Shown: piece by piece, positions 1-64,000 of the stretch
Layout: each line of letters begins with the position of its first letter
Position numbering within the stretch: position 1 is the first letter of the stretch
From: Streptomyces sp. HUAS ZL42
Lineage (GTDB): Bacteria; Actinomycetota; Actinomycetes; Streptomycetales; Streptomycetaceae
Direction: 5' to 3'
Length of the DNA stretch: 64,000 nucleotides
NCBI RefSeq assembly: GCF_040782645.1
Contig: NZ_CP160403.1
Coordinates: 2,170,001-2,234,000, forward strand
The notes under the pieces: generated by a model
Database searches by the model: none
Seen by the model: only the letters and a program-made list of their open reading frames with translations
Told to the model about the DNA's origin: nothing
Position numbers and translations under genes: made by a program

Positions 1-471
1 GTGCGCACGGTCCTCGACATTCACCGTGGCGGGCTGGATCGCCGGATGCGACTGGAAGTAGGCGCCGACCATGCCGCCGTAGAACGCCCAGTCGTACTCG
101 GTGTCGGCGGCCGCGTGGACGCCGACATACCCGCCACCGCCGCGGATGTAGTTCTCGAAGGCGCGCTGCTGCGTGGCGTCCAGCACGTCTCCTGTCGTCG
201 AGAGGAACACGACCGCGTCGTAGCGCCGCAGGTTCGACGGGGTGAACGCGCCCGCGTCCTCCGTCGCGTCGACCGTGAAACCGCCCGTCTCACCGAGCTG
301 TTTCACCGCCGCCACGCCGTCCAGGACGGAGTCGTGCCGGAAGCCGGCCGTCTTGGAGAAGACCAGTATCTTTGCGCCGGAGGAGGAGTGCGGGAGAGCC
401 GGTCCCGCCACGCACCCCAGGAGCAGGGCGGCCCCCACGGCCACGGTCGTCACTCGGCTGGCAGATCGCAT
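1..471 (-). CDS. ThuA-like lipoprotein, partial (3' end outside window)
   Basis: The 157 visible codons start at ATG 471, with AGGGAGG a few bases upstream. Residues 1-20 form a lipoprotein signal with lipobox LLGC (Cys20). The mature part begins with KILVFSKTAGFRHDS and continues with TTGDVLDATQQ and GGGGYVGVHAA, which are hallmarks of the ThuA family (class I glutamine-amidotransferase-like fold). ThuA proteins are linked to oxidised (3-keto) sugar metabolism. It starts 14 bp after the stop of the sugar dehydrogenase gene and is the last visible gene of the sugar module. The C-terminus is lost at the window edge. Confidence 0.88.
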   Translation of the reverse strand, partial: MRSASRVTTVAVGAALLLGCVAGPALPHSSSGAKILVFSKTAGFRHDSVLDGVAAVKQLGETGGFTVDATEDAGAFTPSNLRRYDAVVFLSTTGDVLDATQQRAFENYIRGGGGYVGVHAAADTEYDWAFYGGMVGAYFQSHPAIQPATVNVEDRAH

Positions 472-485
472 GGATGCCTCCCTTC

Positions 486-2990
486 TCAGCCGGTGGTGAA
501 GGTGAAGTCGTCGAGCTCGTACAGGGCGTTCGTGCTCCCCTTGAAGACCAGGTAGAGCGTGGTGGTGCCCCTGGGCGCCCGGGACAGGTCCGCGCTGACG
601 TCCTGGTAGTTCTCCCAGCCGCCGGTGGCCGGCACGGTCGCCTTGCCGAGCAGCGTCCCCGCCGCGGAACCGGCCCGGATCTCGAGCGTGCCGCCCGCGC
701 CGCCGGAGGCGATGCGCGCGGTGATCTTCTTGGCGTTGCTCAGGACGTACGGCGTGAAGGAGATCCAGTCGCCGTTGTCGATGTCTCCGACGGTCTTCCC
801 GCCGTGTGCCGAAGCGCGCGTGGTCACCGTGACGCCGGAGCCGTTGCCGAAGTGCTCGGCCTGGCGGTGACGGGGCTGGAGGACATTCTGGTTGTGCGAG
901 GTGAGCGCGGCCTGGCCACCGCCCCCGCCGTCGGTGTACTCGGCGTCGAGGACTCCGAAGATGTTGGCGTCCTCGTCGTGTCCGCCGTCGGCGCCGGTCT
1001 GGAGGGTGCCGGTGCAGCCGTTCGCGGAGGTCACGGGGTGGCCGTGGCTGTCGTGGCCGAGGACGAACGTGACCTTGACCCTGGAGCAGTCGATGTTCGT
1101 GCCGTCCTCGGGGTCGGTGACCCGCACCTTGAACGGGATGGCGTCACCGAAGCTGAACAGTTGCCCGTCCTTCGGTGTCTCCAGCACCACCTTGGGCGCC
1201 GTGTTGCCGACGACGATCTGCACGCTCGCACTGCCGGTGCGGCCGCTCGGGTCCTTCGCGGTGAGCGTCGCCGTGTAGGTGCCGTTCTTCTTGTACTTGT
1301 ACGTCGGGTTCGCCGCCGTCGACTTGCCGCCGTCACCGAAGTCCCAGCTGTATGTGAGGGCGTCGCCGTCCTGGTCGGTGCTGCCCTCGGAGGAGAACTG
1401 AACCCTCAGCGGGGCCTGCCCGGAGGTGCGGTTCGCCGCGGCCTGAGCCACCGGTGAGTGACCGTCGGTCGCGTTCTCGATCCGGTAGAGGCCGGAGTTC
1501 TCGTCGCCGCCGAACCAGGCGGTGCCGTAGTCGAGGACGTACAGCGCGCCGTCCGGGCCGAAGGCCATGTCCATCACCTGGGTGCCTGTCCAAGGGACGT
1601 TGTTGATGGACTGCACGGTGCCGCTGCCGTCGCTGACGATCCGCTTGATCCAGCGGCGGCCGAACTCCCCGGCGAAGAAGTTGCCGTCGTACGCCTGCGG
1701 GAACTTCACCGGCGAGTCGAGCGAGGCGTCGTAACGGTAGACCGGGCCGCCCATCGGGGACTCGGAGCCGTCGCCGAACTCCGGTACGGACGCTCCGTTG
1801 TACGGGATCCAGGCGGGCTGGGCCGGGGGCAGGTCGGTCAGGCCGGTGTTGTGCGGCGAGGTGTTCTTCGGGGCGGCGCAGTCGAAGGACGCGCCGGACG
1901 TGCCTGTCGCGAAGTCGTAGTCCACATAGGCGTCGTTGGCGCCGGTGCAGTACGGCCAGCCGAAGTTGCCGGGGCCGGTGACCCGCGCGAACTCGACCTG
2001 GCCCGCAGGTCCGCGCGCCGGGTCGGCGGCGCCGGCGTCGGGGCCGTAGTCGCCGACGTAGAGGATGCCGGTGGCCTTGTCGACGCTGAAGCGGAACGGG
2101 TTGCGGAAGCCCATCGCGTAGATCTCGGGCCGGGTTTTGTCCGTGCCGGGTGCGAAGAGGTTGCCGTCGGGGACGGAGTACGAGCCGTCGGCGTTCACCT
2201 TGATGCGCAGGATCTTGCCGCGCAGGTCGTTGGTGTTGCCGGCGGAACGCTGCGCGTCGAAGGCCGGGTTGCGGTCGGACCGCTCGTCGATCGGGGTGAA
2301 GCCGTCCGACTGGAAGGGGTTGGTGTCGTCGCCCGTCGACAGATACAGGTTGCCCGCCGCGTCGAAGTCGATGTCGCCGCCGACGTGGCAGCAGATGCCG
2401 CGGGAGGCGGGGACGTCGAGGATCTTCGTCTCGCTGGCGTTGTCCAGTGTGCCGTCGGTCTTCAGGACGAAGCGGGACAGGCGGTTGACGCCGTCGAAGG
2501 GCGCGAAGTCCGCCGCGGTGCCGGTGAACGGGGCGTCTCCGGCCGGGGTGTTCAGCGGAGGCGCGTAGTAGAGGTAGATGAAACGGTTCGCTGCGAAGTT
2601 CGGGTCGACCCCGATGCCCTGGAGGCCCTCCTCGTCATGGGTGTAGACGTCGAGCTTGCCCGCGGGCCTCGTGTTGCCCGCGGCGTCGGTGATACGGAGT
2701 TCGCCGTCGCGGGAGGTGTGCAGGACCGAGCGGTCCGGGAGGACGGCGAGCGACATGGGCTCGCCGACCTCCGGCTCCCCCTCGGCGAGGGTGACCTGCT
2801 GGAAATCCTCCGCGGCCGCTGGCGCGGCTCCCGGGTCGGCGACGGCTGCGCCGGCCTGAGGTGCGGTGAGGGTGAGGGACGCGCCTGCCAGCAGCACGCC
2901 GCTGAGCAGGGCGGCCGCTTTGCGCAGGGACAGACGTCGTCTGTGTATCTCGATTCTGTCGGTACTGGTGGTGCGGGTGTTCCCGTGCAC
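486..2990 (-). CDS. Secreted PQQ-type sugar dehydrogenase with PKD and CBM6-like domains
   Basis: 834 aa. The N-terminus has a twin-arginine-like signal (RRRLSLRKAA, then a hydrophobic stretch ending near AGAA). Residues about 60-490 are a glucose/sorbosone dehydrogenase beta-propeller, with motifs such as GICCHVGGDIDFD, LYLSTGDDTNPF and YAMGFRNPFRFSVD. A PKD domain (YSWDFGDGG) lies at about 510-595, followed by an Ig-like segment. A C-terminal carbohydrate-binding module of CBM6 type (DNGDWISFTPY) covers about 700-834. The family oxidises sugars outside the membrane using PQQ. It sits between the isomerase-like gene and the ThuA-like gene on the same strand, so it probably attacks the sugar that the operon imports. 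The true substrate is unknown. Confidence 0.88.
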   Translation of the reverse strand: MHGNTRTTSTDRIEIHRRRLSLRKAAALLSGVLLAGASLTLTAPQAGAAVADPGAAPAAAEDFQQVTLAEGEPEVGEPMSLAVLPDRSVLHTSRDGELRITDAAGNTRPAGKLDVYTHDEEGLQGIGVDPNFAANRFIYLYYAPPLNTPAGDAPFTGTAADFAPFDGVNRLSRFVLKTDGTLDNASETKILDVPASRGICCHVGGDIDFDAAGNLYLSTGDDTNPFQSDGFTPIDERSDRNPAFDAQRSAGNTNDLRGKILRIKVNADGSYSVPDGNLFAPGTDKTRPEIYAMGFRNPFRFSVDKATGILYVGDYGPDAGAADPARGPAGQVEFARVTGPGNFGWPYCTGANDAYVDYDFATGTSGASFDCAAPKNTSPHNTGLTDLPPAQPAWIPYNGASVPEFGDGSESPMGGPVYRYDASLDSPVKFPQAYDGNFFAGEFGRRWIKRIVSDGSGTVQSINNVPWTGTQVMDMAFGPDGALYVLDYGTAWFGGDENSGLYRIENATDGHSPVAQAAANRTSGQAPLRVQFSSEGSTDQDGDALTYSWDFGDGGKSTAANPTYKYKKNGTYTATLTAKDPSGRTGSASVQIVVGNTAPKVVLETPKDGQLFSFGDAIPFKVRVTDPEDGTNIDCSRVKVTFVLGHDSHGHPVTSANGCTGTLQTGADGGHDEDANIFGVLDAEYTDGGGGGQAALTSHNQNVLQPRHRQAEHFGNGSGVTVTTRASAHGGKTVGDIDNGDWISFTPYVLSNAKKITARIASGGAGGTLEIRAGSAAGTLLGKATVPATGGWENYQDVSADLSRAPRGTTTLYLVFKGSTNALYELDDFTFTTG

Positions 2991-3071
2991 GAATGCCTCC
3001 AGAATGGGGCCGGTTGTACGGGCGGGTGCGGTACGCCGGGATGCGCCGTCATCCCGGAGGGTCGAGAGGGC

Positions 3072-4070
3072 TCAGTTGCCGAAGGCCGCGTCGAAGGAGG
3101 CCGACGGTGGCTCGAAGTCGTAGGCCTTGAGCCGGTTCAGGGCCTCGGGGGCGCCCTGGAGCCGGTCCATGCCGGCGTCCTCCCACTCCACGGAGACGGG
3201 CCCCCGGTAGTCGATGGAGCGCAGCATGCGGAAGACGTCCTCCCAGGGCACGTCGCCGTGGCCTGCGGACACGAAGTCCCAGCCGCGGCGCGGGTCGCCC
3301 CAGGGCAGATGGGAGCCGAGACGGCCGTTTCGGCCGTCGAGGCGCTTGCGGGCCTCCTTGCAGTCCACGTGGTAGATGCGGTCGCGGAAGTCCCACAGGA
3401 AGCCGACCGGGTCGAGGTCCTGCCACACGAAGTGCGAGGGGTCGAAGTTCAGGCCGAAGGCGGGGCGGTGCCCCACGGCCTCGAGGGCCCGGTGCGTCGT
3501 CCAGTAGTCGTAGGCGATCTCGCTGGGGTGGACCTCGTGTGCGAACCGCACGCCCTCCGCGTCGAACACGTCGAGGACGGGGTTCCAGCGTTCGGCGAAG
3601 TCCTCGTAGCCCCGCTCGATCATCGATTCCGGCGCGGGCGGGAACATGGCGACCAGGTGCCAGATGGCGGAGCCGGTGAAGCCGATCACGGTGTCGACGC
3701 CGAAGGCCGCGGCGGCCCGTGCGGTGTCGGCGATCTCGGCGGCGGCCCGTCGCCGTACGCCCTCCGCGTCCCCGTCGCCCCAGATGCGGGCGGGCAGGAT
3801 CGCCCGGTGGCGTTCGTCGATGATGGCGTCGCAGACCGCCTGGCCGACCAGATGGTTGGAGATGGCCCAGCACTTGAGGCGGTACTTGTCGAGCAGTGCC
3901 CGTTTGGAGTCGACGTAGGACGGGTCCGAGAGGGCCTTGTCGACCTCGAAGTGGTCGCCCCAGCAGGCGAGTTCGAGTCCGTCGTAGCCGAAGTCGCGGG
4001 CGAGGCGGCAGACCTCCTCCAGGGGCAGGTCGGCCCACTGACCGGTGAAGAGCGTGAACTGGCGGGGCAT
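3072..4070 (-). CDS. Xylose isomerase-like TIM-barrel sugar isomerase/epimerase
   Basis: 332 aa from ATG 4070. The start [20 protein letters not shown] and the later [26 protein letters not shown], [11 protein letters not shown] and [10 protein letters not shown] segments belong to the AP-endonuclease-2/xylose isomerase-like TIM-barrel family. The conserved Glu, Asp and His residues bind a divalent metal in this fold. It starts 14 bp after the stop of the Gfo/Idh/MocA gene. Such pairs are common in inositol and keto-glycoside catabolism, where the barrel enzyme isomerises or cleaves the oxidised sugar. Substrate not predictable. Confidence 0.87.
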
Positions 4071-4084
4071 GGAACAGGGCCTCC

Positions 4085-5293
4085 TCAGACCGCTATGGGC
4101 GTGTAGACGGAGTTCTTCTCGGCGCTCTCCTCGACCGCGGCGAGGACACGCTGGACCTGCAGGCCGTCGGCGAAGGAGGGCTCGGGCCTGCGGCCCTCGG
4201 CGACGGCGTGGACCAGGTCGCGGGCCTGGTGGACGAAGGTGTGCTCGTAGCCGAGGCCGTGGCCCGGCGGCCACCAGGCGTCGAGATAGGGGTGGTCGGG
4301 CTCGGTGACGAGGATGCGGCGGAAGCCGGCGTGGGTCCCGGGTTCGGTGCCGTCGTGGAACCAGAGCTCGTTGAGCCGCTCCAGGTCGAAGGCCAACGAG
4401 CCGCGCTCGCCGTTGAGTTCGATGCGCAGGGCGTTCTTGCGCCCGGTGGCGTACCGGGTTGCCTCGAAGGAGGCGAGGGCGCCGGAGGCGAACCGCCCGG
4501 TGAACAGGGCGGCGTCGTCGACGGTGACCGTGCCGGTGCCGGCCGCCGAGACGGCGGACAGTCCGCTGGTGGCGCCGACGGGCAGCGGGCGCTCCCGTAC
4601 GAACGTCTCGGTCAGGGCGGAGACGCCGGCCAGCCTCTCTCCGGCCAGGTACTGCGCGAGGTCGACGATGTGCGCGCCCAGGTCGCCGAGCGAACCGGAG
4701 CCCGCGAGCTCCTTGCGCAGTCGCCAGGTCAGGGGGAACTCCGGGTCCACGAGCCAGTCCTGAAGGTACGTCACCCTCACGTGCCGCAGGGTGCCGAGCC
4801 TGCCCTCGGCCACCATCCGCCGGGCCAGGGCCGTGGCGGGGACCCGGCGGTAGTTGAAGCCGACCATCGCCAACTGGCCGCTGTTCTGGGCCTCTTCGGC
4901 CGCCCGGGCCATGACCTCGGCCTCCTCGACGGTGTTCGCGAGGGGTTTCTCGCACAGGACGTGCTTGCCCGCGGCCAGCGCGGCGAGGGCGATCTCGGCG
5001 TGGCTGTCGCCGGGGGTGCAGATGTCGACGAGGTCGACGTCGTCCCGGGTGATCAGGGCGCGCCAGTCGGTCTCGGTGGCCGCCCAGCCGTGCCGGTCGG
5101 CCGCCGCCCGCACGGCCGTCGCGTCCCGGCCGCAGATCACGGCGAGGACCGGGCGGCGGGGCAGGTCGAAGACGCGGCCCACGGTGCGCCAGCCCTGGGA
5201 GTGGGCGGCGCCCATGAAGGCGTAGCCGACCATGCCGACGCGGAGCGGTGGCTTCTCTCCCCCTGATCCGTCCGACTGCTGCGGCTGTGCCAT
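4085..5293 (-). CDS. Gfo/Idh/MocA family NAD(P)-dependent oxidoreductase
   Basis: 402 aa from ATG 5293, chosen because AGGAGGA lies just upstream; the reading frame is open further 5' but without a better start. The N-terminal Rossmann domain begins [11 protein letters not shown] (residues 18-28). The family's EKP motif is present (LCEKPLANT, about residue 110), and the catalytic region [13 protein letters not shown] follows in the C-terminal domain. The enzyme should oxidise or reduce a sugar or inositol hydroxyl in the cytoplasm. It lies between the ABC binding protein and the isomerase-like gene, so it likely acts on the imported sugar. Confidence 0.9.
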
Positions 5294-5351
5294 ACGGATG
5301 TCCTCCTCGTCCTGGTGGTGGTGGCGCCGTGGGGGGTGCGGGCGACACGTG

Positions 5352-6401
5352 TCAGCGGAAGCCGGTGGGCATGTACTGGTCGACGTTGTCCTTGTCGACG
5401 ACGGCCGAGTAGAGCGTGATGGAGGCCGGGATCTCGAACTCGGCCAGACCGCCGACGCCCTTGGCCTGGCCGAGGGCACGGGCCAGGTCGATCGCGGACG
5501 CGGCCATGGTGGGCGGGTAGAGGACGGTCGCCTTCAGGACGCCGTTGTCCTGCTTGATGGCCTGGAAGGCGGACAGGGCGCCCGCGCCGCCGACCATGAG
5601 GAAGTCGTCGCGTCCGGCCTGGTCGATGGCGCGCAGCGCGCCCACACCCTGGTCGTCGTCGTGGTTCCACAGTGCGTCGAACTGGGGCTGGGCCTGGAGC
5701 AGTTGGGCCATCTTGGCCTGTCCCGACTCCACCGTGAACTCGGCGGCCTGCCGGGCCACCTTCTTGATGTTGGGGTAGTTCTTCAGCGCGTCGTCGAAGC
5801 CCTGGGTGCGCTGCTTGGTCAGCGCCAGGTTGTCCATGCCGGCGAGCTCGATGACCTTGGCGTCGGACTTCCCCTTGAGCTTCTCGCCGATGTAGTGGCC
5901 GGCGTTGAGGCCCATGCCGTAGTTGTCGCCGCCGATCCAGCAGCGGTAGGCCTGCGGGGTGTTGAAGATCCGGTCGAGATTGATCACCGGGATGCCGGCC
6001 CGCATCGCCTTCAGGCCGACCTGGGTGAGCGCCTTGCCGTCGGCGGGCAGCACCACCAGCACGTCGACCTTCTTGTTGATCAGCGTCTCTATCTGGCCGA
6101 TCTGCGCGGCGGTGTCGTTGGAGCCCTCGGTGATCTCCAGGGTGACGTCCGAGTACTTCTTGGCGCGGCTCTTGGCGTTGTCGTTGATCGCGTTGAGCCA
6201 GCCGTGGTCGGCCTGCGGTCCCGCGAAGCCGATGGTGACGGGCTTGCCCGGCTTGTCGTCGGCGGCCGGCTGGTCGTTCGCCGCCGGCTTCTCGTCCTTG
6301 GGCTCGTTACTCGTGCAACCAACGAGGAGGGCACCCGTGGATACGGCGGCGGCCCCGAAGAGCAGTCCTCTGCGGCTCGTGAAAGGCGTCGGCTCTGGCA
6401 T
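5352..6401 (-). CDS. Sugar ABC transporter substrate-binding lipoprotein
   Basis: 349 aa from ATG 6401. The signal has a twin arginine (SRRGLLFG) and lipobox LVGC with Cys29, so it is probably a Tat-exported lipoprotein. The mature protein has a charged Lys/Asp/Glu/Ala linker and then a periplasmic-binding-protein type 4 fold (VTIGFAGPQADHGW, VDVLVVLPADGKAL, ALWNHDDDQGVGALRA), the RbsB-like family that captures ribose, xylose or inositol-type sugars. It is encoded directly after the permease (17 bp gap) and before the oxidoreductase. Confidence 0.92.
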   Translation of the reverse strand: MPEPTPFTSRRGLLFGAAAVSTGALLVGCTSNEPKDEKPAANDQPAADDKPGKPVTIGFAGPQADHGWLNAINDNAKSRAKKYSDVTLEITEGSNDTAAQIGQIETLINKKVDVLVVLPADGKALTQVGLKAMRAGIPVINLDRIFNTPQAYRCWIGGDNYGMGLNAGHYIGEKLKGKSDAKVIELAGMDNLALTKQRTQGFDDALKNYPNIKKVARQAAEFTVESGQAKMAQLLQAQPQFDALWNHDDDQGVGALRAIDQAGRDDFLMVGGAGALSAFQAIKQDNGVLKATVLYPPTMAASAIDLARALGQAKGVGGLAEFEIPASITLYSAVVDKDNVDQYMPTGFR

Positions 6402-6418
6402 GTCGGTGAACCCTTTCC

Positions 6419-7438
6419 TCAGGTCGTGCTTGCGGTACGGCGCTGGACCAGCACGGCGGCGACGATGATCGCGCCCTTGGCGATCTGCTGGACGTCGCTC
6501 TGCAGGTTGTTCAGGGCGAAGATGTTGGTGATCGTGGTGAAGATCAGAACGCCGAGCACGGAGCCCGTGATGGTGCCGCGGCCCCCGCTGAGCAGCGTGC
6601 CGCCGATGATCGCGGCCGCGATGGCGTCCAGTTCGTAGAGGTTGCCGTTGGTGTTCTGGCCCGAGCCGGACAGGATGATCAGCAGGAAGGCGGCGATGCC
6701 GCAGCACAGTCCGGACAGCAGGTACAGGTACAGCCGCTGGCGGCGTACGTCGATACCGGCGAGGCGGGCCGCCTCCGCGTTGCCGCCGACGGCGACCGTG
6801 CGCCGCCCGAAGGTCGTGCGGTTGAGGATCAGCCAGCCGATGATCGTGACGACCGCGAAGACCATGACGAGCGGCGGAACACCGAGCACGTACGCGTCGC
6901 GCTCGCCGAGGTCGAGGACGCTGCCGATGGTGACGATCTGTGTCTTGCCGTCGGTGATCTGCAGCGCCAGCCCGCGCGCCGAGGCGAGCATGGCCAGCGT
7001 GGCGATGAACGGGACCATCCCGCCGTACGCGATGAGCAGCCCGTTGACCAAGCCGCACCCGACGCCGACGATCACGGCGGTGAAGAGGATGCCGGCGAAG
7101 CCGTACTCCTGGGTGGCGACGGTGGTCGCCCACACCGAGGCGAGGGCGACGATCGCGCCGACGGACAGGTCGATGCCGCCGGAGGTGATGACGAAGGTCA
7201 TGCCCACGGTGACGACACCGATCACCGAGGCCTGGGTGAGGACGAGTTGGAGGTTGCGGGTGTCGAGGAACTCGTCGGGCTTGGTGATCCCTCCGATGAC
7301 GATCAGTGCGGCGAGCACGCCGAGGAGGGAGAGGGTGCGGACGTCGGCACGGGCCATCAACCCGCGCCAGGCGGGGAGTTGGCCGACCGAGGGCACCTTG
7401 TCGGTGCCGTCCCGCGGCGGGGACACGGGCTGCGTCAT
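6419..7438 (-). CDS. Sugar ABC transporter permease (RbsC family)
   Basis: 339 aa. The start ATG 7438 overlaps the stop of the ATPase gene as ATGA, a sign of translational coupling. About 8-10 hydrophobic segments are visible. Family landmarks include FVITSGGIDLSVGAIVALASV and EAARLAGIDVRRQRLY, typical of the BPD_transp_2 (RbsC/XylH) permeases, and IIGGTLLSGGRGTITGS near the C-terminus. It forms the membrane channel for the binding protein encoded downstream and the ATPase encoded upstream. Confidence 0.93.
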   Translation of the reverse strand: MTQPVSPPRDGTDKVPSVGQLPAWRGLMARADVRTLSLLGVLAALIVIGGITKPDEFLDTRNLQLVLTQASVIGVVTVGMTFVITSGGIDLSVGAIVALASVWATTVATQEYGFAGILFTAVIVGVGCGLVNGLLIAYGGMVPFIATLAMLASARGLALQITDGKTQIVTIGSVLDLGERDAYVLGVPPLVMVFAVVTIIGWLILNRTTFGRRTVAVGGNAEAARLAGIDVRRQRLYLYLLSGLCCGIAAFLLIILSGSGQNTNGNLYELDAIAAAIIGGTLLSGGRGTITGSVLGVLIFTTITNIFALNNLQSDVQQIAKGAIIVAAVLVQRRTASTT

Positions 7439-8958
7439 GACGCCGGGCTTCCTTCCATGACCAGGTCGAGTACGCGGTGTTCGTCGAGCTCCCGGGCGGG
7501 CGCCGTGTGGACGACGCGGCCCTCGCGGAGCACCAGCACACGGTCGGCGAGTCCCAGGACCTCGGGCACCTCGCTGGAGACCAGCAGTACGGCGAGGCCC
7601 TCGTCGGCGAGGCGGCGCACGACCGCGTACAGCTCGGCGCGGGCGCCGACGTCGACGCCCCGGGTGGGCTCGTCGAGCAGCAGGACGCGGCAGCCGCGCA
7701 GCAGCCAGCGGGCCAGGACGGCCTTCTGCTGGTTGCCGCCGGAGAGGGTGCGCACGGGCACGGAGGGGTTGTCGGGACGCAGCGACAGCTCGCGGGTCGC
7801 GGCGCGCGCCGCCCCCAGTTCGGCACCCCGGTCGATCCAACCGCCCCGCGAGAAGCGGGACATGGAGGAGACCGAGACATTACGGGTGACGGACTCCAGC
7901 AACAGCAGCGCCTGCGCCTTGCGTTCCTCGGGGGCGAGTCCCAGCCCGGCGCGCACGGCCGCGCGCACGCTGCCGGGCCGCAACGGGCGCCCGTCGACCA
8001 GGACTTGACCCGCGCTCGGCTTCCGGGCGCCGTAGATGGTCTCGAGGATCTCCGAGCGTCCCGAACCGACCAGCCCGGCGAGGCCGACGATCTCGCCGGG
8101 GCGCACCGCCAGGTCGAGGGGCTCGAACTCGCCGTCCCTGGCGAGCCCTCGCACCTCCAGTAGCGGCTCTCCCCCCGAGCGGCCGCCCCCCGACGGCCGC
8201 TCGGGGAAGACGTACTCGACGTTGCGTCCCGTCATCAGTGCGACGACCTCGCGGGTCGGCGTCGTCTTCGCGGGCAGCCCGCCCGCCACCGCCCGACCGT
8301 CCTTCAGCACGGTCACTCGGTCGCCGATGCGGCGGATCTCCTCCAGCCGGTGCGAGATGTAGACGACGGCGACGCCGTCGGCGGTCAGGTCGCCGACGAT
8401 CCGGAAGAGGTTGTCGACCTCGTCGGGGTCGAGGGCGGCGGACGGCTCGTCCATCACGATCAGCCGTACGTCGTGGGAGAGCGCCCGCGCCATGGAGACG
8501 ATCTGCTGCTGGGCCGCCGACAACTCGCCCACCAGGCGGGCCGGGTCGATCTCGGGATGGCCAAGACGCTTCAGCAGTTGTGCCGTTGAGGCGCGGGCCG
8601 CCTTCCCCCGTACGACGAAACCGGCGGCCGTGGGTTCATGGCCGAGGTGCACGTTCTCGGCTACCGACAGGTGTTCCACCAGGTCGAGTTCCTGGTAGAT
8701 GGTGGCGATGCCGAGCCGCATGGCGGCGATCGGCGAGCGCAGGGTCACGGGCTCGCCGCGCCAGCGGATGGTCCCGCCGTCGGGCTGGTGGGCGCCCGCC
8801 AGGACCTTGATCAGGGTGGACTTCCCGGCCCCGTTCTGGCCGAGCAGGCAGTGCACTTCACCGGCCTGGACGTCGAGGTCGACGCCGTCGAGGGCCCGGA
8901 CTCCGGGGAACGACTTGGTGATGCCGGACATGCTGAGCAGCGGTGGTTCTGGTGACAT
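7435..8958 (-). CDS. Sugar ABC transporter ATP-binding protein (two NBDs)
   Basis: 507 aa with tandem nucleotide-binding domains, as in RbsA/MglA. NBD1 has Walker A GQNGAGKST (40-48), a degenerate signature LSAAQQQ and Walker B LIVMDEPSAAL. NBD2 has a degenerate Walker A (GLVGSGRSE), signature LSGGNQQKAVLARW and Walker B VLLLDEPTRGVD. The altered second Walker A is usual in this subfamily. A GAGGGGA ribosome site precedes ATG 8958. First gene of the transport block, 126 bp downstream of the ROK regulator. Confidence 0.94.
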   Translation of the reverse strand: MSPEPPLLSMSGITKSFPGVRALDGVDLDVQAGEVHCLLGQNGAGKSTLIKVLAGAHQPDGGTIRWRGEPVTLRSPIAAMRLGIATIYQELDLVEHLSVAENVHLGHEPTAAGFVVRGKAARASTAQLLKRLGHPEIDPARLVGELSAAQQQIVSMARALSHDVRLIVMDEPSAALDPDEVDNLFRIVGDLTADGVAVVYISHRLEEIRRIGDRVTVLKDGRAVAGGLPAKTTPTREVVALMTGRNVEYVFPERPSGGGRSGGEPLLEVRGLARDGEFEPLDLAVRPGEIVGLAGLVGSGRSEILETIYGARKPSAGQVLVDGRPLRPGSVRAAVRAGLGLAPEERKAQALLLLESVTRNVSVSSMSRFSRGGWIDRGAELGAARAATRELSLRPDNPSVPVRTLSGGNQQKAVLARWLLRGCRVLLLDEPTRGVDVGARAELYAVVRRLADEGLAVLLVSSEVPEVLGLADRVLVLREGRVVHTAPARELDEHRVLDLVMEGSPAS

Positions 8959-9084
8959 GACGGTTCCCCTCGGCGGGCGTGCGGGCCGGTTTCAGGGCGT
9001 TCCGCCTGCGGGGCAGGCGTGTGAGGGCAGGGCGGAGCAGAGCGCCGTGCGGATGAGGAGTACTGAGGAACTGGTCGGGTCTGC

Positions 9085-10275
9085 TTACGCGGGTGAGAAC
9101 AGGTGGTCGCTGATGAGGCGAGCGGCGCCGATGACTCCGGCGGTGGGGCCCAGCTCGCCCAGGACGATGGGAAGATTGCCGGTCGCCAGCGGCAGCGACT
9201 GGCGGTAGACCTGGGTGCGGATCGCGGCGAGCAGGTTGTGGCCGAGTCCGGTCACCCCGCCCCCGATCACCACGAGCCCCGGGTTGAAGAAGCTGACCAG
9301 GCCGGCGATGACCTGACCGGTGCGATTGCCGCCCTCGCGGATCAGGTCGAGCGCGGTGGCGTCGCCCGCGGCGGCCGCGGCGGCGACATCGACGGCGCTC
9401 AGGCCGCCGTTCGTCTCCAGCCGCGACGCGAGCTCCGCCGACAGGCCCTGCTGGGCCGCCTCCAGAGCGTCGCGGGCGAGGGCCGCCCCGCTGAAGTGGG
9501 CTTCCAGGCAGCCCCGGTTGCCGCAGGCGCACGGGCGTCCGTCGGGCACGGCCTGGATGTGCCCGATGTCGCCCGCGCTGCCCGTGGTACCGCGGTACAC
9601 CTCACCGCCGACGACGATGCCGCAGCCGATGCCGGTGCCGATCTTGACGCAGAGGAAGTCGCCCACGGAGCGGGCGACGCCCGCGTGCTGCTCCCCCATC
9701 GCCATGAGGTTCACGTCGTTGTCGACCATGACCGGGCAGCCCAGTTCCTGGCTGAGCGCCTCCCGCACGGGGAAGCCGTCCCAGCCAGGCATGATCGGCG
9801 GGGCGACCGGTACGCCCTCGGGGAAGCGGACCGGGCCCGGGACACCGATGCCGGCGCCGTCGAACCCCTCCGCGAGCCCGGGGGCCCTCAGTTTCGCGGC
9901 CATGGACAGGACCTGCTCGAAGACCGCGACCGGGCCCTCGCGCACTTCCATGGGCTGGTTGACGTGCCCGAGGATCTCGAGTTCGGCGTTGGTGACCGCG
10001 ACGTCGATCGAGGTCGCGCCGATGTCGACGCCCAGGAAACGAAGCTCCGGGTTGAGCCGGATGTTGTGGGAACGCCGGCCGCCGCGCGAGGCGGCGAGTC
10101 CGTCGGCCACGACCAGGCCCGTCTCCAGGAGCCGGTCCACCTCCACGGCCAGCTTGGACCGCGAGAGGTCGACCTGATCACCCAGCTGTGCCCGGGAGTT
10201 GGGGCCTGCGTCACGCAACAGCTTGAGCAGTCTGGCCTGGTGTGCGTTGGCGGGTCGTGCCGTCATGCGTCTCAC
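9085..10275 (-). CDS. ROK-family transcriptional regulator
   Basis: 396 aa. An N-terminal winged helix (about residues 10-60, HQARLLKLLRDAGPNSRAQL then LSRSKLAVEVDRLLE) precedes a ROK domain starting LGVDIGATSIDVAV. The ROK signature with zinc ligands is CACGNRGCLEAH. The HTH marks it as a repressor of NagC/Mlc type rather than a plain sugar kinase. Start GTG 10275 is 5 nt after GGAGG; an ATG three codons downstream (10266) is the alternative. It lies upstream of the sugar ABC genes on the same strand and is the obvious regulator of that module. Confidence 0.92.
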   Translation of the reverse strand: MRRMTARPANAHQARLLKLLRDAGPNSRAQLGDQVDLSRSKLAVEVDRLLETGLVVADGLAASRGGRRSHNIRLNPELRFLGVDIGATSIDVAVTNAELEILGHVNQPMEVREGPVAVFEQVLSMAAKLRAPGLAEGFDGAGIGVPGPVRFPEGVPVAPPIMPGWDGFPVREALSQELGCPVMVDNDVNLMAMGEQHAGVARSVGDFLCVKIGTGIGCGIVVGGEVYRGTTGSAGDIGHIQAVPDGRPCACGNRGCLEAHFSGAALARDALEAAQQGLSAELASRLETNGGLSAVDVAAAAAAGDATALDLIREGGNRTGQVIAGLVSFFNPGLVVIGGGVTGLGHNLLAAIRTQVYRQSLPLATGNLPIVLGELGPTAGVIGAARLISDHLFSPA

Positions 10276-10822
10276 GTGCCCCTCCCCGCCTCAATTCGGC
10301 CACCAGTATCGGGCTTTCGAGGGGAACGTAGCAGCGACCGCCGAACCTGGGAAGAAGCTGTGCGTGGATTGCCGGCAACTTTCTCCACTCACAGGACAAA
10401 GAAGTCCGTCACGTAAGGTCCCGTGCACACCGCGCCCACGGCGCGGCTACGGGATCCGGCCTCGATCAGGTACGGCGCGCGGGGCGCGCGGCGCCGGACA
10501 CGCTGTGGGTAACCACCGCCGGCCTGTTCGCCGGCCTGGCGTCGGCCGGATGGACACCTGGCGCGGGACGCGGTCGGCTCGGCGAGGAGTTGCGCCGCCG
10601 CAGCACCTCGCGCGCCACGCCGAGGCGAGCCGGAATCGCGACGAGGACGTGCGCTTGCGGCCGCCCCGAGTTGCGCGGCCCTGGCACCCGCAAGTTGCCC
10701 GGCCCTGGCACCCGCACTGCTCGGCGACTCACGGCCTCCGCGCTCGCCGAACCTCCGCCCCGGGTGGGTGGGTTGGCCGCGATCCCGGTCGTCGCCCGAT
10801 CGCGCGGTGAGAGGACGGCGCC
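10276..10822. other. 547-bp intergenic region without a convincing gene
   Basis: It should hold the promoter of the ROK gene (its 5' side is at 10276). A perfect 10-bp palindrome TTGCCGGCAA at 10369-10378 is a possible operator for the ROK regulator. A 24-bp tandem repeat lies at 10669-10716. A minus-strand ORF of 88 codons at 10466-10732 is Arg/Pro-rich, has no ribosome site and matches no family I know, so it is not called. Confidence 0.6.
10669..10716. repeat. 24-bp tandem repeat, two copies
   Basis: Two adjacent 24-bp units (10669-10692 and 10693-10716) differ at one base. Each contains the core GGCCCTGGCACCCGCA. They lie in the non-coding stretch downstream of the GntR gene's stop. No function visible. 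Confidence 0.8.
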
Positions 10823-11500
10823 TCAGGACTTCGCGCGGGCGAGATACGACGTCCGCGTGTGCTCCGTGTGCTCGCGCATCAGCTGTGTGGCCCGCTGCTC
10901 GTCCCGGGCGGTGATCGCGGCGATGAGTCCCCGGTGCTCGATCCAGGACTGCTGCCCGCGCTGCCGGGCGATCGGTGTGTAGTACCAGCGCACCCTGCGG
11001 TCGACCTGGGCCGCGAGTTCGGCGAGGACCGCGTTGCCGGCGAGCTCCATGATCTTCGCGTGGAAGCGGGCGTTCAGGGCGACCGCGCCGTCCACGTCGT
11101 CCGCGACGACCGCCTTCTCGCCCTCCGCGCACAGCTCTTCGAGGGCGGCGACACCGGCGCTGCCCGCGTTGGCGGCGGCGAGCCGGGCGGCCTCGGCCTC
11201 GAGCAGCGTACGGACCGTGAGGAGCTGGTCGGCCTCCTCCTCCGTCGGCTCGTGCACGAACGCGCCCTGGGCGGGCCGCAGATCGACCCAGCCCTCCGTG
11301 TTGAGCCGCTGCAGCGCCTCCCGCACCGGCTGACGCGACACGCCGAGGTGGCCTGCGAGTTCGCTCTCGACGAGATGCTGACCGGGCTGGAGGGCGCGCG
11401 TGGTGATGAGTTCGAGCAGTGCCTCGTAGACGCGGTCGCGCAGCGGGCCGGGCCGTTCGAGCTTGGGCACCGCGCCCTGCGGCAGTCCTGTCGACAACAT
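10823..11500 (-). CDS. GntR-family (FadR/FCD type) transcriptional regulator
   Basis: 225 aa from ATG 11500, preceded by AGGAGGGGGA. The winged-helix domain (about 15-80) has LRDRVYEALLELITTRALQPGQ and LGVSRQPVREALQRL. The FCD effector domain follows, with metal/ligand residues in VALNARFHAKIMELAGN and IEHRGLIAAITARD. FCD regulators respond to small carboxylates. The gene is 227 bp downstream of the ketoacyl synthase III-like gene and near the oxalate/formate-type transporter, so a carboxylate ligand is plausible. Upstream lie tandem 14-mers and an FCD-like half-site. Confidence 0.92.
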   Translation of the reverse strand: MLSTGLPQGAVPKLERPGPLRDRVYEALLELITTRALQPGQHLVESELAGHLGVSRQPVREALQRLNTEGWVDLRPAQGAFVHEPTEEEADQLLTVRTLLEAEAARLAAANAGSAGVAALEELCAEGEKAVVADDVDGAVALNARFHAKIMELAGNAVLAELAAQVDRRVRWYYTPIARQRGQQSWIEHRGLIAAITARDEQRATQLMREHTEHTRTSYLARAKS

Positions 11501-11566
11501 CGGTCGGTCCCCCTCCTGGGCAACGCCGGGCACCTGCGACCCGAAAGCCGGAAAGCCGGTCGTACT

Positions 11567-11610
11567 GGACCAGTGGCACCGGACCAGTGGCACCGGACCA
11601 GTGCCACTGG
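11567..11610. repeat. Tandem 14-mers and 10-bp inverted repeat upstream of the GntR gene
   Basis: GGACCAGTGGCACC occurs at 11567-11580 and 11581-11594, and a third, diverging copy starts at 11595. The last two create a perfect inverted repeat CCAGTGGCAC (11584-11593) / GTGCCACTGG (11601-11610). The block is 67-110 bp upstream of the GntR start, in promoter position, and may be a multimeric operator. Confidence 0.7.
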
Positions 11611-11624
11611 AGAGCCAGTATCGA

Positions 11625-11646
11625 TTGTCTTTCGTCTACAGTCTAC
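11625..11646 (-). promoter_or_regulatory. FCD-type operator candidate upstream of the GntR gene
   Basis: GTCTACAGT at 11634-11642 (ACTGTAGAC on the gene's strand), followed by a second GTCTAC at 11641-11646. FCD regulators commonly bind GT-N-N-AC palindromes. The same nine bases recur at 14388-14396 in the divergent promoter region of the transporter and the iron-sulfur gene. Confidence 0.5.
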
Positions 11647-11727
11647 GGCGCACAAGCGCCAGGCCCTGGGCGAGTTGACCGCGTCACGTCCCGCATCCGC
11701 CGCCGGCCACCCCGTCGTACGAGCAGG

Positions 11728-12675
11728 TCAGGGGCACCGGACGACCTGGCCGGCGTAGGACAGGTTCCCACCGAACCCGAACAGCAGCACCGGGTCCCCG
11801 GTGGAGATCGCGCCCTGTTCGACGAGCTTGGAGAAGGCGAGCGGGATGCTGGCGGCCGAGGTGTTGCCGGACTCGCTCACGTCGCGGGCGACGACGGCGT
11901 TGACCGCGCCGATCTTCTCGGCGAGGGGCTCGATGATGCGCAGGTTCGCCTGGTGCAGCACGACGGCGGCGAGGTCCTCGGGCACGAGGCCGGCCCGCTC
12001 GCAGGCCTTGCGGGCCAGGGGCGGCAGCTGGGTGGTGGCCCAGCGGTAGACGCTCTGCCCCTCCTGTGCGAACCGCGCGGGCTGCCCCTCGATGCGTACG
12101 GCGTGCCCCATCTCGGGTACCGAGCCCCACAGCACGGGTGCGATGCCGGGTTCCTGGCCCACGGCGCAGGCCTCCACCACGGCGGCGCCCGCCCCGTCCC
12201 CGACGAGTACGCACGTCGTGCGGTCGCTCCAGTCGGTCACGTCGGACATCTTGTCGGCGCCGATGACCAGCGCGCGGGTCGCGGCGCCCGCGCGGAGGGT
12301 GTGGTCGGCGGTGGCCAGGGCGTGGGTGAAGCCTGCGCACACCACGTTCACGTCCATCGCGGCAGGCCGCGGGACGCCGAGGCGTGCCGCGACCCGCGCG
12401 GCCATGTTCGGGGAGCGGTCCACGGCAGTGGAGGTGGCGACCAGGACGAGGTCGATGTCGTCGGGCGCGAGTCCGGCGGCAGCGAGCGCCTTGGCCGCGG
12501 CGTGCGCCGCCAGCTCGTCGACGGGCTCGTCGGGCCCGGCGATGTGGCGCGTGCGGATGCCCACCCGGGACGTGATCCACTCGTCACTGGTGTCGACCAT
12601 GCCCGCCAGGTCCGCGTTGGTGAGCACCTTGGCGGGCTGGTAGTGGCCGACGGCGGCGATACGTGAGCCGTTCAT
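11728..12675 (-). CDS. 3-oxoacyl-ACP synthase III-like protein (FabH family)
   Basis: 315 aa from ATG 12675, with GGGGG upstream. The thiolase-fold catalytic triad of FabH proteins is complete: Cys113 in VVCAGFTHAL, His241 in HQANLR and Asn271 in SESGNTSAAS. GDGAGAAVVE is also conserved. Such enzymes condense an acyl-CoA with malonyl-ACP. No acyl carrier protein or other fatty-acid gene is adjacent, so this is a stand-alone paralogue. It lies between the GntR regulator and the transporter small subunit on the same strand. Confidence 0.93.
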   Translation of the reverse strand: MNGSRIAAVGHYQPAKVLTNADLAGMVDTSDEWITSRVGIRTRHIAGPDEPVDELAAHAAAKALAAAGLAPDDIDLVLVATSTAVDRSPNMAARVAARLGVPRPAAMDVNVVCAGFTHALATADHTLRAGAATRALVIGADKMSDVTDWSDRTTCVLVGDGAGAAVVEACAVGQEPGIAPVLWGSVPEMGHAVRIEGQPARFAQEGQSVYRWATTQLPPLARKACERAGLVPEDLAAVVLHQANLRIIEPLAEKIGAVNAVVARDVSESGNTSAASIPLAFSKLVEQGAISTGDPVLLFGFGGNLSYAGQVVRCP

Positions 12676-12696
12676 TGGGTGGTCCCCCTGATTGCC

Positions 12697-12714
12697 GTGG
12701 ATAGCGGGATCCAC
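12697..12714. promoter_or_regulatory. Inverted repeat upstream of the FabH-like gene
   Basis: GTGGAT-AGCGGG-ATCCAC forms a perfect 6-bp inverted repeat about 22 bp upstream of ATG 12675, followed by the palindrome CTGATCAG. It could be an operator or a leader hairpin; no family assignment is possible. Confidence 0.4.
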
Positions 12715-12824
12715 AAGTCTGATCAGTGACTCACGGGTACGCGGGCAGGTAAGGCCACAGGAATCGGGCGCCCGCGTTGTCGGCTTCCGTCAGACCTTCG
12801 GACGCCCGAACATTTTCCGTACGC

Positions 12825-12953
12825 CTACCCGGTGAACAGCTGCGTCGCCTTCTGTACGAGCTCGTACAGCCCGTAGGCGAGCGGCGCCCCCACCCAGAGC
12901 CAGGCGAAGGCGATGAGGCCGCGCCGGCTAGGCGGACTGGTGTCGCTGGACAT
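12825..12953 (-). CDS. MFS transporter small subunit
   Basis: 42 aa from ATG 12953, overlapping the 3' end of the large transporter gene by 26 bp. The product starts MSSDTSPPSRRGLIAFAWLW and has one membrane helix (about 13-32), then a short amphipathic tail ending LFTG. Tiny single-helix proteins like this follow OFA-family transporter genes in actinomycetes and are annotated as MFS transporter small subunits. Overlap and order support co-translation and a shared membrane complex. Easily missed because of its size. Confidence 0.8.
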   Translation of the reverse strand: MSSDTSPPSRRGLIAFAWLWVGAPLAYGLYELVQKATQLFTG

Positions 12954-14265
12954 CGGCTGCCTCCTTCGAGGGCGGTGCGGGGACGTGGTGGCGGGGGTGG
13001 ACGGGCCGGACGAGCTCGTTGGCGACGAAGCCGAGCGCGAGCAGTCCGATCATGATGGACAGGGACAGGGTGTACAGGGAAGAGCCGTGCTTGCCGGCCT
13101 CCTCCTGGCGGTCGGCGATCCAGTTGACGATCAGCGGTCCGAGGACGCCGGCCGTCGACCAGGCGGTCAGCAACCGACCGTGGATCGCGCCGACCTGGTA
13201 CGTCCCGAACAGGTCCTTCAGGTACGCGGGGATCGTCGCGAACCCACCGCCGTAGAACGACAGGATCACCAGCGCGCACAGGACGAACAGCGGCTTGGAC
13301 GAGTCGCCGAACGCCGCGATGAGCCCGTACATCAACGCGCCGGCGCCCAGGTAGACACGGTAGATGTTCTTGCGCCCGATCAGGTCGGAGGTCGACGACC
13401 AGCCGATGCGGCCCGCCATGTTGGCCGCCGAGAGCAGGGCGACGAAGCCGGCGGCGGCGGTCGCCTTGACCGGGGTCGAGGTGTCGGCGAAGAAGTCCGT
13501 GATCATCGGGGCGGCCTTCTCCAGGATGCCGATGCCGGCGGTCACGTTCATGCAGAGCACGACCCACAGGCACCAGAACTGCGGAGTGCGCACGGCGCCT
13601 CGCGCCGAGACCTGCACGCCGTCGAAGGCGCTCGGCCCGCTCGCCGTGCTTACCGGGTTCTCGCTGCGCGGCACCCGCACGAGCAGCACGCCGAGCGTCA
13701 TGAAGACGGCGTACGTCAGCCCGTGCACGAGGAAGGCGAGCGCGATCCCGTGGCTGTCGGCGCCGAACGACTCCAGCATCTGCGCGGACCAGGGCGAGGC
13801 GATGAGCGCACCGCCGCCGAAGCCCATGATGGCGATGCCCGTGGCCATGCCCGGCCGGTCCGGGAACCACTTGATGAGCGTCGAGACGGGCGAGATGTAG
13901 CCGATGCCGAGGCCTGTCCCGCCGACGAAGCCGTAGCCGAGGACGATCAGCCAGTACTGCTCGGTGGCCGCGCCGAGCGCGGAGAGCAGGAAGCCGGACG
14001 AGAAGCAGACCAGGGCGACGGTCATCGCCCAGCGCGGTCCGTTGCGTTCCACGAGCGTGCCGCCGAACGCGGCCGACAGGCCGAGCATCACGATGCCGAG
14101 CTGGAAGGGGAGCGCGCTCTGCGTGCCGCTGAGGCCGAGCGCTGCTTCGAGCGGCGGCTTGAAGACGGACCAGGCATACGCCTGGCCGATGGAGAGATGG
14201 ACCGCGAGGGCGGCCGGGGGGACGAGCCAGCGGCTCCAGCCGGGGGGCGCTATGGGGGGACTCAT
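12928..14265 (-). CDS. OFA-family MFS transporter (oxalate/formate antiporter type)
   Basis: 445 aa from ATG 14265, about 12 hydrophobic segments. Conserved OFA features include LSIGQAYAWSVFKPPLE in helix 1, GGTGLGIGYISPVSTLIKWFPDRPGMATGIAIMGFGGGA in the middle (family signature of oxalate:formate antiporter relatives) and a final FVANELVRP. It probably moves a small carboxylate across the membrane. It is divergent from the iron-sulfur fragment and fdhD, which fits formate or oxalate metabolism. The small subunit gene follows directly. Confidence 0.9.
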   Translation of the reverse strand: MSPPIAPPGWSRWLVPPAALAVHLSIGQAYAWSVFKPPLEAALGLSGTQSALPFQLGIVMLGLSAAFGGTLVERNGPRWAMTVALVCFSSGFLLSALGAATEQYWLIVLGYGFVGGTGLGIGYISPVSTLIKWFPDRPGMATGIAIMGFGGGALIASPWSAQMLESFGADSHGIALAFLVHGLTYAVFMTLGVLLVRVPRSENPVSTASGPSAFDGVQVSARGAVRTPQFWCLWVVLCMNVTAGIGILEKAAPMITDFFADTSTPVKATAAAGFVALLSAANMAGRIGWSSTSDLIGRKNIYRVYLGAGALMYGLIAAFGDSSKPLFVLCALVILSFYGGGFATIPAYLKDLFGTYQVGAIHGRLLTAWSTAGVLGPLIVNWIADRQEEAGKHGSSLYTLSLSIMIGLLALGFVANELVRPVHPRHHVPAPPSKEAADVQRHQSA

Positions 14266-14316
14266 GATCCCGAACGGTAGGCAGGGGCAAGGGAGTTGAG
14301 AAGGCGGCACGTCGAC

Positions 14317-14411
14317 CGTATACGATGAGCGGTATCCAGGATGCGCCGAACGGTCGCCGCACGAACCCTTGCCGGCCCTTCTTCCATACTGTAGACAATA
14401 TCGTCGACAGG
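14317..14411. promoter_or_regulatory. Divergent promoter region with FCD-type operator candidates
   Basis: The palindrome CGTATACG lies at 14317-14324. A second element at 14388-14411 reads ACTGTAGACAATATC followed by GTCGACAGG. Its ACTGTAGAC equals the element upstream of the GntR gene. GTATAC, GTAGAC and GTCGAC cores are typical for FCD regulators. The region separates the OFA transporter from the iron-sulfur gene. Confidence 0.5.
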
Positions 14412-14894
14412 TTTCGCTGGTGGCCCGCTGACGGCTGCCGAGAACCCAAGGTCGACAACGACCTGTACGTACGCGACTACGACAAGTGCATCCTCTGCTA
14501 CAAATGCGTCGACGCCTGCGGCGACCAGTGGCAGAACACCTTCGCGATCTCCGTGACCGGCCGCGGCTTCGACGCCCGGATCGCCGTCGAGCACGACGCC
14601 CCGCTGACCGACTCGGCATGCGTGTACTGCGGAAACTGCATCGAGGTCTGCCCGACCCGGGCGCTGTCGTTCAAGTCCGAATTCGACATGCGCGCCGCGG
14701 GTACGTGGGACGAGTCGCAGCAGACCGAGACGACCACCGTGTGCGCCTACTGCGGAGTGGGCTGCAACCTCACCCTCCACGTGCAGGACAATGAGATCGT
14801 GAAGGTCACCTCACCGCACGACAACCCGGTGACCCACGGCAACCTCTGCATCAAGGGCCGCTTCGGCTACCAGCACGTACAGAACCGGGACTGA
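14325..14894 (+). CDS. Iron-sulfur fragment of a formate dehydrogenase alpha subunit (truncated both ends)
   Basis: 189 codons if started at ATG 14325; residues 1-42 match nothing and the start is uncertain. From PKVDNDLYVRDYDKC onwards it equals the middle of NAD-type formate dehydrogenase alpha subunits: two 4Fe-4S ferredoxin motifs (Cys55/58/61/65 and 99/102/105/109) and the molybdopterin-oxidoreductase 4Fe-4S motif (Cys140/143/147/175). All twelve cysteines are kept. The N-terminal 2Fe-2S domain and the whole molybdopterin catalytic part are missing. It lies 18 bp before fdhD. It is either an electron-transfer subunit of a split enzyme or a decaying remnant. Confidence 0.8.
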   Translation: MSGIQDAPNGRRTNPCRPFFHTVDNIVDRFRWWPADGCREPKVDNDLYVRDYDKCILCYKCVDACGDQWQNTFAISVTGRGFDARIAVEHDAPLTDSACVYCGNCIEVCPTRALSFKSEFDMRAAGTWDESQQTETTTVCAYCGVGCNLTLHVQDNEIVKVTSPHDNPVTHGNLCIKGRFGYQHVQNRD

Positions 14895-14912
14895 TCGGGG
14901 ACTGATCCGCAC

Positions 14913-15761
14913 ATGGGACGAGTCACGGAACGGCGCAAGGTCATCCGCATACGGGACGGAGCGGTCTCCACCCGTCCGGACACCCTCGTCGCCGAGGAAC
15001 CCCTCGAGATCCGGCTCAACGGCAAGCCGCTCGCCATCACCATGCGCACACCGGGCGACGACTTCGCACTCGCCGCGGGCTTCCTGGTGAGCGAGGGCGT
15101 GCTCGCCGAACAGACCGACCTGCAGAACATCGTGTACTGCGCGGGCGCCACGGCGGACGGCTCCAACACGTACAACGTCGTCGACGTGAAGACCGCGCCC
15201 GGCGTCACCGTCCCCGACATCACACTCGAACGGAACGTCTACACGACCTCGTCGTGCGGCCTGTGCGGCAAGGCCAGCCTCGACGCCGTCCGTACGACCG
15301 CCCGCTGGCCCATCACCGACACTCCCCCGGTCCGACTGGACCCCGAGCTGCTCGCAAGCCTCCCCGACCGGCTGCGCACGGCCCAGCGGGTCTTCGACCG
15401 GACAGGAGGCCTGCACGCCGCCGCGCTCTTCGCCGAGGACGGGGAGCTGCTCGACGTCCGGGAGGACGTGGGCCGGCACAACGCGGTCGACAAGCTGGTC
15501 GGCCGCGCCCTGCAGAACGGGAACCTGCCGCTGTCCCGGGCGATCCTGCTCGTCTCGGGCCGGGCGTCCTTCGAGCTGGCGCAGAAGGCCGTGATGTCGG
15601 GCATCCCGGTGCTCGCGGCGGTGTCGGCCCCGTCGTCCCTCGCCGTGGACCTGGCCGCCGAGACCGGCCTGACCCTGGTGGGCTTCCTGCGGGGCAGCTC
15701 CATGAACGTGTACGCGGGCGAACACCGGCTCGCCCTGCGGACCGCGGCCGCCCAGGCCTGA
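14913..15761 (+). CDS. fdhD: Formate dehydrogenase accessory sulfurtransferase FdhD
   Basis: 282 aa from ATG 14913. The sulfur-transfer motif SSCGLCGK (Cys115 and Cys118) is intact. Other FdhD landmarks are EEPLEIRLNGKPL, TPGDDFALAAGFL, EDVGRHNAVDKL and the C-terminal SSMNVYAG. FdhD passes sulfur to the molybdenum cofactor of formate dehydrogenase. It follows the iron-sulfur fragment, but no full catalytic subunit is encoded in this window, so the client enzyme must lie elsewhere. Confidence 0.95.
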   Translation: MGRVTERRKVIRIRDGAVSTRPDTLVAEEPLEIRLNGKPLAITMRTPGDDFALAAGFLVSEGVLAEQTDLQNIVYCAGATADGSNTYNVVDVKTAPGVTVPDITLERNVYTTSSCGLCGKASLDAVRTTARWPITDTPPVRLDPELLASLPDRLRTAQRVFDRTGGLHAAALFAEDGELLDVREDVGRHNAVDKLVGRALQNGNLPLSRAILLVSGRASFELAQKAVMSGIPVLAAVSAPSSLAVDLAAETGLTLVGFLRGSSMNVYAGEHRLALRTAAAQA

Positions 15762-15911
15762 CCGGCACCCGCGACACGGCGGCGGGACCCCGGGCGGCGG
15801 GGAGCGCCCCCTGCGCTGGTTGGGGTCCCGCTGCATTTCTTGCTTGGTCGCGTACAAGCGCTCCAGCGGGCCTCAGTGTTTGATTGCTCGGTCGTCTGCG
15901 GGGCGCTTTCA

Positions 15912-16013
15912 GCCGGTGTCGAGAGCCCGACCGTGCTCAGCGCTTCGCGCCTCCGCGCTCCCCCACTCTCGGCTTCGCTCGAGCGGGGGACCCCATGGGC
16001 TCTCGACACCGGC
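15912..16013. repeat. Long inverted repeat element in the gap after fdhD
   Basis: Arms of 17 bp pair perfectly (15912-15928 with 15997-16013; left arm GCCGGTGTCGAGAGCCC). GGGGCGC and GCGCCCC just outside extend the stem imperfectly. The loop contains its own hairpin (CCCCC near 15961 with GGGGG near 15985). The rest of the 374-bp gap 15762-16135 shows no gene. Similar CCCCCACTCTCGG-type hairpins recur in Streptomyces intergenic DNA; a looser relative is at about 41420-41455. Confidence 0.7.
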
Positions 16014-16135
16014 GCGCCCCTTCGGCTCCCTCGCGGCCGGCGCGTGGGGCCAAGGGGCCTGGGACGGCCCTTGCCGTGGGCTGTTGCGGCTTGCTCGCGT
16101 GGGGCCAGCGGTTGCCCACTCACCTCTGCCCCTCC

Positions 16136-16663
16136 TCAGCCGGCCATGAACCCCACATCCGTCGCCCTCACCACCGCCCCCAGCCGCGGGAAGTCGAGCC
16201 GCACCGATGCCTCGTGCTCCGCCCCCGTGAACGCGCTCATCGCATCCTCGACGAAGACGAGCTCGTAGCCGAGGTCGCCTGCCGCGCGGGCGGTGGACTC
16301 CACGCCGAGGTTGGTGGTGATGCCGCCGAACAGCAGGGTGGTGATGCCGCGTTGGCGGAGGTGGTCGTCCAGGCCTGTGCCCTGGAAGCCGCCTATGGTC
16401 CGCTTGACGATCTCGATGTCGCCGTCCCGGAGCAGGCCGGCCGCAAGGCCGCTGCCGGGCGGCTGCTCGGGCACGTTCGGGCGCTCGACGCGGATCAGGA
16501 CGACCGGCGCGCCCGCCGAACGGAAGGCCTTCGCCAACTCCTCGGCGACGGCGAGGACTTCGGTACCCTTCCGGGGCTCCAGGGGCAGCGCGACGATCCG
16601 GTCCATCAGGTCGACCAGGACGAGGGCTGTGCGCGCGGGATCCAGCGCGAGTGGTGCGGTCAT
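16136..16663 (-). CDS. Isochorismatase-like hydrolase family protein lacking the catalytic cysteine
   Basis: 175 aa from ATG 16663. The fold markers are ALVLVDLMDR (Asp18), IVKRTIGGF (Lys87) and GGITTNLGVESTARAAGD. In active cysteine hydrolases of this family (nicotinamidase, isochorismatase-like amidases) the nucleophile lies in a TN-x-C-VE context; here that place is Gly120. Asp and Lys are kept. This variant exists in a subgroup whose activity is unclear. It has no operon partner and is convergent with fdhD. Confidence 0.85.
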   Translation of the reverse strand: MTAPLALDPARTALVLVDLMDRIVALPLEPRKGTEVLAVAEELAKAFRSAGAPVVLIRVERPNVPEQPPGSGLAAGLLRDGDIEIVKRTIGGFQGTGLDDHLRQRGITTLLFGGITTNLGVESTARAAGDLGYELVFVEDAMSAFTGAEHEASVRLDFPRLGAVVRATDVGFMAG

Positions 16664-16870
16664 GACGGAACGTTAGCCGTCATCAGCGGTCCGTACCGGA
16701 AATCCGGATCAACAGGCCCGTGAACGCCTGCGTCAGCTCTGGTGGCTGTCAACACCCGTCCGGGGTATGGCGTTTGCCTTCCGCATACCACGAAGCCCCT
16801 GAGTCGTTGCTCCGAGTGAGTTCCATGGGCCGCCTGCCGCGCGGCCTGTCGGCCAGTGGGAGGCAGTCAC

Positions 16871-17143
16871 GTGGATGCCGGCACGACCCTGCTCGGCTCG
16901 TTACTCGCCTGCGCGGGTGCGCTGGGCGCGGCCGTAGTGGCGTACCTGGGCAAACGCGGGGAGAACGCGCTGAACGGCTACTCCAGCCTGACCGAGAGGC
17001 TGCAGGCCAAGCGCGACCGCCTCGAACGGCAGGTCGCCGAACGGGACTCGCGCATCAGCGAGTTGTCCACGCTGCACGCCGCCGACCAGTCGGAGATCGC
17101 GCGGCTCAGGCTCGACATCCACCGACTCGGAGGTGCGCCGTGA
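16871..17143 (+). CDS. Small membrane protein with coiled coil (holin-like)
   Basis: 90 aa from GTG 16871, chosen because GGAGG (16859-16863) is 7 nt upstream; GTG 16856 is less likely. One N-terminal membrane helix ([20 protein letters not shown]), a short [14 protein letters not shown] joint, and a long Arg/Glu-rich coiled coil (about 40-85). The plan resembles phage holin-like or membrane-accessory proteins, but no family is certain. It overlaps the next gene as GTGA and is translated with it. Confidence 0.7.
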
Positions 17144-17979
17144 AGTCTCGCTTCGAGCGGCTGCTCGCCCCGCGCTGGCGCAGCGTGTTCCTCGTCTGTG
17201 TGCTGATCGCGCTGTGTGGCGTGGCGGTGATCCTCTGGGCGCGCATCGACGCCGGGGACCGCAGGGCCGCCCAGATGCGCGCCGAGGCCGACCGCCGCGG
17301 CCAGGCCCTGTCCACGCTCGCGCGGGACGTCCGCGCCCTGCGTGCCCAGGTCGAGGCGGGTGGCGGCACCCCCGCGGCGCCGGACCCCTCCGAGGCCGTC
17401 GACGATCTGATCGACCGCATCCGGGTGCCCGCGGCGCTGCCCGGCGAGCGGGGCGAGAAGGGCGAGCGCGGGGTCCCCGGCGCGGGCGGGGCACCGGGCG
17501 CGCCCGGCCCGCGCGGTGAGCCCGGTGCCATGGGTCCGCCGGGGCCGGAAGGCTCACCGGGGCCCTCCGGTCCGCCCGGTGAGCAGGGCCCGCCGGGCAC
17601 CGACGGTACGGATGGCGCTTCCGGCCCTGTGGGGCCTTCGGGCACCGACGGGTCCCAGGGTGTGGCCGGGCCGAAGGGCGAGAAGGGGGACCCGGGTCCC
17701 CGGGGTGAACCGGGGCCCGCCTGTCCGGACGGCTACACCCTGCAGGTGCCGGCCGACGACCCGGACGCCCTTGTCTGCCGCAGGGCGGGCGCGGCCGTCC
17801 CCGTGCCAGGTCCCGGCCCGGCGGCCGTACTTCCGGCAATGCTGCCGCTCCGGCGTCGGCGGCGACGGCGCGTCGTCGCCGCGAGCGTCAGTCCACCGGG
17901 CCTCGGGTCAGGGCAGGGATCTCGGCGGTGGCGGTCAGGACCGCGCGGCCGAGGAGGGCGGGCGTTGCCTCCGCCGTAA
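17140..17979 (+). CDS. Membrane-anchored collagen-like protein
   Basis: 279 aa from GTG 17140, with GGAGG upstream. Order: cytoplasmic start, membrane helix about 15-34, coiled coil about 40-73, linker, then 31 uninterrupted Gly-X-Y triplets (residues about 102-194, beginning [13 protein letters not shown]). After it comes [19 protein letters not shown], a motif seen after collagen stretches in phage and actinobacterial proteins. The last 60 residues are Arg- and Pro-rich and look unnatural; a frameshift after CRRAG may have replaced the real short C-terminus. A coiled coil next to the collagen stretch would help trimerisation. Possibly prophage-derived (inference). Confidence 0.8.
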
Positions 17980-18074
17980 CGCGAGCACCGCCGCCGGCCT
18001 GACCACCTGCCACAACAGACGACGGCACGTCGGCCCATGGACCATGTGAGCGGTAGCCACTAACGTCGCGGAGC

Positions 18075-19286
18075 GTGCCCGACGACGCACGAGCACGGCA
18101 GCGGACGGGGACGGGGCTCGGCCTGCTGCTGGCCCTGGTCCTCGGGGCCGTGCTGCTCACCGCCCTCCCGGACGACGGTGGCCGGGAGGGCGGCGGCGCG
18201 TGCCGGGCCCGTACGGTCGGATCGTGGTCGGCGGACCGGGCGCTCACCGCGGAGTTCGCCCGCTACGGCGACGACTCCCGGCGCACCGACGACTGGACCG
18301 GCGGCGACGGCACCCACTCGGTGCGGCTGCCGGACGGCCGGTTGCTGTGGCTGTTCTCGGACACCTATCTGGGGCCGGTGCACGGCCCGCCCAATCCCGC
18401 GGGTGAGTCCGCGGCCTGGCGGGACACGTCGGCACCGCTGGTGCGCAACTCGGCGGTGCTGATGCGCGAGGGGCGTCTGGAGTCCACGCTGCCCGCCCCG
18501 CTCTTCCCGGACCCGGCCCAAAACCAGTGGCGCTGGCCGGTAGCCGCCCGCGTCGAGCCGCGCTCCCCGGGCTCGGCGGAGCAGGTCGTGCGGGTGGTGC
18601 TGTGGGTGCGGACGGCGGGGCAGTCCCCGTGGATCTACGGTGTGCCGACCGCCACGGAGGTCGCCACGCTGTCGCTGCCCGAACTGCGGGTCGAGTCCGT
18701 GGTGAAGGTCCTCGACCAGCAGCTGGTGCCGGATCCGTCCCGGCGGCTCCTGTTCGGGACGACGTTGCTGGAGGAGGGCGGCTGGACGTACGTCTTCGGC
18801 GGCGACGACGGTCAGGCCGTGTCCCGGCCGGCCTCGTCGGCGTATGTGGCGCGGGTGCCGGAGGGGCGGCTCGCGGAACCGGGCGCCTGGCGGTACTGGG
18901 ACGGGTCGGGGTGGGGCGTGCGGCCGCGAGCCGTGCGGGGCGCGAAGGTGGGCAGCGCGTTCTCGGTGGTGCGGGTCGGCGGGACGTACGTGCTGTTCAC
19001 GATGGCGGCGGGTGCCGAGGGACTGACCAGCATCACTTCGTACTGGGCCTGCTCCCCGGCCGGGCCCTGGCACGGGCCGGCGAAGGCCTTCGGCCCGCCG
19101 CTGCCGGACGGCCGGGTCGCCGCGTACAACCCGCAGGTCCATCCCGAACTGAGCGGCGGCGGGCGGCTGGTGGTGAGCTACGACGTGAACTGGCTGGAGA
19201 CGACCGGGGCGTCGGCGAGCATCAACGGGGACGTGTCCCGGTACCGACCGCGGTTCGTGTCGTTGCGGCTGACTCCCCTGCGCTGA
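18075..19286 (+). CDS. Membrane-anchored DUF5005/DUF4185-like beta-propeller protein
   Basis: 403 aa from GTG 18075. One N-terminal helix (GLGLLLALVLGAVLLTAL) anchors an extracellular domain. Repeats such as LPDGRLLWLFSDTYLG, TYVFGGDD and VRVGGTYVLFTM plus YWACSPAGPWHGP resemble the DUF4185/DUF5005 group, related in fold to five-bladed sugar-active propellers. No catalytic residues can be assigned. Its end overlaps the convergent symporter gene by 65 bp. Confidence 0.65.
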   Translation: MPDDARARQRTGTGLGLLLALVLGAVLLTALPDDGGREGGGACRARTVGSWSADRALTAEFARYGDDSRRTDDWTGGDGTHSVRLPDGRLLWLFSDTYLGPVHGPPNPAGESAAWRDTSAPLVRNSAVLMREGRLESTLPAPLFPDPAQNQWRWPVAARVEPRSPGSAEQVVRVVLWVRTAGQSPWIYGVPTATEVATLSLPELRVESVVKVLDQQLVPDPSRRLLFGTTLLEEGGWTYVFGGDDGQAVSRPASSAYVARVPEGRLAEPGAWRYWDGSGWGVRPRAVRGAKVGSAFSVVRVGGTYVLFTMAAGAEGLTSITSYWACSPAGPWHGPAKAFGPPLPDGRVAAYNPQVHPELSGGGRLVVSYDVNWLETTGASASINGDVSRYRPRFVSLRLTPLR

Positions 19287-20265
19287 CCGGGTCCTCCTGA
19301 GGATCGCGGGCGCGGCGTTTGGCGATCACCGCGCAGACCATGAGCTGCATCTGGTGGAAGAGCATCAGCGGCAGCACGGCCAGCGAGGCGTGCGCGCCGA
19401 ACAGGACGCTCGCCATCGGCAGTCCTGAGGCGAGGGACTTCTTGGAACCCGCGAACTGGATGGCGATCCGGTCCTCGCGGTTGAAGCGCAACGCCTTGGC
19501 GCCGTACCAGGTCAGGGCGAGCATCACGGCGAGCAGGACTGCCTCGACGACGAGCAGTCCGCCGAGCCGGGCCGGGCTGACCTGGTGCCAGATGCCCTGG
19601 ACCATGCCTTCGCTGAAGGCGGTGTAGACGACGAGGAGGATCGAGCCGCGGTCGACGAGCCCCAGCACCTTCTTGTGCCGGGCGACGAAGTTGCCGATCC
19701 ACGGCCGCAGCAGCTGCCCGGCGACGAACGGCACCAGCAGTTTCAGCACGATCTCGACCAGGGAGTCGGCGGAGAACCCGCCCGCGCTGCTGCCGAGCAG
19801 GGAGGCCGCGAGGAGCGGGGTGACGACGATGCCGACGAGTGAGGAGAAGGAGCCGGCACAGATCGCGGCGGGCACGTTGCCGCGGGCGATGGAGGTGAAG
19901 GCGATCGACGACTGGATGGTGGAGGGGACGAGGGTGAGGAAGAGCAGTCCCTGGTAGAGGGGGTGGGTCAGGAGGACCGGGACCAGGCCGCGGGCGGCGA
20001 GGCCGAGCAGGGGGAAGATCACGAAGGTGCAGGCGAGGACCGTGACGTGCAGCCGCCAGTGCTTCAGCCCGTCCAGCGCCTCCCGCGTGGACAGGCGGGC
20101 TCCGTAGAGGAAGAAGAGGAAGGCGATCGCGGCGGTGGAGGCGCCGGAGGCGACGTCGGCTGCCGTCCCGCGTGCCGGGAGCAGGGCCGCGAGGCCCACT
20201 GTCCCGAGCAACAGCAGGATGTACGGGTCGATCGGCATCCAACTCGGCCACTGCAGGCGTTTCAC
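19222..20265 (-). CDS. Bile acid:sodium symporter family transporter (SBF-like)
   Basis: 347 aa if begun at GTG 20265 (GGAG upstream; the frame is open further 5'). About 9-10 helices. Markers of the SBF-like (YfeH type) family: FLYGARLSTREAL, LTLVPSTIQSSIAFTSIARGNVPAA, QLLRPWIGNFVARHKK and FAGSKKSLASGLPMA. Probably takes up an organic anion with sodium. Divergent from a LysR regulator 142 bp away, the likely controller. Polar C-terminal tail overlaps the convergent neighbour. Confidence 0.9.
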   Translation of the reverse strand: MKRLQWPSWMPIDPYILLLLGTVGLAALLPARGTAADVASGASTAAIAFLFFLYGARLSTREALDGLKHWRLHVTVLACTFVIFPLLGLAARGLVPVLLTHPLYQGLLFLTLVPSTIQSSIAFTSIARGNVPAAICAGSFSSLVGIVVTPLLAASLLGSSAGGFSADSLVEIVLKLLVPFVAGQLLRPWIGNFVARHKKVLGLVDRGSILLVVYTAFSEGMVQGIWHQVSPARLGGLLVVEAVLLAVMLALTWYGAKALRFNREDRIAIQFAGSKKSLASGLPMASVLFGAHASLAVLPLMLFHQMQLMVCAVIAKRRARDPQEDPVSAGESAATTRTAVGTGTRPR

Positions 20266-20407
20266 GGTGCTCCACGTACTGATTCGAGGATGTGTTTCCA
20301 GCGTGTGCGAGGCCGGACGGCCCCTCTCCATCGTCCTCTCGCGGACAGTGATCGGGAATCCGTCATACGGCTCTGACTGTCATCGCGTTCCGTGATGACC
20401 GGGTAGC

Positions 20408-21280
20408 GTGGTCGGCGTGTACGACCCCTCCCATCTGCGTACGTTTCTGGCGGTGGCCCAGACGCTGAGCTTCACGCAGGCCGCCAGGCGGCTCGGGTTG
20501 CGCCAGTCGACGGTCAGCCAGCACGTCCGGCGACTGGAGGACGCCGCCGGGCGGCAGCTGTTCACCCGGGACACCCACTCCGTGGAGCTGACGGAGGACG
20601 GCGAGGCGATGCTCGGCTTCGCGCGCCGGATCCTGGAGGTGCACGAGCAGGCGACCGCGTTCTTCACGGGTACGCGGCTGCGCGGCCGGCTGCGGTTCGG
20701 CGCGTCGGAGGACTTCGTGCTGACCCGGCTGCCGGAGATCCTGGAGGGCTTCCGCTACGACCACCCCGAGGTCGACCTGGAGCTGACGGTCGAGCTGTCG
20801 GGCACACTGCACGAGCAGCTGGCGGCCGGGAAGCTGGACCTGGTGCTGGCCAAGCGGCGTCCGGAGGATCCGCGCGGCGAGCCGGTCTGGCACGACGAAC
20901 TGGTGTGGATCGGCGCGGAGCGGCTCCGGCTGGACCCCGACCGCCCGGTGCCGCTCATCGTGTTCCCGCCACCGGGCATCACCCGGGCCCTCGCCCTGGA
21001 GGCGCTGGAGCGGCAGGGGCGGGAGTGGCGGATCGTGTGCACGAGCGGCAGCCTCAACGGGCTGATCGCGGCGGCCCGGGCGGGGCTCGGCGTGATGGCG
21101 CACTCGCGGGGCCTGGTCCCGCCCGGTCTGGTCCGGGTCCCTGCGCGGGCAGGGTTGCCGGAGCTGGGGCGGGTGGACTTCGTGCTGGTGCACGGGCGGC
21201 GGCGCGCGTCGGCCCACGGCGCGGCGGACGCGCTGGCGGCGTCGATCCTGGCGGGCGGCGACCGGCTGCACCGGCGTTAG
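20408..21280 (+). CDS. LysR-family transcriptional regulator
   Basis: 290 aa from GTG 20408 (an in-frame GTG at 20417 is possible). The winged HTH is LRTFLAVAQTLSFTQAARRLGLRQSTVSQHVRRLE, followed by the linker helix and a periplasmic-binding-like effector domain (LRGRLRFGASEDFVLTRLPEIL). Divergent from the SBF symporter gene, the typical LysR arrangement, so it probably activates that transporter in response to its substrate. Confidence 0.92.
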   Translation: MVGVYDPSHLRTFLAVAQTLSFTQAARRLGLRQSTVSQHVRRLEDAAGRQLFTRDTHSVELTEDGEAMLGFARRILEVHEQATAFFTGTRLRGRLRFGASEDFVLTRLPEILEGFRYDHPEVDLELTVELSGTLHEQLAAGKLDLVLAKRRPEDPRGEPVWHDELVWIGAERLRLDPDRPVPLIVFPPPGITRALALEALERQGREWRIVCTSGSLNGLIAAARAGLGVMAHSRGLVPPGLVRVPARAGLPELGRVDFVLVHGRRRASAHGAADALAASILAGGDRLHRR

Positions 21281-21669
21281 CGGGCGCGCACGACGACGCC
21301 CGCACCCCGGCCGGGGTTGCTCGTCCTCGCCCTGGTCAGGACACCCGGGACGGAGCGGACAGGAGTGACGGAATCCGCCGTTGCGACGCTGAAGGAAGAG
21401 AGTGCGGCACCGCGCAGCCGATCTTCGGCAGGGGCTCCGTGGGGCGTAATCGGGTCGTACAGATTCGGTGGAGATTACGGCTCCGAAACTTACTCAACCG
21501 TCAGCTTTCTGTCCGACCCTTCCCCATGTGAGCCCATTTTCCGGCACTGACCAGCGCATACAAGAGCGTTGCTCGCGTTCCCGCCCCCTCCCGCCCCGTC
21601 CCCGGGTGGGGTAGCTTTCACGGCGCTGCGGAGCTACGTATCCGATGGCTGAGGAGCGGGGAGCGGGGT
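21281..21669. other. 389-bp intergenic region upstream of the acyl-CoA synthetase
   Basis: No gene is supported. Short ORFs here lack ribosome sites. The segment 21420-21530 is less GC-rich than the surroundings, as expected for a promoter, but no consensus -35/-10 pair could be assigned. Confidence 0.5.
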
Positions 21670-23496
21670 TTGCGCGAGTTCACCAACCCTCCGTTGGCGT
21701 TGGCACCTCCAGTGGGCGGTCTGGCCGACGTCGTCTTCCAGCACGCCCAGGAGGACCCGCTGCACATCGCGCTCGGCCGCAAGGACGAGCTGGACCGGTG
21801 GCGGGACGTGACCTCCGCCGAGTTCCGCGACGAGGTGCTCGCCCTCGCCAAGGGCCTGCTGGCCGGCGGCGTCCGGTTCGGCGACCGGGTCGCCATCATG
21901 TCCCGCACCCGTTACGAGTGGACGCTGTTCGACTACGCGCTGTGGACGATCGGCGCCCAGGTGGTGCCGATCTATCCGACCTCCTCGGCCGAGCAGTGCT
22001 TCTGGATGCTGTACGACGCCGAGTGCACGGCCGCGATCGTGGAGCACGAGGACCACGCGATGACGATCGCCACCGTCATCGACCGGCTGCCGCAGCTGCG
22101 CCGGCTGTGGCAGCTGGACGAGGGCGCCGTGCAGGAGCTGTACGACGCCGGCGCCCATCTCGACGACGAGGTGGTGCACCGGCACCGGGAGGCGGTCACG
22201 CCGGACTCGACCGCGACGATCATCTACACCTCGGGCACCACGGGCCGCCCCAAGGGCTGTGTCATCACGCACGGCAACTTCATGTACGAGGCGGACACGG
22301 TCATCGAGCGCTGGGAGCCGGTGTTCCACTCCAAGAAGGGCGACGAGGCGGCGACGCTGCTGTTCCTGCCGCTCGCGCACGTCTTCGGCCGGATGGTGCA
22401 GGTCGCCGCGATCCGCGGCAAGGTCCGCTTCGGCCACCAGCCCCAGTTGAACGCGGCGGCCCTGCTGCCCGACCTGGCCGCCTTCCAGCCGACGTTCTTC
22501 CTTGCCGTGCCGTACATCTTCGAGAAGGTGTTCAACGCGGCTCGCCGCAAGGCCGAACGCGAGGGCAGGGCCGGGCCGTTCGAGAAGGCCGTGGAGATCG
22601 CCGTGAAGTACGCCGACGCCGTGGAGGCCAGGGCCTGGGGCATCGGCCCGGGTCCGTCGGCGGGTCTACGCGTGCAGCACCAGCTCTTCGACAAGCTCGT
22701 GTACTCCAAGGTGCGGGCGGCGATGGGCGGCCGGGTCCGGCACGCGATGTCCGGGGGCTCTGCGATGGACCGCAGGCTCGGCCTGTTCTTCGCCGGCGCG
22801 GGCGTGCACATCTACGAGGGGTACGGCCTGACCGAGTCGACGGCGGCCGCGACCGCCAACCCGCCCGGGCACACCCGCTACGGCACCGTCGGGCAGCCCA
22901 TCCCCGGCATGACCGTGCACATCGCGGACGACGGCGAGATCTGGCTGCGCGGCGCCAACGTCTTCCAGGGCTACCTCAACAACCCCAAGGCCACGGACGA
23001 GACGCTGCACGACGGCTGGCTGGCCACCGGCGACCTGGGCTCCCTCGACGAGGACGGCTACCTCACCATCACCGGGCGCAAGAAGGAGATCCTGGTGACT
23101 TCGGGGGGCAAGAGCGTGGCCCCGGGCCTTCTCGAGGAGCGTGTCCGGGACCATCCGCTCGTCAACCAGTGCATCGTCGTCGGCAACGACCGCCCGTACA
23201 TCGCCGCCCTGGTCACCCTCGACCAGGAGGCCGTGGAGCACTGGCTGCAGATGCGCGGCAAACCGCAGATGACACCGGCCGAGCTGGTGCGCGACGCGGA
23301 CCTGGAGACGGAGGTGCGGCGCGCGGTGGTCGCCGCCAACACCCTTGTCTCGCAGGCCGAGTCGATCCGCACCTTCCGCATCCTCGCGCAGCCGTTCACC
23401 GAGGAGCACGGACTGCTGACGCCGTCACTGAAGCTGAAGCGCAAGGCGATCGAGAACGCCTACGCCGGCGAGGTCGAGGCGTTGTACCGCGCCTGA
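21670..23496 (+). CDS. Long-chain fatty acid-CoA ligase (AMP-binding, FadD15-like)
   Basis: 608 aa from TTG 21670. Acyl-activating enzyme motifs are complete: YTSGTTGRPKGCVITH (P-loop), IYEGYGLTEST, WLATGDLGSLDEDGYL and the C-terminal GRKKEILVTSGGK, with a catalytic lysine in LTPSLKLKRKAI. The QCFWMLYDAEC region is typical of the actinobacterial long-chain class. It makes acyl-CoA from fatty acid, ATP and CoA for degradation or lipid synthesis. Monocistronic, 100 bp before the aldo/keto reductase. Confidence 0.93.
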   Translation: MREFTNPPLALAPPVGGLADVVFQHAQEDPLHIALGRKDELDRWRDVTSAEFRDEVLALAKGLLAGGVRFGDRVAIMSRTRYEWTLFDYALWTIGAQVVPIYPTSSAEQCFWMLYDAECTAAIVEHEDHAMTIATVIDRLPQLRRLWQLDEGAVQELYDAGAHLDDEVVHRHREAVTPDSTATIIYTSGTTGRPKGCVITHGNFMYEADTVIERWEPVFHSKKGDEAATLLFLPLAHVFGRMVQVAAIRGKVRFGHQPQLNAAALLPDLAAFQPTFFLAVPYIFEKVFNAARRKAEREGRAGPFEKAVEIAVKYADAVEARAWGIGPGPSAGLRVQHQLFDKLVYSKVRAAMGGRVRHAMSGGSAMDRRLGLFFAGAGVHIYEGYGLTESTAAATANPPGHTRYGTVGQPIPGMTVHIADDGEIWLRGANVFQGYLNNPKATDETLHDGWLATGDLGSLDEDGYLTITGRKKEILVTSGGKSVAPGLLEERVRDHPLVNQCIVVGNDRPYIAALVTLDQEAVEHWLQMRGKPQMTPAELVRDADLETEVRRAVVAANTLVSQAESIRTFRILAQPFTEEHGLLTPSLKLKRKAIENAYAGEVEALYRA

Positions 23497-23596
23497 GGTT
23501 GTTTTCGGCGGATTTCCCGGTCAGGAATGTATGACGGCCCGTGATCGTTGACGATGGGAAGTACCACCTGACGGACAACCGAAGGATCAAGAGCTC

Positions 23597-24433
23597 GTGA
23601 GCAGCAAGGTCCCCCCGATCATCCTCAACAACGGCGTCGAGATGCCCCAGCTGGGCTTCGGCGTCTGGCAGGTGCCGGACGCCGAGGCGGAGCGGGCGGT
23701 CGGCACCGCGCTGGAGGCCGGGTACCGCAGCATCGACACAGCGGCGATCTACGGCAACGAAGTGGGCACCGGCAAGGCCATCGCCGTCTCCGGCGTGCCC
23801 CGCGAGGACGTCTTCGTCACCACCAAGCTCTGGAACAGCGCCCAGGGGTACGACTCCACGCTGCGTGCCTTCGACACGTCCCTGGAGAAGCTCGGCCTGG
23901 ACTACGTGGACCTGTACCTGATCCACTGGCCGCTGCCGTCCCGGGACAAGTACGTCGACACGTACAAGGCGTTCGAGAAGCTCCACGCCGACGGCCGTAT
24001 CCGGGCCATCGGAGTCTCCAACTTCCTGCCGGAGCACCTGGAGCGCCTGATCTCCGAGACGTCGGTCGTCCCGGCGGTCAACCAGATCGAACTGCACCCG
24101 CATCTGCAGCAGCGCGCGGCCCGCGAGTACCACGCGGAGCAGGGCATCGCCACCGAGTCCTGGTCACCGCTCGGCTCCGGCAAGGGCCTTCTCGAGGTTC
24201 CGGCGATCGTGGCCATCGCCCAGAAGCACGGCCGCACGCCGGCCCAGGTCGTCCTGCGCTGGCACATCCAACTCGGTCTCGTCGTGATCCCCAAGTCGGT
24301 GACGCCGTCCCGGATCAAGGAGAACATCGAGGTCTTCGACTTCAGTCTGGACACCGAGGACCTGGCGGCGATCAGCGCGCTCGACGAGGACCGGCGGCTG
24401 GGTCCGGATCCCGCGACGTTCGACATCGGCTGA
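23597..24433 (+). CDS. Aldo/keto reductase
   Basis: 278 aa from GTG 23597. The catalytic tetrad of the (beta/alpha)8 family is present: Asp47, Tyr52, Lys77 and His110 (YRSIDTAAIYGNE, TTKLWN, LYLIHWPLP). The NADPH site is IPKSVTPSRIKEN. The 2,5-diketogluconate-reductase-like group is the nearest match. The last 18 codons (LDEDRRLGPDPATFDIG and stop) belong to a 194-bp unit repeated downstream. Confidence 0.94.
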   Translation: MSSKVPPIILNNGVEMPQLGFGVWQVPDAEAERAVGTALEAGYRSIDTAAIYGNEVGTGKAIAVSGVPREDVFVTTKLWNSAQGYDSTLRAFDTSLEKLGLDYVDLYLIHWPLPSRDKYVDTYKAFEKLHADGRIRAIGVSNFLPEHLERLISETSVVPAVNQIELHPHLQQRAAREYHAEQGIATESWSPLGSGKGLLEVPAIVAIAQKHGRTPAQVVLRWHIQLGLVVIPKSVTPSRIKENIEVFDFSLDTEDLAAISALDEDRRLGPDPATFDIG

Positions 24434-24961
24434 GCGCCGGCCCTTCCGGGCCGAGCACCGTTGCGGCGGGGCTCAGCCCGCATGCCGGGGCCCCGCTCAG
24501 TCGGGGCGTACGTGCGTGAAGACGACCCACGCGGGACACGGCGAGCGAGTCACGCCCGGTGAAGATCGGCACGCTCGACGAGGACCGGCGCCTCGGCCCG
24601 GATCCCGCGACGTTCGACATCGGCTGAGCGCCGGCCCTTCCGGGCCGAGCACTCTTCCGGGGGTCGCCCAGCCCGGCCCCCGGGACCGCTGGAGCGGGAC
24701 CGTACATGCGTGAAGACGACCCACGCGGGACACGGCGAGCGAGTCACGCCCGGTGAAGATCGGCACGCTCGACGAGGACCGGCGCCTCGGCCCGGATCCC
24801 GCGACGTACGCCCGGCTGAGCGCCGGCCCTTCCGGGCCGAGCACCGTTGCGGCGGGGCTCAGCCCCTATGCGGGGCCCCGCTCAGTCGGGGCGTACGTCC
24901 GTGAAGACGACCTCGAACTCCTCCAGTCCGGTCACCGTGACATGTGCCTTCGCCGCCCCCT
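24380..24961. repeat. 194-bp tandem repeat made from the ends of two convergent genes
   Basis: Three units start at 24380, 24574 and 24768 (CTCGACGAGGACCGGCG), exactly 194 bp apart. Each contains the last codons of the aldo/keto reductase, its stop region and a hairpin CGGCCCTTCCGGGCCG. Units 1 and 2 then carry GTGAAGACGACC fused to a segment resembling an internal part of the downstream ABM-like gene, with about 80 bp missing. The 98 bp at 24516-24613 and 24710-24807 are identical. The last unit passes into the intact ABM-like gene end. This fills the 448-bp gap 24434-24881; no separate gene is supported there. Confidence 0.92.
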
Positions 24962-25493
24962 CGTGCCGGGCCGCCGCCTGGCCCGCGCGGGACGCGGCGA
25001 GCGACTCGCGGTCGGTGAAGAGGGCCCCGACCAGACCACGGCCGCGCTCCCGGTCGACGAGCAGGGACGTCCTGGCCAGCCCCGGAAGGTGCTCCACTTT
25101 GGGGATCACCGTCGACCGGAACGTCTCGGCGAGCAGATCGGTGTCCTGGGGGTCGAACTCCAGCCTGGTGACCCGCAGTCCGCCTCCCGCCTTCGGCTGG
25201 CGGACCTGGTGGAAGACGACCGCCTCGTAGTTGTCGACGGCCGTCGTCGCCGCGAACGGCTCCAGGAGGGACCCACGCCGTTCACGCATCACCTCGTCGC
25301 TGTTACGCCTGGCCTCCTCCGAGTCCCACCAGCTCACCGCAAGGATCTTGCCGAGCTCCCGGTCAACGAAAATGCCCGCGCCGCGGTATCCCGGGCGTTC
25401 TTCGAGCAGGTCCCGGCCCTGACTGTTCAGTGCCCTGATGGCGGTGTCGATCTGTGCTGGATCGCCGGTCGCGTAGACGGTGCGTACGAACAT
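24882..25493 (-). CDS. Antibiotic biosynthesis monooxygenase-like (dimeric alpha+beta barrel) protein
   Basis: 203 aa from ATG 25493, with GGGAGG upstream. Two similar halves of about 95 residues: the first with RPGYRGAGIFVDRELGKILAVSWWDS, the second with LPGLARTSLLVDRERGRGLVGALFTDRESL. This is the ABM/dimeric barrel plan. No catalytic residues are predictable. The 3' end, convergent with the aldo/keto reductase, was the source of part of the 194-bp repeats. Confidence 0.75.
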   Translation of the reverse strand: MFVRTVYATGDPAQIDTAIRALNSQGRDLLEERPGYRGAGIFVDRELGKILAVSWWDSEEARRNSDEVMRERRGSLLEPFAATTAVDNYEAVVFHQVRQPKAGGGLRVTRLEFDPQDTDLLAETFRSTVIPKVEHLPGLARTSLLVDRERGRGLVGALFTDRESLAASRAGQAAARHEGAAKAHVTVTGLEEFEVVFTDVRPD

Positions 25494-25605
25494 GACGCCT
25501 CCCGGGAAACGCACGTACATCCGAAAGATCCGACAGGCCCAGTCTTCTACCGGAGGAAGGCGGCCGCAACGGGCATTGGTAAGGAAACCTTCCTAACAGA
25601 AGCCC

Positions 25606-26307
25606 TCAGTTGGGCTGTCCGATCGGCCGTACGACGACGGTGTTGACGTCGACCCCGTCGGGCTGCCGGACAGCCCACACCACCGAGTCGGCGATCTGGT
25701 CGGCGGTGAGCAGATGGCCGGGCGGCAGGCTTCCGTAGCCGTCCCAGAACGGGGTCTCCACCCTGCCGGGCGCGATCAGGGTGACTCCGACGCCCCACTC
25801 GGTGACCTGGCGGCGGGTGTTCTCCGCGAGGCCGGTCACCGCCCACTTCGTCGCCCCGTAGATGTTGCCGGGCGTGTGCACGAACCCGGCGACACTGCCG
25901 ACCAGGACGATACGGCCGCGGGTCTCCTTGAGCGCGTCGATGGACGCCCGGATGAGCAGGGCCGGTCCCAGCACGTTGGTCAGGATCATGTCGGTCCACC
26001 CGGCCGGGTCGCCCTCGGCGACCGAATCGTGGGTGGCGGAACCGGCGTTGGCGACGACCGTGTCCAGCCGGCCGAACTCCTTCAGCGTCGTCTCCACGGC
26101 CGCCCGGACGTCGTCGTACTCGGCCGCGTTCCCGGGAATCGTCAACAGGCCCTCGGGCTCGCCGAGTTCCTCCTTGAAGCCGCGCAGCCGCGCCTCCCCG
26201 CGTCCGGTGACAGCAACCCGGTGCCCGGCATTCAGCAGCTGCCGGGCGACGGCGGCGCCGATTCCGCTGCCGCCGCCGGTGATGAGTGCGACGCGTGACT
26301 CGGTCAT
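25606..26307 (-). CDS. Short-chain dehydrogenase/reductase (SDR)
   Basis: 233 aa from ATG 26307. Classical SDR: cofactor motif TGGGSGIG (residues 10-17), NAG (VVANAGSATHD), catalytic Ser in VLVGSVAGFVH, and YGATK (Tyr and Lys). Short forms of this type reduce small aldehydes or ketones. A MerR-type promoter is visible upstream, so it may be induced by an effector of an unlinked MerR regulator. Confidence 0.93.
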   Translation of the reverse strand: MTESRVALITGGGSGIGAAVARQLLNAGHRVAVTGRGEARLRGFKEELGEPEGLLTIPGNAAEYDDVRAAVETTLKEFGRLDTVVANAGSATHDSVAEGDPAGWTDMILTNVLGPALLIRASIDALKETRGRIVLVGSVAGFVHTPGNIYGATKWAVTGLAENTRRQVTEWGVGVTLIAPGRVETPFWDGYGSLPPGHLLTADQIADSVVWAVRQPDGVDVNTVVVRPIGQPN

Positions 26308-26339
26308 GGTTACCCCCTGGCGTTTCGGTGAACGCCAGG

Positions 26340-26370
26340 AGTCCATCACTTGGAGCGCTCTCGAAGTCAA
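26340..26370 (-). promoter_or_regulatory. MerR-type promoter of the SDR gene (candidate)
   Basis: On the minus strand TTGACT (26365-26370) and a -10-like TGGACT (26340-26345) are 19 bp apart. The long spacer holds an imperfect inverted repeat, ACTTGGAGCGCTCTCGAAGT on the plus strand (26348-26367). A 19-bp spacer with a dyad is the mark of MerR-activated promoters. No merR gene is adjacent. Confidence 0.55.
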
Positions 26371-26402
26371 GCGTCTTTCAAGGGACTTCGCGGCAGCCGG
26401 TC

Positions 26403-27266
26403 TCAGTGCGTGCGGACCGCCGTGTGCACCGTGTGGGCCGCCAGGACGAAGACGTCCGCCCGGCGGTGCACGCTCGCCTCGTCCTCGGGGTCCACCAGCC
26501 GGTCGAGCGTGGCGCGGTCCTCGGCGTCGAGACCCTCGGCGAACGTGTCGCGGAGCCGGGTGAGAGACGCGGTGACGTAGGCGCGGGCCCGGTCGGACGC
26601 CGGTGCGGGCAGGTCGAGGAGGAAGGTGCGGCTACGGGTGTGCTTCAGGCCGGAGGCCCCGAGCAGCGCCGGCCAGTCCTCGGTCACGGCGACGGAGCCG
26701 GGGAGGTCGGCGCGCATCCGCGCGAACCACTCCTCCTCCAGCACGTCGAGGCGGGCCTGCAGGCCGGGCCGCCCGATCCCGATGTCACGGGGCAGGAACC
26801 GCGCCGGCAGGCCGCCCTCCATGATCGCCAGCGTGCCGCCGGGCGCGAGCCGGGCGGCGAAGGCGGCGAGGGCCGCGCGCTGGTCGCCGAGGTGGTGCAG
26901 GCTCCGGCTGGCCCACAGCAGGTCGGCCGGGTAGTCCAAGTCGACCAGGACCCCGGGGAGTTCGCCGGCCAGGGTGCCGAAGCGGTCGGCGAACCCGAGC
27001 CGCTCGGCCCGCGCCCGGGCCCGGTCCAGGAGCGGCTCGGAGCTGTCGACGGCCACCACCCGGGCACCCGGGAACATCTCGGCGAACAGTCCGGAGACGA
27101 CCCCGGGGCCGCTGCCCGCGTCGACGATCAGTCCCGGCTCGGTCACCTCCTTCCCCAGCCAGGCCAGGGCCCGCTCGTACAGGGACGTGAACAGCTCGGC
27201 CTGGGACTCCAGCAGCGGAGCCATCTCGGCCCAGTCGATGTCGGTGTGGTCGTGGTGGTGCGCCAT
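26403..27266 (-). CDS. Class I SAM-dependent methyltransferase
   Basis: 287 aa from ATG 27266. Starts MAHHHDHTDIDWAEM. Motif I LIVDAGSGPGVVSGL, motif II VVAVDSSEP and motif IV DLLWASRSLHHLGDQ define a Methyltransf_11/25-type enzyme. The His-rich N-terminus is unusual but family-compatible. Substrate unknown. Divergent from the PhyH-like gene 160 bp away. Confidence 0.88.
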   Translation of the reverse strand: MAHHHDHTDIDWAEMAPLLESQAELFTSLYERALAWLGKEVTEPGLIVDAGSGPGVVSGLFAEMFPGARVVAVDSSEPLLDRARARAERLGFADRFGTLAGELPGVLVDLDYPADLLWASRSLHHLGDQRAALAAFAARLAPGGTLAIMEGGLPARFLPRDIGIGRPGLQARLDVLEEEWFARMRADLPGSVAVTEDWPALLGASGLKHTRSRTFLLDLPAPASDRARAYVTASLTRLRDTFAEGLDAEDRATLDRLVDPEDEASVHRRADVFVLAAHTVHTAVRTH

Positions 27267-27426
27267 GGTGGTCAGCCTCTCGTCCTCGGTGCCGCCAGCG
27301 TGCGCCGACGCACCGCCGACGGGCAACTCGTGTTGCCGGGGCGGCAAAAAGATCGCCGGGCGGAGATACCGGGGCGGCGGAGATAAATGAGATGCACCGT
27401 GGAACCCGCTCGCCCACGATGGCCCG

Positions 27427-28197
27427 ATGGACGACGAGCTGGTGGAGCGCTTCCTCGTGGACGGGTTCGTGAAGATCGAGGGCGCCGTTCCGCCGCGCGT
27501 CACCGAAGGGTGCGCGCGGCTGCTGTGGCGGGAGACGGGGTACGACCCCGACGATGCCGGGACCTGGAAGGACCCGGTGGTCTGGGTGGGCGGCATGGCT
27601 CAGGGCCCCTTCGCGGCGGCGCCCAACACGCACGTCCTGCACGACGCCTTCGACCTGCTGGTGGGCGAACGGCGCTGGGATCCCCGCTATTCACTGGGCA
27701 GCTTCCCGCTGCGTTTCCCGCACGAGGAGGAGCCGGACGACGCGGGCTGGCACATCGAAGGCAGCTACCTGCCCGAGGGTGCCACCCTGTGGCACACCAA
27801 CCTCCGCTCCCGGGAGCGCGCCCTGCTGATGCTGTTCCTCTTCAGCGAGGTGACCGAGGCCGACGCCCCGACCCGGATCAGGGTCGGTTCGCATCTGGAC
27901 GTACCGCCGGTCCTCGAGCCGTACGGAGAGGAAGGGGCCTCCTTCATGGAGCTCGGCCCCCAGGTGGACGCGGCCTCCGCCCACCGCCCCGTCGCGTACG
28001 CCACGGGGCGCCCGGGTGACGTCTACCTCTGCCATCCGTTTCTGGTGCACGCGGCCCAGCCCCATCACGGCACGCGTCCCCGTTTCATGGCACAGCCGCC
28101 GCTGTATCTGCGGGAGCCGCTGGAGCTGGACCGGTCCGACGGCGACCACTCGGCGGTGGAGTTCGCGATCCGCCGGGGCCTGGGTCGGGACGTGTGA
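27427..28197 (+). CDS. Phytanoyl-CoA dioxygenase (PhyH) family protein
   Basis: 256 aa from ATG 27427. Begins LVERFLVDGFVKIEGAVP as in PhyH proteins. Iron ligands: His109 and Glu111 in GWHIEGSY (many members have HxD) and His203 or His208 in YLCHPFLVHAAQPHHG, with Arg217/219 to bind 2-oxoglutarate. Likely a non-haem Fe(II) oxygenase of unknown substrate. Convergent with the GH6 gene, 29 bp apart. Confidence 0.85.
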   Translation: MDDELVERFLVDGFVKIEGAVPPRVTEGCARLLWRETGYDPDDAGTWKDPVVWVGGMAQGPFAAAPNTHVLHDAFDLLVGERRWDPRYSLGSFPLRFPHEEEPDDAGWHIEGSYLPEGATLWHTNLRSRERALLMLFLFSEVTEADAPTRIRVGSHLDVPPVLEPYGEEGASFMELGPQVDAASAHRPVAYATGRPGDVYLCHPFLVHAAQPHHGTRPRFMAQPPLYLREPLELDRSDGDHSAVEFAIRRGLGRDV

Positions 28198-28226
28198 CCG
28201 ACCCCGGCGGATCGCCGTTCGAAGAG

Positions 28227-29945
28227 TCAGGACAGCGGCGGGTACGCGTTCTGCATCAGCTGCTGGAACTGCGCCGAGAACCAGTGCCCGGACAGTGGCG
28301 CGTTGGGCAGCGCGCCGGACATGTTGTTGCCGTTGCGGGCGTTGCCCGTGTACGTCGGGTCGCACATGCGGTCGAAGCCCTTGCCCTCGTCGTTCGGGAT
28401 GGCACTGCTGGCCCCGTCGGACTCGCCCGGGGGCTTCATCCACACGTACGCGTCGATCCCGGCGGCCGGACTGGCCTGGGGCCGCTCGCCGAGCCCGGCG
28501 CCGGACTGGTTGCACCAGTTGCCGACGTGGATCCGGCGGTCGTAGCGGCCGCCGTTGACATAGGTGTCGACGTTGGTCAGCGGGCCGGGGCCGGTGGGCC
28601 TTGCGGTGCCGCCCCAGCCGTTCCTCGAGGTGTCGATCAGCATGCCGATGTTGGAGTGGAAGCCGACCGAGACCAGCTGGTTGCGGAAGGCCTGGGCGTA
28701 CGACAGCTCGTCCACGTACCGGTTCCAGTCCACCCACTTCGACTGGCGCACGGACGTGCCGTTCACCGAGTCGTTGATGGTGAAGTTGTTCTCCTTCAGG
28801 GCGCTGTAGTTGGCCGTGTTGGTGATGAAGCCGTGCACGTCGTCGACCGTCGCGCCCTCGGCCGTGGCGGCCTGCTTGAAGAGGGTGGCGGCGGGGGCGA
28901 AGTTGTCGTCCCAGCCGAGCCAGCCGTGGTGGCCGGCGTCGATGTAGTTGTAGACGTTGGGGATCGCGCCGAGCTTGTTGAGCGCGTAGCCGACGCCCTT
29001 CACGTAGTTGCCGTTGGCGAGCATCGTGTCGCACTGCGGCGTGGCGGTGGCGCGGCTGCCGGTGTTGGTGACCAGGTTGGGCAGCGAGTCGATCTCGATC
29101 GTGGTGACGATCCGCAGCGAGCTGTACTTGGTGTCGGCGAGGATCGCCGCGATCGGGTCGATGAACTGCGTCTTGTACTTGTCGATCTCCGTCGGGCCGA
29201 GCTCGCCGTTCGAGGCGAGGGCCGCGCAGTCACGTCCCGGCAGGTCGTAGACGACCAGCTGGACGACTTCCTCTCCGCTGCCCTTCTGCGCGAGGGCCGC
29301 GTCGAGGTGGGCGCGCAGACCCATGCCGCCGTTGACGCCGTTGATGGCGGCTATGCGGTCGAGCCAGACGCCGGTGGGCTGGTTGGAGACGCGGCTGCCG
29401 CCCGTCTCGGCGGCCGCCTTCGCGGCCCACTCCGGGTTCACGTACACCTTGGCGCCGGCGTACGGGTTGTCGACCTTGGTGGACGGGGTACCGGGGTCCG
29501 TCGGGCCCGGGTCGGTGGGTCCGCCGCTGTCGACGTTGCAGGTCACGCCGTCGAGCGTGAACGTGGTCGGGATCGCGTTGGTGCCGCTGTAGGAGGCCTG
29601 GAATCCGAAACTGACCGAACCGCCGGTCGCCAGCGCGCCGTTGTAGGTCTCGTTGTCGGCGGTGACGGCGGCCCCGCTCTGAGTGAGCTTGGTGTTCCAG
29701 GCGTTGGTGATCCTCTGGTTTCCGGCGTACGACCACTTCACCGACCAACTGCTCTTGGCGGCACTGTTGTTGGTGACGGTCACGGCGGCGGTGAAGCCGG
29801 TGTCCCACTGGTTCTGCACCTTGTAGTCGACGGTGCAGGGGACGGCGGTGACGCCGACGTCCCCGGGAACGACCGCGAGCGCCGTCCCGGATGCCCCGGC
29901 GACCAGCGCCAGGGCGGCGAGCATCGCTGTTCTTGTACGGCTCAT
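28227..29945 (-). CDS. Secreted GH6 cellulase (cellobiohydrolase type) with N-terminal CBM2
   Basis: 572 aa from ATG 29945. Signal peptide about 1-30; CBM2 about 37-137 (CTVDYKVQNQWDTGF, exposed Trp residues, closing Cys); Pro/Thr/Gly linker; GH6 catalytic domain about 160-572 with KVYVNPEWAA, VVYDLPGRDCAA (catalytic acid Asp region), YIDAGHHGWLGW and AYVWMKPPGESDG. The size and long loops fit an exo-acting enzyme releasing cellobiose. It starts 27 bp after the GH5 stop, so the two form an operon. Confidence 0.95.
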   Translation of the reverse strand: MSRTRTAMLAALALVAGASGTALAVVPGDVGVTAVPCTVDYKVQNQWDTGFTAAVTVTNNSAAKSSWSVKWSYAGNQRITNAWNTKLTQSGAAVTADNETYNGALATGGSVSFGFQASYSGTNAIPTTFTLDGVTCNVDSGGPTDPGPTDPGTPSTKVDNPYAGAKVYVNPEWAAKAAAETGGSRVSNQPTGVWLDRIAAINGVNGGMGLRAHLDAALAQKGSGEEVVQLVVYDLPGRDCAALASNGELGPTEIDKYKTQFIDPIAAILADTKYSSLRIVTTIEIDSLPNLVTNTGSRATATPQCDTMLANGNYVKGVGYALNKLGAIPNVYNYIDAGHHGWLGWDDNFAPAATLFKQAATAEGATVDDVHGFITNTANYSALKENNFTINDSVNGTSVRQSKWVDWNRYVDELSYAQAFRNQLVSVGFHSNIGMLIDTSRNGWGGTARPTGPGPLTNVDTYVNGGRYDRRIHVGNWCNQSGAGLGERPQASPAAGIDAYVWMKPPGESDGASSAIPNDEGKGFDRMCDPTYTGNARNGNNMSGALPNAPLSGHWFSAQFQQLMQNAYPPLS

Positions 29946-29972
29946 GAGTGCGGGTTTCCTGTCTGTCGAGGA

Positions 29973-31439
29973 CTATCCGTTGAGGGCGCGCAGGTGGTCG
30001 CGCAGCCCGATGCCGTACGACGTGGGGGTTCCGTCGTAGTTGGAGATGAGCGACGGGCCGGAGGAGCAGTCCCAGGTGTTCCAGGTCCAGCCCAGATACG
30101 AGAGGTTCCGGTCGTCGAACCACTTCATGACCTGGTCGACGAACCCGTGCGAGCAGGTGTTCTCGCCGATCTCCCCCGCCACCAGCGGCACCTGCGCGGC
30201 GACCGGGGCGAGCGTGGAGTTCCAGCAGCTCTCGTTCGCGCAGGTGTTGAAGTTGTAGACGTGGTAGGCGGCGACGAGATTGCCCGTGGGATCGGTGGGC
30301 TTGTACGTCAGCCACTGGCTCAGGTCGTTGGAGTACGCGAGGCCTCCGGCCAGGATCGGGTTACTGGCACCGGTGGCGCGGATCGCGTCGACCAGGTCCT
30401 GCATACCGGCGACCTCGTAGCCGATGCCGGGGCAGGTGCCGCCGTCGCGCCAGCACTGCCACGCCTGGGTGGCCGTGGACGTGGCGCGGTCCGGGTAGGG
30501 CTCGTTGAACAGGTCGAACAGCACGGCCGGGTCGTTCTTGAACGTACTGGCCACCGAGGACCAGAACGACGGCGTGTACTGCATGTTCGGCATCGGCTTC
30601 TGGCAGCCGGCGTGCACGTCGGAGCAGCCGGCCGAGTTGCCGGTGTACTGGCCCCAGGACCAGTGGAGTTCGAGCATCGGCGTCATGCCGTGCGCCTCGA
30701 CGCGGGCCACCAGGTCCTTGACCGCGTTGACGTAGTTGGTGCCGCCGTACTCGGGTTTGATGTTGGAAAGGCCGAGCCAGCACTCCTCGTTGAGCGGGAT
30801 GCGGACGGTGTTGGCCTTCCAGTCGGCGATCGCCTTGATCGCGGCGTCGTCGACCGGGCCGTCCCAGATGCCGTAGCCCTGGACGCACATGAACTCTCCG
30901 CCGGAACGGTTCACGCCGAGCAGCCTGCGGGTGGCGCCCGCGGCGTCCACGAGCTTGTTCCCGGAGACGTGCAGGGCGGGCGGTGTGCCACCGGGGTCCG
31001 GCGGGTCGGTCGGGGTCGGCTCGGTGTCGACGTTGCAGGTCGTGCCGTTCAGTTGGAACGTCGTCGGTACGGCGTTGGTCCCCGACCTGGAGGCGAGGAA
31101 CCCGGCGCTGACGCTCGCGCCGGTGCCCAGCGAGCCGTTCCAGCTCTCGTTGGCCGCGGTCACGGTCGTACCGGACTGGGACCACTTGGCGCTCCAGCCC
31201 TGGGTGACCTTCTGACCGTCCGCGAAGTCGAAGGTGAGGCTCCAACCGCTCACGGCGGCAGCGTTGTTGGTGATTTTCACGGCGCCCTGGAAGCCGGTGT
31301 CCCACTGACTGGTGACGGAGTACTCCACCGTGCAGACGGACGTGGCTCCCTGCGCCGTGACGACCGGCAGGGTCGCGCCCGCGACGAGGGCGACCGAACC
31401 GGCGACGGCTAAAAGTACTGAACGCGGGGGGTGTCGCAT
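29973..31439 (-). CDS. Secreted GH5 cellulase with N-terminal CBM2
   Basis: 488 aa from ATG 31439, with AAGGAG upstream. Signal peptide about 1-32; CBM2 about 35-135 (CTVEYSVTSQWDTGF to TCNVD); linker; GH5 domain about 150-488 with acid/base Glu in FDLFNEPYPD and nucleophile Glu in VAGEIGENTC. An endoglucanase by family. Codon 10, inside the signal peptide, is TTA (31410-31412), the rare leucine codon read by bldA tRNA in Streptomyces, so translation may depend on development. Preceded by a CebR-like box. Confidence 0.95.
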   Translation of the reverse strand: MRHPPRSVLLAVAGSVALVAGATLPVVTAQGATSVCTVEYSVTSQWDTGFQGAVKITNNAAAVSGWSLTFDFADGQKVTQGWSAKWSQSGTTVTAANESWNGSLGTGASVSAGFLASRSGTNAVPTTFQLNGTTCNVDTEPTPTDPPDPGGTPPALHVSGNKLVDAAGATRRLLGVNRSGGEFMCVQGYGIWDGPVDDAAIKAIADWKANTVRIPLNEECWLGLSNIKPEYGGTNYVNAVKDLVARVEAHGMTPMLELHWSWGQYTGNSAGCSDVHAGCQKPMPNMQYTPSFWSSVASTFKNDPAVLFDLFNEPYPDRATSTATQAWQCWRDGGTCPGIGYEVAGMQDLVDAIRATGASNPILAGGLAYSNDLSQWLTYKPTDPTGNLVAAYHVYNFNTCANESCWNSTLAPVAAQVPLVAGEIGENTCSHGFVDQVMKWFDDRNLSYLGWTWNTWDCSSGPSLISNYDGTPTSYGIGLRDHLRALNG

Positions 31440-31486
31440 GAGCGACTCCTTGCAGCTCAGCGCGTCGTGACGGACGCGTCGACTGA

Positions 31487-31510
31487 TGGAATCGCTCCCA
31501 CTGGTGTCAA
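31487..31510 (-). promoter_or_regulatory. GH5-GH6 promoter with CebR-like operator
   Basis: On the minus strand -35 TTGACA (31505-31510) is followed by TGGGAGCGATTCCA (31487-31500), a 12/14 match to the Streptomyces CebR box TGGGAGCGCTCCCA. The box lies in the -35/-10 spacer, where a bound repressor would block polymerase. The -10 is not clear. Confidence 0.75.
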
Positions 31511-31601
31511 TGAAGCTAGCGCCAAGTGGTGGCAAAGAACAGGGGAGGTGCCGACTTTCCCTCGGCACCTCCCGTCGAATCTTTTCGACTCTTCAAGCAT
31601 C

Positions 31602-31643
31602 TTGACCCCTTGATTTCCCGTCCCCACTATGGGAGCGCTCCCA
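31602..31643 (+). promoter_or_regulatory. GH48 promoter with perfect CebR box
   Basis: -35 TTGACC (31602-31607), 17-bp spacer, -10 CACTAT (31625-31630), then a perfect palindrome TGGGAGCGCTCCCA (31630-31643) at the expected transcription start. This equals the known CebR operator relieved by cello-oligosaccharides. It rules out ATG 31629 as the GH48 start. Confidence 0.88.
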
Positions 31644-31688
31644 CTGGTTCAAGCCTTGACTTCTCCGAGCCGCAAGGAGGAACCAGCA

Positions 31689-34604
31689 GTGCATCCCCCA
31701 CGCAGACGCAGAGCCGCACGGCGAATGTGGACCGCCGCGGTCGCGGCGCTCACGCTTCCCCTCGCGCTGCTGAGCACGGGATCGACTCCCGCTCAGGCGG
31801 CGGCACTTCAGTGCAGCGTCGACTACAGGACGAACGACTGGGGCTCCGGCTTCACCGCGGACCTGACGATCACCAACCGCGGCACCGACACCATCAGCGG
31901 CTGGACGCTGACGTACGGCTACACGGGCAACCAGAAGCTGACCAACGGCTGGAACGGCGTCTGGTCCCAGTCCGGTCAGTCGGTCACCGTGCAGAACGCC
32001 ACGTACAACGGCACGATCGCCGCCGGGGCGGCGGTGAGCACGGGCGCGCAGTTCACCTACAGCGGCACGAACGCCGCCCCCGCCTCCTTCGCGATCAACG
32101 GCACCACCTGCACGGGCGCGCACCAGCCGCCCATCACCGTCCTGACCAGCCCCGCCGCAGGCGCCGTCTACACCCAGGGCGACGCGGTCCCGCTCGCGGC
32201 CACCGCCGCGGCCGCCGACGACGCGACCGTCACCAAGGTCGAGTTCTACGACGACACCACGCTGCTGGGCACGGACACGAGCGCGCCCTACTCGCTCTCG
32301 GCCTCCGGCTTGACCGTGGGCAGTCATTCCCTGCTCGCGAAGGCCTACGACAGCCTGGGCGCCTCCGCGGAGTCCACGCCGGTCGGCATCACGGTCGCCT
32401 CCGGTCCCGCCGTGGTCGCCTCGCCGACCCAGCTGCCCGTGCAGCAGGGCAGGACGGGCACCTACGACGTGAAGCTGTCGACGCAGCCGTCCGCCGACGT
32501 GACCGTCACGACCGCCCGCACGAGCGGCAACACGGGCCTCACCGTGACCGGCGGAGCCTCGCTCGTCTTCACCCCGTCGAACTGGAACACCGCGCAGAAG
32601 GTGACCATCACGGCCGCCGCCACCGGCACCGGCTCGGCCACCTTCGAATCGACGGCCACCGGCCACGCGAAGGCCACGGTCACCGCCACCCAGATCGCCG
32701 GGACGAAGGCGTACGACGCCCGCTTCCTGGAGCTCTACGGCAAGATCACCAACCCGGCGAACGGCTACTTCTCACCCGAGGGCATCCCCTACCACTCGGT
32801 CGAGACGCTGATCGTCGAGGCCCCGGACCACGGCCACGAGACCACGTCGGAGGCCTACAGCTACCTTCTCTGGCTGCAGGCGATGTACGGCAAGGTCACC
32901 GGTGACTGGTCCAGGTTCAACGGCGCCTGGGATCTCATGGAGAAGTACATGATCCCGACCCACGCCGACCAGCCGACCAACTCCTTCTACAACGCGTCGA
33001 AGCCCGCGACCTACGCGCCCGAACTCGACACCCCGGGCGAGTACCCGGCCCGGCTCGACACCGGCGTCTCGGTCGGCTCGGACCCGATCGCGGCCGAACT
33101 GAGGAGCGCGTACGGCACGGACGACGTGTACGGCATGCACTGGCTGCAGGACGTCGACAACGTCTACGGCTACGGCAACGAGCCCGGCAAGTGCGAGGCC
33201 GGACCGACGGCCACCGGACCGTCGTACATCAACACCTTCCAGCGCGGCGCGCAGGAGTCGGTGTGGGAGACGGTGCCGCAGCCGACCTGCGACGCCTTCA
33301 AGTACGGCGGCACGAACGGGTATCTGGACCTCTTCACCGGTGACTCGTCGTACGCCGAGCAGTGGAAGTACACCAACGCCCCCGACGCCGACGCGCGGGC
33401 CGTGCAGGCCGCGTACTGGGCGGACGTGTGGGCGAAGCAGCAGGGCAAGGGCGGTGACGTGTCCGGTGTCGTCGCCAAGGCGGCGAAGATGGGCGACTAC
33501 CTGCGCTACTCGATGTACGACAAGTACTTCAAGAAGATCGGCAACTGCGTCGGCGCCTCCGCCTGTCCGGCGGGCACCGGCAAGGACGCCTCGCACTACC
33601 TGCTGTCCTGGTACTACGCGTGGGGCGGCGCCACGGACTCGAGCGCCGGATGGGCCTGGCGCATCGGCTCCAGCCACACCCACGGCGGCTACCAGAACCC
33701 GCTGGCGGCCTACGCGCTCAGCTCCTATGCCGATCTGAGGCCCAAGTCGGCGACGGGACAGGCGGACTGGGCCAAGTCGCTGCAGCGGCAGCTGGAGTTC
33801 TACCGCTGGCTGCAGTCGGACGAGGGAGCCATCGCGGGCGGTGCGACGAACAGCTGGGCCGGCCGGTACGCGACTCCCCCGGCGGGTACGTCGACCTTCT
33901 ACGGCATGTACTACGACTGGCAGCCCGTCTACCACGACCCGCCGTCCAACCAGTGGTTCGGCTTCCAGGCGTGGTCGATGGAGCGGGTCGCCGAGTACTA
34001 CCAGCAGACGGGGAACGCCACCGCGAAGGCGGTCCTCGACAAGTGGGTGGACTGGGCGCTGTCCAAGACCACGATCAACCCGGACGGCACCTATCTGATC
34101 CCCTCCACGCTGCAGTGGTCGGGCCAGCCCGACACCTGGAACGCGTCAAGTCCCGGAGCCAACGCGGGACTTCACGTCACGGTCGCCGACTACACCAACG
34201 ACGTCGGTGTGACCGCCGCCTACGCCAAGACCCTGACGTACTACGCCGACCGCTCCGGTGACACCGAGGCGGCGACGAAGGCGAAGGCGCTGCTCGACGG
34301 CATGTGGGCCAACCACCAGGACAGCCTGGGCATCGCCGTCCCGGAGACCCGCGCCGACTACAACCGCTTCGACGACGGCGTGTACGTCCCGAGCGGCTGG
34401 AGCGGCACGATGCCGAACGGCGACACGATCAACTCCTCCTCGACCTTCACCTCGCTGCGGTCCTTCTACAAGAACGACCCGGCCTGGTCGAAGATCGAGA
34501 GCTATCTGGCGGGCGGGGCCGCGCCCGTGTTCACGTACCACCGGTTCTGGGCCGAGGCGGACATCGCCCTGGCCATGGGCTCGTACGCGGAGCTCCTCGA
34601 ATAA
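31689..34604 (+). CDS. Secreted GH48 cellulase with CBM2 and Ig-like domains
   Basis: 971 aa from GTG 31689, with AAGGAGG upstream; ATG 31629 overlaps the CebR box and is rejected. Arg-rich signal peptide about 1-38; CBM2 about 40-135; Ig-like (Big_9 type) about 145-230 ([19 protein letters not shown]); second beta-rich domain about 235-335; GH48 domain about 340-971, starting [20 protein letters not shown], with catalytic-region [22 protein letters not shown]48 enzymes are processive reducing-end cellobiohydrolases and partners of GH6 and GH5 enzymes, here encoded divergently. Confidence 0.96.
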
Positions 34605-34631
34605 GTCCCCGCTAAGGCTCCGCGTACAGGG

Positions 34632-34666
34632 CCGGGCGGTCCCCACCCGCACAGGGGACCGCCCGG
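34632..34666 (+). terminator. Terminator of the GH48 gene
   Basis: Perfect 13-bp stem CCGGGCGGTCCCC / GGGGACCGCCCGG with a 9-nt loop, 28 bp after the GH48 stop, followed by TCGTTT. Confidence 0.88.
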
Positions 34667-34690
34667 TCGTTTCGCACTCCCCCTCCACAT

Positions 34691-35113
34691 GGCTCCACGA
34701 ACGGCCGGGGTGTCATCTACGGCGACACGTCGGACACGGGCGGCGGAGACGGAGGCGGCGGTGGCGGCACCGACCCCACTCCCACCCCGACGGGCGCCTG
34801 CACGGTGACCTACAAGATCACCAACCAGTGGACGGGCGGCTACCAGGCGGACGTCCTGCTCGCCAACACGGGCACGAGCGCCTGGTCGGGCTGGTCCCTC
34901 AACTGGACCTTCCCGAACGGCCAGACGGTCTCCCAACTCTGGAACGCCGAGTACACGCAGTCGGGTTCGACGGTGACGGCGAAGAACGTGAGCTGGAACG
35001 CGAATGTGACGGCCGGCTCGTCCGTGAGCTTCGGCTTCACGGGCAGTTGGTCGGGGTCGAACACGAAACCGACGTCGTTCAGGCTGGGTGAGCAGAGCTG
35101 CGCCGTGAACTGA
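34691..35113 (+). pseudogene. 3' remnant of a GH74-type glucanase: last propeller motif, linker and CBM2
   Basis: The open frame reads GSTNGRGVIYGDTSDT, then a Gly-rich and a TPTPT linker, then a CBM2 (ACTVTYKITNQWTGGY to EQSCAVN, stop 35111-35113). T-NGRG-x-x-YGD is the motif closing the last blade of GH74 xyloglucanases. Everything upstream (signal peptide and propeller) is missing and no in-frame start precedes the motif; GTG 34805 would give a CBM2 without a signal peptide. It therefore looks like the tail of a deleted gene. It sits between the GH48 terminator and another remnant on the other strand. Confidence 0.75.
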
Positions 35114-35192
35114 TCATCCGGGGTGCCCCGACCCCGAACGACGTGAGCCCCCGGCCTCTTGAACTGAAGCTCTCGGGTCGGGGGCTGTGCCG

Positions 35193-35648
35193 TCACTTGA
35201 TGTCTTCGCTGCTGCCCGCGTCTTCGGGGGTGGGCTCGGTTCGTCGTTGCCGTCGTGCCGCCCACCGGCGGGCTGATCGGCACGTCCTTGTAGCCGGTGC
35301 GGAACTGGATCGCGTGGACCCAGTCGCCCTGCTCCACGCCGTTCACGATCGCGCGGACCGTGTAGTCGGCCTGGGCCGGGGCGCCGAGTTGACCTTCGTA
35401 CCGGCGCGGTAGACGTTGGAGGACACGCCCTCGGGGTCGGTGCCGAGCCGGCGCCGGCCGACCAGGTTGCCGCTGTCGGTGTGGACGCTGACCATGCCCC
35501 GGTCGAGCGCCTCCACCTGCCGGGCGGTGGCCGCCTCGGCACTGCCGGTGACGACTCCGGTCAGTCCGGCGCCGATCAGGGCCGCCGCGGCGGTCGCCGC
35601 GGCGAGGACGACGGTACGGCGTCTGCGGTGCTTGTGCGGGTCCTGCAC
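35193..35648 (-). pseudogene. 5' remnant of a PL11-type rhamnogalacturonan lyase (frameshifted, truncated)
   Basis: GTG 35648 has a good AGGAGG site and encodes a secretory signal, then ARQVEALDRGMVSVHTDSG and LGTDPEGVSSNVYRAGTKVNS, the start of PL11 lyases. The frame then breaks near 35385: the continuation APAQADYTVRAIVNG and DWVHAIQFRTGYKDVP lies in another frame, with about a dozen residues missing between. After PPVGGTT the frame shifts again and ends at 35193 with EPTPEDAGSSEDIK. The catalytic beta-propeller is absent. Clearly non-functional as a lyase. Confidence 0.8.
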
Positions 35649-35723
35649 GAGACGTACCTCCTGGGAGGACGGCCGGGTTCCGTTCCCTCAGTCGCCGCCG
35701 CCCGCAGGACGCTGCGCCGGCCA

Positions 35724-35788
35724 CTGGGGGCTGTGCCCCCAGACACTCTTCGGCCTGAACGGCCTCGTCCTCAAACGCCGGACGGGCC
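35724..35788. repeat. Streptomyces-type intergenic repeat
   Basis: Hairpin CTGGGGGCTGTGCCCCCAG (35724-35742), then GGCCTGAACGGCC and GTCCTCAAACGCCGGACGGG (35767-35786). From memory this string, usually read as CCGTCCGGCGTTTGAGGAC, recurs in intergenic DNA of many Streptomyces. It lies between the PL11 remnant and the downstream side of a methyltransferase gene and may act as terminator or nucleoid element. Confidence 0.7.
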
Positions 35789-35854
35789 ACAGACAGCCGA
35801 CCTGCGCCGAGAGGACCGCCCACCCCCGCGAAGGCAACAACGTACGGGCGAATT

Positions 35855-36598
35855 TCAGCCGTCCTTCCGGAACGCCCGTAGCTTGAACTCGGGGTCCGGG
35901 CGGGGCCGGTCCTGGTCGGGGAGGGCCTGCAGGCGTGCGGCGAACCGGTCGGCGAGGGGCTCGCCCGGCGGCAGGGTGACGAACCAGCCGCGCCGCAGGT
36001 CCGCGACCGTGCGGCGCGGGCTGCGGCCCTGGCCCCGGCCGGCGAAACGCGCCCGGCCCCACGGCCCGAGGCCGTGTTCGACGGCGTACGACTCCACCCG
36101 CGCGGCCTCGTCGCGGGCCGCATGGCGCGGCCTTGAGGCGAGCACGGCGTCGATGTCGCTGCCGACGTTGTGCGAGGCGGCCTTGTCGACCGTCGTGACG
36201 TACACGCCGCCGGGCCGCAGCACACGGGCGCACTCGGCGACGATGGTGCGCGCCTCGTCGTGGGTCTCCGCGAGGTGCAGCAGCCACACGCTGCTCACGG
36301 CGTCGAACTCGCCGTCCCGGAACGGCAGCCGGCGGCTGTCGGCGCGCACCACGGCACCGGGGAGCCGGGCGGCGGCCTGCCGGGCCATCGCCTCGGCCAG
36401 GTCGACGCCGGTCACACGCATGCCGTCCCGGCCGGCTGCGATCCGCCGGGTCACGATGCCCGTGCCGCAGGCGACGTCGAGCAGACTGCGCGCCTGGTGC
36501 GGTACCAGGCTCAGGACGCCCTCCGCGGCGGCGGCCGCCCTGGGCTCGCCGCCGCGCAGACCGTCGTACCGCTCGGCTTCCTTGTCGTAGTCCAGCAC
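35855..36598 (-). CDS. Class I SAM-dependent methyltransferase
   Basis: 247 aa from GTG 36598. Begins LDYDKEAERYDGLRGGEPRA; motif I LLDVACGTGIVTRRI, acidic motif VTGVDLAEAM, then VVRADSRRLPF and VSSVWLLHLAE, the UbiE/Methyltransf_11 pattern. Arg-rich middle part. Substrate unknown. Starts 31 bp after the pterin dehydratase gene on the same strand. Confidence 0.9.
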   Translation of the reverse strand: MLDYDKEAERYDGLRGGEPRAAAAAEGVLSLVPHQARSLLDVACGTGIVTRRIAAGRDGMRVTGVDLAEAMARQAAARLPGAVVRADSRRLPFRDGEFDAVSSVWLLHLAETHDEARTIVAECARVLRPGGVYVTTVDKAASHNVGSDIDAVLASRPRHAARDEAARVESYAVEHGLGPWGRARFAGRGQGRSPRRTVADLRRGWFVTLPPGEPLADRFAARLQALPDQDRPRPDPEFKLRAFRKDG

Positions 36599-36628
36599 TG
36601 GTGGTCCTCGCTCGCAGCCCGGTGCGCG

Positions 36629-36934
36629 TCAGCGCGCCCCGTGCCCCGGCGCCAGTTCCTCCACCCTGTGCGCGAGTTGGAAGTCGAGTTCGGTGACGGC
36701 TCCGCCCACGCTGTGCGTGTTCACGGAGAGCTGGACGGTGTTGTAGCCGAGCGTGAGGTCCGAGTGGTGGTCGAGCTCGTCCTGGACCTGGGCGATGTGG
36801 ATGACCAGCGCGGTCGCCGCGAAGTGGGAGGCCAGCCGGTAGGAGCGGGTCAGGCGGTCCCCGTCGAGCGACCAGCCCGGCAGCTCGGCCAGCCGGTCCT
36901 CGATCTCCTTCTGCGACAGCGGTTCGACGGCCAT
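36629..36934 (-). CDS. 4a-hydroxytetrahydrobiopterin dehydratase
   Basis: 101 aa from ATG 36934, a normal size for pterin-4a-carbinolamine dehydratases. LPGWSLDGDRLTRSYRL and VQDELDHHSDLTLGYNTVQLSVNTHSVGG carry the catalytic His-His-x(n)-His signature. It dehydrates the 4a-carbinolamine formed by aromatic amino acid hydroxylases; no hydroxylase is adjacent. Probably co-transcribed with the following methyltransferase. Confidence 0.93.
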   Translation of the reverse strand: MAVEPLSQKEIEDRLAELPGWSLDGDRLTRSYRLASHFAATALVIHIAQVQDELDHHSDLTLGYNTVQLSVNTHSVGGAVTELDFQLAHRVEELAPGHGAR

Positions 36935-37019
36935 GGCCCGGCTCCCTTCCTGGATGTCGCGTACCTGTCCAGCGTGCCACAGGACACCTGCCGCGGCCCT
37001 GGTCAGAAGGGCCCCGGCC

Positions 37020-38090
37020 TCAGTCATGAAGGCATTCGGCCGCCAGATCGTCGGCGAGCGCGGCGATCCGGGCGCGCCCCTCCACCCGCTCCACCCATGT
37101 GTGCGGCAGCCCGACGTCGCCGTGCAGTGCGCCGAGGATGTTGCCGCAGATGGAACCGGTGGAGTCGCTGTCACCCGAATGATTGACGGCCAGCAGGAGG
37201 GCGTCCTCGACGCGGTGCGTGGCCAGCGCCGCGTAGACCCCGATCGCGAGCGCCTCCTCGGCGACCCAGCCCGCGCCGAGCTTCTCCACCTTCTCGGGGG
37301 CCGGCCCGCCCTCGGCCGCCAGGTCGAGGGCTCGGTTCAGGGCGGCCGAGGTCTCGTCGTGCCCGCGGTGCCGACCGAGCAGGCGCAGGGTGCGCAGGAC
37401 GGCGCCCTCCACGGAGTCCCCTGCGATCACGTACGACACGATGGCGGCGAGCGCGCCGGCCGCGTAGTAGCCGGTGGGGTGGCCGTGCGTCGTCTGGGCG
37501 CAGCGGGCGGCGAGGTCGAAGGCGCGGCCGGCGGGTGCCTTGGCCACCAGGCCGAAGGGTGCCGAGCGCATGACCGCCCCGCAGCCCTTGGAGTCGGCGT
37601 TGACCGGGCCGGGCGCGCCCAGTTCGGCCCAGGGGTCGGGCACGTGGTCCTGGGCGAGCCCGGACAGGCAGGCGTTCCCGGGGGCCCGGCGGGCGTACAG
37701 CCAGGGTTCGGCGAGCAGGCCGTGGTTCGGCCCCTCGTCCGGTCCCGGCCTGGTCTGGGTCTCGAGCCAGCGCCCGTACGCCCTCCGCACCAGGGTGGTC
37801 TCCGCGCCGCCGATGCCCTTGCTCCGGGCCCGCCCGACCGCCTGGCGCAGGCCCTCCACCGTGAACAACGTCATCTGGGTGTCGTCGCTGATGCGGCCGA
37901 CGGCCCCCTCGCCGTCCGGCACCAGCCGGGTCACGCCCCTCTCGCCGTACGTCGCGCGGATGCGGTCGAGGGAGGAGAACTCGACGGGGTAGCCGAGGGC
38001 GTCGCCCAGCGCTCCGCCGAGGAGACAGCCCCGTACTCGGGCGCGGTACACCGCCGCGGCCTCCAGGGACGGTTTGCGCCACTCGTTCAT
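37020..38090 (-). CDS. ADP-ribosylglycohydrolase family protein
   Basis: 356 aa from ATG 38090. Two metal-binding signatures of the family are intact: SDDTQMTLFTVEGL in the N-terminal third and NHSGDSDSTGSICGNILGA near the end; GCLLGGALGDALGYPVEF is also conserved. It removes ADP-ribose from proteins or small molecules. Divergent from an MmyB-like regulator with only 29 bp between starts, so the two probably share a control region. No ADP-ribosyltransferase is encoded nearby. Confidence 0.94.
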   Translation of the reverse strand: MNEWRKPSLEAAAVYRARVRGCLLGGALGDALGYPVEFSSLDRIRATYGERGVTRLVPDGEGAVGRISDDTQMTLFTVEGLRQAVGRARSKGIGGAETTLVRRAYGRWLETQTRPGPDEGPNHGLLAEPWLYARRAPGNACLSGLAQDHVPDPWAELGAPGPVNADSKGCGAVMRSAPFGLVAKAPAGRAFDLAARCAQTTHGHPTGYYAAGALAAIVSYVIAGDSVEGAVLRTLRLLGRHRGHDETSAALNRALDLAAEGGPAPEKVEKLGAGWVAEEALAIGVYAALATHRVEDALLLAVNHSGDSDSTGSICGNILGALHGDVGLPHTWVERVEGRARIAALADDLAAECLHD

Positions 38091-38119
38091 ACCCGCGCTC
38101 CTCGACTACGGTCGTCCGT

Positions 38120-38950
38120 ATGACCATTGTCGCGACCGGCAACGCAGCCCGAGCCGCCACCCCCGCGGACAAGCGCATCGGCCCGCTGCTGCGGGCCTGG
38201 CGGGAGCGGCGGCGGGTCAGTCAGCTGGAGTTGGCGTTGCGGGCCGGATCCTCCGCACGGCACGTCAGCTTCATCGAGACGGGCCGGTCCCGGCCGAGCG
38301 AGGAGATGGTGCTGCGGCTGGCCGAGCATCTGGACGTTCCCGTCCGGGAGCGCAACGCCCTGCTCCTCGCGGCCGGTTATGCCCCGCACTACCCGGAGAC
38401 CCCGCTGGACGACCCGGCGCTGGAGGCGCTGCGTGAGGGCATGGAGCGGCTGATCCAGGGCTACGAGCCCTACCCTGCGCTCGTCGTCGACGCGACCTAT
38501 CAGGTGGTGGCGGCGAACCGGGGCATCACGATGCTGCTGGACGGAATCCCCGAGTTCCTCCTGAAGCCGCCGCTGAACGCGATGCGGCTGACGCTGCACC
38601 CCGAGGGCCTCGCGCCCCGTATCCGCAACCTCCGTGAGTGGCGCGGGCATCTGCTCACCCAAATGGAGCGGCAGATCGCCCTGCACCGCTTCGAGCCGCT
38701 GCGGGCGCTGTACGAGGAGGTGTCTGCCTACCCGGTGCCCAAGGACGCGGCCGACGACGAACCGGCGCAGCCCGTCGCGTACTTCGCTCTGCCGATGCGG
38801 ATCGAGCACGAGGGCCGGACGCTGTCGTTCATCTCGTCGATCTCGACGTTCAACACGCCCATGGACGTGACGGTCGCCGAGCTGGCCATCGAGACGCTGC
38901 TCCCGGCCGACCCGGCGACGGTCAAGTACCTTCACTCACTGATGACCTGA
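38120..38950 (+). CDS. MmyB-like XRE-family regulator
   Basis: 276 aa from ATG 38120. N-terminal HTH (RIGPLLRAWRERRRVSQLELALRAGSSARHVSFIETGRSRPS), then an MmyB-like ligand-binding domain (LIQGYEPYPALVVDATYQVVAANRG, AYFALPMRIEHEGRTLSFISSI) thought to bind lipids or small ligands. The adjacent divergent ADP-ribosylglycohydrolase is a likely target. Overlaps the convergent membrane-protein gene by 19 bp. Confidence 0.92.
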   Translation: MTIVATGNAARAATPADKRIGPLLRAWRERRRVSQLELALRAGSSARHVSFIETGRSRPSEEMVLRLAEHLDVPVRERNALLLAAGYAPHYPETPLDDPALEALREGMERLIQGYEPYPALVVDATYQVVAANRGITMLLDGIPEFLLKPPLNAMRLTLHPEGLAPRIRNLREWRGHLLTQMERQIALHRFEPLRALYEEVSAYPVPKDAADDEPAQPVAYFALPMRIEHEGRTLSFISSISTFNTPMDVTVAELAIETLLPADPATVKYLHSLMT

Positions 38951-39354
38951 CAGGTCTTCAGGCTCATGTGCTGCAGCGCGGCGAACCCGGCGACGGTGAC
39001 CGCCTGCAGCACCGTCCACACCGCGCCCGCCGCCGACGGCGACAGCCACAGGACCAGGGCGACGCAACTCAGCACCGCCCAGGCGAGGTTGGCCTCGACC
39101 ACGGCCCTGACCGGCAGCGTGGCCGGACGGGTCCGGGAGGCGAGCAGGCCCACGCCCGCCGCGTACACCGCGAGGAAGGCGCCGAGTCCGATCAGCAGCC
39201 CCGAGTCGATCCCGAGGAAGCGGCCCAGCGGACCGGAGGCGGCGAGGTAGGCGATGGCATTCGCCCCGGTCACCACCGCGTCCAGGGCGAGAAAGCGGCG
39301 CAGCGCGAGGTGCGGCCGGGCCGTCCGGGCCAGGGCCTGCTGGGTCACGGACAT
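38932..39354 (-). CDS. Four-helix integral membrane protein
   Basis: 140 aa from ATG 39354. Four hydrophobic segments: around AVVTGANAIAYLAA, GLLIGLGAFLAVYAAGVGLL, LAWAVLSCVALVLWL and AVWTVLQAVTVAGFAAL. Starts MSVTQQALARTARPH. No family assigned with certainty; small actinobacterial membrane proteins of this shape exist next to MmyB-like regulators. Function unknown. Confidence 0.75.
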   Translation of the reverse strand: MSVTQQALARTARPHLALRRFLALDAVVTGANAIAYLAASGPLGRFLGIDSGLLIGLGAFLAVYAAGVGLLASRTRPATLPVRAVVEANLAWAVLSCVALVLWLSPSAAGAVWTVLQAVTVAGFAALQHMSLKTCQVISE

Positions 39355-39393
39355 GACGAATCACCCTCCGTCGGGGTCGGGTCGCTGGTGGGG

Positions 39394-39431
39394 CCGGTTT
39401 CCGGGCCGGAGTGCGCCGGCCCGGAAACCGG
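39394..39431. repeat. Perfect 16-bp hairpin between two divergent genes
   Basis: CCGGTTTCCGGGCCGG / CCGGCCCGGAAACCGG with a 6-nt loop. It is 40 bp upstream of the membrane-protein start (39354) and 162 bp upstream of the DUF5753 regulator. Since both flanking genes read away from it, it is not a simple terminator; an operator or mRNA leader structure is possible. Confidence 0.7.
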
Positions 39432-39592
39432 TGTCACCACCCTCCCTCGCCAGGGCCTGACGGTCGATTACGCATGAGGTAATGGCCGAAGCAAGCCCCG
39501 GGAGTGTCGAGTACCTCGTCCCGTCGCCGTGAGAGCTTCGCCGGAACATGACACACTGGCCGAGATCCTTCGGCGCGTAGGGGAGACGTGGC

Positions 39593-40456
39593 GTGAGTGA
39601 GCGGCGACCGGCGCCCACGGTGGGGCAGGTGGTGCTCGGCAAGCGGCTTCAGGAGCTGCGGGAGGCGGCCGGCCTCAAGCGTGAGGAGGCCGCCAAGGTG
39701 CTGCGGGTGGCCCCCGCGACCGTACGGCGGATGGAGATGGCCGAGGTCGCGCTGAAGATCCCGTACGTGCAGGTGCTCCTCGAGACGTACGCCGTGCCGG
39801 AGGACGAGGCGAACACGTTCGTCGCGCTGGCCGAGGAGGCGAACCAGCCGGGCTGGTGGCAGCGCTTCCACGACGTGCTGCCGGAGTGGTTCAGCCTGTT
39901 CGTCAGCCTCGAGGGCGCCGCCCGGATGATCCGCTCCTACGAGCCGCACTTCGTGCCCGGGCTGCTGCAGACCGAGGACTACGCGCGTGCCGTCCTGGAG
40001 GCCGGGACGATCGGGCAGACCACTCCGGAGGCGATCGAGCGGCATGTGTCGCTGCGGATCGCCCGGCAGCGGCTCCTCGAGGGCCCGAACCCGCCCCACC
40101 TGTGGGTGATCATGGACGAGACGGTGCTGCGGCGCCCGGTCAGCATCCGCTCCGAGGTCATGCGCGGGCAACTGGACAAGCTTCTGGAGTACGCCGAGCG
40201 CGACCGCGTCACCCTGCAGATCGCCGAGTTCGCGGCCGGCCCGCACCCGGGGACGGCCGCACCCTTCTCACTCTTCCGTTTCGCCGAGCCCGAACTGCCC
40301 GACATGGTCGTCACCGAGTACCTCACCGGTGCCCTGTACCTGGACCACCGCAGGGAGGTCTCGGCGCACCTCGAGGTCCTGGACCACATGACGACGCACG
40401 CCGCGTCGGCACAACGTACGCGGAAGATCCTCCAGGACTGCCGGGAGGACATCTGA
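39593..40456 (+). CDS. Helix-turn-helix protein with DUF5753 domain
   Basis: 287 aa from GTG 39593. XRE HTH at 12-70 (LGKRLQELREAAGLKREEAAKVLRVAPATVRRMEM). DUF5753 follows from about 95 with YEPHFVPGLLQTEDYARAVLEAG and later FRFAEPELPDMVVTEYLTGALYLD. These regulators are abundant in Streptomyces and usually paired with a small DUF397 protein; here none follows. Its stop overlaps the start of a 14-codon ORF (TGATG) leading to the methyltransferase gene. Confidence 0.93.
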   Translation: MSERRPAPTVGQVVLGKRLQELREAAGLKREEAAKVLRVAPATVRRMEMAEVALKIPYVQVLLETYAVPEDEANTFVALAEEANQPGWWQRFHDVLPEWFSLFVSLEGAARMIRSYEPHFVPGLLQTEDYARAVLEAGTIGQTTPEAIERHVSLRIARQRLLEGPNPPHLWVIMDETVLRRPVSIRSEVMRGQLDKLLEYAERDRVTLQIAEFAAGPHPGTAAPFSLFRFAEPELPDMVVTEYLTGALYLDHRREVSAHLEVLDHMTTHAASAQRTRKILQDCREDI

Positions 40457-40500
40457 TGCACCGCTCATCATCCAAGGCCCGAGGAGAACACGCCGCATGA
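40456..40500 (+). CDS. 14-codon coupling ORF between regulator and methyltransferase (candidate)
   Basis: ATG 40456 overlaps the upstream stop as TGATG, encodes MHRSSSKARGEHAA, and its TGA (40498-40500) overlaps the next ATG as ATGA. A GAGGAGA ribosome site for the downstream gene lies inside it. The exact double overlap suggests translational coupling rather than a functional peptide. It sits where a DUF397 gene usually follows. Confidence 0.4.
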   Translation: MHRSSSKARGEHAA

Positions 40501-41297
40501 CCGGATCCAACGCCGAGCCGCTCCGCATCGACACCAGCCGGCCGCATCCGGCCCGGGTGTACGACTGGTGGCTGGGCGGCAAGGACAACTACCCGGTGGA
40601 CGAGGAGCTGGCCCGGAAGATCCTCGCCGTGGACGGCTCCGTGCTGCGCGGGGCCCAGGCCAACCGCCGGTTCATGCACCGGGCCGTCCGCACGGCGGCC
40701 GAGGCCGGGATACGCCAGTTCCTGGACATCGGCACGGGCATTCCCACCGAGCCCAATCTGCACCAGGTGGCGCAGGGCGTCGCCTCGGAGGCGAAGGTCG
40801 TGTACGCGGACAACGACCCGATCGTCCTCAGGCACGCGGAGGCGCTGCTGCGGGGCTCCGCCGAGGGCAGCACCGACTATGCGCACGCCGACGTCCGCGA
40901 CATCGACGGCCTGCTGGCGCGGGCCGGCGAGTCCCTGGACTTCGGCGAGCCGGTGGCGCTGTCGCTGGTCGCGCTGACCCACTACCTGGGGGACGAGGTC
41001 CACGAACTGCTGAAGCGGTACGTGGAGACACTCGCCCCGGGCAGCTACCTGATCCTGTCCCAGGTCACCCCGGACCTGAGCCCGCAGGCCATCGAGAAGG
41101 CGGCCGAGAACTTCCGCCGCAGCGGAACCCCCTTCTTCCCCCGCTCGCTCGCCGAGTTCTCCCGCTTCTTCGACGGCCTTGAGCTGCTCGGCCCCGGCGT
41201 GATCCCGGTGTCGGGCTGGCGCCCGGAGCCGGAGGACGTGGCGGCCCAGGCGGAGGGCATCGTGCCCGTGTACGCGGGGGTGGCCCGCAAGCCCTGA
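40497..41297 (+). CDS. SAM-dependent methyltransferase (Methyltransf_19/DUF574 type)
   Basis: 266 aa from ATG 40497. Family start IDTSRPHPARVYDWWLGGKDNYPVDEELA; motif I FLDIGTGIPTEPNLHQ; VVYADNDPIVLRHAEALL; and VALSLVALTHYLGDE. The family is nearly restricted to actinomycetes and often lies next to XRE-DUF5753 genes. Its target is unknown. Probably co-transcribed with the upstream regulator. Confidence 0.93.
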   Translation: MTGSNAEPLRIDTSRPHPARVYDWWLGGKDNYPVDEELARKILAVDGSVLRGAQANRRFMHRAVRTAAEAGIRQFLDIGTGIPTEPNLHQVAQGVASEAKVVYADNDPIVLRHAEALLRGSAEGSTDYAHADVRDIDGLLARAGESLDFGEPVALSLVALTHYLGDEVHELLKRYVETLAPGSYLILSQVTPDLSPQAIEKAAENFRRSGTPFFPRSLAEFSRFFDGLELLGPGVIPVSGWRPEPEDVAAQAEGIVPVYAGVARKP

Positions 41298-41346
41298 CGC
41301 CCCGGCGGGCAGGCCGCCACGGCGAGCACCGGGGCGGGGGAAGGCG
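41298..41346 (+). terminator. Possible terminator after the methyltransferase
   Basis: CGCCCCGG (41298-41305) pairs with CCGGGGCG (41339-41346); a further partial hairpin lies inside. It starts immediately after the stop codon. Confidence 0.5.
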
Positions 41347-41494
41347 GGCGGTACGGAAACCCGCCGCCCCCTCTCCGATACCTGTCCGGTGGGGATTCTG
41401 CGGGAGCCGCGGGTTCTGGCACGCCTCCCCCGCTCTCGTCCTCGCCCGAGCCGGGGGCACGCCGCGTTGCATCGACACCCTCCGCCTCGCGGCT

Positions 41495-41518
41495 GCCCCC
41501 ACCTGCGGTGGTGGGGCC
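41495..41518 (-). terminator. Possible terminator of dnaK
   Basis: CCCCACC / GGTGGGG arms (41497-41503 and 41510-41516) with flanking G/C pairs, about 40 bp downstream of the dnaK stop on the minus strand. The rest of 41347-41555 shows a repeat-like CCCCCGCTCTCG...GAGCCGGGGG hairpin and no gene. Confidence 0.5.
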
Positions 41519-41555
41519 CCGCCGCTTTCCTCCGGCCTGCCCCGCCGGCCAGGCC

Positions 41556-43436
41556 CTACGCCGCCCCGCCCTTCTGCTCCTTGTCCTCGTCGACGATCTC
41601 CGCGTCCACGACCCCCTCCTCTTCATGGGAAGCGTCCTGGGAGGAGCCCTGGGACGCGGTGTGTTCCTCTCCCGTGGGTGTCTGCTGGGCCTGGGCGTAC
41701 ATCGCCTGGCCCATCTTCTGGCTGACCGTGGCGAGCTTCTCGACACCGGCGCGCAGGGCGTTGGTGTCGGCGTTCTGCTCCAGCAGGGTCTTGAGCTCGG
41801 CGACCGCCGACTCCACCTCGGACTTGGTGTCGGCCGGCACCCGCTCCTCGTTGTCGCGGATGAACTTCTCGGTCTGGTAGACGAGTTGCTCGGCCTGGTT
41901 GCGGGTCTCGGCGGCCTCCCGGCGTTGGCGGTCCTCCTCGGCGTACTGCTCGGCCTCCCGCATCATGCGGTCGATGTCGTCCTTCGGGAGGGCCGAGCCG
42001 CCGGTGACGGTCATCTTCTGTTCGCGGCCGGTCGCCAGGTCCTTCGCGGAGACGTGCATGATCCCGTTGGCGTCGATGTCGAACGCGACCTCGATCTGCG
42101 GGACGCCGCGCGGGGCGGGCGGCAGGCCGGTGAGGTCGAAGACGCCCAGCTTCTTGTTGTACGCGGCGATCTCGCGTTCCCCCTGGTAGACCTGGATGCC
42201 GACCGAGGGCTGGTTGTCCGTGGCCGTCGTGAAGATCTCCGAACGCCGGGTCGGGATCGTGGTGTTGCGTTCGATGAGCTTCGTCATGATGCCGCCCTTG
42301 GTCTCGATGCCGAGGGACAGCGGCGTGACGTCGAGGAGCAGGACGTCCTTGACGTCGCCGCGGATGACACCCGCCTGGAGGGTGGCGCCGACCGCCACGA
42401 CCTCGTCCGGGTTGACGCCCTTGTGGGGGTCCTTGCCGGTGAGTTCCCGGACCAGTTCGGTGACCGCGGGCATCCGCGTCGACCCTCCGACGAGGATGAC
42501 GTGGTCGATCGCGGACAGCTTCACGTTCGCGTCCTTGATCGCCTGGTGGAAGGGCGTCTTGCAGCGGTCCAGCAAGTCGGCCGTCAGCTCCTGGAACTGG
42601 GCGCGCGTCATCTTCTCGTCGAGGTGGAGGGGGCCTTCGGCGGAGGCCGTGATGTAGGGGAGGTTGATGGTCGTCTCGGAGGAGCTGGAGAGCTCGATCT
42701 TCGCCTTCTCGGCGCCCTCGCGCAGCCGTTGCAGCGCCATCTTGTCTTTGCCGAGGTCGACGCCGTACTGCCCCTTGAACTTCTTCACGAGGTACTCGAC
42801 GACCCGCTGGTCCCAGTCGTCGCCGCCGAGGTGTGTGTCGCCGTTGGTGGCCTTGACCTCGATGACCCCGTCGCCGATCTCGAGCAGCGACACGTCGAAG
42901 GTGCCGCCGCCGAGGTCGAAGACGAGGACGGTCTGCTCCTCGCCGCGGTCCAGGCCGTAGGCGAGGGCGGCGGCGGTCGGCTCGTTGATGATCCGCAGGA
43001 CCTTCAGGCCGGCGATCTCCCCGGCCTCCTTGGTCGCCTGCCGCTGGGCGTCGTCGAAGTATGCGGGCACGGTGATCACGGCGTCCGTGACGTCCTCGCC
43101 GAGGTAGGACTCGGCGTCCCGCTTCAGCTTCTGCAGGACACGGGCCGACAGCTCCTGCGCGCGGTAGCGGGTGCCGTCCACGTCGCCGTGGTCCGGGAAG
43201 CGCCAGGTCGCGTCGCCCATGTGCCGCTTCACGGAGCGCGCGGTGCGGTCGACGTTCGTCACCGCCTGCCGCTTGGCGACCTCACCGACCAGCACCTCGT
43301 TGTTCTTGGCGAAGGCCACGACCGACGGTGTGGTCCTGGCCCCCTCCGCGTTGGCGATGACCGTGGGCTCACCGCCCTCCAGCACGGCCACCACCGAGTT
43401 CGTGGTTCCGAGATCGATCCCGACCGGTCGTCCCAT
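41556..43436 (-). CDS. dnaK: Chaperone DnaK (Hsp70), extra copy
   Basis: 626 aa from ATG 43436, with GGAAGGGGA upstream. ATPase domain: [78 protein letters not shown]. Substrate domain: [14 protein letters not shown] onwards. The C-terminal lid ends in an acidic tail ([13 protein letters not shown]). No grpE, dnaJ or hspR gene follows, unlike the main actinomycete dnaK operon, so it is a second, solitary copy. The promoter carries a HAIR-like half-site. Confidence 0.96.
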
Positions 43437-43471
43437 CGCAGTCCCCTTCCGCCAGGAGCCTCCCGCACTCC

Positions 43472-43501
43472 AGCACAAAACTTGAGTGAGCCGTTGTCAA
43501 T
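43472..43501 (-). promoter_or_regulatory. dnaK promoter with HAIR-like half-site
   Basis: Minus strand: -35 TTGACA (43495-43500), 17-bp spacer, -10 TGTGCT (43472-43477), about 35 bp before the ATG. Overlapping it, CTTGAGT (43481-43487), 7 bp, then TGTCAAT (43495-43501). HspR-binding HAIR is CTTGAGT-N7-ACTCAAG; the left half is perfect, the right half degenerate. Suggests heat-shock control by HspR. The -35 overlaps the end of the GDPD gene. Confidence 0.7.
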
Positions 43502-44255
43502 GGGACACGTTCCCCGTCGAGGGGGTTCGATTCGGGCCTCCTCGCAGCTCCACGGCCCTTCGCGGCCTGTCGGTGATCAGTACGTCCACTCGGGTGTCGT
43601 GGAGGAAGGTGCGCAGGCCCGAGTCGTCGTTGACCGTCCACACCATCGTGAAGAGACGGTGCCGGGCCGCCTCACGGAGCACGTTGGCGCGCGCGAGCCG
43701 CTGGTGCACCGCGACCCCGTGCGCGCCACAGGCACGCAGGCGCCGCAGCGGGTACAGCTCGCTCAGCCGGGTTCCCGCCAGGCGCGCCGCGCCCACCTCA
43801 CTGCGGTCGCGCCCCAGCGACAGGGCCGTCCGCACGCCGGGGAACGCCTGCGTGATCGCGGCGACGGAACGATCCTCCAGAGTGGTGGCGACGAACCCGT
43901 CCGTGCCGAGGAGCGCGACCGCCCGGTCGATCAGCTCGCGTTCGTACCCGGTCTCCTTCAGGTCCAGGTGCCCGACGAGCCGTCCGGCGATCAGCTCCAT
44001 GACGTCGTCGACGACGGGCACGGCATGTCCTGCGCGCTCACACAGCTCGGCGTGCGTGATGCGGGACAGCGGCGGCCCGGTGTGGTTCACCCGCGGGTCG
44101 TGGTACACGACGAGGACGCCGTCCGCCGTGCGCCGGATGTCGAACTCGACGTACTCGGCGCCGGACAGAAGCGCATCCTCGTACGCCTCCCGGGTGGCGG
44201 CGGGGAAGCGTTCGGAGCCGCCCCGGTGGGCGGAGACGTCGGGTCGTCGCGACAT
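43497..44255 (-). CDS. Glycerophosphodiester phosphodiesterase family protein
   Basis: 252 aa from ATG 44255. Conserved catalytic motifs SAHRGGS, EYVEFDIRRTADGVLVVYHDP (Glu, Asp and His for metal and acid-base catalysis), HLDLKE and MVWTVNDDS. The family hydrolyses glycerophosphodiesters to glycerol-3-phosphate. No signal peptide is seen, so cytoplasmic. Its stop codon coincides with the -35 of the downstream dnaK. Confidence 0.92.
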   Translation of the reverse strand: MSRRPDVSAHRGGSERFPAATREAYEDALLSGAEYVEFDIRRTADGVLVVYHDPRVNHTGPPLSRITHAELCERAGHAVPVVDDVMELIAGRLVGHLDLKETGYERELIDRAVALLGTDGFVATTLEDRSVAAITQAFPGVRTALSLGRDRSEVGAARLAGTRLSELYPLRRLRACGAHGVAVHQRLARANVLREAARHRLFTMVWTVNDDSGLRTFLHDTRVDVLITDRPRRAVELRGGPNRTPSTGNVSH

Positions 44256-44260
44256 GGGCG

Positions 44261-45649
44261 TCAGCTCCCGGATGACGAGCGCGGCGCGGGCAGGCGTACG
44301 CGGCTGTCGTCGGGGGCGGCCAGCAGCGAACCTGAGCGCCGGCCGACCCGTCTGAGCAGGACGTATCCGATCAGGACCAGCACGACGAAGGGCAGCCAGG
44401 CGACGACGTACGCCACGCCGTACTCCCGCAGGTCGAGGATGGAGTGGTGCTGGTCGACGTTCGTGCCGTTCACGCCGAAGAAGGCGAGCAGGAGGGTCGG
44501 GGGGAGCGCGATGAGGGTGGCCGCCGCGACGAGCGCCGACACGGTGCGGTCGCGGCGGTCGTCGCGTTCGGCGAGGGCGGCGTCGAGGGCCGCCGAGCGG
44601 GCGTTGATGACGGAGGTCAGGCGCTCGACCATGCGCGCCGAGTTGTCGAGGCTGTCCCGGATGCCGAGCGCGTCGCCGAAGGACGACTGGAAGCGCTCCA
44701 TGACCATTTCCGGGATCAGCAGGCTGTCCACGTACGCCTCCACACCGAAGGCGAGGTCCAGCTGGAGTTCGTTCACGCCGGCCGAGAGCCGGGAGATGAG
44801 GGAGCGGATCTCGGACGGGGAGTCGGCGGGCGCCTGCTCGTTGGCCCGCATCATCCCGAAGGCCGCGAGCCGGGTGCGCTGCAGGACGGCCAGCGCGGAG
44901 ACCATGCCGAGGGCGACCAGCGCCAGGCCGTTCTCCACGTGCGGGGCCCAGCCCGCCTGGACGGAGACTCCGCGGCCGTGCGCGGACACGGTGACCCCGT
45001 GGTTCCTCAGATGGGGAGGGACGCTGACGCCGGGGTGTCCGGAGCCGTTGTTCGGAAGTCTCCCCCGGTAGATCATCTCGCTGAGCGGGGCGGAAAGCCC
45101 GGAGTCGCCCGTGATCCCGGAGCCGAGCAGCTCGTGCCGCAAGTGCCCTCCCGGGAAGACGAGTTGGTGGACGTTCTGGCCGAAGGCGAGCGGCTCGGGC
45201 AGGCCCAGCCGTTCGGTCAGCACGGCGAGCAGCGGTCGGCCGCCGAGCTCGAGGCGCTCACGGTCGAAGCAGGTGCCCGCCAGCCAGGAGGCGACGGCGG
45301 CGGAGGGGGTCTCGCCCGCGAAGTCGCAGTCCATGAGCAGGGTCGCGTCGCCGCGGGGCGTGGCGACGACCAGGATCCGTACCGCCGCGAGGTCGAGACG
45401 GCGCGCCCTTTCCGGCAGCCCCAGTTCCTCCGGGGAGACACGCTCGTCCAGTACCGCAACGGGCAACAGCGGTTCGCTGGAACGCAGATGGGGTGTGAAG
45501 CGGCCGAAGTCGAAGCTGTCGACGAGACGTCCCGGCTCCCCGTGCTCCGGGGCGACCCGGCCGGCCAGACTGAGTAACACCAGGATGCGGGTGCGCTCGC
45601 GCACCGCGGAGTCGAGCACGGTCCCGTTGCTGGACGTCCCCGGCACCAT
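44261..45649 (-). CDS. CorA-like two-helix membrane protein with GVN motif
   Basis: 462 aa from ATG 45649. Long soluble N-terminal domain, a helical region (VMERFQSSFGDALGIRDSLDNS to RSAALDAALAERDDRRDR), then two C-terminal membrane helices joined by a short loop: IALPPTLLLAFFGVNGTNVDQ and VAWLPFVVLVLIGYVLLRR. This is the CorA layout, but the GMN motif of magnesium channels is GVN here. Substitution changes selectivity in known relatives, so a divergent channel or a non-transporting relative is possible. Confidence 0.65.
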   Translation of the reverse strand: MVPGTSSNGTVLDSAVRERTRILVLLSLAGRVAPEHGEPGRLVDSFDFGRFTPHLRSSEPLLPVAVLDERVSPEELGLPERARRLDLAAVRILVVATPRGDATLLMDCDFAGETPSAAVASWLAGTCFDRERLELGGRPLLAVLTERLGLPEPLAFGQNVHQLVFPGGHLRHELLGSGITGDSGLSAPLSEMIYRGRLPNNGSGHPGVSVPPHLRNHGVTVSAHGRGVSVQAGWAPHVENGLALVALGMVSALAVLQRTRLAAFGMMRANEQAPADSPSEIRSLISRLSAGVNELQLDLAFGVEAYVDSLLIPEMVMERFQSSFGDALGIRDSLDNSARMVERLTSVINARSAALDAALAERDDRRDRTVSALVAAATLIALPPTLLLAFFGVNGTNVDQHHSILDLREYGVAYVVAWLPFVVLVLIGYVLLRRVGRRSGSLLAAPDDSRVRLPAPRSSSGS

Positions 45650-45716
45650 CGGGCTCCTTCCGACACCTCGGCGCAGGGTGTTGTACCCCCGGCTCCCGGC
45701 CCCCGAACCGGCACTT

Positions 45717-45749
45717 CGTGCGGGCCGCCCGCGGCAGGCGGCCCGCACG
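45717..45749 (-). terminator. Terminator of the OsmC gene
   Basis: Perfect 13-bp stem CGTGCGGGCCGCC / GGCGGCCCGCACG with a 7-nt loop, 16 bp downstream of the OsmC stop on the minus strand. Confidence 0.8.
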
Positions 45750-45764
45750 ACGGTTCCGGGTGGG

Positions 45765-46193
45765 TCAGGCGAGCTTCGCCGACAGCGTGATGGTCGTGCC
45801 GGTGAGGGCCTGGCTCACCGGGCAGTTCTTCTTGGCGTCCTCGGCGGCGGCGGCGAACCCGTCGCTGTCGAGGCCGGGGACCGTGCCCTCGACGGTGAGG
45901 TGGATGCCCGTGATGCCCTCACCCGGCTGGAAGGAGACGTCGGCCGAGGTGACCAGCTTGGTGGGCGGCGTGCCGGCGCCGGCGAGGGCGTGCGACAGCG
46001 CCATGGAGAAGCAGCTGGAGTGGGCCGCGGCGATCAGCTCCTCGGGGCTGGTCTTCCCGTTCGCGTCCTGGGCCCGCGAAGCCCACGTGACCGGCTGCTC
46101 GTCGATGGCACCGGAGGAGTCGAAGGTGACGGCGCCGTTGCCCTCGAGCAGGTTGCCTTCCCAGACGGTGTGTGCGGAGCGCGTGGTAGCCAC
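45765..46193 (-). CDS. OsmC/Ohr family peroxiredoxin-like protein
   Basis: 142 aa from GTG 46193, with AAAGGAAG upstream. SPEELIAAAHSSCFSMALSHAL holds the first peroxidatic Cys, and DAKKNCPVSQALTGTTITLSAKLA the second, as in OsmC proteins. EGNLLEGNGAVTFDSSG marks the N-terminus. Reduces organic hydroperoxides and is usually stress-induced. Monocistronic, with a strong terminator. Confidence 0.94.
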   Translation of the reverse strand: MATTRSAHTVWEGNLLEGNGAVTFDSSGAIDEQPVTWASRAQDANGKTSPEELIAAAHSSCFSMALSHALAGAGTPPTKLVTSADVSFQPGEGITGIHLTVEGTVPGLDSDGFAAAAEDAKKNCPVSQALTGTTITLSAKLA

Positions 46194-46272
46194 GATTCTT
46201 CCTTTCGCGTGTGGTCCCGTTGCGGAGGTTCCGTGTCCGGGGTTCCTGTCCCCCATCCGATCACACTCGCGC

Positions 46273-48069
46273 TCACCGCACCCGGAAGACCGGCCCACGG
46301 GGGGTGAACGGCAGGCGACGGCCCTGCGGAACCAGATACGCGTGCTCGCGCCGCACCCGCAGGACGTCGCACCAGCCGTCCGTGATGACGAGCACGGGCG
46401 CCCCGGGCGGGAAGTCGTCCGCGCGCTGCAGCAGGTCGATGCCGGGCTGCAGGACCGTGCCGCCTCGCCCGTGCACCCGTACCCGTCCGGCGATCTCCGT
46501 GACGGGCACATAGCCGGCGTCGTGCGGTGCGGCGTCGCAGAAGACGACCCGTGCGGCCGGTACGTCACGGGCCTCGGCGTACGAGGCGATCGCCCCCAGC
46601 GCCTTGCCGAGGAGCGTGCGGTCCATGGAGCCGGAGGTGTCCAGGACGACGCCGAAGGTGCAGCGGGCGATCTCCTCGGGCGGGAAGTACCGGCCCGCGC
46701 GGGGGATGTCGGGGGTGGACGACTGGCGGCGCGAGGGACGGGCGTACGACCGCACGGGCTCCGGACGGGGCACGAACTCGTCGAACCAGCGGGCCAGTTG
46801 CGCGTCCCAGGGCAGCGGCGGATGGCTGAGCGCGCGGATCTCCTCGACCAGACCGCCCGGCAGGAAGCCGCGCTCCTCACGCTGGTGCAGGTCGAGGCCC
46901 TGGCACAGCCCGCGCCGGTAGAACTCGTCGAGGTCGACGTAGTCGCCCGGTACGCCGAGCGGGGCGCCGAGCATGTCGCCGACGCCCTTGCCGCGCAGGG
47001 TGGCCAGGCGGCGCAAGCGACGCAGGTCGCCGGCGAGGCGGTCGTAGACCTCCTCCGCGGCAAGGCCCTTGAGTTCGGGGTCGTACAGCAGCCCTTCGGG
47101 CATCGTGCCGACCTGCATCTCGCGCAGCCAGTCGTTGATGACGTAGTCGCAGGCGACGTTGAACAGGTACGGATCGCGGGTGCCGCAGCGGTCGCCGTGG
47201 CGCAGGGCGGCGTGCAGCATCTCGTGGGCGAGGATGAAGCGCCATTCCTCGTCCTCGAACGTCCGCAGCGGGTTGACGTAGATCTCTGCGGCCTCGGCGT
47301 TGACGGCGGCGATCGCGATGCCGTGCGCGCGGGCGAGTTCGGCGTCGGCGACGACTTTGATGCCGGCCGCGATGCCGCCGAGGAGCGGGTACGAGGAGAT
47401 GAACCAGCTCAGCGCCTTCTCCCAGGGGCGAAGTACGGCCGCCTCGCCGTCGAGGGAGTCGCGGCGGCCGCCCGCCATGTCCATCGCCGCGGACACGGTC
47501 CGGGTCAGTGCGGTGGCGAACGCCAGCTGCCAGTCCGGGGGCTGCCTCCAGCCCACCCATGGCACGAGCAGCTGGTCGGGTTCCTCGCCGGCCGTACCGC
47601 AGCGCTCGTACACGGCCGGGATGCCGTCCCGGCGCCAGCGTGCGGCGAGCTGCTCCTCGTCGCCGTCGGGGTAGGCGGCGGGCAGCTCCTCGGGGGTCGT
47701 GCCGATGGTGAAGCCGAGCAGGAAGCGGTTGACGACGGCGCAGCGCGCGGCGACGTCGTACCGGTCGGGCTGCGTGCGCTCGCCCTTGGCCGCCGGGACG
47801 TGTCCGAAGCCGAGGTGGAGGACGGCGTGCGCGAGCGCCCAGGCCCAGGCGGCGGGTTCGGCGAGGCGTTGGGGATGAACATGCAGGTCGCCGTCGGAAT
47901 CGACGCACACGAGCCCGTCGCGGGGCGCGAACCTGCACTCCTCGTTCCGGCAGACGCCGAACTCGACGGCCGCCAGCGCCGGGTTGGCCTTCACCAGCCG
48001 CATGCCCTCCGCGAACGCCTCGGCGGCGAGGTCCCGCTTCTTCTGCCCCTTGCCGCGGGTGCGGCTCAT
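46273..48069 (-). CDS. Putative metallopeptidase with C-terminal VWA-like domain (DUF2201 type)
   Basis: 598 aa; start ATG 48069 overlaps the ATPase stop as ATGA. The N-terminal part has a zinc-peptidase motif HEMLH (282-286) plus His291, and an earlier degenerate HAVLH (81-85). The C-terminal domain (about 470-598) is VWA-like, with a MIDAS-type FGVVLDTSGSMDRTLL and GGTVLQPGIDLL. Such proteins pair with MoxR AAA ATPases; the pair is thought to act as a chaperone or metal-insertion complex. Client unknown. Confidence 0.88.
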   Translation of the reverse strand: MSRTRGKGQKKRDLAAEAFAEGMRLVKANPALAAVEFGVCRNEECRFAPRDGLVCVDSDGDLHVHPQRLAEPAAWAWALAHAVLHLGFGHVPAAKGERTQPDRYDVAARCAVVNRFLLGFTIGTTPEELPAAYPDGDEEQLAARWRRDGIPAVYERCGTAGEEPDQLLVPWVGWRQPPDWQLAFATALTRTVSAAMDMAGGRRDSLDGEAAVLRPWEKALSWFISSYPLLGGIAAGIKVVADAELARAHGIAIAAVNAEAAEIYVNPLRTFEDEEWRFILAHEMLHAALRHGDRCGTRDPYLFNVACDYVINDWLREMQVGTMPEGLLYDPELKGLAAEEVYDRLAGDLRRLRRLATLRGKGVGDMLGAPLGVPGDYVDLDEFYRRGLCQGLDLHQREERGFLPGGLVEEIRALSHPPLPWDAQLARWFDEFVPRPEPVRSYARPSRRQSSTPDIPRAGRYFPPEEIARCTFGVVLDTSGSMDRTLLGKALGAIASYAEARDVPAARVVFCDAAPHDAGYVPVTEIAGRVRVHGRGGTVLQPGIDLLQRADDFPPGAPVLVITDGWCDVLRVRREHAYLVPQGRRLPFTPRGPVFRVR

Positions 48070-49127
48070 CGCCGCGCCTCCACGAGGCGGGGCATGTCCC
48101 GGGCCGCCTCGACGAGGAACCACGAGGGCAGCACGGGGTTGCCGTCGGCGTCGGAGGCGATGACGGTCTGCGCCACCTCGACGGATATCTCCGCGAGCTG
48201 TACGAGCAGGGACTTCGCGCGGTACGCGGTCTGCCGGCCGTTCGCCGACATGTGCTCCTTGCTGACCGGCAGTTCCTTGATCAGCCGGCCGCGGAAGGAC
48301 TCGGCGAGGTAGTAGAGCAGGTCGCGGTCCTCGATGCGGTTCGGCCAGCGGGCGTCGCCCTTGAGGACGGCCTCGATGCCGAACCGGCTGCGCACGATCT
48401 TGACGTAGCCGCAGAAGGCGGTGGCATGCGCCGGCGTCAGCGTGCCGTGCGCGAGGACTTTGAGGGTCTCCTCGTCGAGGTCGCGCCCGAAGGAGTGCAG
48501 CGCGTCGGAGAGCATGTGCCAGGAGCGGGGCGTGGAGAACGGCTCCTCGGTCTTCGGCGGCTTGGACCACAGGTGGTCGGGCCGGTCGGTGAGATGGTCC
48601 AGGATCCAGGGGTGGATGCCGTTGTTCGCGGCCCAGGTCAGCCAGTCTTTGGCGGAGGCCTCCAGATGCACGTGGGTGAGGCGGTTGACGAGGGCGGAGG
48701 CGATGGGCCGGGCGAGCGCGTTGTCGCTGGCCCGGTTTCCGGCGCCGATGACGATCGAGCCCTTCGGCAGCTCGTAGTTGCCGATACGGCGGTCCAGGAT
48801 CAGCGAGTAGAACGCCTTCTGCACATCGGGCGTGGCCGCGTTCAGCTCGTCCAGGAACAGGCAGTACGGCTCGTCGCGGGCGATCACCTCCGGCGGGCAG
48901 AACACCGAACGGCCGTCGCGGATCTGCGGCACGCCGATCAGGTCCTCGGGCGCGAGCTGGGTGCCGAGCAGGCTCACGCACGCAAGGCCCAGCGACTCGG
49001 CGAACTCCCTGACGAGCGAGGACTTTCCGATGCCGGGGGCGCCCCAGACGAAGACCGGGCGCACGGTGGCGAGGCCGAGCAGCAGTTCGGGGATGCGGGC
49101 AGGGGTGACCGTCACGGCAGCCTGCAA
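48066..49127 (-). CDS. MoxR-type AAA ATPase
   Basis: 353 aa. TTG 49127 is preferred because AGGAG is 8 nt upstream; TTG 49133 is too close. Walker A GAPGIGKSS (29-37), Walker B LFLDELNAA, sensor 1 IVIGAGNRASDNALARP and an arginine-finger region follow the AAA_5/MoxR pattern. Coupled by ATGA to the metallopeptidase/VWA gene, the usual MoxR-VWA partnership. Confidence 0.9.
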   Translation of the reverse strand: MQAAVTVTPARIPELLLGLATVRPVFVWGAPGIGKSSLVREFAESLGLACVSLLGTQLAPEDLIGVPQIRDGRSVFCPPEVIARDEPYCLFLDELNAATPDVQKAFYSLILDRRIGNYELPKGSIVIGAGNRASDNALARPIASALVNRLTHVHLEASAKDWLTWAANNGIHPWILDHLTDRPDHLWSKPPKTEEPFSTPRSWHMLSDALHSFGRDLDEETLKVLAHGTLTPAHATAFCGYVKIVRSRFGIEAVLKGDARWPNRIEDRDLLYYLAESFRGRLIKELPVSKEHMSANGRQTAYRAKSLLVQLAEISVEVAQTVIASDADGNPVLPSWFLVEAARDMPRLVEARR

Positions 49128-49221
49128 AACCAAAGCTCCTTGGGGAGGTTCGAGGGGGCGCGCAGGGGCGCGCGGTTCGGTGAGAACAGTGTGTGCGTAC
49201 GGTTCTGCGGGCGCAGCCGAA

Positions 49222-49280
49222 TTTCGGGCGGCCCGCTCGTCCTCGTCCGCTTTTCAGGCGGCCCGCTCGTCCTCGTCCGC
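49222..49280. repeat. 30-bp tandem duplication over the end of the phosphodiesterase gene
   Basis: Two copies 30 bp apart (49222-49250 and 49252-49280) match over 29 bp with one mismatch. The core GCGGCCCGCTCGTCCTCGTC encodes DEDERAA and lies at the gene's 3' end; the second copy falls just after the stop. Confidence 0.85.
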
Positions 49281-51323
49281 CTCGATGGGGACCTGCGGTC
49301 CGTCGGCCTCGCGCAGCCAGCGGCGCAGTACGCGGTGGACGTGCTCGGCGCCCGCCAGGGTCTCCCCGTCCCCGACCGGCGCGGAGAAGGCGAGCGGCGA
49401 CAGCAGGAACGGCTTCGCCTGTGCCCCGCCGAGTCCGCCGTGGGAGCCGATCTGCTCCTCGAACGCGAGGACTTCGCCGTCGGCCGGGTCGTACGCGGAG
49501 TTGACCATGATGTCGGCGGTGTTCGGGAAGGTGTGCGTGCGGCGCACGACGTCGGCGGCACCCGGTCCGAAGACCTCCAGCGGGCCGGGATCCCCGTCGA
49601 GCCGCTCCAGCGGTGTCTCCGCGCCGTACGCGCCGAGCACGACCCCGCCGTGCTCCTCGCTCCGTACGAGCACGAAGCCGACGCCGGGATGGTTGGCGAG
49701 CGTGGTGAGCAGCGCGGGGTGTCGGGCGTCGATCTCCTCCTTGCTCATCCGGTGCGGCACGTCCGGGAAGGAGACCAGGCCGAGGTTGCCGGAGGCCAGC
49801 ACGATCGGCTCCGAGCGGCGCGAGGGGCGGTGCCGTTCGCCGCCCTCCTCGACGGGTATGTGCAGCGCCGCACGCACGGCCGCCCGCGCCTCCGCGCCGC
49901 TGTGGGTGCGCTCCGCCCCGCGCGGCACGGGCAGCCCGGATCCGGCCCGCACCAGGTCGCCGAGGGTGAGGCCGTAACGGGCGCGGAAGGTCTCGCCGGG
50001 GCTCTGGCCGTGGTCGGAGAGCACGACGATCCGGTAGGGCCGCGGGGCGTGTTCGGCGACCTTCTCGATCAGCGCGAGGGACCGGTCGAGGCGTTCGAGG
50101 ACCTTCTCGGCGTCCCGGCTGTGCGGCCCGGAGTGGTGCGCCACCTCGTCGTACGCCACCAGGTCGGCGTAGACGGCGGTGCGCCCGGCGAGCAGGTCGC
50201 CCATCACCGCGGCGACGACGACGTCCCGTTCGACGACGGTCGCGAAGGCCCGGACGAGGGGATAGAGGCCGCCGCGTTTGACGCGTGGGCGCTGCTTCCT
50301 GAGGCGGGCCCGGGTGGACTGGCCCGTCTCGCGGGCGGCCTCGGCGACGAAGGACATGGCGGTGCGGACGGCGTTGGCCGGGTCGGAGAAGTAGGCGAAG
50401 TAGCCCGCGCGGGAACGGTTCTCCCGGCTGCGCCGTTTGGTCGCGATGGACAGCACGAGGGCCTGTTCGTCGGCGCCGCCGCTGAACAGGTTGCCCCGGC
50501 TGGCGCCGTCGGCGGTGAGCAGCCCGCCGTGGCCGGCGTGGGCGACGGCCCGGCGCTGGAGTTCGACGGCGCTGGTCGGGCGGTTGCAGACCACCACTTC
50601 GCGGCTGTCCTTCTCGTACCAGCGGAAGGCGGGGACACCGTGGTTGCTGCCGTGCAGGATGCCGAGCTGACTGGCGCCGGTCTGGCTGGACCAGTCGGTG
50701 CGCCAGGGGGTGAGCCGGTGGGTGGGGGCGTCGAGCCACCGCGCGATGGTCGGCATGAGGCCCTTTTCCACGGCCGCCAGGAGCACGTCGTGGCCGACGC
50801 CGTCGAGTTGCAGGAAGACGGTGCCGGGGCTGGACGGGCAGGGCGGCAGGGATCTGCGGCGCCGGTCGGACAGGCGGTACAGGCGGCGCCGGTAGGCGTC
50901 GTCGTCGCGCACGGCCAGCGCACCGCCCGTGGCGGAGGCGACGGCGGACATCACGGCGGCGACGATGACGGCTGTCTCGGGCGCCGCCTCGCTGTCGCCT
51001 GAGGGGTTCAGGCGCAGCGCCAGAAGGAGCAGCGACCCGTTGAGGAAGAACACCAGGAGCCCGAGGACGAGCGCCGGCACCAGCAGCAGGAGCCGTACGA
51101 GGAGGGGCCAGACGAGCGCCGACAGCAGACCGAAGACACCGGCCCCGATCGCGGCGGTGACGGCGATGCGGGTGGCGCTGTCACCGCTGGCCGACTGAAG
51201 CCGGAAGTCCGGCAGGATGCCCGCCAGGACGAGCATCGTGACGGTGGAAACGCCCCACACCGCGACGCTCCGCCCGACCTGACTGACGACCCGCCGCCAA
51301 CGCACCCCACGCACGACCGGCAC
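49254..51323 (-). CDS. Membrane protein: holin-IV-like 4-TM domain fused to alkaline phosphatase/nucleotide pyrophosphatase-like domain
   Basis: 689 aa from GTG 51323. Residues 1-140 contain four membrane helices (VWGVSTVTMLVLAGILPDF onwards) like the mycobacterial-type 4-TMS phage holin family. From about 165 a phosphodiesterase of the alkaline phosphatase superfamily begins: VFLQLDGVGHDVLLAAVEKG (metal Asp), SQTGASQLGILHG (nucleophile Ser/Thr region), VAYDEVAHHSG and VVLSDHGQSPG (metal ligands). C-terminus NTADIMVNSAYDP and SHGGLGG. Hydrolyses an unknown phosphodiester. Located after the MoxR module, same strand. Confidence 0.85.
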   Translation of the reverse strand: MPVVRGVRWRRVVSQVGRSVAVWGVSTVTMLVLAGILPDFRLQSASGDSATRIAVTAAIGAGVFGLLSALVWPLLVRLLLLVPALVLGLLVFFLNGSLLLLALRLNPSGDSEAAPETAVIVAAVMSAVASATGGALAVRDDDAYRRRLYRLSDRRRRSLPPCPSSPGTVFLQLDGVGHDVLLAAVEKGLMPTIARWLDAPTHRLTPWRTDWSSQTGASQLGILHGSNHGVPAFRWYEKDSREVVVCNRPTSAVELQRRAVAHAGHGGLLTADGASRGNLFSGGADEQALVLSIATKRRSRENRSRAGYFAYFSDPANAVRTAMSFVAEAARETGQSTRARLRKQRPRVKRGGLYPLVRAFATVVERDVVVAAVMGDLLAGRTAVYADLVAYDEVAHHSGPHSRDAEKVLERLDRSLALIEKVAEHAPRPYRIVVLSDHGQSPGETFRARYGLTLGDLVRAGSGLPVPRGAERTHSGAEARAAVRAALHIPVEEGGERHRPSRRSEPIVLASGNLGLVSFPDVPHRMSKEEIDARHPALLTTLANHPGVGFVLVRSEEHGGVVLGAYGAETPLERLDGDPGPLEVFGPGAADVVRRTHTFPNTADIMVNSAYDPADGEVLAFEEQIGSHGGLGGAQAKPFLLSPLAFSAPVGDGETLAGAEHVHRVLRRWLREADGPQVPIEADEDERAA

Positions 51324-51389
51324 ACCTCACGTCCCGGCCCGTCGTCGATGCGGGCCTGTACTCACCACACTGTCACACCGGTCGATCGG

Positions 51390-51791
51390 CTAACGCCCGT
51401 CGTATCCGGCGGTCGGCATCGACAGCCGCCGGTGCACCCGGGCCTTCATCTGCGCGTCGTACGACGGTTCCGCGCAGCCCACCGTCTCGACCCGCACGCC
51501 GCGCCGCGCGCACTCCGCGGCGAACTCCTCGACGGAGGACAGCGCGCTCTCCAGGACCCGGCGGCTGGGGGCCACGAACACGTCGACGCCCGGCCGTACA
51601 CCGTCCCACAGCACACAGTGGTCGGCCCGCAGCCCGCGCACCAGCAGCTCCCGGCTGACGACGTAGCCCCGCTCGGCCGCCCAGCGGGCGCACATAGCGT
51701 GCTGGCTGCGCGAGTCCACCAGAAAGGGATCGGCGTCAAGTTCCTCGAGCGGCGTCAGACTCGCGATCGCCGTGACGCGAACCGGTCCCAT
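51390..51791 (-). CDS. Hypothetical protein, distantly resolvase-like
   Basis: 133 aa from ATG 51791. No family recognised with certainty. The order SRSQHAMCARWAAERGYVV, RPGVDVFVAPSRRVLESAL and EEFAAECARRGVRVETV recalls the N-terminal domain of serine resolvases (R-x-x-x-Q-x-x-x-C-x-x-W-A-x-x-x-G-Y, then the -R-x-L-R- helix), but the catalytic Ser context at the start is not there and no DNA-binding domain follows. It may be a domesticated relative. Divergent from the MBL hydrolase gene. Confidence 0.6.
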   Translation of the reverse strand: MGPVRVTAIASLTPLEELDADPFLVDSRSQHAMCARWAAERGYVVSRELLVRGLRADHCVLWDGVRPGVDVFVAPSRRVLESALSSVEEFAAECARRGVRVETVGCAEPSYDAQMKARVHRRLSMPTAGYDGR

Positions 51792-51875
51792 GGCGTCCCC
51801 CTCACCTCCGGGTTTCGCCGCCGACCCTACTCCTGCCCGTAGGCTTCGGGGGAGTCGCGCGAAGGAGGCAAAGAG

Positions 51876-52649
51876 GTGCCTGTGGAGGTCACCTGGTGGG
51901 GTCATGCGACCTGCACGATCGAGGATTCGAACGTGCGCGTACTCACCGATCCCTTGTTCGCCCGCCGCCTCGCGCACCTGCGCCGCCGACGGGGCGCACT
52001 GCCCCCACCCCCGGCCTGGCGAGCGGACGTCGCGCTCGTCTCCCACCTGCACGCCGACCACCTCCACCTGCCCTCGCTGGCGCGCCTCGCGCCGGGCACG
52101 CGCCTGCTGGTGCCCCGGGACGCGCCGCGCGCCGTTCCCGGGCTGCGCCGGCTCACCCATCTCGAGGTGAGCGAGATGACCCCCGGGGACGAGGCCAGGG
52201 TCGGCGGTGTCGTGATACGGGCCGTGCCCGCGCGGCACGACGGGCGGCGGCTGCCCGTCGGACCGCACCGCTCCCCCGCGCTCGGCTACGTCGTCGAGGG
52301 CGAGGCGCGCACGTACTTCGCCGGGGACACCGGGCTGTTCGAGTCGATGGCCGAGGACGTCGGACCCGTCGACGTGACGCTGCTGCCGGTCGGCGGCTGG
52401 GGGCCGTACCTCGGCGAGGGCCACCTCGACGCGGGGCGGGCCGCCGAGGCGCTCGCCCGGCTCGCGCCGCGCAGCGCGGTGCCGGTGCACTACGGCACGT
52501 ACTGGCCGATCGGGATGGACGCCGTGCGCCCCCATGAATTCCATGCGCCCGGCGATGAGTTCGTGCGCCTCGCGGCGGAGCGCGCGCCACGGGTCGCGGT
52601 GCACCGGCTCGGGCACGGGGAGAGCGTGCGGCTGGAGGTCGCCCGGTGA
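51876..52649 (+). CDS. MBL-fold metallo-hydrolase (UlaG-like)
   Basis: 257 aa from GTG 51876, with AAGGAGG upstream. WWGHATCTIE start, metal motif SHLHADHLH (HxHxDH), YFAGDTGLF and VPVHYGTYWPIGMD with later ligands. Belongs to the lactonase-like L-ascorbate-6-phosphate lactonase group. Overlaps the DedA gene (GTGA at 52646), so the two are co-translated. A second MBL-fold gene lies 0.7 kb downstream on the other strand. Confidence 0.9.
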   Translation: MPVEVTWWGHATCTIEDSNVRVLTDPLFARRLAHLRRRRGALPPPPAWRADVALVSHLHADHLHLPSLARLAPGTRLLVPRDAPRAVPGLRRLTHLEVSEMTPGDEARVGGVVIRAVPARHDGRRLPVGPHRSPALGYVVEGEARTYFAGDTGLFESMAEDVGPVDVTLLPVGGWGPYLGEGHLDAGRAAEALARLAPRSAVPVHYGTYWPIGMDAVRPHEFHAPGDEFVRLAAERAPRVAVHRLGHGESVRLEVAR

Positions 52650-53272
52650 CAGGGCTGGCCGCCGCCGCGACGAACGTACCGCCGGAGTCCACGCAGCAGG
52701 CGATCGGTTATCCGTCGCTGTTCCTGCTGGTGCTGTTCGGGGCGCTGGTGCCGGTGGTGCCGACAGGGGCGCTGGTGAGTTCGGCCGCCGTGGTGGCCTT
52801 CCATCAGACGGCGCCGTTCTCGATGGCCATGGTGTTCGTGACCGCGTCCCTGGCGGCGTTCCTCGGGGATGCGACGCTGTACTGGCTGGGGCGGCGCGGG
52901 ATGGGGTCGCGCAACGGGTCGCGCTGGCTGGCGGCGATCCGGGCGCGTGCGCCGGAGGAGCGGCTCGCGCAGGCCCAGGAGAAGCTCGCCGGCCACGGGC
53001 TCGCGGTGCTGGTGCTGTCCCGGCTCGTGCCGGCCGGCCGCATCCCGGTGATGCTGGCCTGCCTGATGGCGAAGTGGCCGCTGCGTCGCTTCGCCCGCGG
53101 CAACTTCCCCGCCTGTCTGGCCTGGGCGGTGACGTACCAGCTGATCGGGATCCTCGGCGGCTCGCTGTTCCCCGAGCCCTGGGAGGGCGTGGTCGCGGCG
53201 GTCGCACTGACCCTGCTGATCAGCGCGGCCCCCAGCGTGTGGCGACGCATCCGGAAGACGAAGGCGGCGTAG
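52646..53272 (+). CDS. DedA-family membrane protein
   Basis: 208 aa from GTG 52646. Typical DedA/SNARE-associated features: PSLFLLVLFGALVPVVPTGALVSSAAVVA, then the conserved GDATLYWLGRRGM and the amphipathic segment LSRLVPAGRIPVMLACL (F/S-R-x-x-P-x-x-R family motif), with about five membrane segments. DedA proteins flip lipid carriers and support envelope integrity. Transcription ends at the strong hairpin 53315-53368. Confidence 0.9.
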   Translation: MTGLAAAATNVPPESTQQAIGYPSLFLLVLFGALVPVVPTGALVSSAAVVAFHQTAPFSMAMVFVTASLAAFLGDATLYWLGRRGMGSRNGSRWLAAIRARAPEERLAQAQEKLAGHGLAVLVLSRLVPAGRIPVMLACLMAKWPLRRFARGNFPACLAWAVTYQLIGILGGSLFPEPWEGVVAAVALTLLISAAPSVWRRIRKTKAA

Positions 53273-53314
53273 GCACCCCGAGTCGGTCGACAACGCTTGT
53301 GATCAATACACCTG

Positions 53315-53368
53315 GGGCCCTTCTGATGGATCTCCGTGCGACGCCGCGGAGGTCCGTCAGAAGGGCCC
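53315..53368. terminator. Bidirectional terminator between convergent genes
   Basis: Long stem GGGCCCTTCTGA...TCAGAAGGGCCC with inner pairs GGA-CTCCG / CGGAG-TCC, 54 bp in all. The last base overlaps the stop codon of the minus-strand MBL gene. Confidence 0.9.
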
Positions 53369-54429
53369 TAGTCCTCCAGTACGCGCGAACCTCCCACCGG
53401 CAGGTCCCACAGGTTCTCGCGGGTCAGGCCCGCCTTCTCCCAGGCGGCGCGTACGCGGGTGAGGGGTTCGAGGACGGGCTCGGCGGACAGGACGAACGTC
53501 GCCCAGTGCATGGGGGCCATCCGGCGGGCGCCGAGGTCCTGGGCGGCGCGGACGGCCTCCTCCGGGTCGCAGTGGACGTCGCTGAGCCACCAGCGCGGGT
53601 CGTACGCGCCGATGGGCAACAGGGCGAGGTCGATGCCGGGGTAGCGCCGGCCGATGCGGGTGAACCAGTGGCCGTACCCCGTGTCGCCCGCGAAGTACAC
53701 GCGATGTCCGTCGGGGGCGGTGAGCACCCAGCCACCCCACAGGCTGCGGCAGGTGTCGGTGAGGGTGCGCTTGGACCAGTGGTGGGCGGGCACGAAGTCG
53801 AAGCGGACTCCCTGCAGTTCGGCCCCTTCCCACCAGTCCAGTTCGGTGACCCGGGTGAACCGGCGGCGCTGGAACCAGGGGCCGAGCCCGGCCGGCACGA
53901 ACAGCGGGGTGTCGCGCGGGAGCCGGCGCAGAGTGGGCGCGTCCAGGTGGTCGTAGTGGTTGTGGCTGATGACGACCGCGTCGACGCCCGGCAGGTCCTC
54001 CCAGGCGACGCCGACGGGGGTGATGCGGGCCGGGGTGCCCAGGATGCGGCGTGACCACACCGGGTCGGTGAGGACGGTCAGTCCGCCGACGCGCACGACC
54101 CAACTGGCGTGCCCGGCCCAGCTGACGGCGACGGTGCGCGCGTCCACACGGGGCAGCGGGGCGGGCGCGAAGGGCAGCAGCGGAATGTCGGCGAGGCCCT
54201 CCTTGCCGGGCCGTACGGAACCCTCGCGGGCGAAGCGGGCGAGGGCCTTGAGGCCGGGCAGCGGGGCGGTCAGCCGGTCGTGGAAGGTCCTCGGCCACAC
54301 CCGCCGCTCGCCGAGCGGACGGGGCTCGGCGAGGGGCGGGAAGGGGGGCGCGAGGGGTGACCGGTCCGCCGGAACGCCGGTTTCCCGCGTGGTCGTACTC
54401 GTGGTGGGCGACTCGGACTGCTGCGTCAT
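53368..54429 (-). CDS. MBL-fold metallo-hydrolase (NAPE-PLD/UlaG-like)
   Basis: 353 aa; ATG 54429 overlaps the upstream stop (ATGA). Motifs: VSWAGHASWVVRVGGLTVLTDPVWSRR, SHNHYDHLD (HxHxDH), VPAHHWSKRT, YFAGDTGYGHWF and APMHWATFVLS. These define the N-acylphosphatidylethanolamine phospholipase D-like/UlaG branch of metallo-beta-lactamase hydrolases. No signal peptide. Translationally coupled to the aminotransferase-like gene. Confidence 0.92.
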   Translation of the reverse strand: MTQQSESPTTSTTTRETGVPADRSPLAPPFPPLAEPRPLGERRVWPRTFHDRLTAPLPGLKALARFAREGSVRPGKEGLADIPLLPFAPAPLPRVDARTVAVSWAGHASWVVRVGGLTVLTDPVWSRRILGTPARITPVGVAWEDLPGVDAVVISHNHYDHLDAPTLRRLPRDTPLFVPAGLGPWFQRRRFTRVTELDWWEGAELQGVRFDFVPAHHWSKRTLTDTCRSLWGGWVLTAPDGHRVYFAGDTGYGHWFTRIGRRYPGIDLALLPIGAYDPRWWLSDVHCDPEEAVRAAQDLGARRMAPMHWATFVLSAEPVLEPLTRVRAAWEKAGLTRENLWDLPVGGSRVLED

Positions 54430-55673
54430 CGAGGATCCTCCCGTCGCTGAGCGCCGTCGCGGAGATCGTCGAGGACCGACCTCAAGGAGCTCAACGCGCG
54501 TTGCACGTGTGGCAGTTCCAACGGCGAGGGTGAACCGAGGCATTCCGCGCGTTCCTCGTCCGTGCCGCCGAGCAGCGGGCCCGTGGACAGCCGTATGCGC
54601 AGCGCCCCGAGGTCGTCGTCGAAGCGGTGGCCGCCCGGTGCGGGCATGCCGAGCCGGGCGGCGAGGAAGTCCTCGAGGTCCTGCGCGTCGCCCACGCCCT
54701 GCACCGAGAGCGCGGAGCGCAGCGGGCCGAGGTCGACGTACAGGTGCCGCCCGGCCTGCGGGGGCAGCGCGAACGCGCCCGCCGCGACCACGGTGGCGTG
54801 CGCGGCGGCGGCCATGCGCGCGTGCAGGCGCACGGCGGCGGTGAGACGGGCGAGGACGGGTTCGGGCTCACCCAGGGCGTACCCGGCGGCGGTGGCGACC
54901 GGGGCGGCGACGCGGGCGCCGAGCGCGGTGAGCACGTCGAGCACGCGCGCGTGGAGGCCGTCGCCGTCCTTCCCTGAGGGGAAGCGGGCGACCGCGGCCG
55001 GCCAGCCCGTCGGCAGCAGGGCGCCCGCCAGGTCGGTGACGACGGTGACCCGGTCGGGCAGCATCTCGGCGGGGCTGAGCAGCACGGTCTCGTGCGGGGC
55101 GTGCACGGTGTCGCGCCAGGTCTCGTCGCTGACCAGGTGCAGCCCCTCCCCGGCCGCCGCCTCGACGGCCTCGTGCAGCACCTCGGGCGGGGCGACGGTC
55201 GCGGTCGGGTCGTCGGCGACGGACAGCACGAGCAGCCGCGGATCCCCGCCCTCGTCCCGCACCCGGCGCACGGTCTCCAGAAGGGCGTACGGATCCGGGA
55301 CACCGCCGCACTCGGCGGGCGTCGCCACATGGAACACGGGCCGTCCCAGCAGCCGCGCGTACGGCGCCCACCAGGCGGCGCACGGCCGCGGCACCAGGAC
55401 GTCGCCGCCGAGGGCGGCGGTCAGCGCGAGCAGCAGGGCGGGGGCGCCGGGGGCCGCCACGGTGCGCTCCGGCAGCGCGGACAGTCCACGCCGCTCCCAG
55501 TAGCCGCACGCGGCCTCCAGCAGCGGGTGGCCGCCGCCGACCGGCTCGCTCCCGGCCCGGGCGGCGGCCGCGGCGAGCACCGCCGACAGTTCGGGCAGCA
55601 CGGGCAGCCCGTCCTCGGGGAGGGGCGGCCCGTAGCGGACGGGGCCGTGGCCTTCCGGGTCCGTCCGCCGCAT
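54426..55673 (-). CDS. Aminotransferase class I/II-like protein without the PLP lysine
   Basis: 415 aa from ATG 55673. The fold is recognisable: GGGHPLLEAACGYWERRGL, APGAPALLLALTAALGGDVLVPRPCAAWW and LVSDETWRDTV (counterpart of the DE-x-Y motif). At the place of the Schiff-base lysine the sequence is VVTDLAGALLPTGWPAAV: the S-L-S-K segment has become T-D-L-A-G, with no lysine. It should not transaminate in the normal way. Coupled to the MBL hydrolase gene. Confidence 0.78.
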   Translation of the reverse strand: MRRTDPEGHGPVRYGPPLPEDGLPVLPELSAVLAAAAARAGSEPVGGGHPLLEAACGYWERRGLSALPERTVAAPGAPALLLALTAALGGDVLVPRPCAAWWAPYARLLGRPVFHVATPAECGGVPDPYALLETVRRVRDEGGDPRLLVLSVADDPTATVAPPEVLHEAVEAAAGEGLHLVSDETWRDTVHAPHETVLLSPAEMLPDRVTVVTDLAGALLPTGWPAAVARFPSGKDGDGLHARVLDVLTALGARVAAPVATAAGYALGEPEPVLARLTAAVRLHARMAAAAHATVVAAGAFALPPQAGRHLYVDLGPLRSALSVQGVGDAQDLEDFLAARLGMPAPGGHRFDDDLGALRIRLSTGPLLGGTDEERAECLGSPSPLELPHVQRALSSLRSVLDDLRDGAQRREDPR

Positions 55674-55847
55674 GTGTACCTCCGTGTCGGGGGGCTTGTT
55701 GTCTCTGCCGTTGGCCGTTGCCGTTGTCGGCTTTCGGGGTGCCTCCCTGCTCCGTCGTCCCCTGAGGCGTACGGTGCGGCTCGGGTCCTGGAGGTCCGAG
55801 TACCCACCGTGCCGGTAGCCCATGGGCGTCACCCGGGGTCGCGCGGC

Positions 55848-56552
55848 TCACCCGGGCCGGGAGTCCCGGATGCCGAGCCGGTGTACGGCGGCGCCGAGTG
55901 CGCCGGCGATCAGCAGGCCACCGGCGACCAGAGCGGGCACGGAGTCGGTGAAGGCACCGCCCTCACCGGCGTGCACGCCGTGCTGGATCGCCGGGGCGGG
56001 GCAGTCGGTGTCCTTCGGGTGACCGTCCTTCACCTGGCCGCAGGATTCGCCGTCGCCGCGGTGGGCGTCGGACGTGGCGCTCCACGACTCGCTCCGGCCG
56101 CCGGGCTGCGTCGGGCAGGCGCCATCGGTGGTCCACGCCGGGGCGGGGACCACATCGTCGGAAGGGATGGTTTCGGTTTCGCCGTCGGGTGGGCCCGCGT
56201 CAGGATCGACCGTGGCAGGACCGACATCCTCGGTGCCGACCTCGCCCGTGCTGCCCGCGGAGCCCGCGGCGGGCGCGGGCGTGGTCCTGGCGGTGCCGCG
56301 GTAGGCGGGCCCGGACGTCTCGTCCTCGGGGCCGGGGACCCGCTGCGGCCCGGCGGTGCCCTCGTCGGCACCCTGCGAGGTGGGATCGACGGCCTCCGGG
56401 GCGGGGTCGCCGCTGGTGTCGCAGGAGACCGAGCCGGTGGCGCCGCTCGGCCAGGCCTGCGCGGCCGGGTCCGCGAAACCGGCCGGCGCGGCGGTGACGA
56501 GGGCCGCCCCGGCCAGGGCGACGACGGACAGGACACGGGCGGTGCGGCGCAT
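55848..56552 (-). CDS. Secreted, C-terminally membrane-anchored low-complexity protein
   Basis: 234 aa from ATG 56552. Signal peptide about 1-28 (RTARVLSVVALAGAALVTAAPAGFA). The middle is rich in Pro, Thr, Gly and acidic residues with four cysteines in the mature part. A C-terminal helix ([21 protein letters not shown]) and basic tail anchor it to the membrane; there is no LPxTG sorting signal. Function unknown, probably a cell-surface protein. Confidence 0.75.
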   Translation of the reverse strand: MRRTARVLSVVALAGAALVTAAPAGFADPAAQAWPSGATGSVSCDTSGDPAPEAVDPTSQGADEGTAGPQRVPGPEDETSGPAYRGTARTTPAPAAGSAGSTGEVGTEDVGPATVDPDAGPPDGETETIPSDDVVPAPAWTTDGACPTQPGGRSESWSATSDAHRGDGESCGQVKDGHPKDTDCPAPAIQHGVHAGEGGAFTDSVPALVAGGLLIAGALGAAVHRLGIRDSRPG

Positions 56553-56576
56553 GGGAAGGGCTCCTTCGGCCGGCGG

Positions 56577-56680
56577 CCGGGCTCTGTCGTCGGACTCCCG
56601 TCGTCCGCCCTGAGGGCCGGCCCGACGGGATCTCGTGCGTGCGCTCGCCCGGCAGGCGGGAGTCCGACGACAGGGCCCGG
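56577..56680. repeat. 24-bp inverted repeat with 56-bp loop
   Basis: Arms 56577-56600 and 56657-56680 are complementary over 24 bp with one mismatch; core CTGTCGTCGGACTCCCG / CGGGAGTCCGACGACAG is perfect (17 bp). It lies in the 284-bp gap between the GAF-ANTAR gene stop and the surface-protein start, which otherwise shows no gene. Too widely spaced for a simple terminator; may be a mobile-element-like palindrome or a large mRNA structure. Confidence 0.85.
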
Positions 56681-56836
56681 GGGCGGCGTTCGCGCCCCTC
56701 AGCCATCACAGCCGCCCCGGCGGCCCGGCGCGCGCGGCCGGGGCCCATTGGCGGGACGGGAGCGGCCGAGCGGGTGACACGGCGGGGCGACTCCACGCGC
56801 TCTCACCGCTCCGTCCGCTCCGTCCGCTCAGTCCGC

Positions 56837-57562
56837 TCAGTTCATCAGCGCCGCCAGGTTCCGCTCCAGCCCTCGCCCCCGCTTGCTGACGACGGCCGAC
56901 GCGACCTCGGAGAGCTTGCGGTTGGTCGTCTGGGAGATGCGGCGCAGGACACCGAAGGCGGTGTCGGCGTCGCAGCCCAGGACGTGCATGACGATGCCGC
57001 AGGCCTGGTCGACGACGGGCCGGGAGCGCAGCGCGGTGCCGAGCTGGTCGAGTTCGGTGAGCGCCGCCCGGTAGGACCGGTCACGGACCAGGGAGGTCGC
57101 GGTGAAGTCGCCGAGCGCCCGCGCGGGCCCGTGCGGGGCGTCCTCCAGGGTGCCGGGCCGGAAGCTGTAGAGGCTGAGGGTGACGGTCAGACCGCGGCGC
57201 CGGAAGGGCAGCGTCACACTGGAGCGCACCCCCGAGTCCAGCGCCATGGCGCGGTACTGCGGCCAGCGTTCCTCGCACAGCAGGTCCGCGCTGTCCACCG
57301 GCTCCCCCTGGGCGAGCGCGGCCGGAATGGGCCCGTCACCGCAGCGCAGCTGCACCGAGACGAGCGCGGCGAGGTCGGGATGGGTGACGGCGGAGAGCCG
57401 CTCGGGGCTCCCCTCGGCCACCATGCTGCTCGCTCCGCAGCAGTCGGCGGTGCACCGCACGGCCTGTTCGACGAGTTCCGACAACCGTCGCCCCGGCAGC
57501 GCGGATTCGGGAGACTCAGGAGATACGGCCTCCCACCGGCCGGGGTCCTCTGTACCCGGCAT
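56837..57562 (-). CDS. GAF and ANTAR domain antitermination regulator
   Basis: 241 aa from ATG 57562, with GGAGGAG upstream. GAF sensor domain about 20-165 (LVEQAVRCTADCCGASSMVAEGS, RWPQYRAMALDSGVRSSVTLPF). ANTAR RNA-binding domain about 180-235 (LRSRPVVDQACGIVMHVLGCDADTAFGVLRRISQTTNRKL). ANTAR proteins bind paired hairpins in nascent RNA and prevent termination. Target unknown. Divergent from a PAS/GAF protein, and close to a sigma factor. Confidence 0.92.
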   Translation of the reverse strand: MPGTEDPGRWEAVSPESPESALPGRRLSELVEQAVRCTADCCGASSMVAEGSPERLSAVTHPDLAALVSVQLRCGDGPIPAALAQGEPVDSADLLCEERWPQYRAMALDSGVRSSVTLPFRRRGLTVTLSLYSFRPGTLEDAPHGPARALGDFTATSLVRDRSYRAALTELDQLGTALRSRPVVDQACGIVMHVLGCDADTAFGVLRRISQTTNRKLSEVASAVVSKRGRGLERNLAALMN

Positions 57563-57641
57563 GCGGTACTCCTCCTTTCCGCGGTCGTCCACCTCGCACC
57601 TTCCCGACGACCGACCCAGGAAACAGAGTTACGTTCGTCGT

Positions 57642-58757
57642 ATGACCCAGACGGACGAATTCGGTGAGGAACTCGCGGACTTCGTGCGCCGCATCGCGGA
57701 GCTCAAGGCGGCGCGGTCCGTGCCGACCGGGGACCTGCCGTCGGTTCTGGACGCGGCGATCTTCGAACTCGACCATGTGGCGGGCCAGTTGTGGCCGTGG
57801 TACGAGCGGTTGTCCACGTCGGAGCTGCCCCGCACCGCCCCGGCCGACCGCCAGGAGCAGCAGCTGCTGCGGGCGGTGTTCCAGCGTCTGCCGGTGCCCG
57901 TCGCACTGGTGGACCGGGAGACGGTGGTCCGCCGGCTGAACCTCGCGGCGACGGCCCTGACCGGCGCCCGCGCGGGTTATGCGACGGGCCGCCCGCTGAC
58001 GGGCTTCCTCGCGCACGGCGACCGGGCGGCGTTCCGCTCCCAGGCCGCGGCGGTGGCCCGCGGCGAGGGCGACCGCAGCCTCACCGTCCGCCTCCAGCAG
58101 AGCCCGGCGGTACCGGTGCACACCACCCTCGCCGCGGTACGCCCGTCCGGCGAGCCGCGCGCCGCGGTCCTCACGGTGCTGCAGCCCGCGGGACAGCAGC
58201 TGCCCACCGCCGACGGCCCGCAGACCCCGCTGCCGGACCTCGGCGAGGCGACCCGGCACGCGGCCCTGACGGACCTCCTGGACACGATGACCACGACCCT
58301 GCTGACCGCACCTGCGGGCACGGCCCTGGAACGGGCGGCACACGTCCTGCACGGCTGTTTCGCCGACTGGGTGATCGCCGACACGGGGGCCGCGCGCCTG
58401 TCCCGTACGACCGTGCTGGCACCGTCGGACGAGCAGGCACCGGCACTGGCGTCCCAGGACCCGGCCGACTGCCCCCTGGTCACGGAGGCGGCCCGCACGG
58501 GCTCCACGGCACTGCAGATACGCCCGGAGAACCCGGATGCCTTCGGCCGGGACACGACGGGCGCCCCGTACCTGATCCAGGCGAACGTCACATCACTGCT
58601 GTGCACACCTCTGCCCGGCCAAGGCGTACTGACCTTGTTCCGCTGCGGTACACGCCCGCCGTTTTCCATGGCCGAAGCACAGGCGATGGACATCATGGCC
58701 CGGCACATGGCTCTGGCTGCGGGCAACGCCGTACAGGGGCGCGGGGCTGTGTCGTGA
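57642..58757 (+). CDS. PAS and GAF domain sensor protein
   Basis: 371 aa from ATG 57642 (no clear ribosome site). PAS domain about 75-180 (LLRAVFQRLPVPVALVDRETVVRRLNLAATALTG). GAF-like domain about 205-365 (HAALTDLLDTMTTTLLTAPAGTALERAAHVL to TSLLCTPLPGQGVLTLF). No kinase, phosphatase or cyclase output domain, so it may be a partner of the adjacent sigma factor or ANTAR regulator. The stop codon lies within a 17-bp tandem repeat. Confidence 0.8.
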   Translation: MTQTDEFGEELADFVRRIAELKAARSVPTGDLPSVLDAAIFELDHVAGQLWPWYERLSTSELPRTAPADRQEQQLLRAVFQRLPVPVALVDRETVVRRLNLAATALTGARAGYATGRPLTGFLAHGDRAAFRSQAAAVARGEGDRSLTVRLQQSPAVPVHTTLAAVRPSGEPRAAVLTVLQPAGQQLPTADGPQTPLPDLGEATRHAALTDLLDTMTTTLLTAPAGTALERAAHVLHGCFADWVIADTGAARLSRTTVLAPSDEQAPALASQDPADCPLVTEAARTGSTALQIRPENPDAFGRDTTGAPYLIQANVTSLLCTPLPGQGVLTLFRCGTRPPFSMAEAQAMDIMARHMALAAGNAVQGRGAVS

Positions 58758-58781
58758 AACCCCTTGTGTCGTGAAACCCCT
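58748..58781. repeat. 17-bp perfect tandem repeat at a stop codon
   Basis: TGTGTCGTGAAACCCCT at 58748-58764 and again at 58765-58781. The TGA stop of the PAS/GAF gene is in the first copy and duplicated in the second. The repeat ends exactly one base before the stop of the convergent sigma-factor gene. Confidence 0.9.
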
Positions 58782-59576
58782 CTACGCGACGTCGCTCAAC
58801 ACCTGATCCCGCAACCGATTGCAGCACCGGCTGATGAGCCGGGACACATGCATCTGCGAGATCCCCAACTGCTCAGCGATCCGGCTCTGCGTCATGTCTC
58901 CGAAGAACCGCATGTAAAGGATCGCCCGCTCCCGCTCCGGCAACGCGGCCAGCCGGGGCTTCACGGCCTCCCGGTCCACGACCGTGTCCAGCGCGGGGTC
59001 GGCCGAGCCGAGGGCGTCGCTCAGGGAGTAGCCGTCCTCGCTGCCGGGCAGCTCCGCGTCCAGCGACAACGCGGTGAAGCTCTCCAGCGCCTCGAGCCCG
59101 ACCAGTACGTCCTCCTCGCTCATGTTCGCGTGCTCGGCGATCTGCGCGACTGTGGGCCGCTGTCCGGACGCGCTCTGTGACAGGTCCTGGCAGGCGAACC
59201 TCACCCGGTTGCGCAGGTCCTGGACCCGGCGCGGCACGTGCAGGGTCCACATGTGGTCGCGGAAGTGCCGCTTGATCTCCCCGGTGACGGTGGGGACCGC
59301 GTAGCTCTCGAACGCGTTGCCGCGGTCGGGGTCGTAGCGGTCGACGGCCTTGACCAGGCCGAGGGCCGCGACCTGGCGCAGGTCCTCGTAGCTCTCGCCG
59401 CGGCTGCGGAAGCGTCCCGCGAGCCGTTCGGCCATCGGCAGCCATGCCTCGACGATCTGCTCGCGGACGGTGTCGCGCTGCTGGCCCGGGGGAAGCGTGG
59501 CGAGCCGGCGGAACGCCTCCGCGGTGTCGGGGGCGTCGTCGTGCGGGTGGTGCTTCGCGCTCGCTCGGTTTCGCAT
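58782..59576 (-). CDS. SigB/SigF/SigG-family RNA polymerase sigma factor
   Basis: 264 aa from ATG 59576; ATG 59588 is too near the GGGAG. Region 2: WLPMAERLAGRFRSRGESYEDLRQVAALGLVKAVDRYDPDRGNAFESYAVPTVTGEIKRHFRDHMW, the classic stress/sporulation sigma core. Region 3: RPTVAQIAEHANMSEEDVLVGLEAL. Region 4: LPERERAILYMRFFGDMTQSRIAEQLGISQMHVSRLI. Actinomycete members control osmotic stress and development and read GNNT-N14-16-GGGTA promoters. No anti-sigma gene is adjacent, though the PAS/GAF protein is convergent. Confidence 0.95.
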   Translation of the reverse strand: MRNRASAKHHPHDDAPDTAEAFRRLATLPPGQQRDTVREQIVEAWLPMAERLAGRFRSRGESYEDLRQVAALGLVKAVDRYDPDRGNAFESYAVPTVTGEIKRHFRDHMWTLHVPRRVQDLRNRVRFACQDLSQSASGQRPTVAQIAEHANMSEEDVLVGLEALESFTALSLDAELPGSEDGYSLSDALGSADPALDTVVDREAVKPRLAALPERERAILYMRFFGDMTQSRIAEQLGISQMHVSRLISRCCNRLRDQVLSDVA

Positions 59577-59750
59577 GGTGCGTCGCATCTCCCTATACGG
59601 GTGCTCTGGTTGGACGGTCACCGTGGGAGCGCGCGCACACCCCGGACAGAGACACGGGGGGTGCGGTCGCCGCTTCCCACGGACGTGCCTCCTGTCCGAA
59701 GCACTGACACAGCGCCTGCCCCGGGCCCCTGCCCGCAAACACCCACGCAG

Positions 59751-59774
59751 GTTTTCCGGCCGCGCCCCGGGTGA
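59751..59774 (+). promoter_or_regulatory. Stress-sigma type promoter of the ThDP enzyme gene (candidate)
   Basis: GTTT (59751-59754), 14-bp spacer, GGGTGA (59769-59774), 44 bp before the ATG. Differs from the SigB-type consensus GNNT-N14-16-GGGTAC mainly by G for A in the -10. Confidence 0.45.
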
Positions 59775-59818
59775 CTCGGGCGGTGCGACGACGATTCCTC
59801 ACGACCGGGAGGCCCGGA

Positions 59819-61615
59819 ATGAGCACCAAGGTGTCCGACCACATCCTCGAGCGGCTGCGCGAGTGGGGTGTGGAGCACGTCTTCGGTTATCCCGGCGACG
59901 GCATCAACGGGCTGCTCGCCGCCTGGGGCCGGGCCGAGGACCGGCCGCGTTTCATCCAGTCCCGGCACGAGGAGATGTCCGCGTTCCAGGCGGTCGGCTA
60001 CGCCAAGTTCAGCGGCCGGATCGGGGTGTGCGCGGCGACCTCCGGGCCGGGCGCCATCCACCTGCTGAACGGCCTGTACGACGCGAAGCTGGACCACGTT
60101 CCGGTGCTGGCGATCGTGGGCCAGACGCATCGGACGGCGATGGGCGGCTCGTACCAGCAGGAGGTGGACCTGCACACGCTGTTCAAGGACGTCGCCTCGG
60201 ACTTCGTGGAGACGGTGACGGTTCCCGAGCAGCTGCCGAACGTGCTGGACCGGGCGATCCGCACGGCCTACGCGCGCCGCTGCCCGACGGCCGTCATCGT
60301 CCCCGGCGACGTGCAGGAGCTGGACTACGCGGCGCCCACGCACGAGTTCAAGATGGTGCCCTCCAGCCTGGACCGCAGCGCCTGGACGGCGATTCCCTCG
60401 GAGGAGTCCCTGCAGCGGGCGGCGGAGATCCTCAACTCCGGTGACAAGGTGGCGATCCTGGCCGGCCAGGGCGCGGCCGGGGCTCGCGCTCAGGTGGAGC
60501 AGATCGCCGAAGTGCTCGGCGCGGGCGTCGCCAAGGCGCTGCTCGGCAAGGACGTCCTGAGCGACGAACTCCCCTATGTCACCGGCGCAATCGGCCTGCT
60601 CGGCACGCGTCCGTCGTACGAGCTGATGCGCGACTGCGACACCCTGCTGACCATCGGCTCCTCCTTCCCGTACACACAGTTCCTGCCGGACTTCGGCAAG
60701 GCGCGGGGTGTGCAGATCGACATCGATCCGCACATGGTCGGGATGCGCTATCCGTACGAGGTGAATCTCGTCGGCGACGCGAAGGAGACGCTGAGCCGGC
60801 TGATCCCGATGATCCGGGGCGAGGAACGCGGGCGCGAGTGGTACGAGACGGTGTGCGACAACGTACGGCACTGGCGGGAGGTGATGGAGCGGCGGGCGCA
60901 GCTGTCGGCCGACCCGATCAACCCCGAGTACGTGGCCCGGGCCCTGGACCCGCTGCTGCCGGACGGCGCGATCGTCACGTCGGACTCCGGATCGGTGGCC
61001 AACTGGTACGCGCGGCATCTGACGATGCGGCCGGGCATGCGCGCCTCGCTGTCCGGGACGCTGGCGACGATGGGCTGCGGGGTTCCGTACGCGATCGGCG
61101 CGAAGTTCGCCCATCCGGACCGGCCCGTGTTCGCGCTGGTCGGCGACGGTGCGATGCAGATGAACGGGCTCGCGGAGCTGATCACGGCCGCGAAGTACCA
61201 GGACCGCTGGGAGGACAAGCGGCTGGTCGTGGGCGTCTGGAACAACCACGACCTCAACCAGGTGACGTGGGAGATGCGGGCCATGGAGGGCGCCCCGTCC
61301 TTCCTGCCCTCGCAGGAGCTCCCGGACGTGCAGTACGCGGCGTTCGCCCGCTCCCTGGGCCTGACCGGGGTGCGCGTGGAGAAGCCCGAGGACGTCGAGG
61401 CGGGCTGGCGGGCCGGGCTCGAGGCCGACGGCCCGGCCGTGATCGAGTTCCTCACGGACCCGGCCGTGCCGCCGATCCCGCCGCACGCCACGTGGGAGCA
61501 GATGGAGGCGACGGCCGCGTCGATCCTCAAGGGCGACGCGGACCGGGGCTCCATGGTCAAGCAGGGGTTCAAGGCGAAGCTGCAGGAGTTCCTGCCGGGC
61601 CACGAGAGGAAGTAG
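59819..61615 (+). CDS. Thiamine diphosphate-dependent enzyme (pyruvate oxidase/acetolactate synthase-like)
   Basis: 598 aa from ATG 59819, with CGGGAGG upstream. N-terminal pyrimidine domain with catalytic Glu51 (FIQSRHEEMSAFQAVGYAKFSGRIGVCAATSGPGAIHLLNGLYDA). Central domain GDKVAILAGQGA. C-terminal ThDP motif starts VGDGAMQMNG and closes with NN about 30 residues later. Resembles pyruvate oxidases (PoxB type) more than amino-acid synthases. Probably decarboxylates pyruvate under stress; a stress-type promoter is upstream. Confidence 0.9.
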   Translation: MSTKVSDHILERLREWGVEHVFGYPGDGINGLLAAWGRAEDRPRFIQSRHEEMSAFQAVGYAKFSGRIGVCAATSGPGAIHLLNGLYDAKLDHVPVLAIVGQTHRTAMGGSYQQEVDLHTLFKDVASDFVETVTVPEQLPNVLDRAIRTAYARRCPTAVIVPGDVQELDYAAPTHEFKMVPSSLDRSAWTAIPSEESLQRAAEILNSGDKVAILAGQGAAGARAQVEQIAEVLGAGVAKALLGKDVLSDELPYVTGAIGLLGTRPSYELMRDCDTLLTIGSSFPYTQFLPDFGKARGVQIDIDPHMVGMRYPYEVNLVGDAKETLSRLIPMIRGEERGREWYETVCDNVRHWREVMERRAQLSADPINPEYVARALDPLLPDGAIVTSDSGSVANWYARHLTMRPGMRASLSGTLATMGCGVPYAIGAKFAHPDRPVFALVGDGAMQMNGLAELITAAKYQDRWEDKRLVVGVWNNHDLNQVTWEMRAMEGAPSFLPSQELPDVQYAAFARSLGLTGVRVEKPEDVEAGWRAGLEADGPAVIEFLTDPAVPPIPPHATWEQMEATAASILKGDADRGSMVKQGFKAKLQEFLPGHERK

Positions 61616-61748
61616 GCGCCACCCAGGTCGGCAGCGGCGGCGTCTCCTCCTCCGGTGTCTCGGAGGGCAGCAGCATCTCCTCGTACCGGCCGAGTGCCAG
61701 CAGTACGACCAGCATCACGACCGGGATGATCACGGCTAGCAGCGCCAT
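61569..61748 (-). CDS. Small single-helix membrane protein
   Basis: 59 aa from ATG 61748, with GGGGAAGGA upstream. MALLAVIIPVVMLVVLLALG forms one membrane helix, then RYEEMLLPSETPEEETPPLP and a flexible tail. The 3' end overlaps the ThDP enzyme gene by 47 bp (convergent). Similar short proteins occur in Streptomyces; function unknown. Confidence 0.55.
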   Translation of the reverse strand: MALLAVIIPVVMLVVLLALGRYEEMLLPSETPEEETPPLPTWVAPTSSRGPAGTPAASP

Positions 61749-61843
61749 TGCCTGTCCTTCCCCAGGTGGCTCCGTGGGGGGGTGGGTCCCGGGTCTCCCG
61801 CTGTCCGCCGCGCAAACCCCGTCCGATCCGGCCGGCAATCCCC

Positions 61844-61868
61844 GTGTCGGTGCCCGCTCCCCGGGTAC
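61844..61868 (+). promoter_or_regulatory. Consensus SigB-type stress promoter of the DUF2795 operon
   Basis: GTGT (61844-61847), 15-bp spacer, GGGTAC (61863-61868), 34 bp upstream of ATG 61903. It matches GNNT-N14-16-GGGTAC/T, the recognition pattern of Streptomyces SigB-group sigma factors. A gene of that group lies 2.3 kb upstream. Confidence 0.75.
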
Positions 61869-61902
61869 GCGGTCCCCACCCCCGAAGATCTGGAGGGAGA
61901 CA

Positions 61903-62307
61903 ATGCAGCGAGGCAGTGACCGGCTGAGCGTCCACCGGGACGACGAGATGAAGCACGAACTGCAGGGTCTGCTCAGGTCCGGGCATCCCACGCGCACCGA
62001 GGAGTGGCACGACCCGGAGCCGACCGCCGAGGACGACCCGGAGGTCTGGGGCGGACCGGTGGCGCCGGGCAGCTCCCGGGCCTCTCTGGAGGCGGTGCGT
62101 CTGGAGCTGGCCAGGATCCTGGGCCGCAGTTCCTTTCCCGCGGGACCGGGCGAACTGAGTGCCGTGCTGCGCCGGAGGAACGCCCCCGACGCCCTGATCG
62201 AGGCCCTGCAGGTGCTGCCGCGCTCGGCGCGCTACACCAATGTGCAGGCGCTGGCCGAGGCGCTGACGGAACGCGGCGGCGCGGGCCGGGGAGGTGCCCG
62301 CCGATGA
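61903..62307 (+). CDS. DUF2795 protein
   Basis: 134 aa from ATG 61903, with TGGAGGGAGA upstream. The N-terminus is charged (LSVHRDDEMKHELQGLLRSG, with EEWHDPEPTAEDDPEVWGG). The C-terminal half is DUF2795-like: LARILGRSSFPAGPGELSAVLRRRNAPDALIEALQVLP. The domain is common in actinomycete stress clusters; function unknown. First gene of a four-gene unit, overlapping the CBS gene (ATGA). Confidence 0.85.
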   Translation: MQRGSDRLSVHRDDEMKHELQGLLRSGHPTRTEEWHDPEPTAEDDPEVWGGPVAPGSSRASLEAVRLELARILGRSSFPAGPGELSAVLRRRNAPDALIEALQVLPRSARYTNVQALAEALTERGGAGRGGARR

Positions 62308-62735
62308 CCCAGTGCGTGAGGGACGTGATGACGCCGGGTGTGATCACCGTCCGCCCGGACGCCTCACTCGTCGAGGCGGCTCAGCTGATGCGCGCCGAGG
62401 ACATCGGGGACGTCCTGGTCGCCGACGACCGGCGGGTGGTCGGGGTGCTCACCGACCGTGACATCGCGGTGCGCGCGGTGGCCGAGGGCGTCGACCCGCT
62501 GACGGTACCGGCCGAGGCCGTGTGCACGCCGCGCCCGGTCGTGGTCGGACCCGACGATCCGGTGCCGGAGGCGGTCGGGCTGATGCGGGAGCACGCGGTA
62601 CGGCGACTGCCGGTCGTCGAGGACGGCCGGCCCGTCGGCTTCGTGAGCCTGGGCGACCTGGCGGTGGCGCGGGACCCGGACTCGGCACTCGCCGAGATCA
62701 GCCGCGCCGATCCGGGCCGCCGGGGCCGCGTATGA
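62304..62735 (+). CDS. Tandem CBS domain protein
   Basis: 143 aa from ATG 62304, in ATGA overlap with the gene before and the gene after. Two CBS motifs: VRDVMTPGVITVRPDASLVEAAQLM with VGVLTDRDIAVRAVAEG, and the second with AVRRLPVVEDGRPVGFVSLGDLA. Likely senses adenine nucleotides. Actinomycetes carry many stand-alone CBS pairs under stress sigma control. Confidence 0.94.
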   Translation: MTQCVRDVMTPGVITVRPDASLVEAAQLMRAEDIGDVLVADDRRVVGVLTDRDIAVRAVAEGVDPLTVPAEAVCTPRPVVVGPDDPVPEAVGLMREHAVRRLPVVEDGRPVGFVSLGDLAVARDPDSALAEISRADPGRRGRV

Positions 62736-63379
62736 GCCGGGACCGGGCCGCCGAGATCGCCGCGACGGGCGTCACCGTCGACGTCGGCGAGGCCACCACC
62801 CGCTACCTGCTGTACGGGCTGCTGCCCAGCTGGTTCGTCCCGGGGCTCGCCGACTGGGTGATGCACCGGCGCACCCGGATCGAGGACACCGCGGGGACGA
62901 AGGAGTCCCTGATCCACTCATTGATGATGGCCGAGGTCGGCGTGCCGATCGCGCTCACCCTGCGCTACGAGGTCAACCCGCTGATGCTGTCGGTGCAGTT
63001 GGGCGGCGCCGCGGTGCACGAGGCGACCGCGCTGTGGGACGTACGGACGGCCGTGCGGAGCGAGCGCGAGGTCAGGCCCGTCGAGCAGCACATCCACAGC
63101 TTCCTGGAGTCGCTGCCGTTCGGGGCGCTGGCCGCGCTGATGTGCCTGCACGCCGACCAGGTGAAGTCACTGGTGCGGGGTGGCCGCGGCGACCCGGACG
63201 CATGGCGGCTGGTGCCGCGCCGGCCTCCGCTGTCGCGCGGCTATCTCGCGGGCATCGCCGCCGCGATCGGCACGTGCGTGCTCCTGCCGTACGGGGAGGA
63301 ACTGCTGCGCTGCGTGCGCACGGGCCTGCGGAAGAAGCCCGGCGGGAACCAGAAGTCCGTTGAGGAGAAAGGCCGTTGA
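62732..63379 (+). CDS. Histidine-rich membrane protein of unknown function
   Basis: 215 aa from ATG 62732, ATGA-coupled to the CBS gene. Several hydrophobic segments (YLLYGLLPSWFVPGLADWVM, SLMMAEVGVPIALTL, FGALAALMCL and a C-terminal GYLAGIAAAIGTCVLLPYG). Histidines recur on one side of the helices: WVMHRRTRIED, LIHSLMM, AAVHEATALWD and VEQHIHSFLE, recalling di-metal membrane oxidases, but I do not recognise a defined family. Confidence 0.8.
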   Translation: MSRDRAAEIAATGVTVDVGEATTRYLLYGLLPSWFVPGLADWVMHRRTRIEDTAGTKESLIHSLMMAEVGVPIALTLRYEVNPLMLSVQLGGAAVHEATALWDVRTAVRSEREVRPVEQHIHSFLESLPFGALAALMCLHADQVKSLVRGGRGDPDAWRLVPRRPPLSRGYLAGIAAAIGTCVLLPYGEELLRCVRTGLRKKPGGNQKSVEEKGR

Positions 63380-63401
63380 GCCGAGAGGATGCTGAACCAT
63401 C

Positions 63402-63947
63402 ATGCGCATCGCATTCCTGACCGCACCCGAGGGCGTCGAGCAGATCGAGCTCACCGATCCGTGGCAGGCGGCGGTCGACGCGGGACAGGACCCCGTACTC
63501 GTGTCCACGAGGCCCGGTGAGATCCAGGCCTTCCATCACCTGGACAAGGCGGACAGGTTCCCGGTGGAGGAGGTCGTCGGCGAGGTGCCGGCCGAGTCCT
63601 TCGGCGGGCTGGTCCTGCCGGGCGGCGTCGCGAACCCGGACTTCCTGCGCATGGACGAGAACGCCGTGACGTTCGTCCAGGCCTTCTTCGAGCGGGGCCG
63701 CCCGGTCGCCGCGATCTGCCACGCACCGTGGCTGCTCGTCGAGGCGGACGTCGTACGGGGCCGGGTGCTGACCTCGTGGCCGAGCCTCAGGACCGACATC
63801 CGCAACGCGGGCGGCACCTGGGTCGACGAGCAGGTGAGGATCTGCGACCAGGGCCCCAACAAGCTGGTCACCAGCCGCAGGCCGGACGATCTGAAGGCGT
63901 TCTGCGAGGCGTTCCTTGACGTCTTCGCGCAGGAGACCACCGGCTGA
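63402..63947 (+). CDS. DJ-1/PfpI family protein
   Basis: 181 aa from ATG 63402. The nucleophile elbow AAICHAPWLL (Cys106, His107) and an early Glu (PEGVEQIEL) form the family catalytic site; LVLPGGVANPDFLR and a C-terminal VTSRRPDDL(K)AFCEAF complete the match to PfpI/YhbO-type proteins. They act on glyoxal-modified or misfolded proteins under stress. Last gene of the DUF2795-CBS-membrane unit, 22 bp after it. Confidence 0.93.
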   Translation: MRIAFLTAPEGVEQIELTDPWQAAVDAGQDPVLVSTRPGEIQAFHHLDKADRFPVEEVVGEVPAESFGGLVLPGGVANPDFLRMDENAVTFVQAFFERGRPVAAICHAPWLLVEADVVRGRVLTSWPSLRTDIRNAGGTWVDEQVRICDQGPNKLVTSRRPDDLKAFCEAFLDVFAQETTG

Positions 63948-63968
63948 CCGGAGGCGACCTCGGTCCGG

Positions 63969-63991
63969 GCGGCGGGGTCACGCCCCGCCGC
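63969..63991 (+). terminator. Terminator after the DJ-1/PfpI gene
   Basis: Stem GCGGCGGGG / CCCCGCCGC with a 5-nt loop, 22 bp after the stop. Confidence 0.7.
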
Positions 63992-64000
63992 TCACCTCTG

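Follow-up and report, generated by a model that had tools for sequence, protein, structure and literature searches.

How does a tandem array come to be assembled from the tails of two genes that point at each other, and does it serve the genes that it separates? The question is raised by one locus in the genome of Streptomyces sp. HUAS ZL42, a single contig of 9,866,886 bases, of which we analysed a stretch of 64,000 nucleotides (positions 2170001-2234000, hereafter the window). To the left of the array lies an aldo/keto reductase (AKR) gene, an open reading frame on the forward strand (23597-24433, 278 amino acids, PF00248 with E 2.4e-56), and to the right, convergent with it, an ABM-like gene, an open reading frame on the reverse strand (24882-25520, 212 amino acids, PF03992 with E 9.4e-7). 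The two stop codons are 448 bp apart. Among the named loci encoding relatives of the ABM-like protein, 12 of 13 belonged to Streptomyces and one to Actinacidiphila.

TRF analysis of the window located head-to-tail copies at this single locus, an array at 24370-24912 with a period of 194, 2.8 copies, 85% matches and 4% indels, whose score of 779 compares with 111 for the runner-up among the 12 rows reported. Other tandem repeats in the window include one at 49222-49280 (30 bp in two copies, 96%) and one at 58748-58781 (17 bp in two copies, 100%). Unit 1 of the array (24370-24563) consists of the intact AKR tail (24370-24433, the first copy of the AKR part), a hairpin region, T1, and an ABM-tail fragment that lacks 71 bp. 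Unit 2 (24564-24757) is composed of an AKR-tail fragment that resembles copy 3 in one part and copy 1 in the other, a divergent hairpin region, T2, and an ABM fragment identical to that of unit 1. Unit 3 (24758-24912) contains an AKR-tail fragment with a 2-bp deletion, the hairpin region T3, and the start of the intact ABM tail, which closes the array.

A sequence-only reading of this DNA had proposed a tandem repeat built from the tails of two convergent genes, with two of its units joined to a shortened 3' end of the ABM-like gene, and both points were borne out, by TRF and by the 71-bp-shortened ABM tail in units 1 and 2, respectively. Its exact 194-bp spacing applies between the first two copies and into the early part of copy 3, after which the spacing drops to 192 and then 191 as a result of small deletions in copy 3. 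The last 18 AKR codons and stop that it had assigned to every unit are in fact the last 20 codons plus stop in copies 1 and 2, with two residues changed in copy 2, and the 2-bp deletion of copy 3 falls immediately upstream of the stop. Since the copies differ, the array is unlikely to be a simple assembly echo. A coding repeat was rejected, since the unit length is no multiple of three and no frame is open across the entire array, the longest stop-free stretch covering 68% of it.

Two breakpoints can be read from comparisons of the copies. At the duplication breakpoint (24564-24565), identified by lag comparisons and by reading the junction, the two bases GA are common to the ABM fragment and the AKR tail. 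At 24526-24527 the ABM fragment, until then offset by 385 against the intact gene, becomes offset by 456, which places the 71-bp deletion there, with two shared bases, CC.

The differences between the copies are very unevenly distributed. A comparison of units 1 and 2 shows 33 differences in 194 ungapped positions, namely five in the AKR tail (three of them at third codon positions), 28 in a 54-base divergent patch of the middle copy (24653-24706), on which the sequence-only reading is silent, and none in the last 51 bases, a clustering with P 4e-14. The longest identical run at lag 194 spans 101 bases (24513-24613, equal to 24707-24807), rather than the 98 given by the sequence-only reading, and covers the ABM fragment and the start of the AKR fragment; a second run of 55 bases extends over 24404-24458 and 24598-24652. 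T1 is a near-copy of T3 over 24427-24513, with identical runs at 24427-24479 and 24486-24513, and this interval is likely a short conversion tract: the two regions are nearly identical across the hairpins, and the AKR and ABM parts on both sides differ more.

Up to 24403 (copy-1 numbering) the AKR tail of the middle copy is identical to that of copy 3, and from 24420 onwards it is identical to that of copy 1, a switch that probably reflects an unequal crossover of these two copies within 24404-24419. Such a crossover predicts that the ABM fragment of unit 2 is a copy of that of unit 1, and the two show no differences. It also predicts that T2 equals T1, and this prediction fails at 28 of 54 bases, so that an extra conversion step is needed beside the crossover. 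No donor for the T2 patch was found elsewhere in the same genome, the next best match reaching E 0.047 among the 40 of 72 candidates that were scored, and the idea of an ectopic donor was therefore rejected. The simplest account would be a short conversion that followed the crossover and homogenised T1 and T3, with T2 representing the older T1. The mosaic can thus be accounted for by a single duplication, a single unequal crossover and one short conversion. The earlier proposal of a duplication and deletion followed by amplification or gene conversion agrees with the 71-bp deletion, the copy mosaic and the near identity of T1 and T3. As regards the order of events only, the array might instead be an old one of three copies whose flanks were homogenised by repeated conversion, leaving the T2 patch as an unconverted old middle. 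The sharp contrast in divergence along the copies, with 28 of 54 bases changed in one patch and none of 51 and none of 55 beside it, speaks for this order, but it requires several conversions where one crossover and one conversion suffice, and we regard it as rather doubtful.

To place the array in context, we searched the genome itself and its relatives. The genome search yielded this locus only, together with an inverted match inside it, at E up to 0.001 among the 40 of 145 first-look candidates scored. This single occurrence among the scored candidates and the next best E of 0.047 for the T2 patch led us to reject a dispersed repeat family of the MIRU, REP or BIME kind. A plasmid origin was also rejected, as four of 72,556 records in a plasmid collection matched, none over more than 19% of the query, and the best of them (E 1e-22) matched the AKR tail alone. 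An RNA family was rejected too, the only two matches lying below threshold (E 0.057 and 0.2).

For the relatives, 121 loci around ABM or AKR relatives were collected, 31 of which did not have both genes in the stretch; the remaining 90 gave 50 distinct convergent AKR-ABM junctions with stop-to-stop gaps of 50 to 496 bp. A second AKR tail was absent from all 50, and in this same-junction comparison, a check proposed beforehand, the three-copy array was private to this genome. Tandem repeats with a TRF score of at least 50 occurred in 11 of the 50 junctions; they were different and shorter, with a longest period of 38. In four junctions the repeat held a stop codon, with units of 16 bp in 3.2 copies (L017), 22 bp in 4.2 copies (L051), 16 bp in 2.4 copies (L065) and 14 bp in 2.0 copies (L166). 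The 496-bp gap belongs to locus L102 and carries a 5-bp repeat, CCTCC, in about 13 copies. In a search of 392 genomes of the genus (391 besides its own), the ABM gene reached at most 86% DNA identity elsewhere, and at this best identity no close relative able to polarise the steps was found. In a family-level draw, 26 of 394 genomes, the source genome included, gave matches, and those in the other 25 start at query position 389 or later and therefore reach unit 3 and the ABM tail at most. One further locus (L106, G283:C1:3115500-3119500) carries an AKR gene with 87% DNA identity over 925 bp and no ABM match in the stretch; by eye, a repeat of about 25 bp in about three copies lies 3' of that gene.

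Whether arrays of this type recur at other gene junctions was addressed by a TRF survey of 2.46 Mb in total, comprising 1.664 Mb of the same genome (G000; the window plus 80 stretches) and 0.4 Mb from each of two other genomes of the genus (G007 and G040), with genes called by a home-made caller at a coding fraction of 0.74-0.79. Arrays with a period of at least 60 numbered 24, and 15 of these had a period not divisible by three and formed the main count, whose cut-offs were set after the first 864 kb, including the array studied here, had been viewed. All 15 lay in gaps between genes, 10 convergent, five co-directional and none divergent. Convergent gaps numbered 295 among 1568 and contained 17% of the gap bases, which gives P 2.6e-5 by bases for the convergent excess. 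The convergent arrays were distributed as 8 of 13 in G000 (7 of 12 without the array studied here), 2 of 2 in G007 and 0 of 0 in G040. Within 100 bp of the 15 arrays there were 19 gene 3' ends and no 5' ends, where arrays placed at random in gaps would have 7.7 and 9.5.

The 3'-end bias is the firmer of these two results. In the data fetched first, which include the array studied here, 7 of 9 arrays were convergent, with 12 ends of the 3' type to none of the 5' type. In the data fetched later (six arrays) the ends again stood at 7 to 0 (P 0.0005), and the convergent excess was borderline, with 3 of 6 (P 0.06), or 4 of 10 when all long arrays were counted (P 0.07). Varying the settings of the gene caller in 24 ways moved the convergent count between 8 and 11 and P between 6e-6 and 4e-3. 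Among the nine arrays with a period of at least 60 that is divisible by three, one was convergent, five were co-directional, one was divergent and two were coding; adding the seven non-coding ones gave 11 of 22 convergent and 22 ends of the 3' type to 3 of the 5' type. Among gap arrays with a period below 60 and not divisible by three, 14 of 71 were convergent, which is no excess, and the subset with periods of 20-59 showed a weak one (11 of 35, P 0.03-0.05). The same genome also carries large non-coding arrays with 95-98% identity at L181:12718-13728 (period 278), L179:5433-6146 (period 185) and L131:12633-13510 (period 310).

The neighbours of ten other convergent arrays, including one whose period is divisible by three (L180), had Pfam matches in 17 of 20 cases. 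Units holding the tails of both genes were seen at three loci, the array studied here and two others in the same genome. At L121:12826-13278 (G000:C1:6200001-6220000) a 157-bp unit in 2.9 copies shows the same architecture, combining the tails of the genes for an M14 peptidase and an M1 aminopeptidase. At L206:6332-6525 (G000:C1:900001-920000) two 97-bp copies, 99% identical, lie between the genes for an S8 protease and a BTAD regulator, and, judging by the copy layout, the tails of these two genes seem to have overlapped before a duplication that separated them. Within this genome the array belongs to a class of long, locus-specific, non-coding tandem arrays situated at the 3' ends of genes and, in many cases, between convergent ones. 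Among the literature matches listed, which comprise little subscription literature, no title or abstract opening described a concentration of long tandem arrays in convergent gaps or at 3' ends in Streptomyces.

As to what the array does, the sequence-only reading had held that it multiplies a terminator between the convergent genes. Hairpins have indeed been copied, so that the array multiplies them, though they are rather weak, and terminator multiplication can be upheld in a weak form at best. No terminator-like site with a T-run after the hairpin was found on either strand of 24300-25100, where 0.1 was expected; Streptomyces terminators are often without a T-run. The longest perfect stem across T1, T2 and T3 was 7 bp, compared with a median of 14 bp in the gaps of the relatives, 44 of 50 of which had stems of at least 10 bp. 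The best 50-nt folds reached -29.4 to -32.4 kcal/mol here against a median of -41.6 in the relatives, only one or two of 50 relatives being weaker than the array regions. The 100-nt folds (-52.9 to -59.6 kcal/mol) were below the relatives' median strength of -65.9 and within their ordinary range (10-90%, -75.1 to -51.5), and the folds of T1-T3 were 1.1-2.5 SD better than shuffles (z -1.1 to -2.5). T1 and T3 share a long imperfect fold that pairs one stop-codon region with the other and that is lost in T2. Across the survey, among convergent gaps of 40-1200 bp, stems of at least 10 bp occurred in 2 of 9 that contain arrays versus 79 of 176 that do not, so that a trend to weak stems in array-bearing gaps is not clear. 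As these gaps did not have stronger stems, the hairpin is also unsupported as a cause of arrays.

How then did the array arise? We consider it likely that it originated as a local tandem duplication of the end-joining type across the convergent junction, that it was retained because both genes were left whole, that it needs no function, and that it is a member of the class described above. The anatomy, the single place in the genome search, the lack of the array in the 50 relative junctions, the mosaic and, within the sample, the link to 3' ends are observed; end joining, the order of events and neutrality are the parts of this account that we infer. A stretch of about 265 bp (194 + 71), with one end within the AKR tail and the other within the ABM tail, would have been joined head to tail at 2 bp of homology. 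The segment starts in one gene and ends in the other, and for this reason an undamaged AKR gene remains with the first copy and an undamaged ABM gene with the last. The inner ABM fragment would then have lost 71 bp, an unequal crossover in 24404-24419 would have produced the third copy, and a short conversion would have made T1 and T3 alike again. The spare hairpins may add some termination. Breakpoints with few shared bases or with filler were found at the four readable junctions, the breakpoints of most arrays being unreadable: two shared bases here, none at L206 (run minus period equal to zero), about two extra bases at L111 and, by eye, about 12 extra bases at L121. This is the pattern that end joining gives. 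Two Ku genes (PF02735) are present in the genome, at 171.6 and 159.8 bits, both above the Pfam cut-off, and end joining of the Ku/LigD type with multiple genes has been described in Streptomyces (PMC5124664).

Other explanations have to be weighed against this duplication by end joining. Replication slippage, or template switching driven by hairpins at the junction, could act without end joining, and it would draw on the GC-rich hairpins there and on the small stop-holding repeats of 14-22 bp (L017, L051, L065 and L166), which look slippage-like at the same junction elsewhere. A duplication of about 265 bp with 2 bp of homology, or with extra bases, is however not the typical pattern of slippage, the other loci have zero or extra bases, and array-bearing gaps lack stronger stems, which together make slippage improbable. 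Selection for a terminator array is more improbable still. It would mean that the local hairpin was weakened and that the work of one strong terminator passed to a series of three weak hairpins, each read from either direction, as the contrast between stems of at most 7 bp here and a median of 14 bp in relatives (44 of 50 with at least 10) could suggest, together with the long fold kept by T1 and T3. The absence of any terminator-like site in the region, the divergence of T2 at 28 of 54 bases with loss of that fold, the ordinary 100-nt folds, and the unclear trend to weak stems in other array-bearing convergent gaps (2 of 9 versus 79 of 176) all argue against it.

A reading that bears on where, rather than how, such duplications form holds that 3' ends, and convergent junctions above all, are Streptomyces hotspots, at which positive supercoils between convergent genes lead to cuts by topoisomerase (gyrase) and Ku-type joining keeps copying the junction, so that arrays mark sites of breakage. 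Gyrase-mediated illegitimate recombination is known, and the arrays of the main count lie near 3' ends and never near 5' ends, with breakpoints of little or no homology. In E. coli, regions between convergent genes show an enrichment of positive supercoiling (PMC8360656), which also favours torsional breakage. Tolerance gives the same pattern, however, because 5' regions carry promoters, and short arrays with a period below 60 and not divisible by three show no convergent excess (14 of 71, with a weak one of 11 of 35 at 20-59). We therefore hold a breakage hotspot to be unlikely, albeit less so than slippage. Were it true, the copying itself would spare the genes, because the outer copies keep both whole, and it would separate overlapping convergent genes such as those of L206. 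For the 3'-end placement we prefer the simpler explanation that duplications are tolerated there, the promoters being untouched, over more frequent breakage; the data do not separate the two.

The single locus is of modest weight, and it merits a larger survey as a pointer to the class of junction arrays at 3' ends. Should annotated genomes bear out the 3'-end association, it would mark where bacterial chromosomes break or tolerate duplication, and junction arrays would be the sites at which breakage may be told from tolerance, since units marked by gene tails allow the breakpoints to be phased. Through such arrays, convergent gaps could also widen and gene tails that overlap could come apart.

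Several known systems resemble the array in part. Like the spontaneous tandem duplications by illegitimate recombination confirmed in Salmonella, where 22 junctions had short endpoint homology, with microhomology above 10 bp (PMC3411829), it is a short-range duplication without long homology, but it differs in having 2 bp here and zero or extra bases at the sister loci. Like the close direct repeats of prokaryotes (PMC4060949), it consists of nearby direct repeats, which for some pattern types are commoner in gaps than in genes; the patterns surveyed in that work are 4- to 10-mers separated by at most 50 nt, and the word convergent is absent from its text. The single junction array looks like an ordinary, harmless local duplication. 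REP and BIME elements are palindromic and dispersed and form hairpins between convergent genes; the array shares the hairpins between convergent genes, whereas it is not dispersed, no second place having emerged from the genome searches. MIRU are tandem units that overlap the stop codons of neighbouring genes, as do the units here, but they form one family spread genome-wide, and the unit of this array was found at one place. Bacterial minisatellite or VNTR-type repeats are head-to-tail at one locus, mostly non-coding, with a unit private to the locus. The array is like them in its head-to-tail order at one locus, its mostly non-coding nature and its private unit, and unlike them in that its unit is built from the coding tails of two convergent genes and the gap between them.
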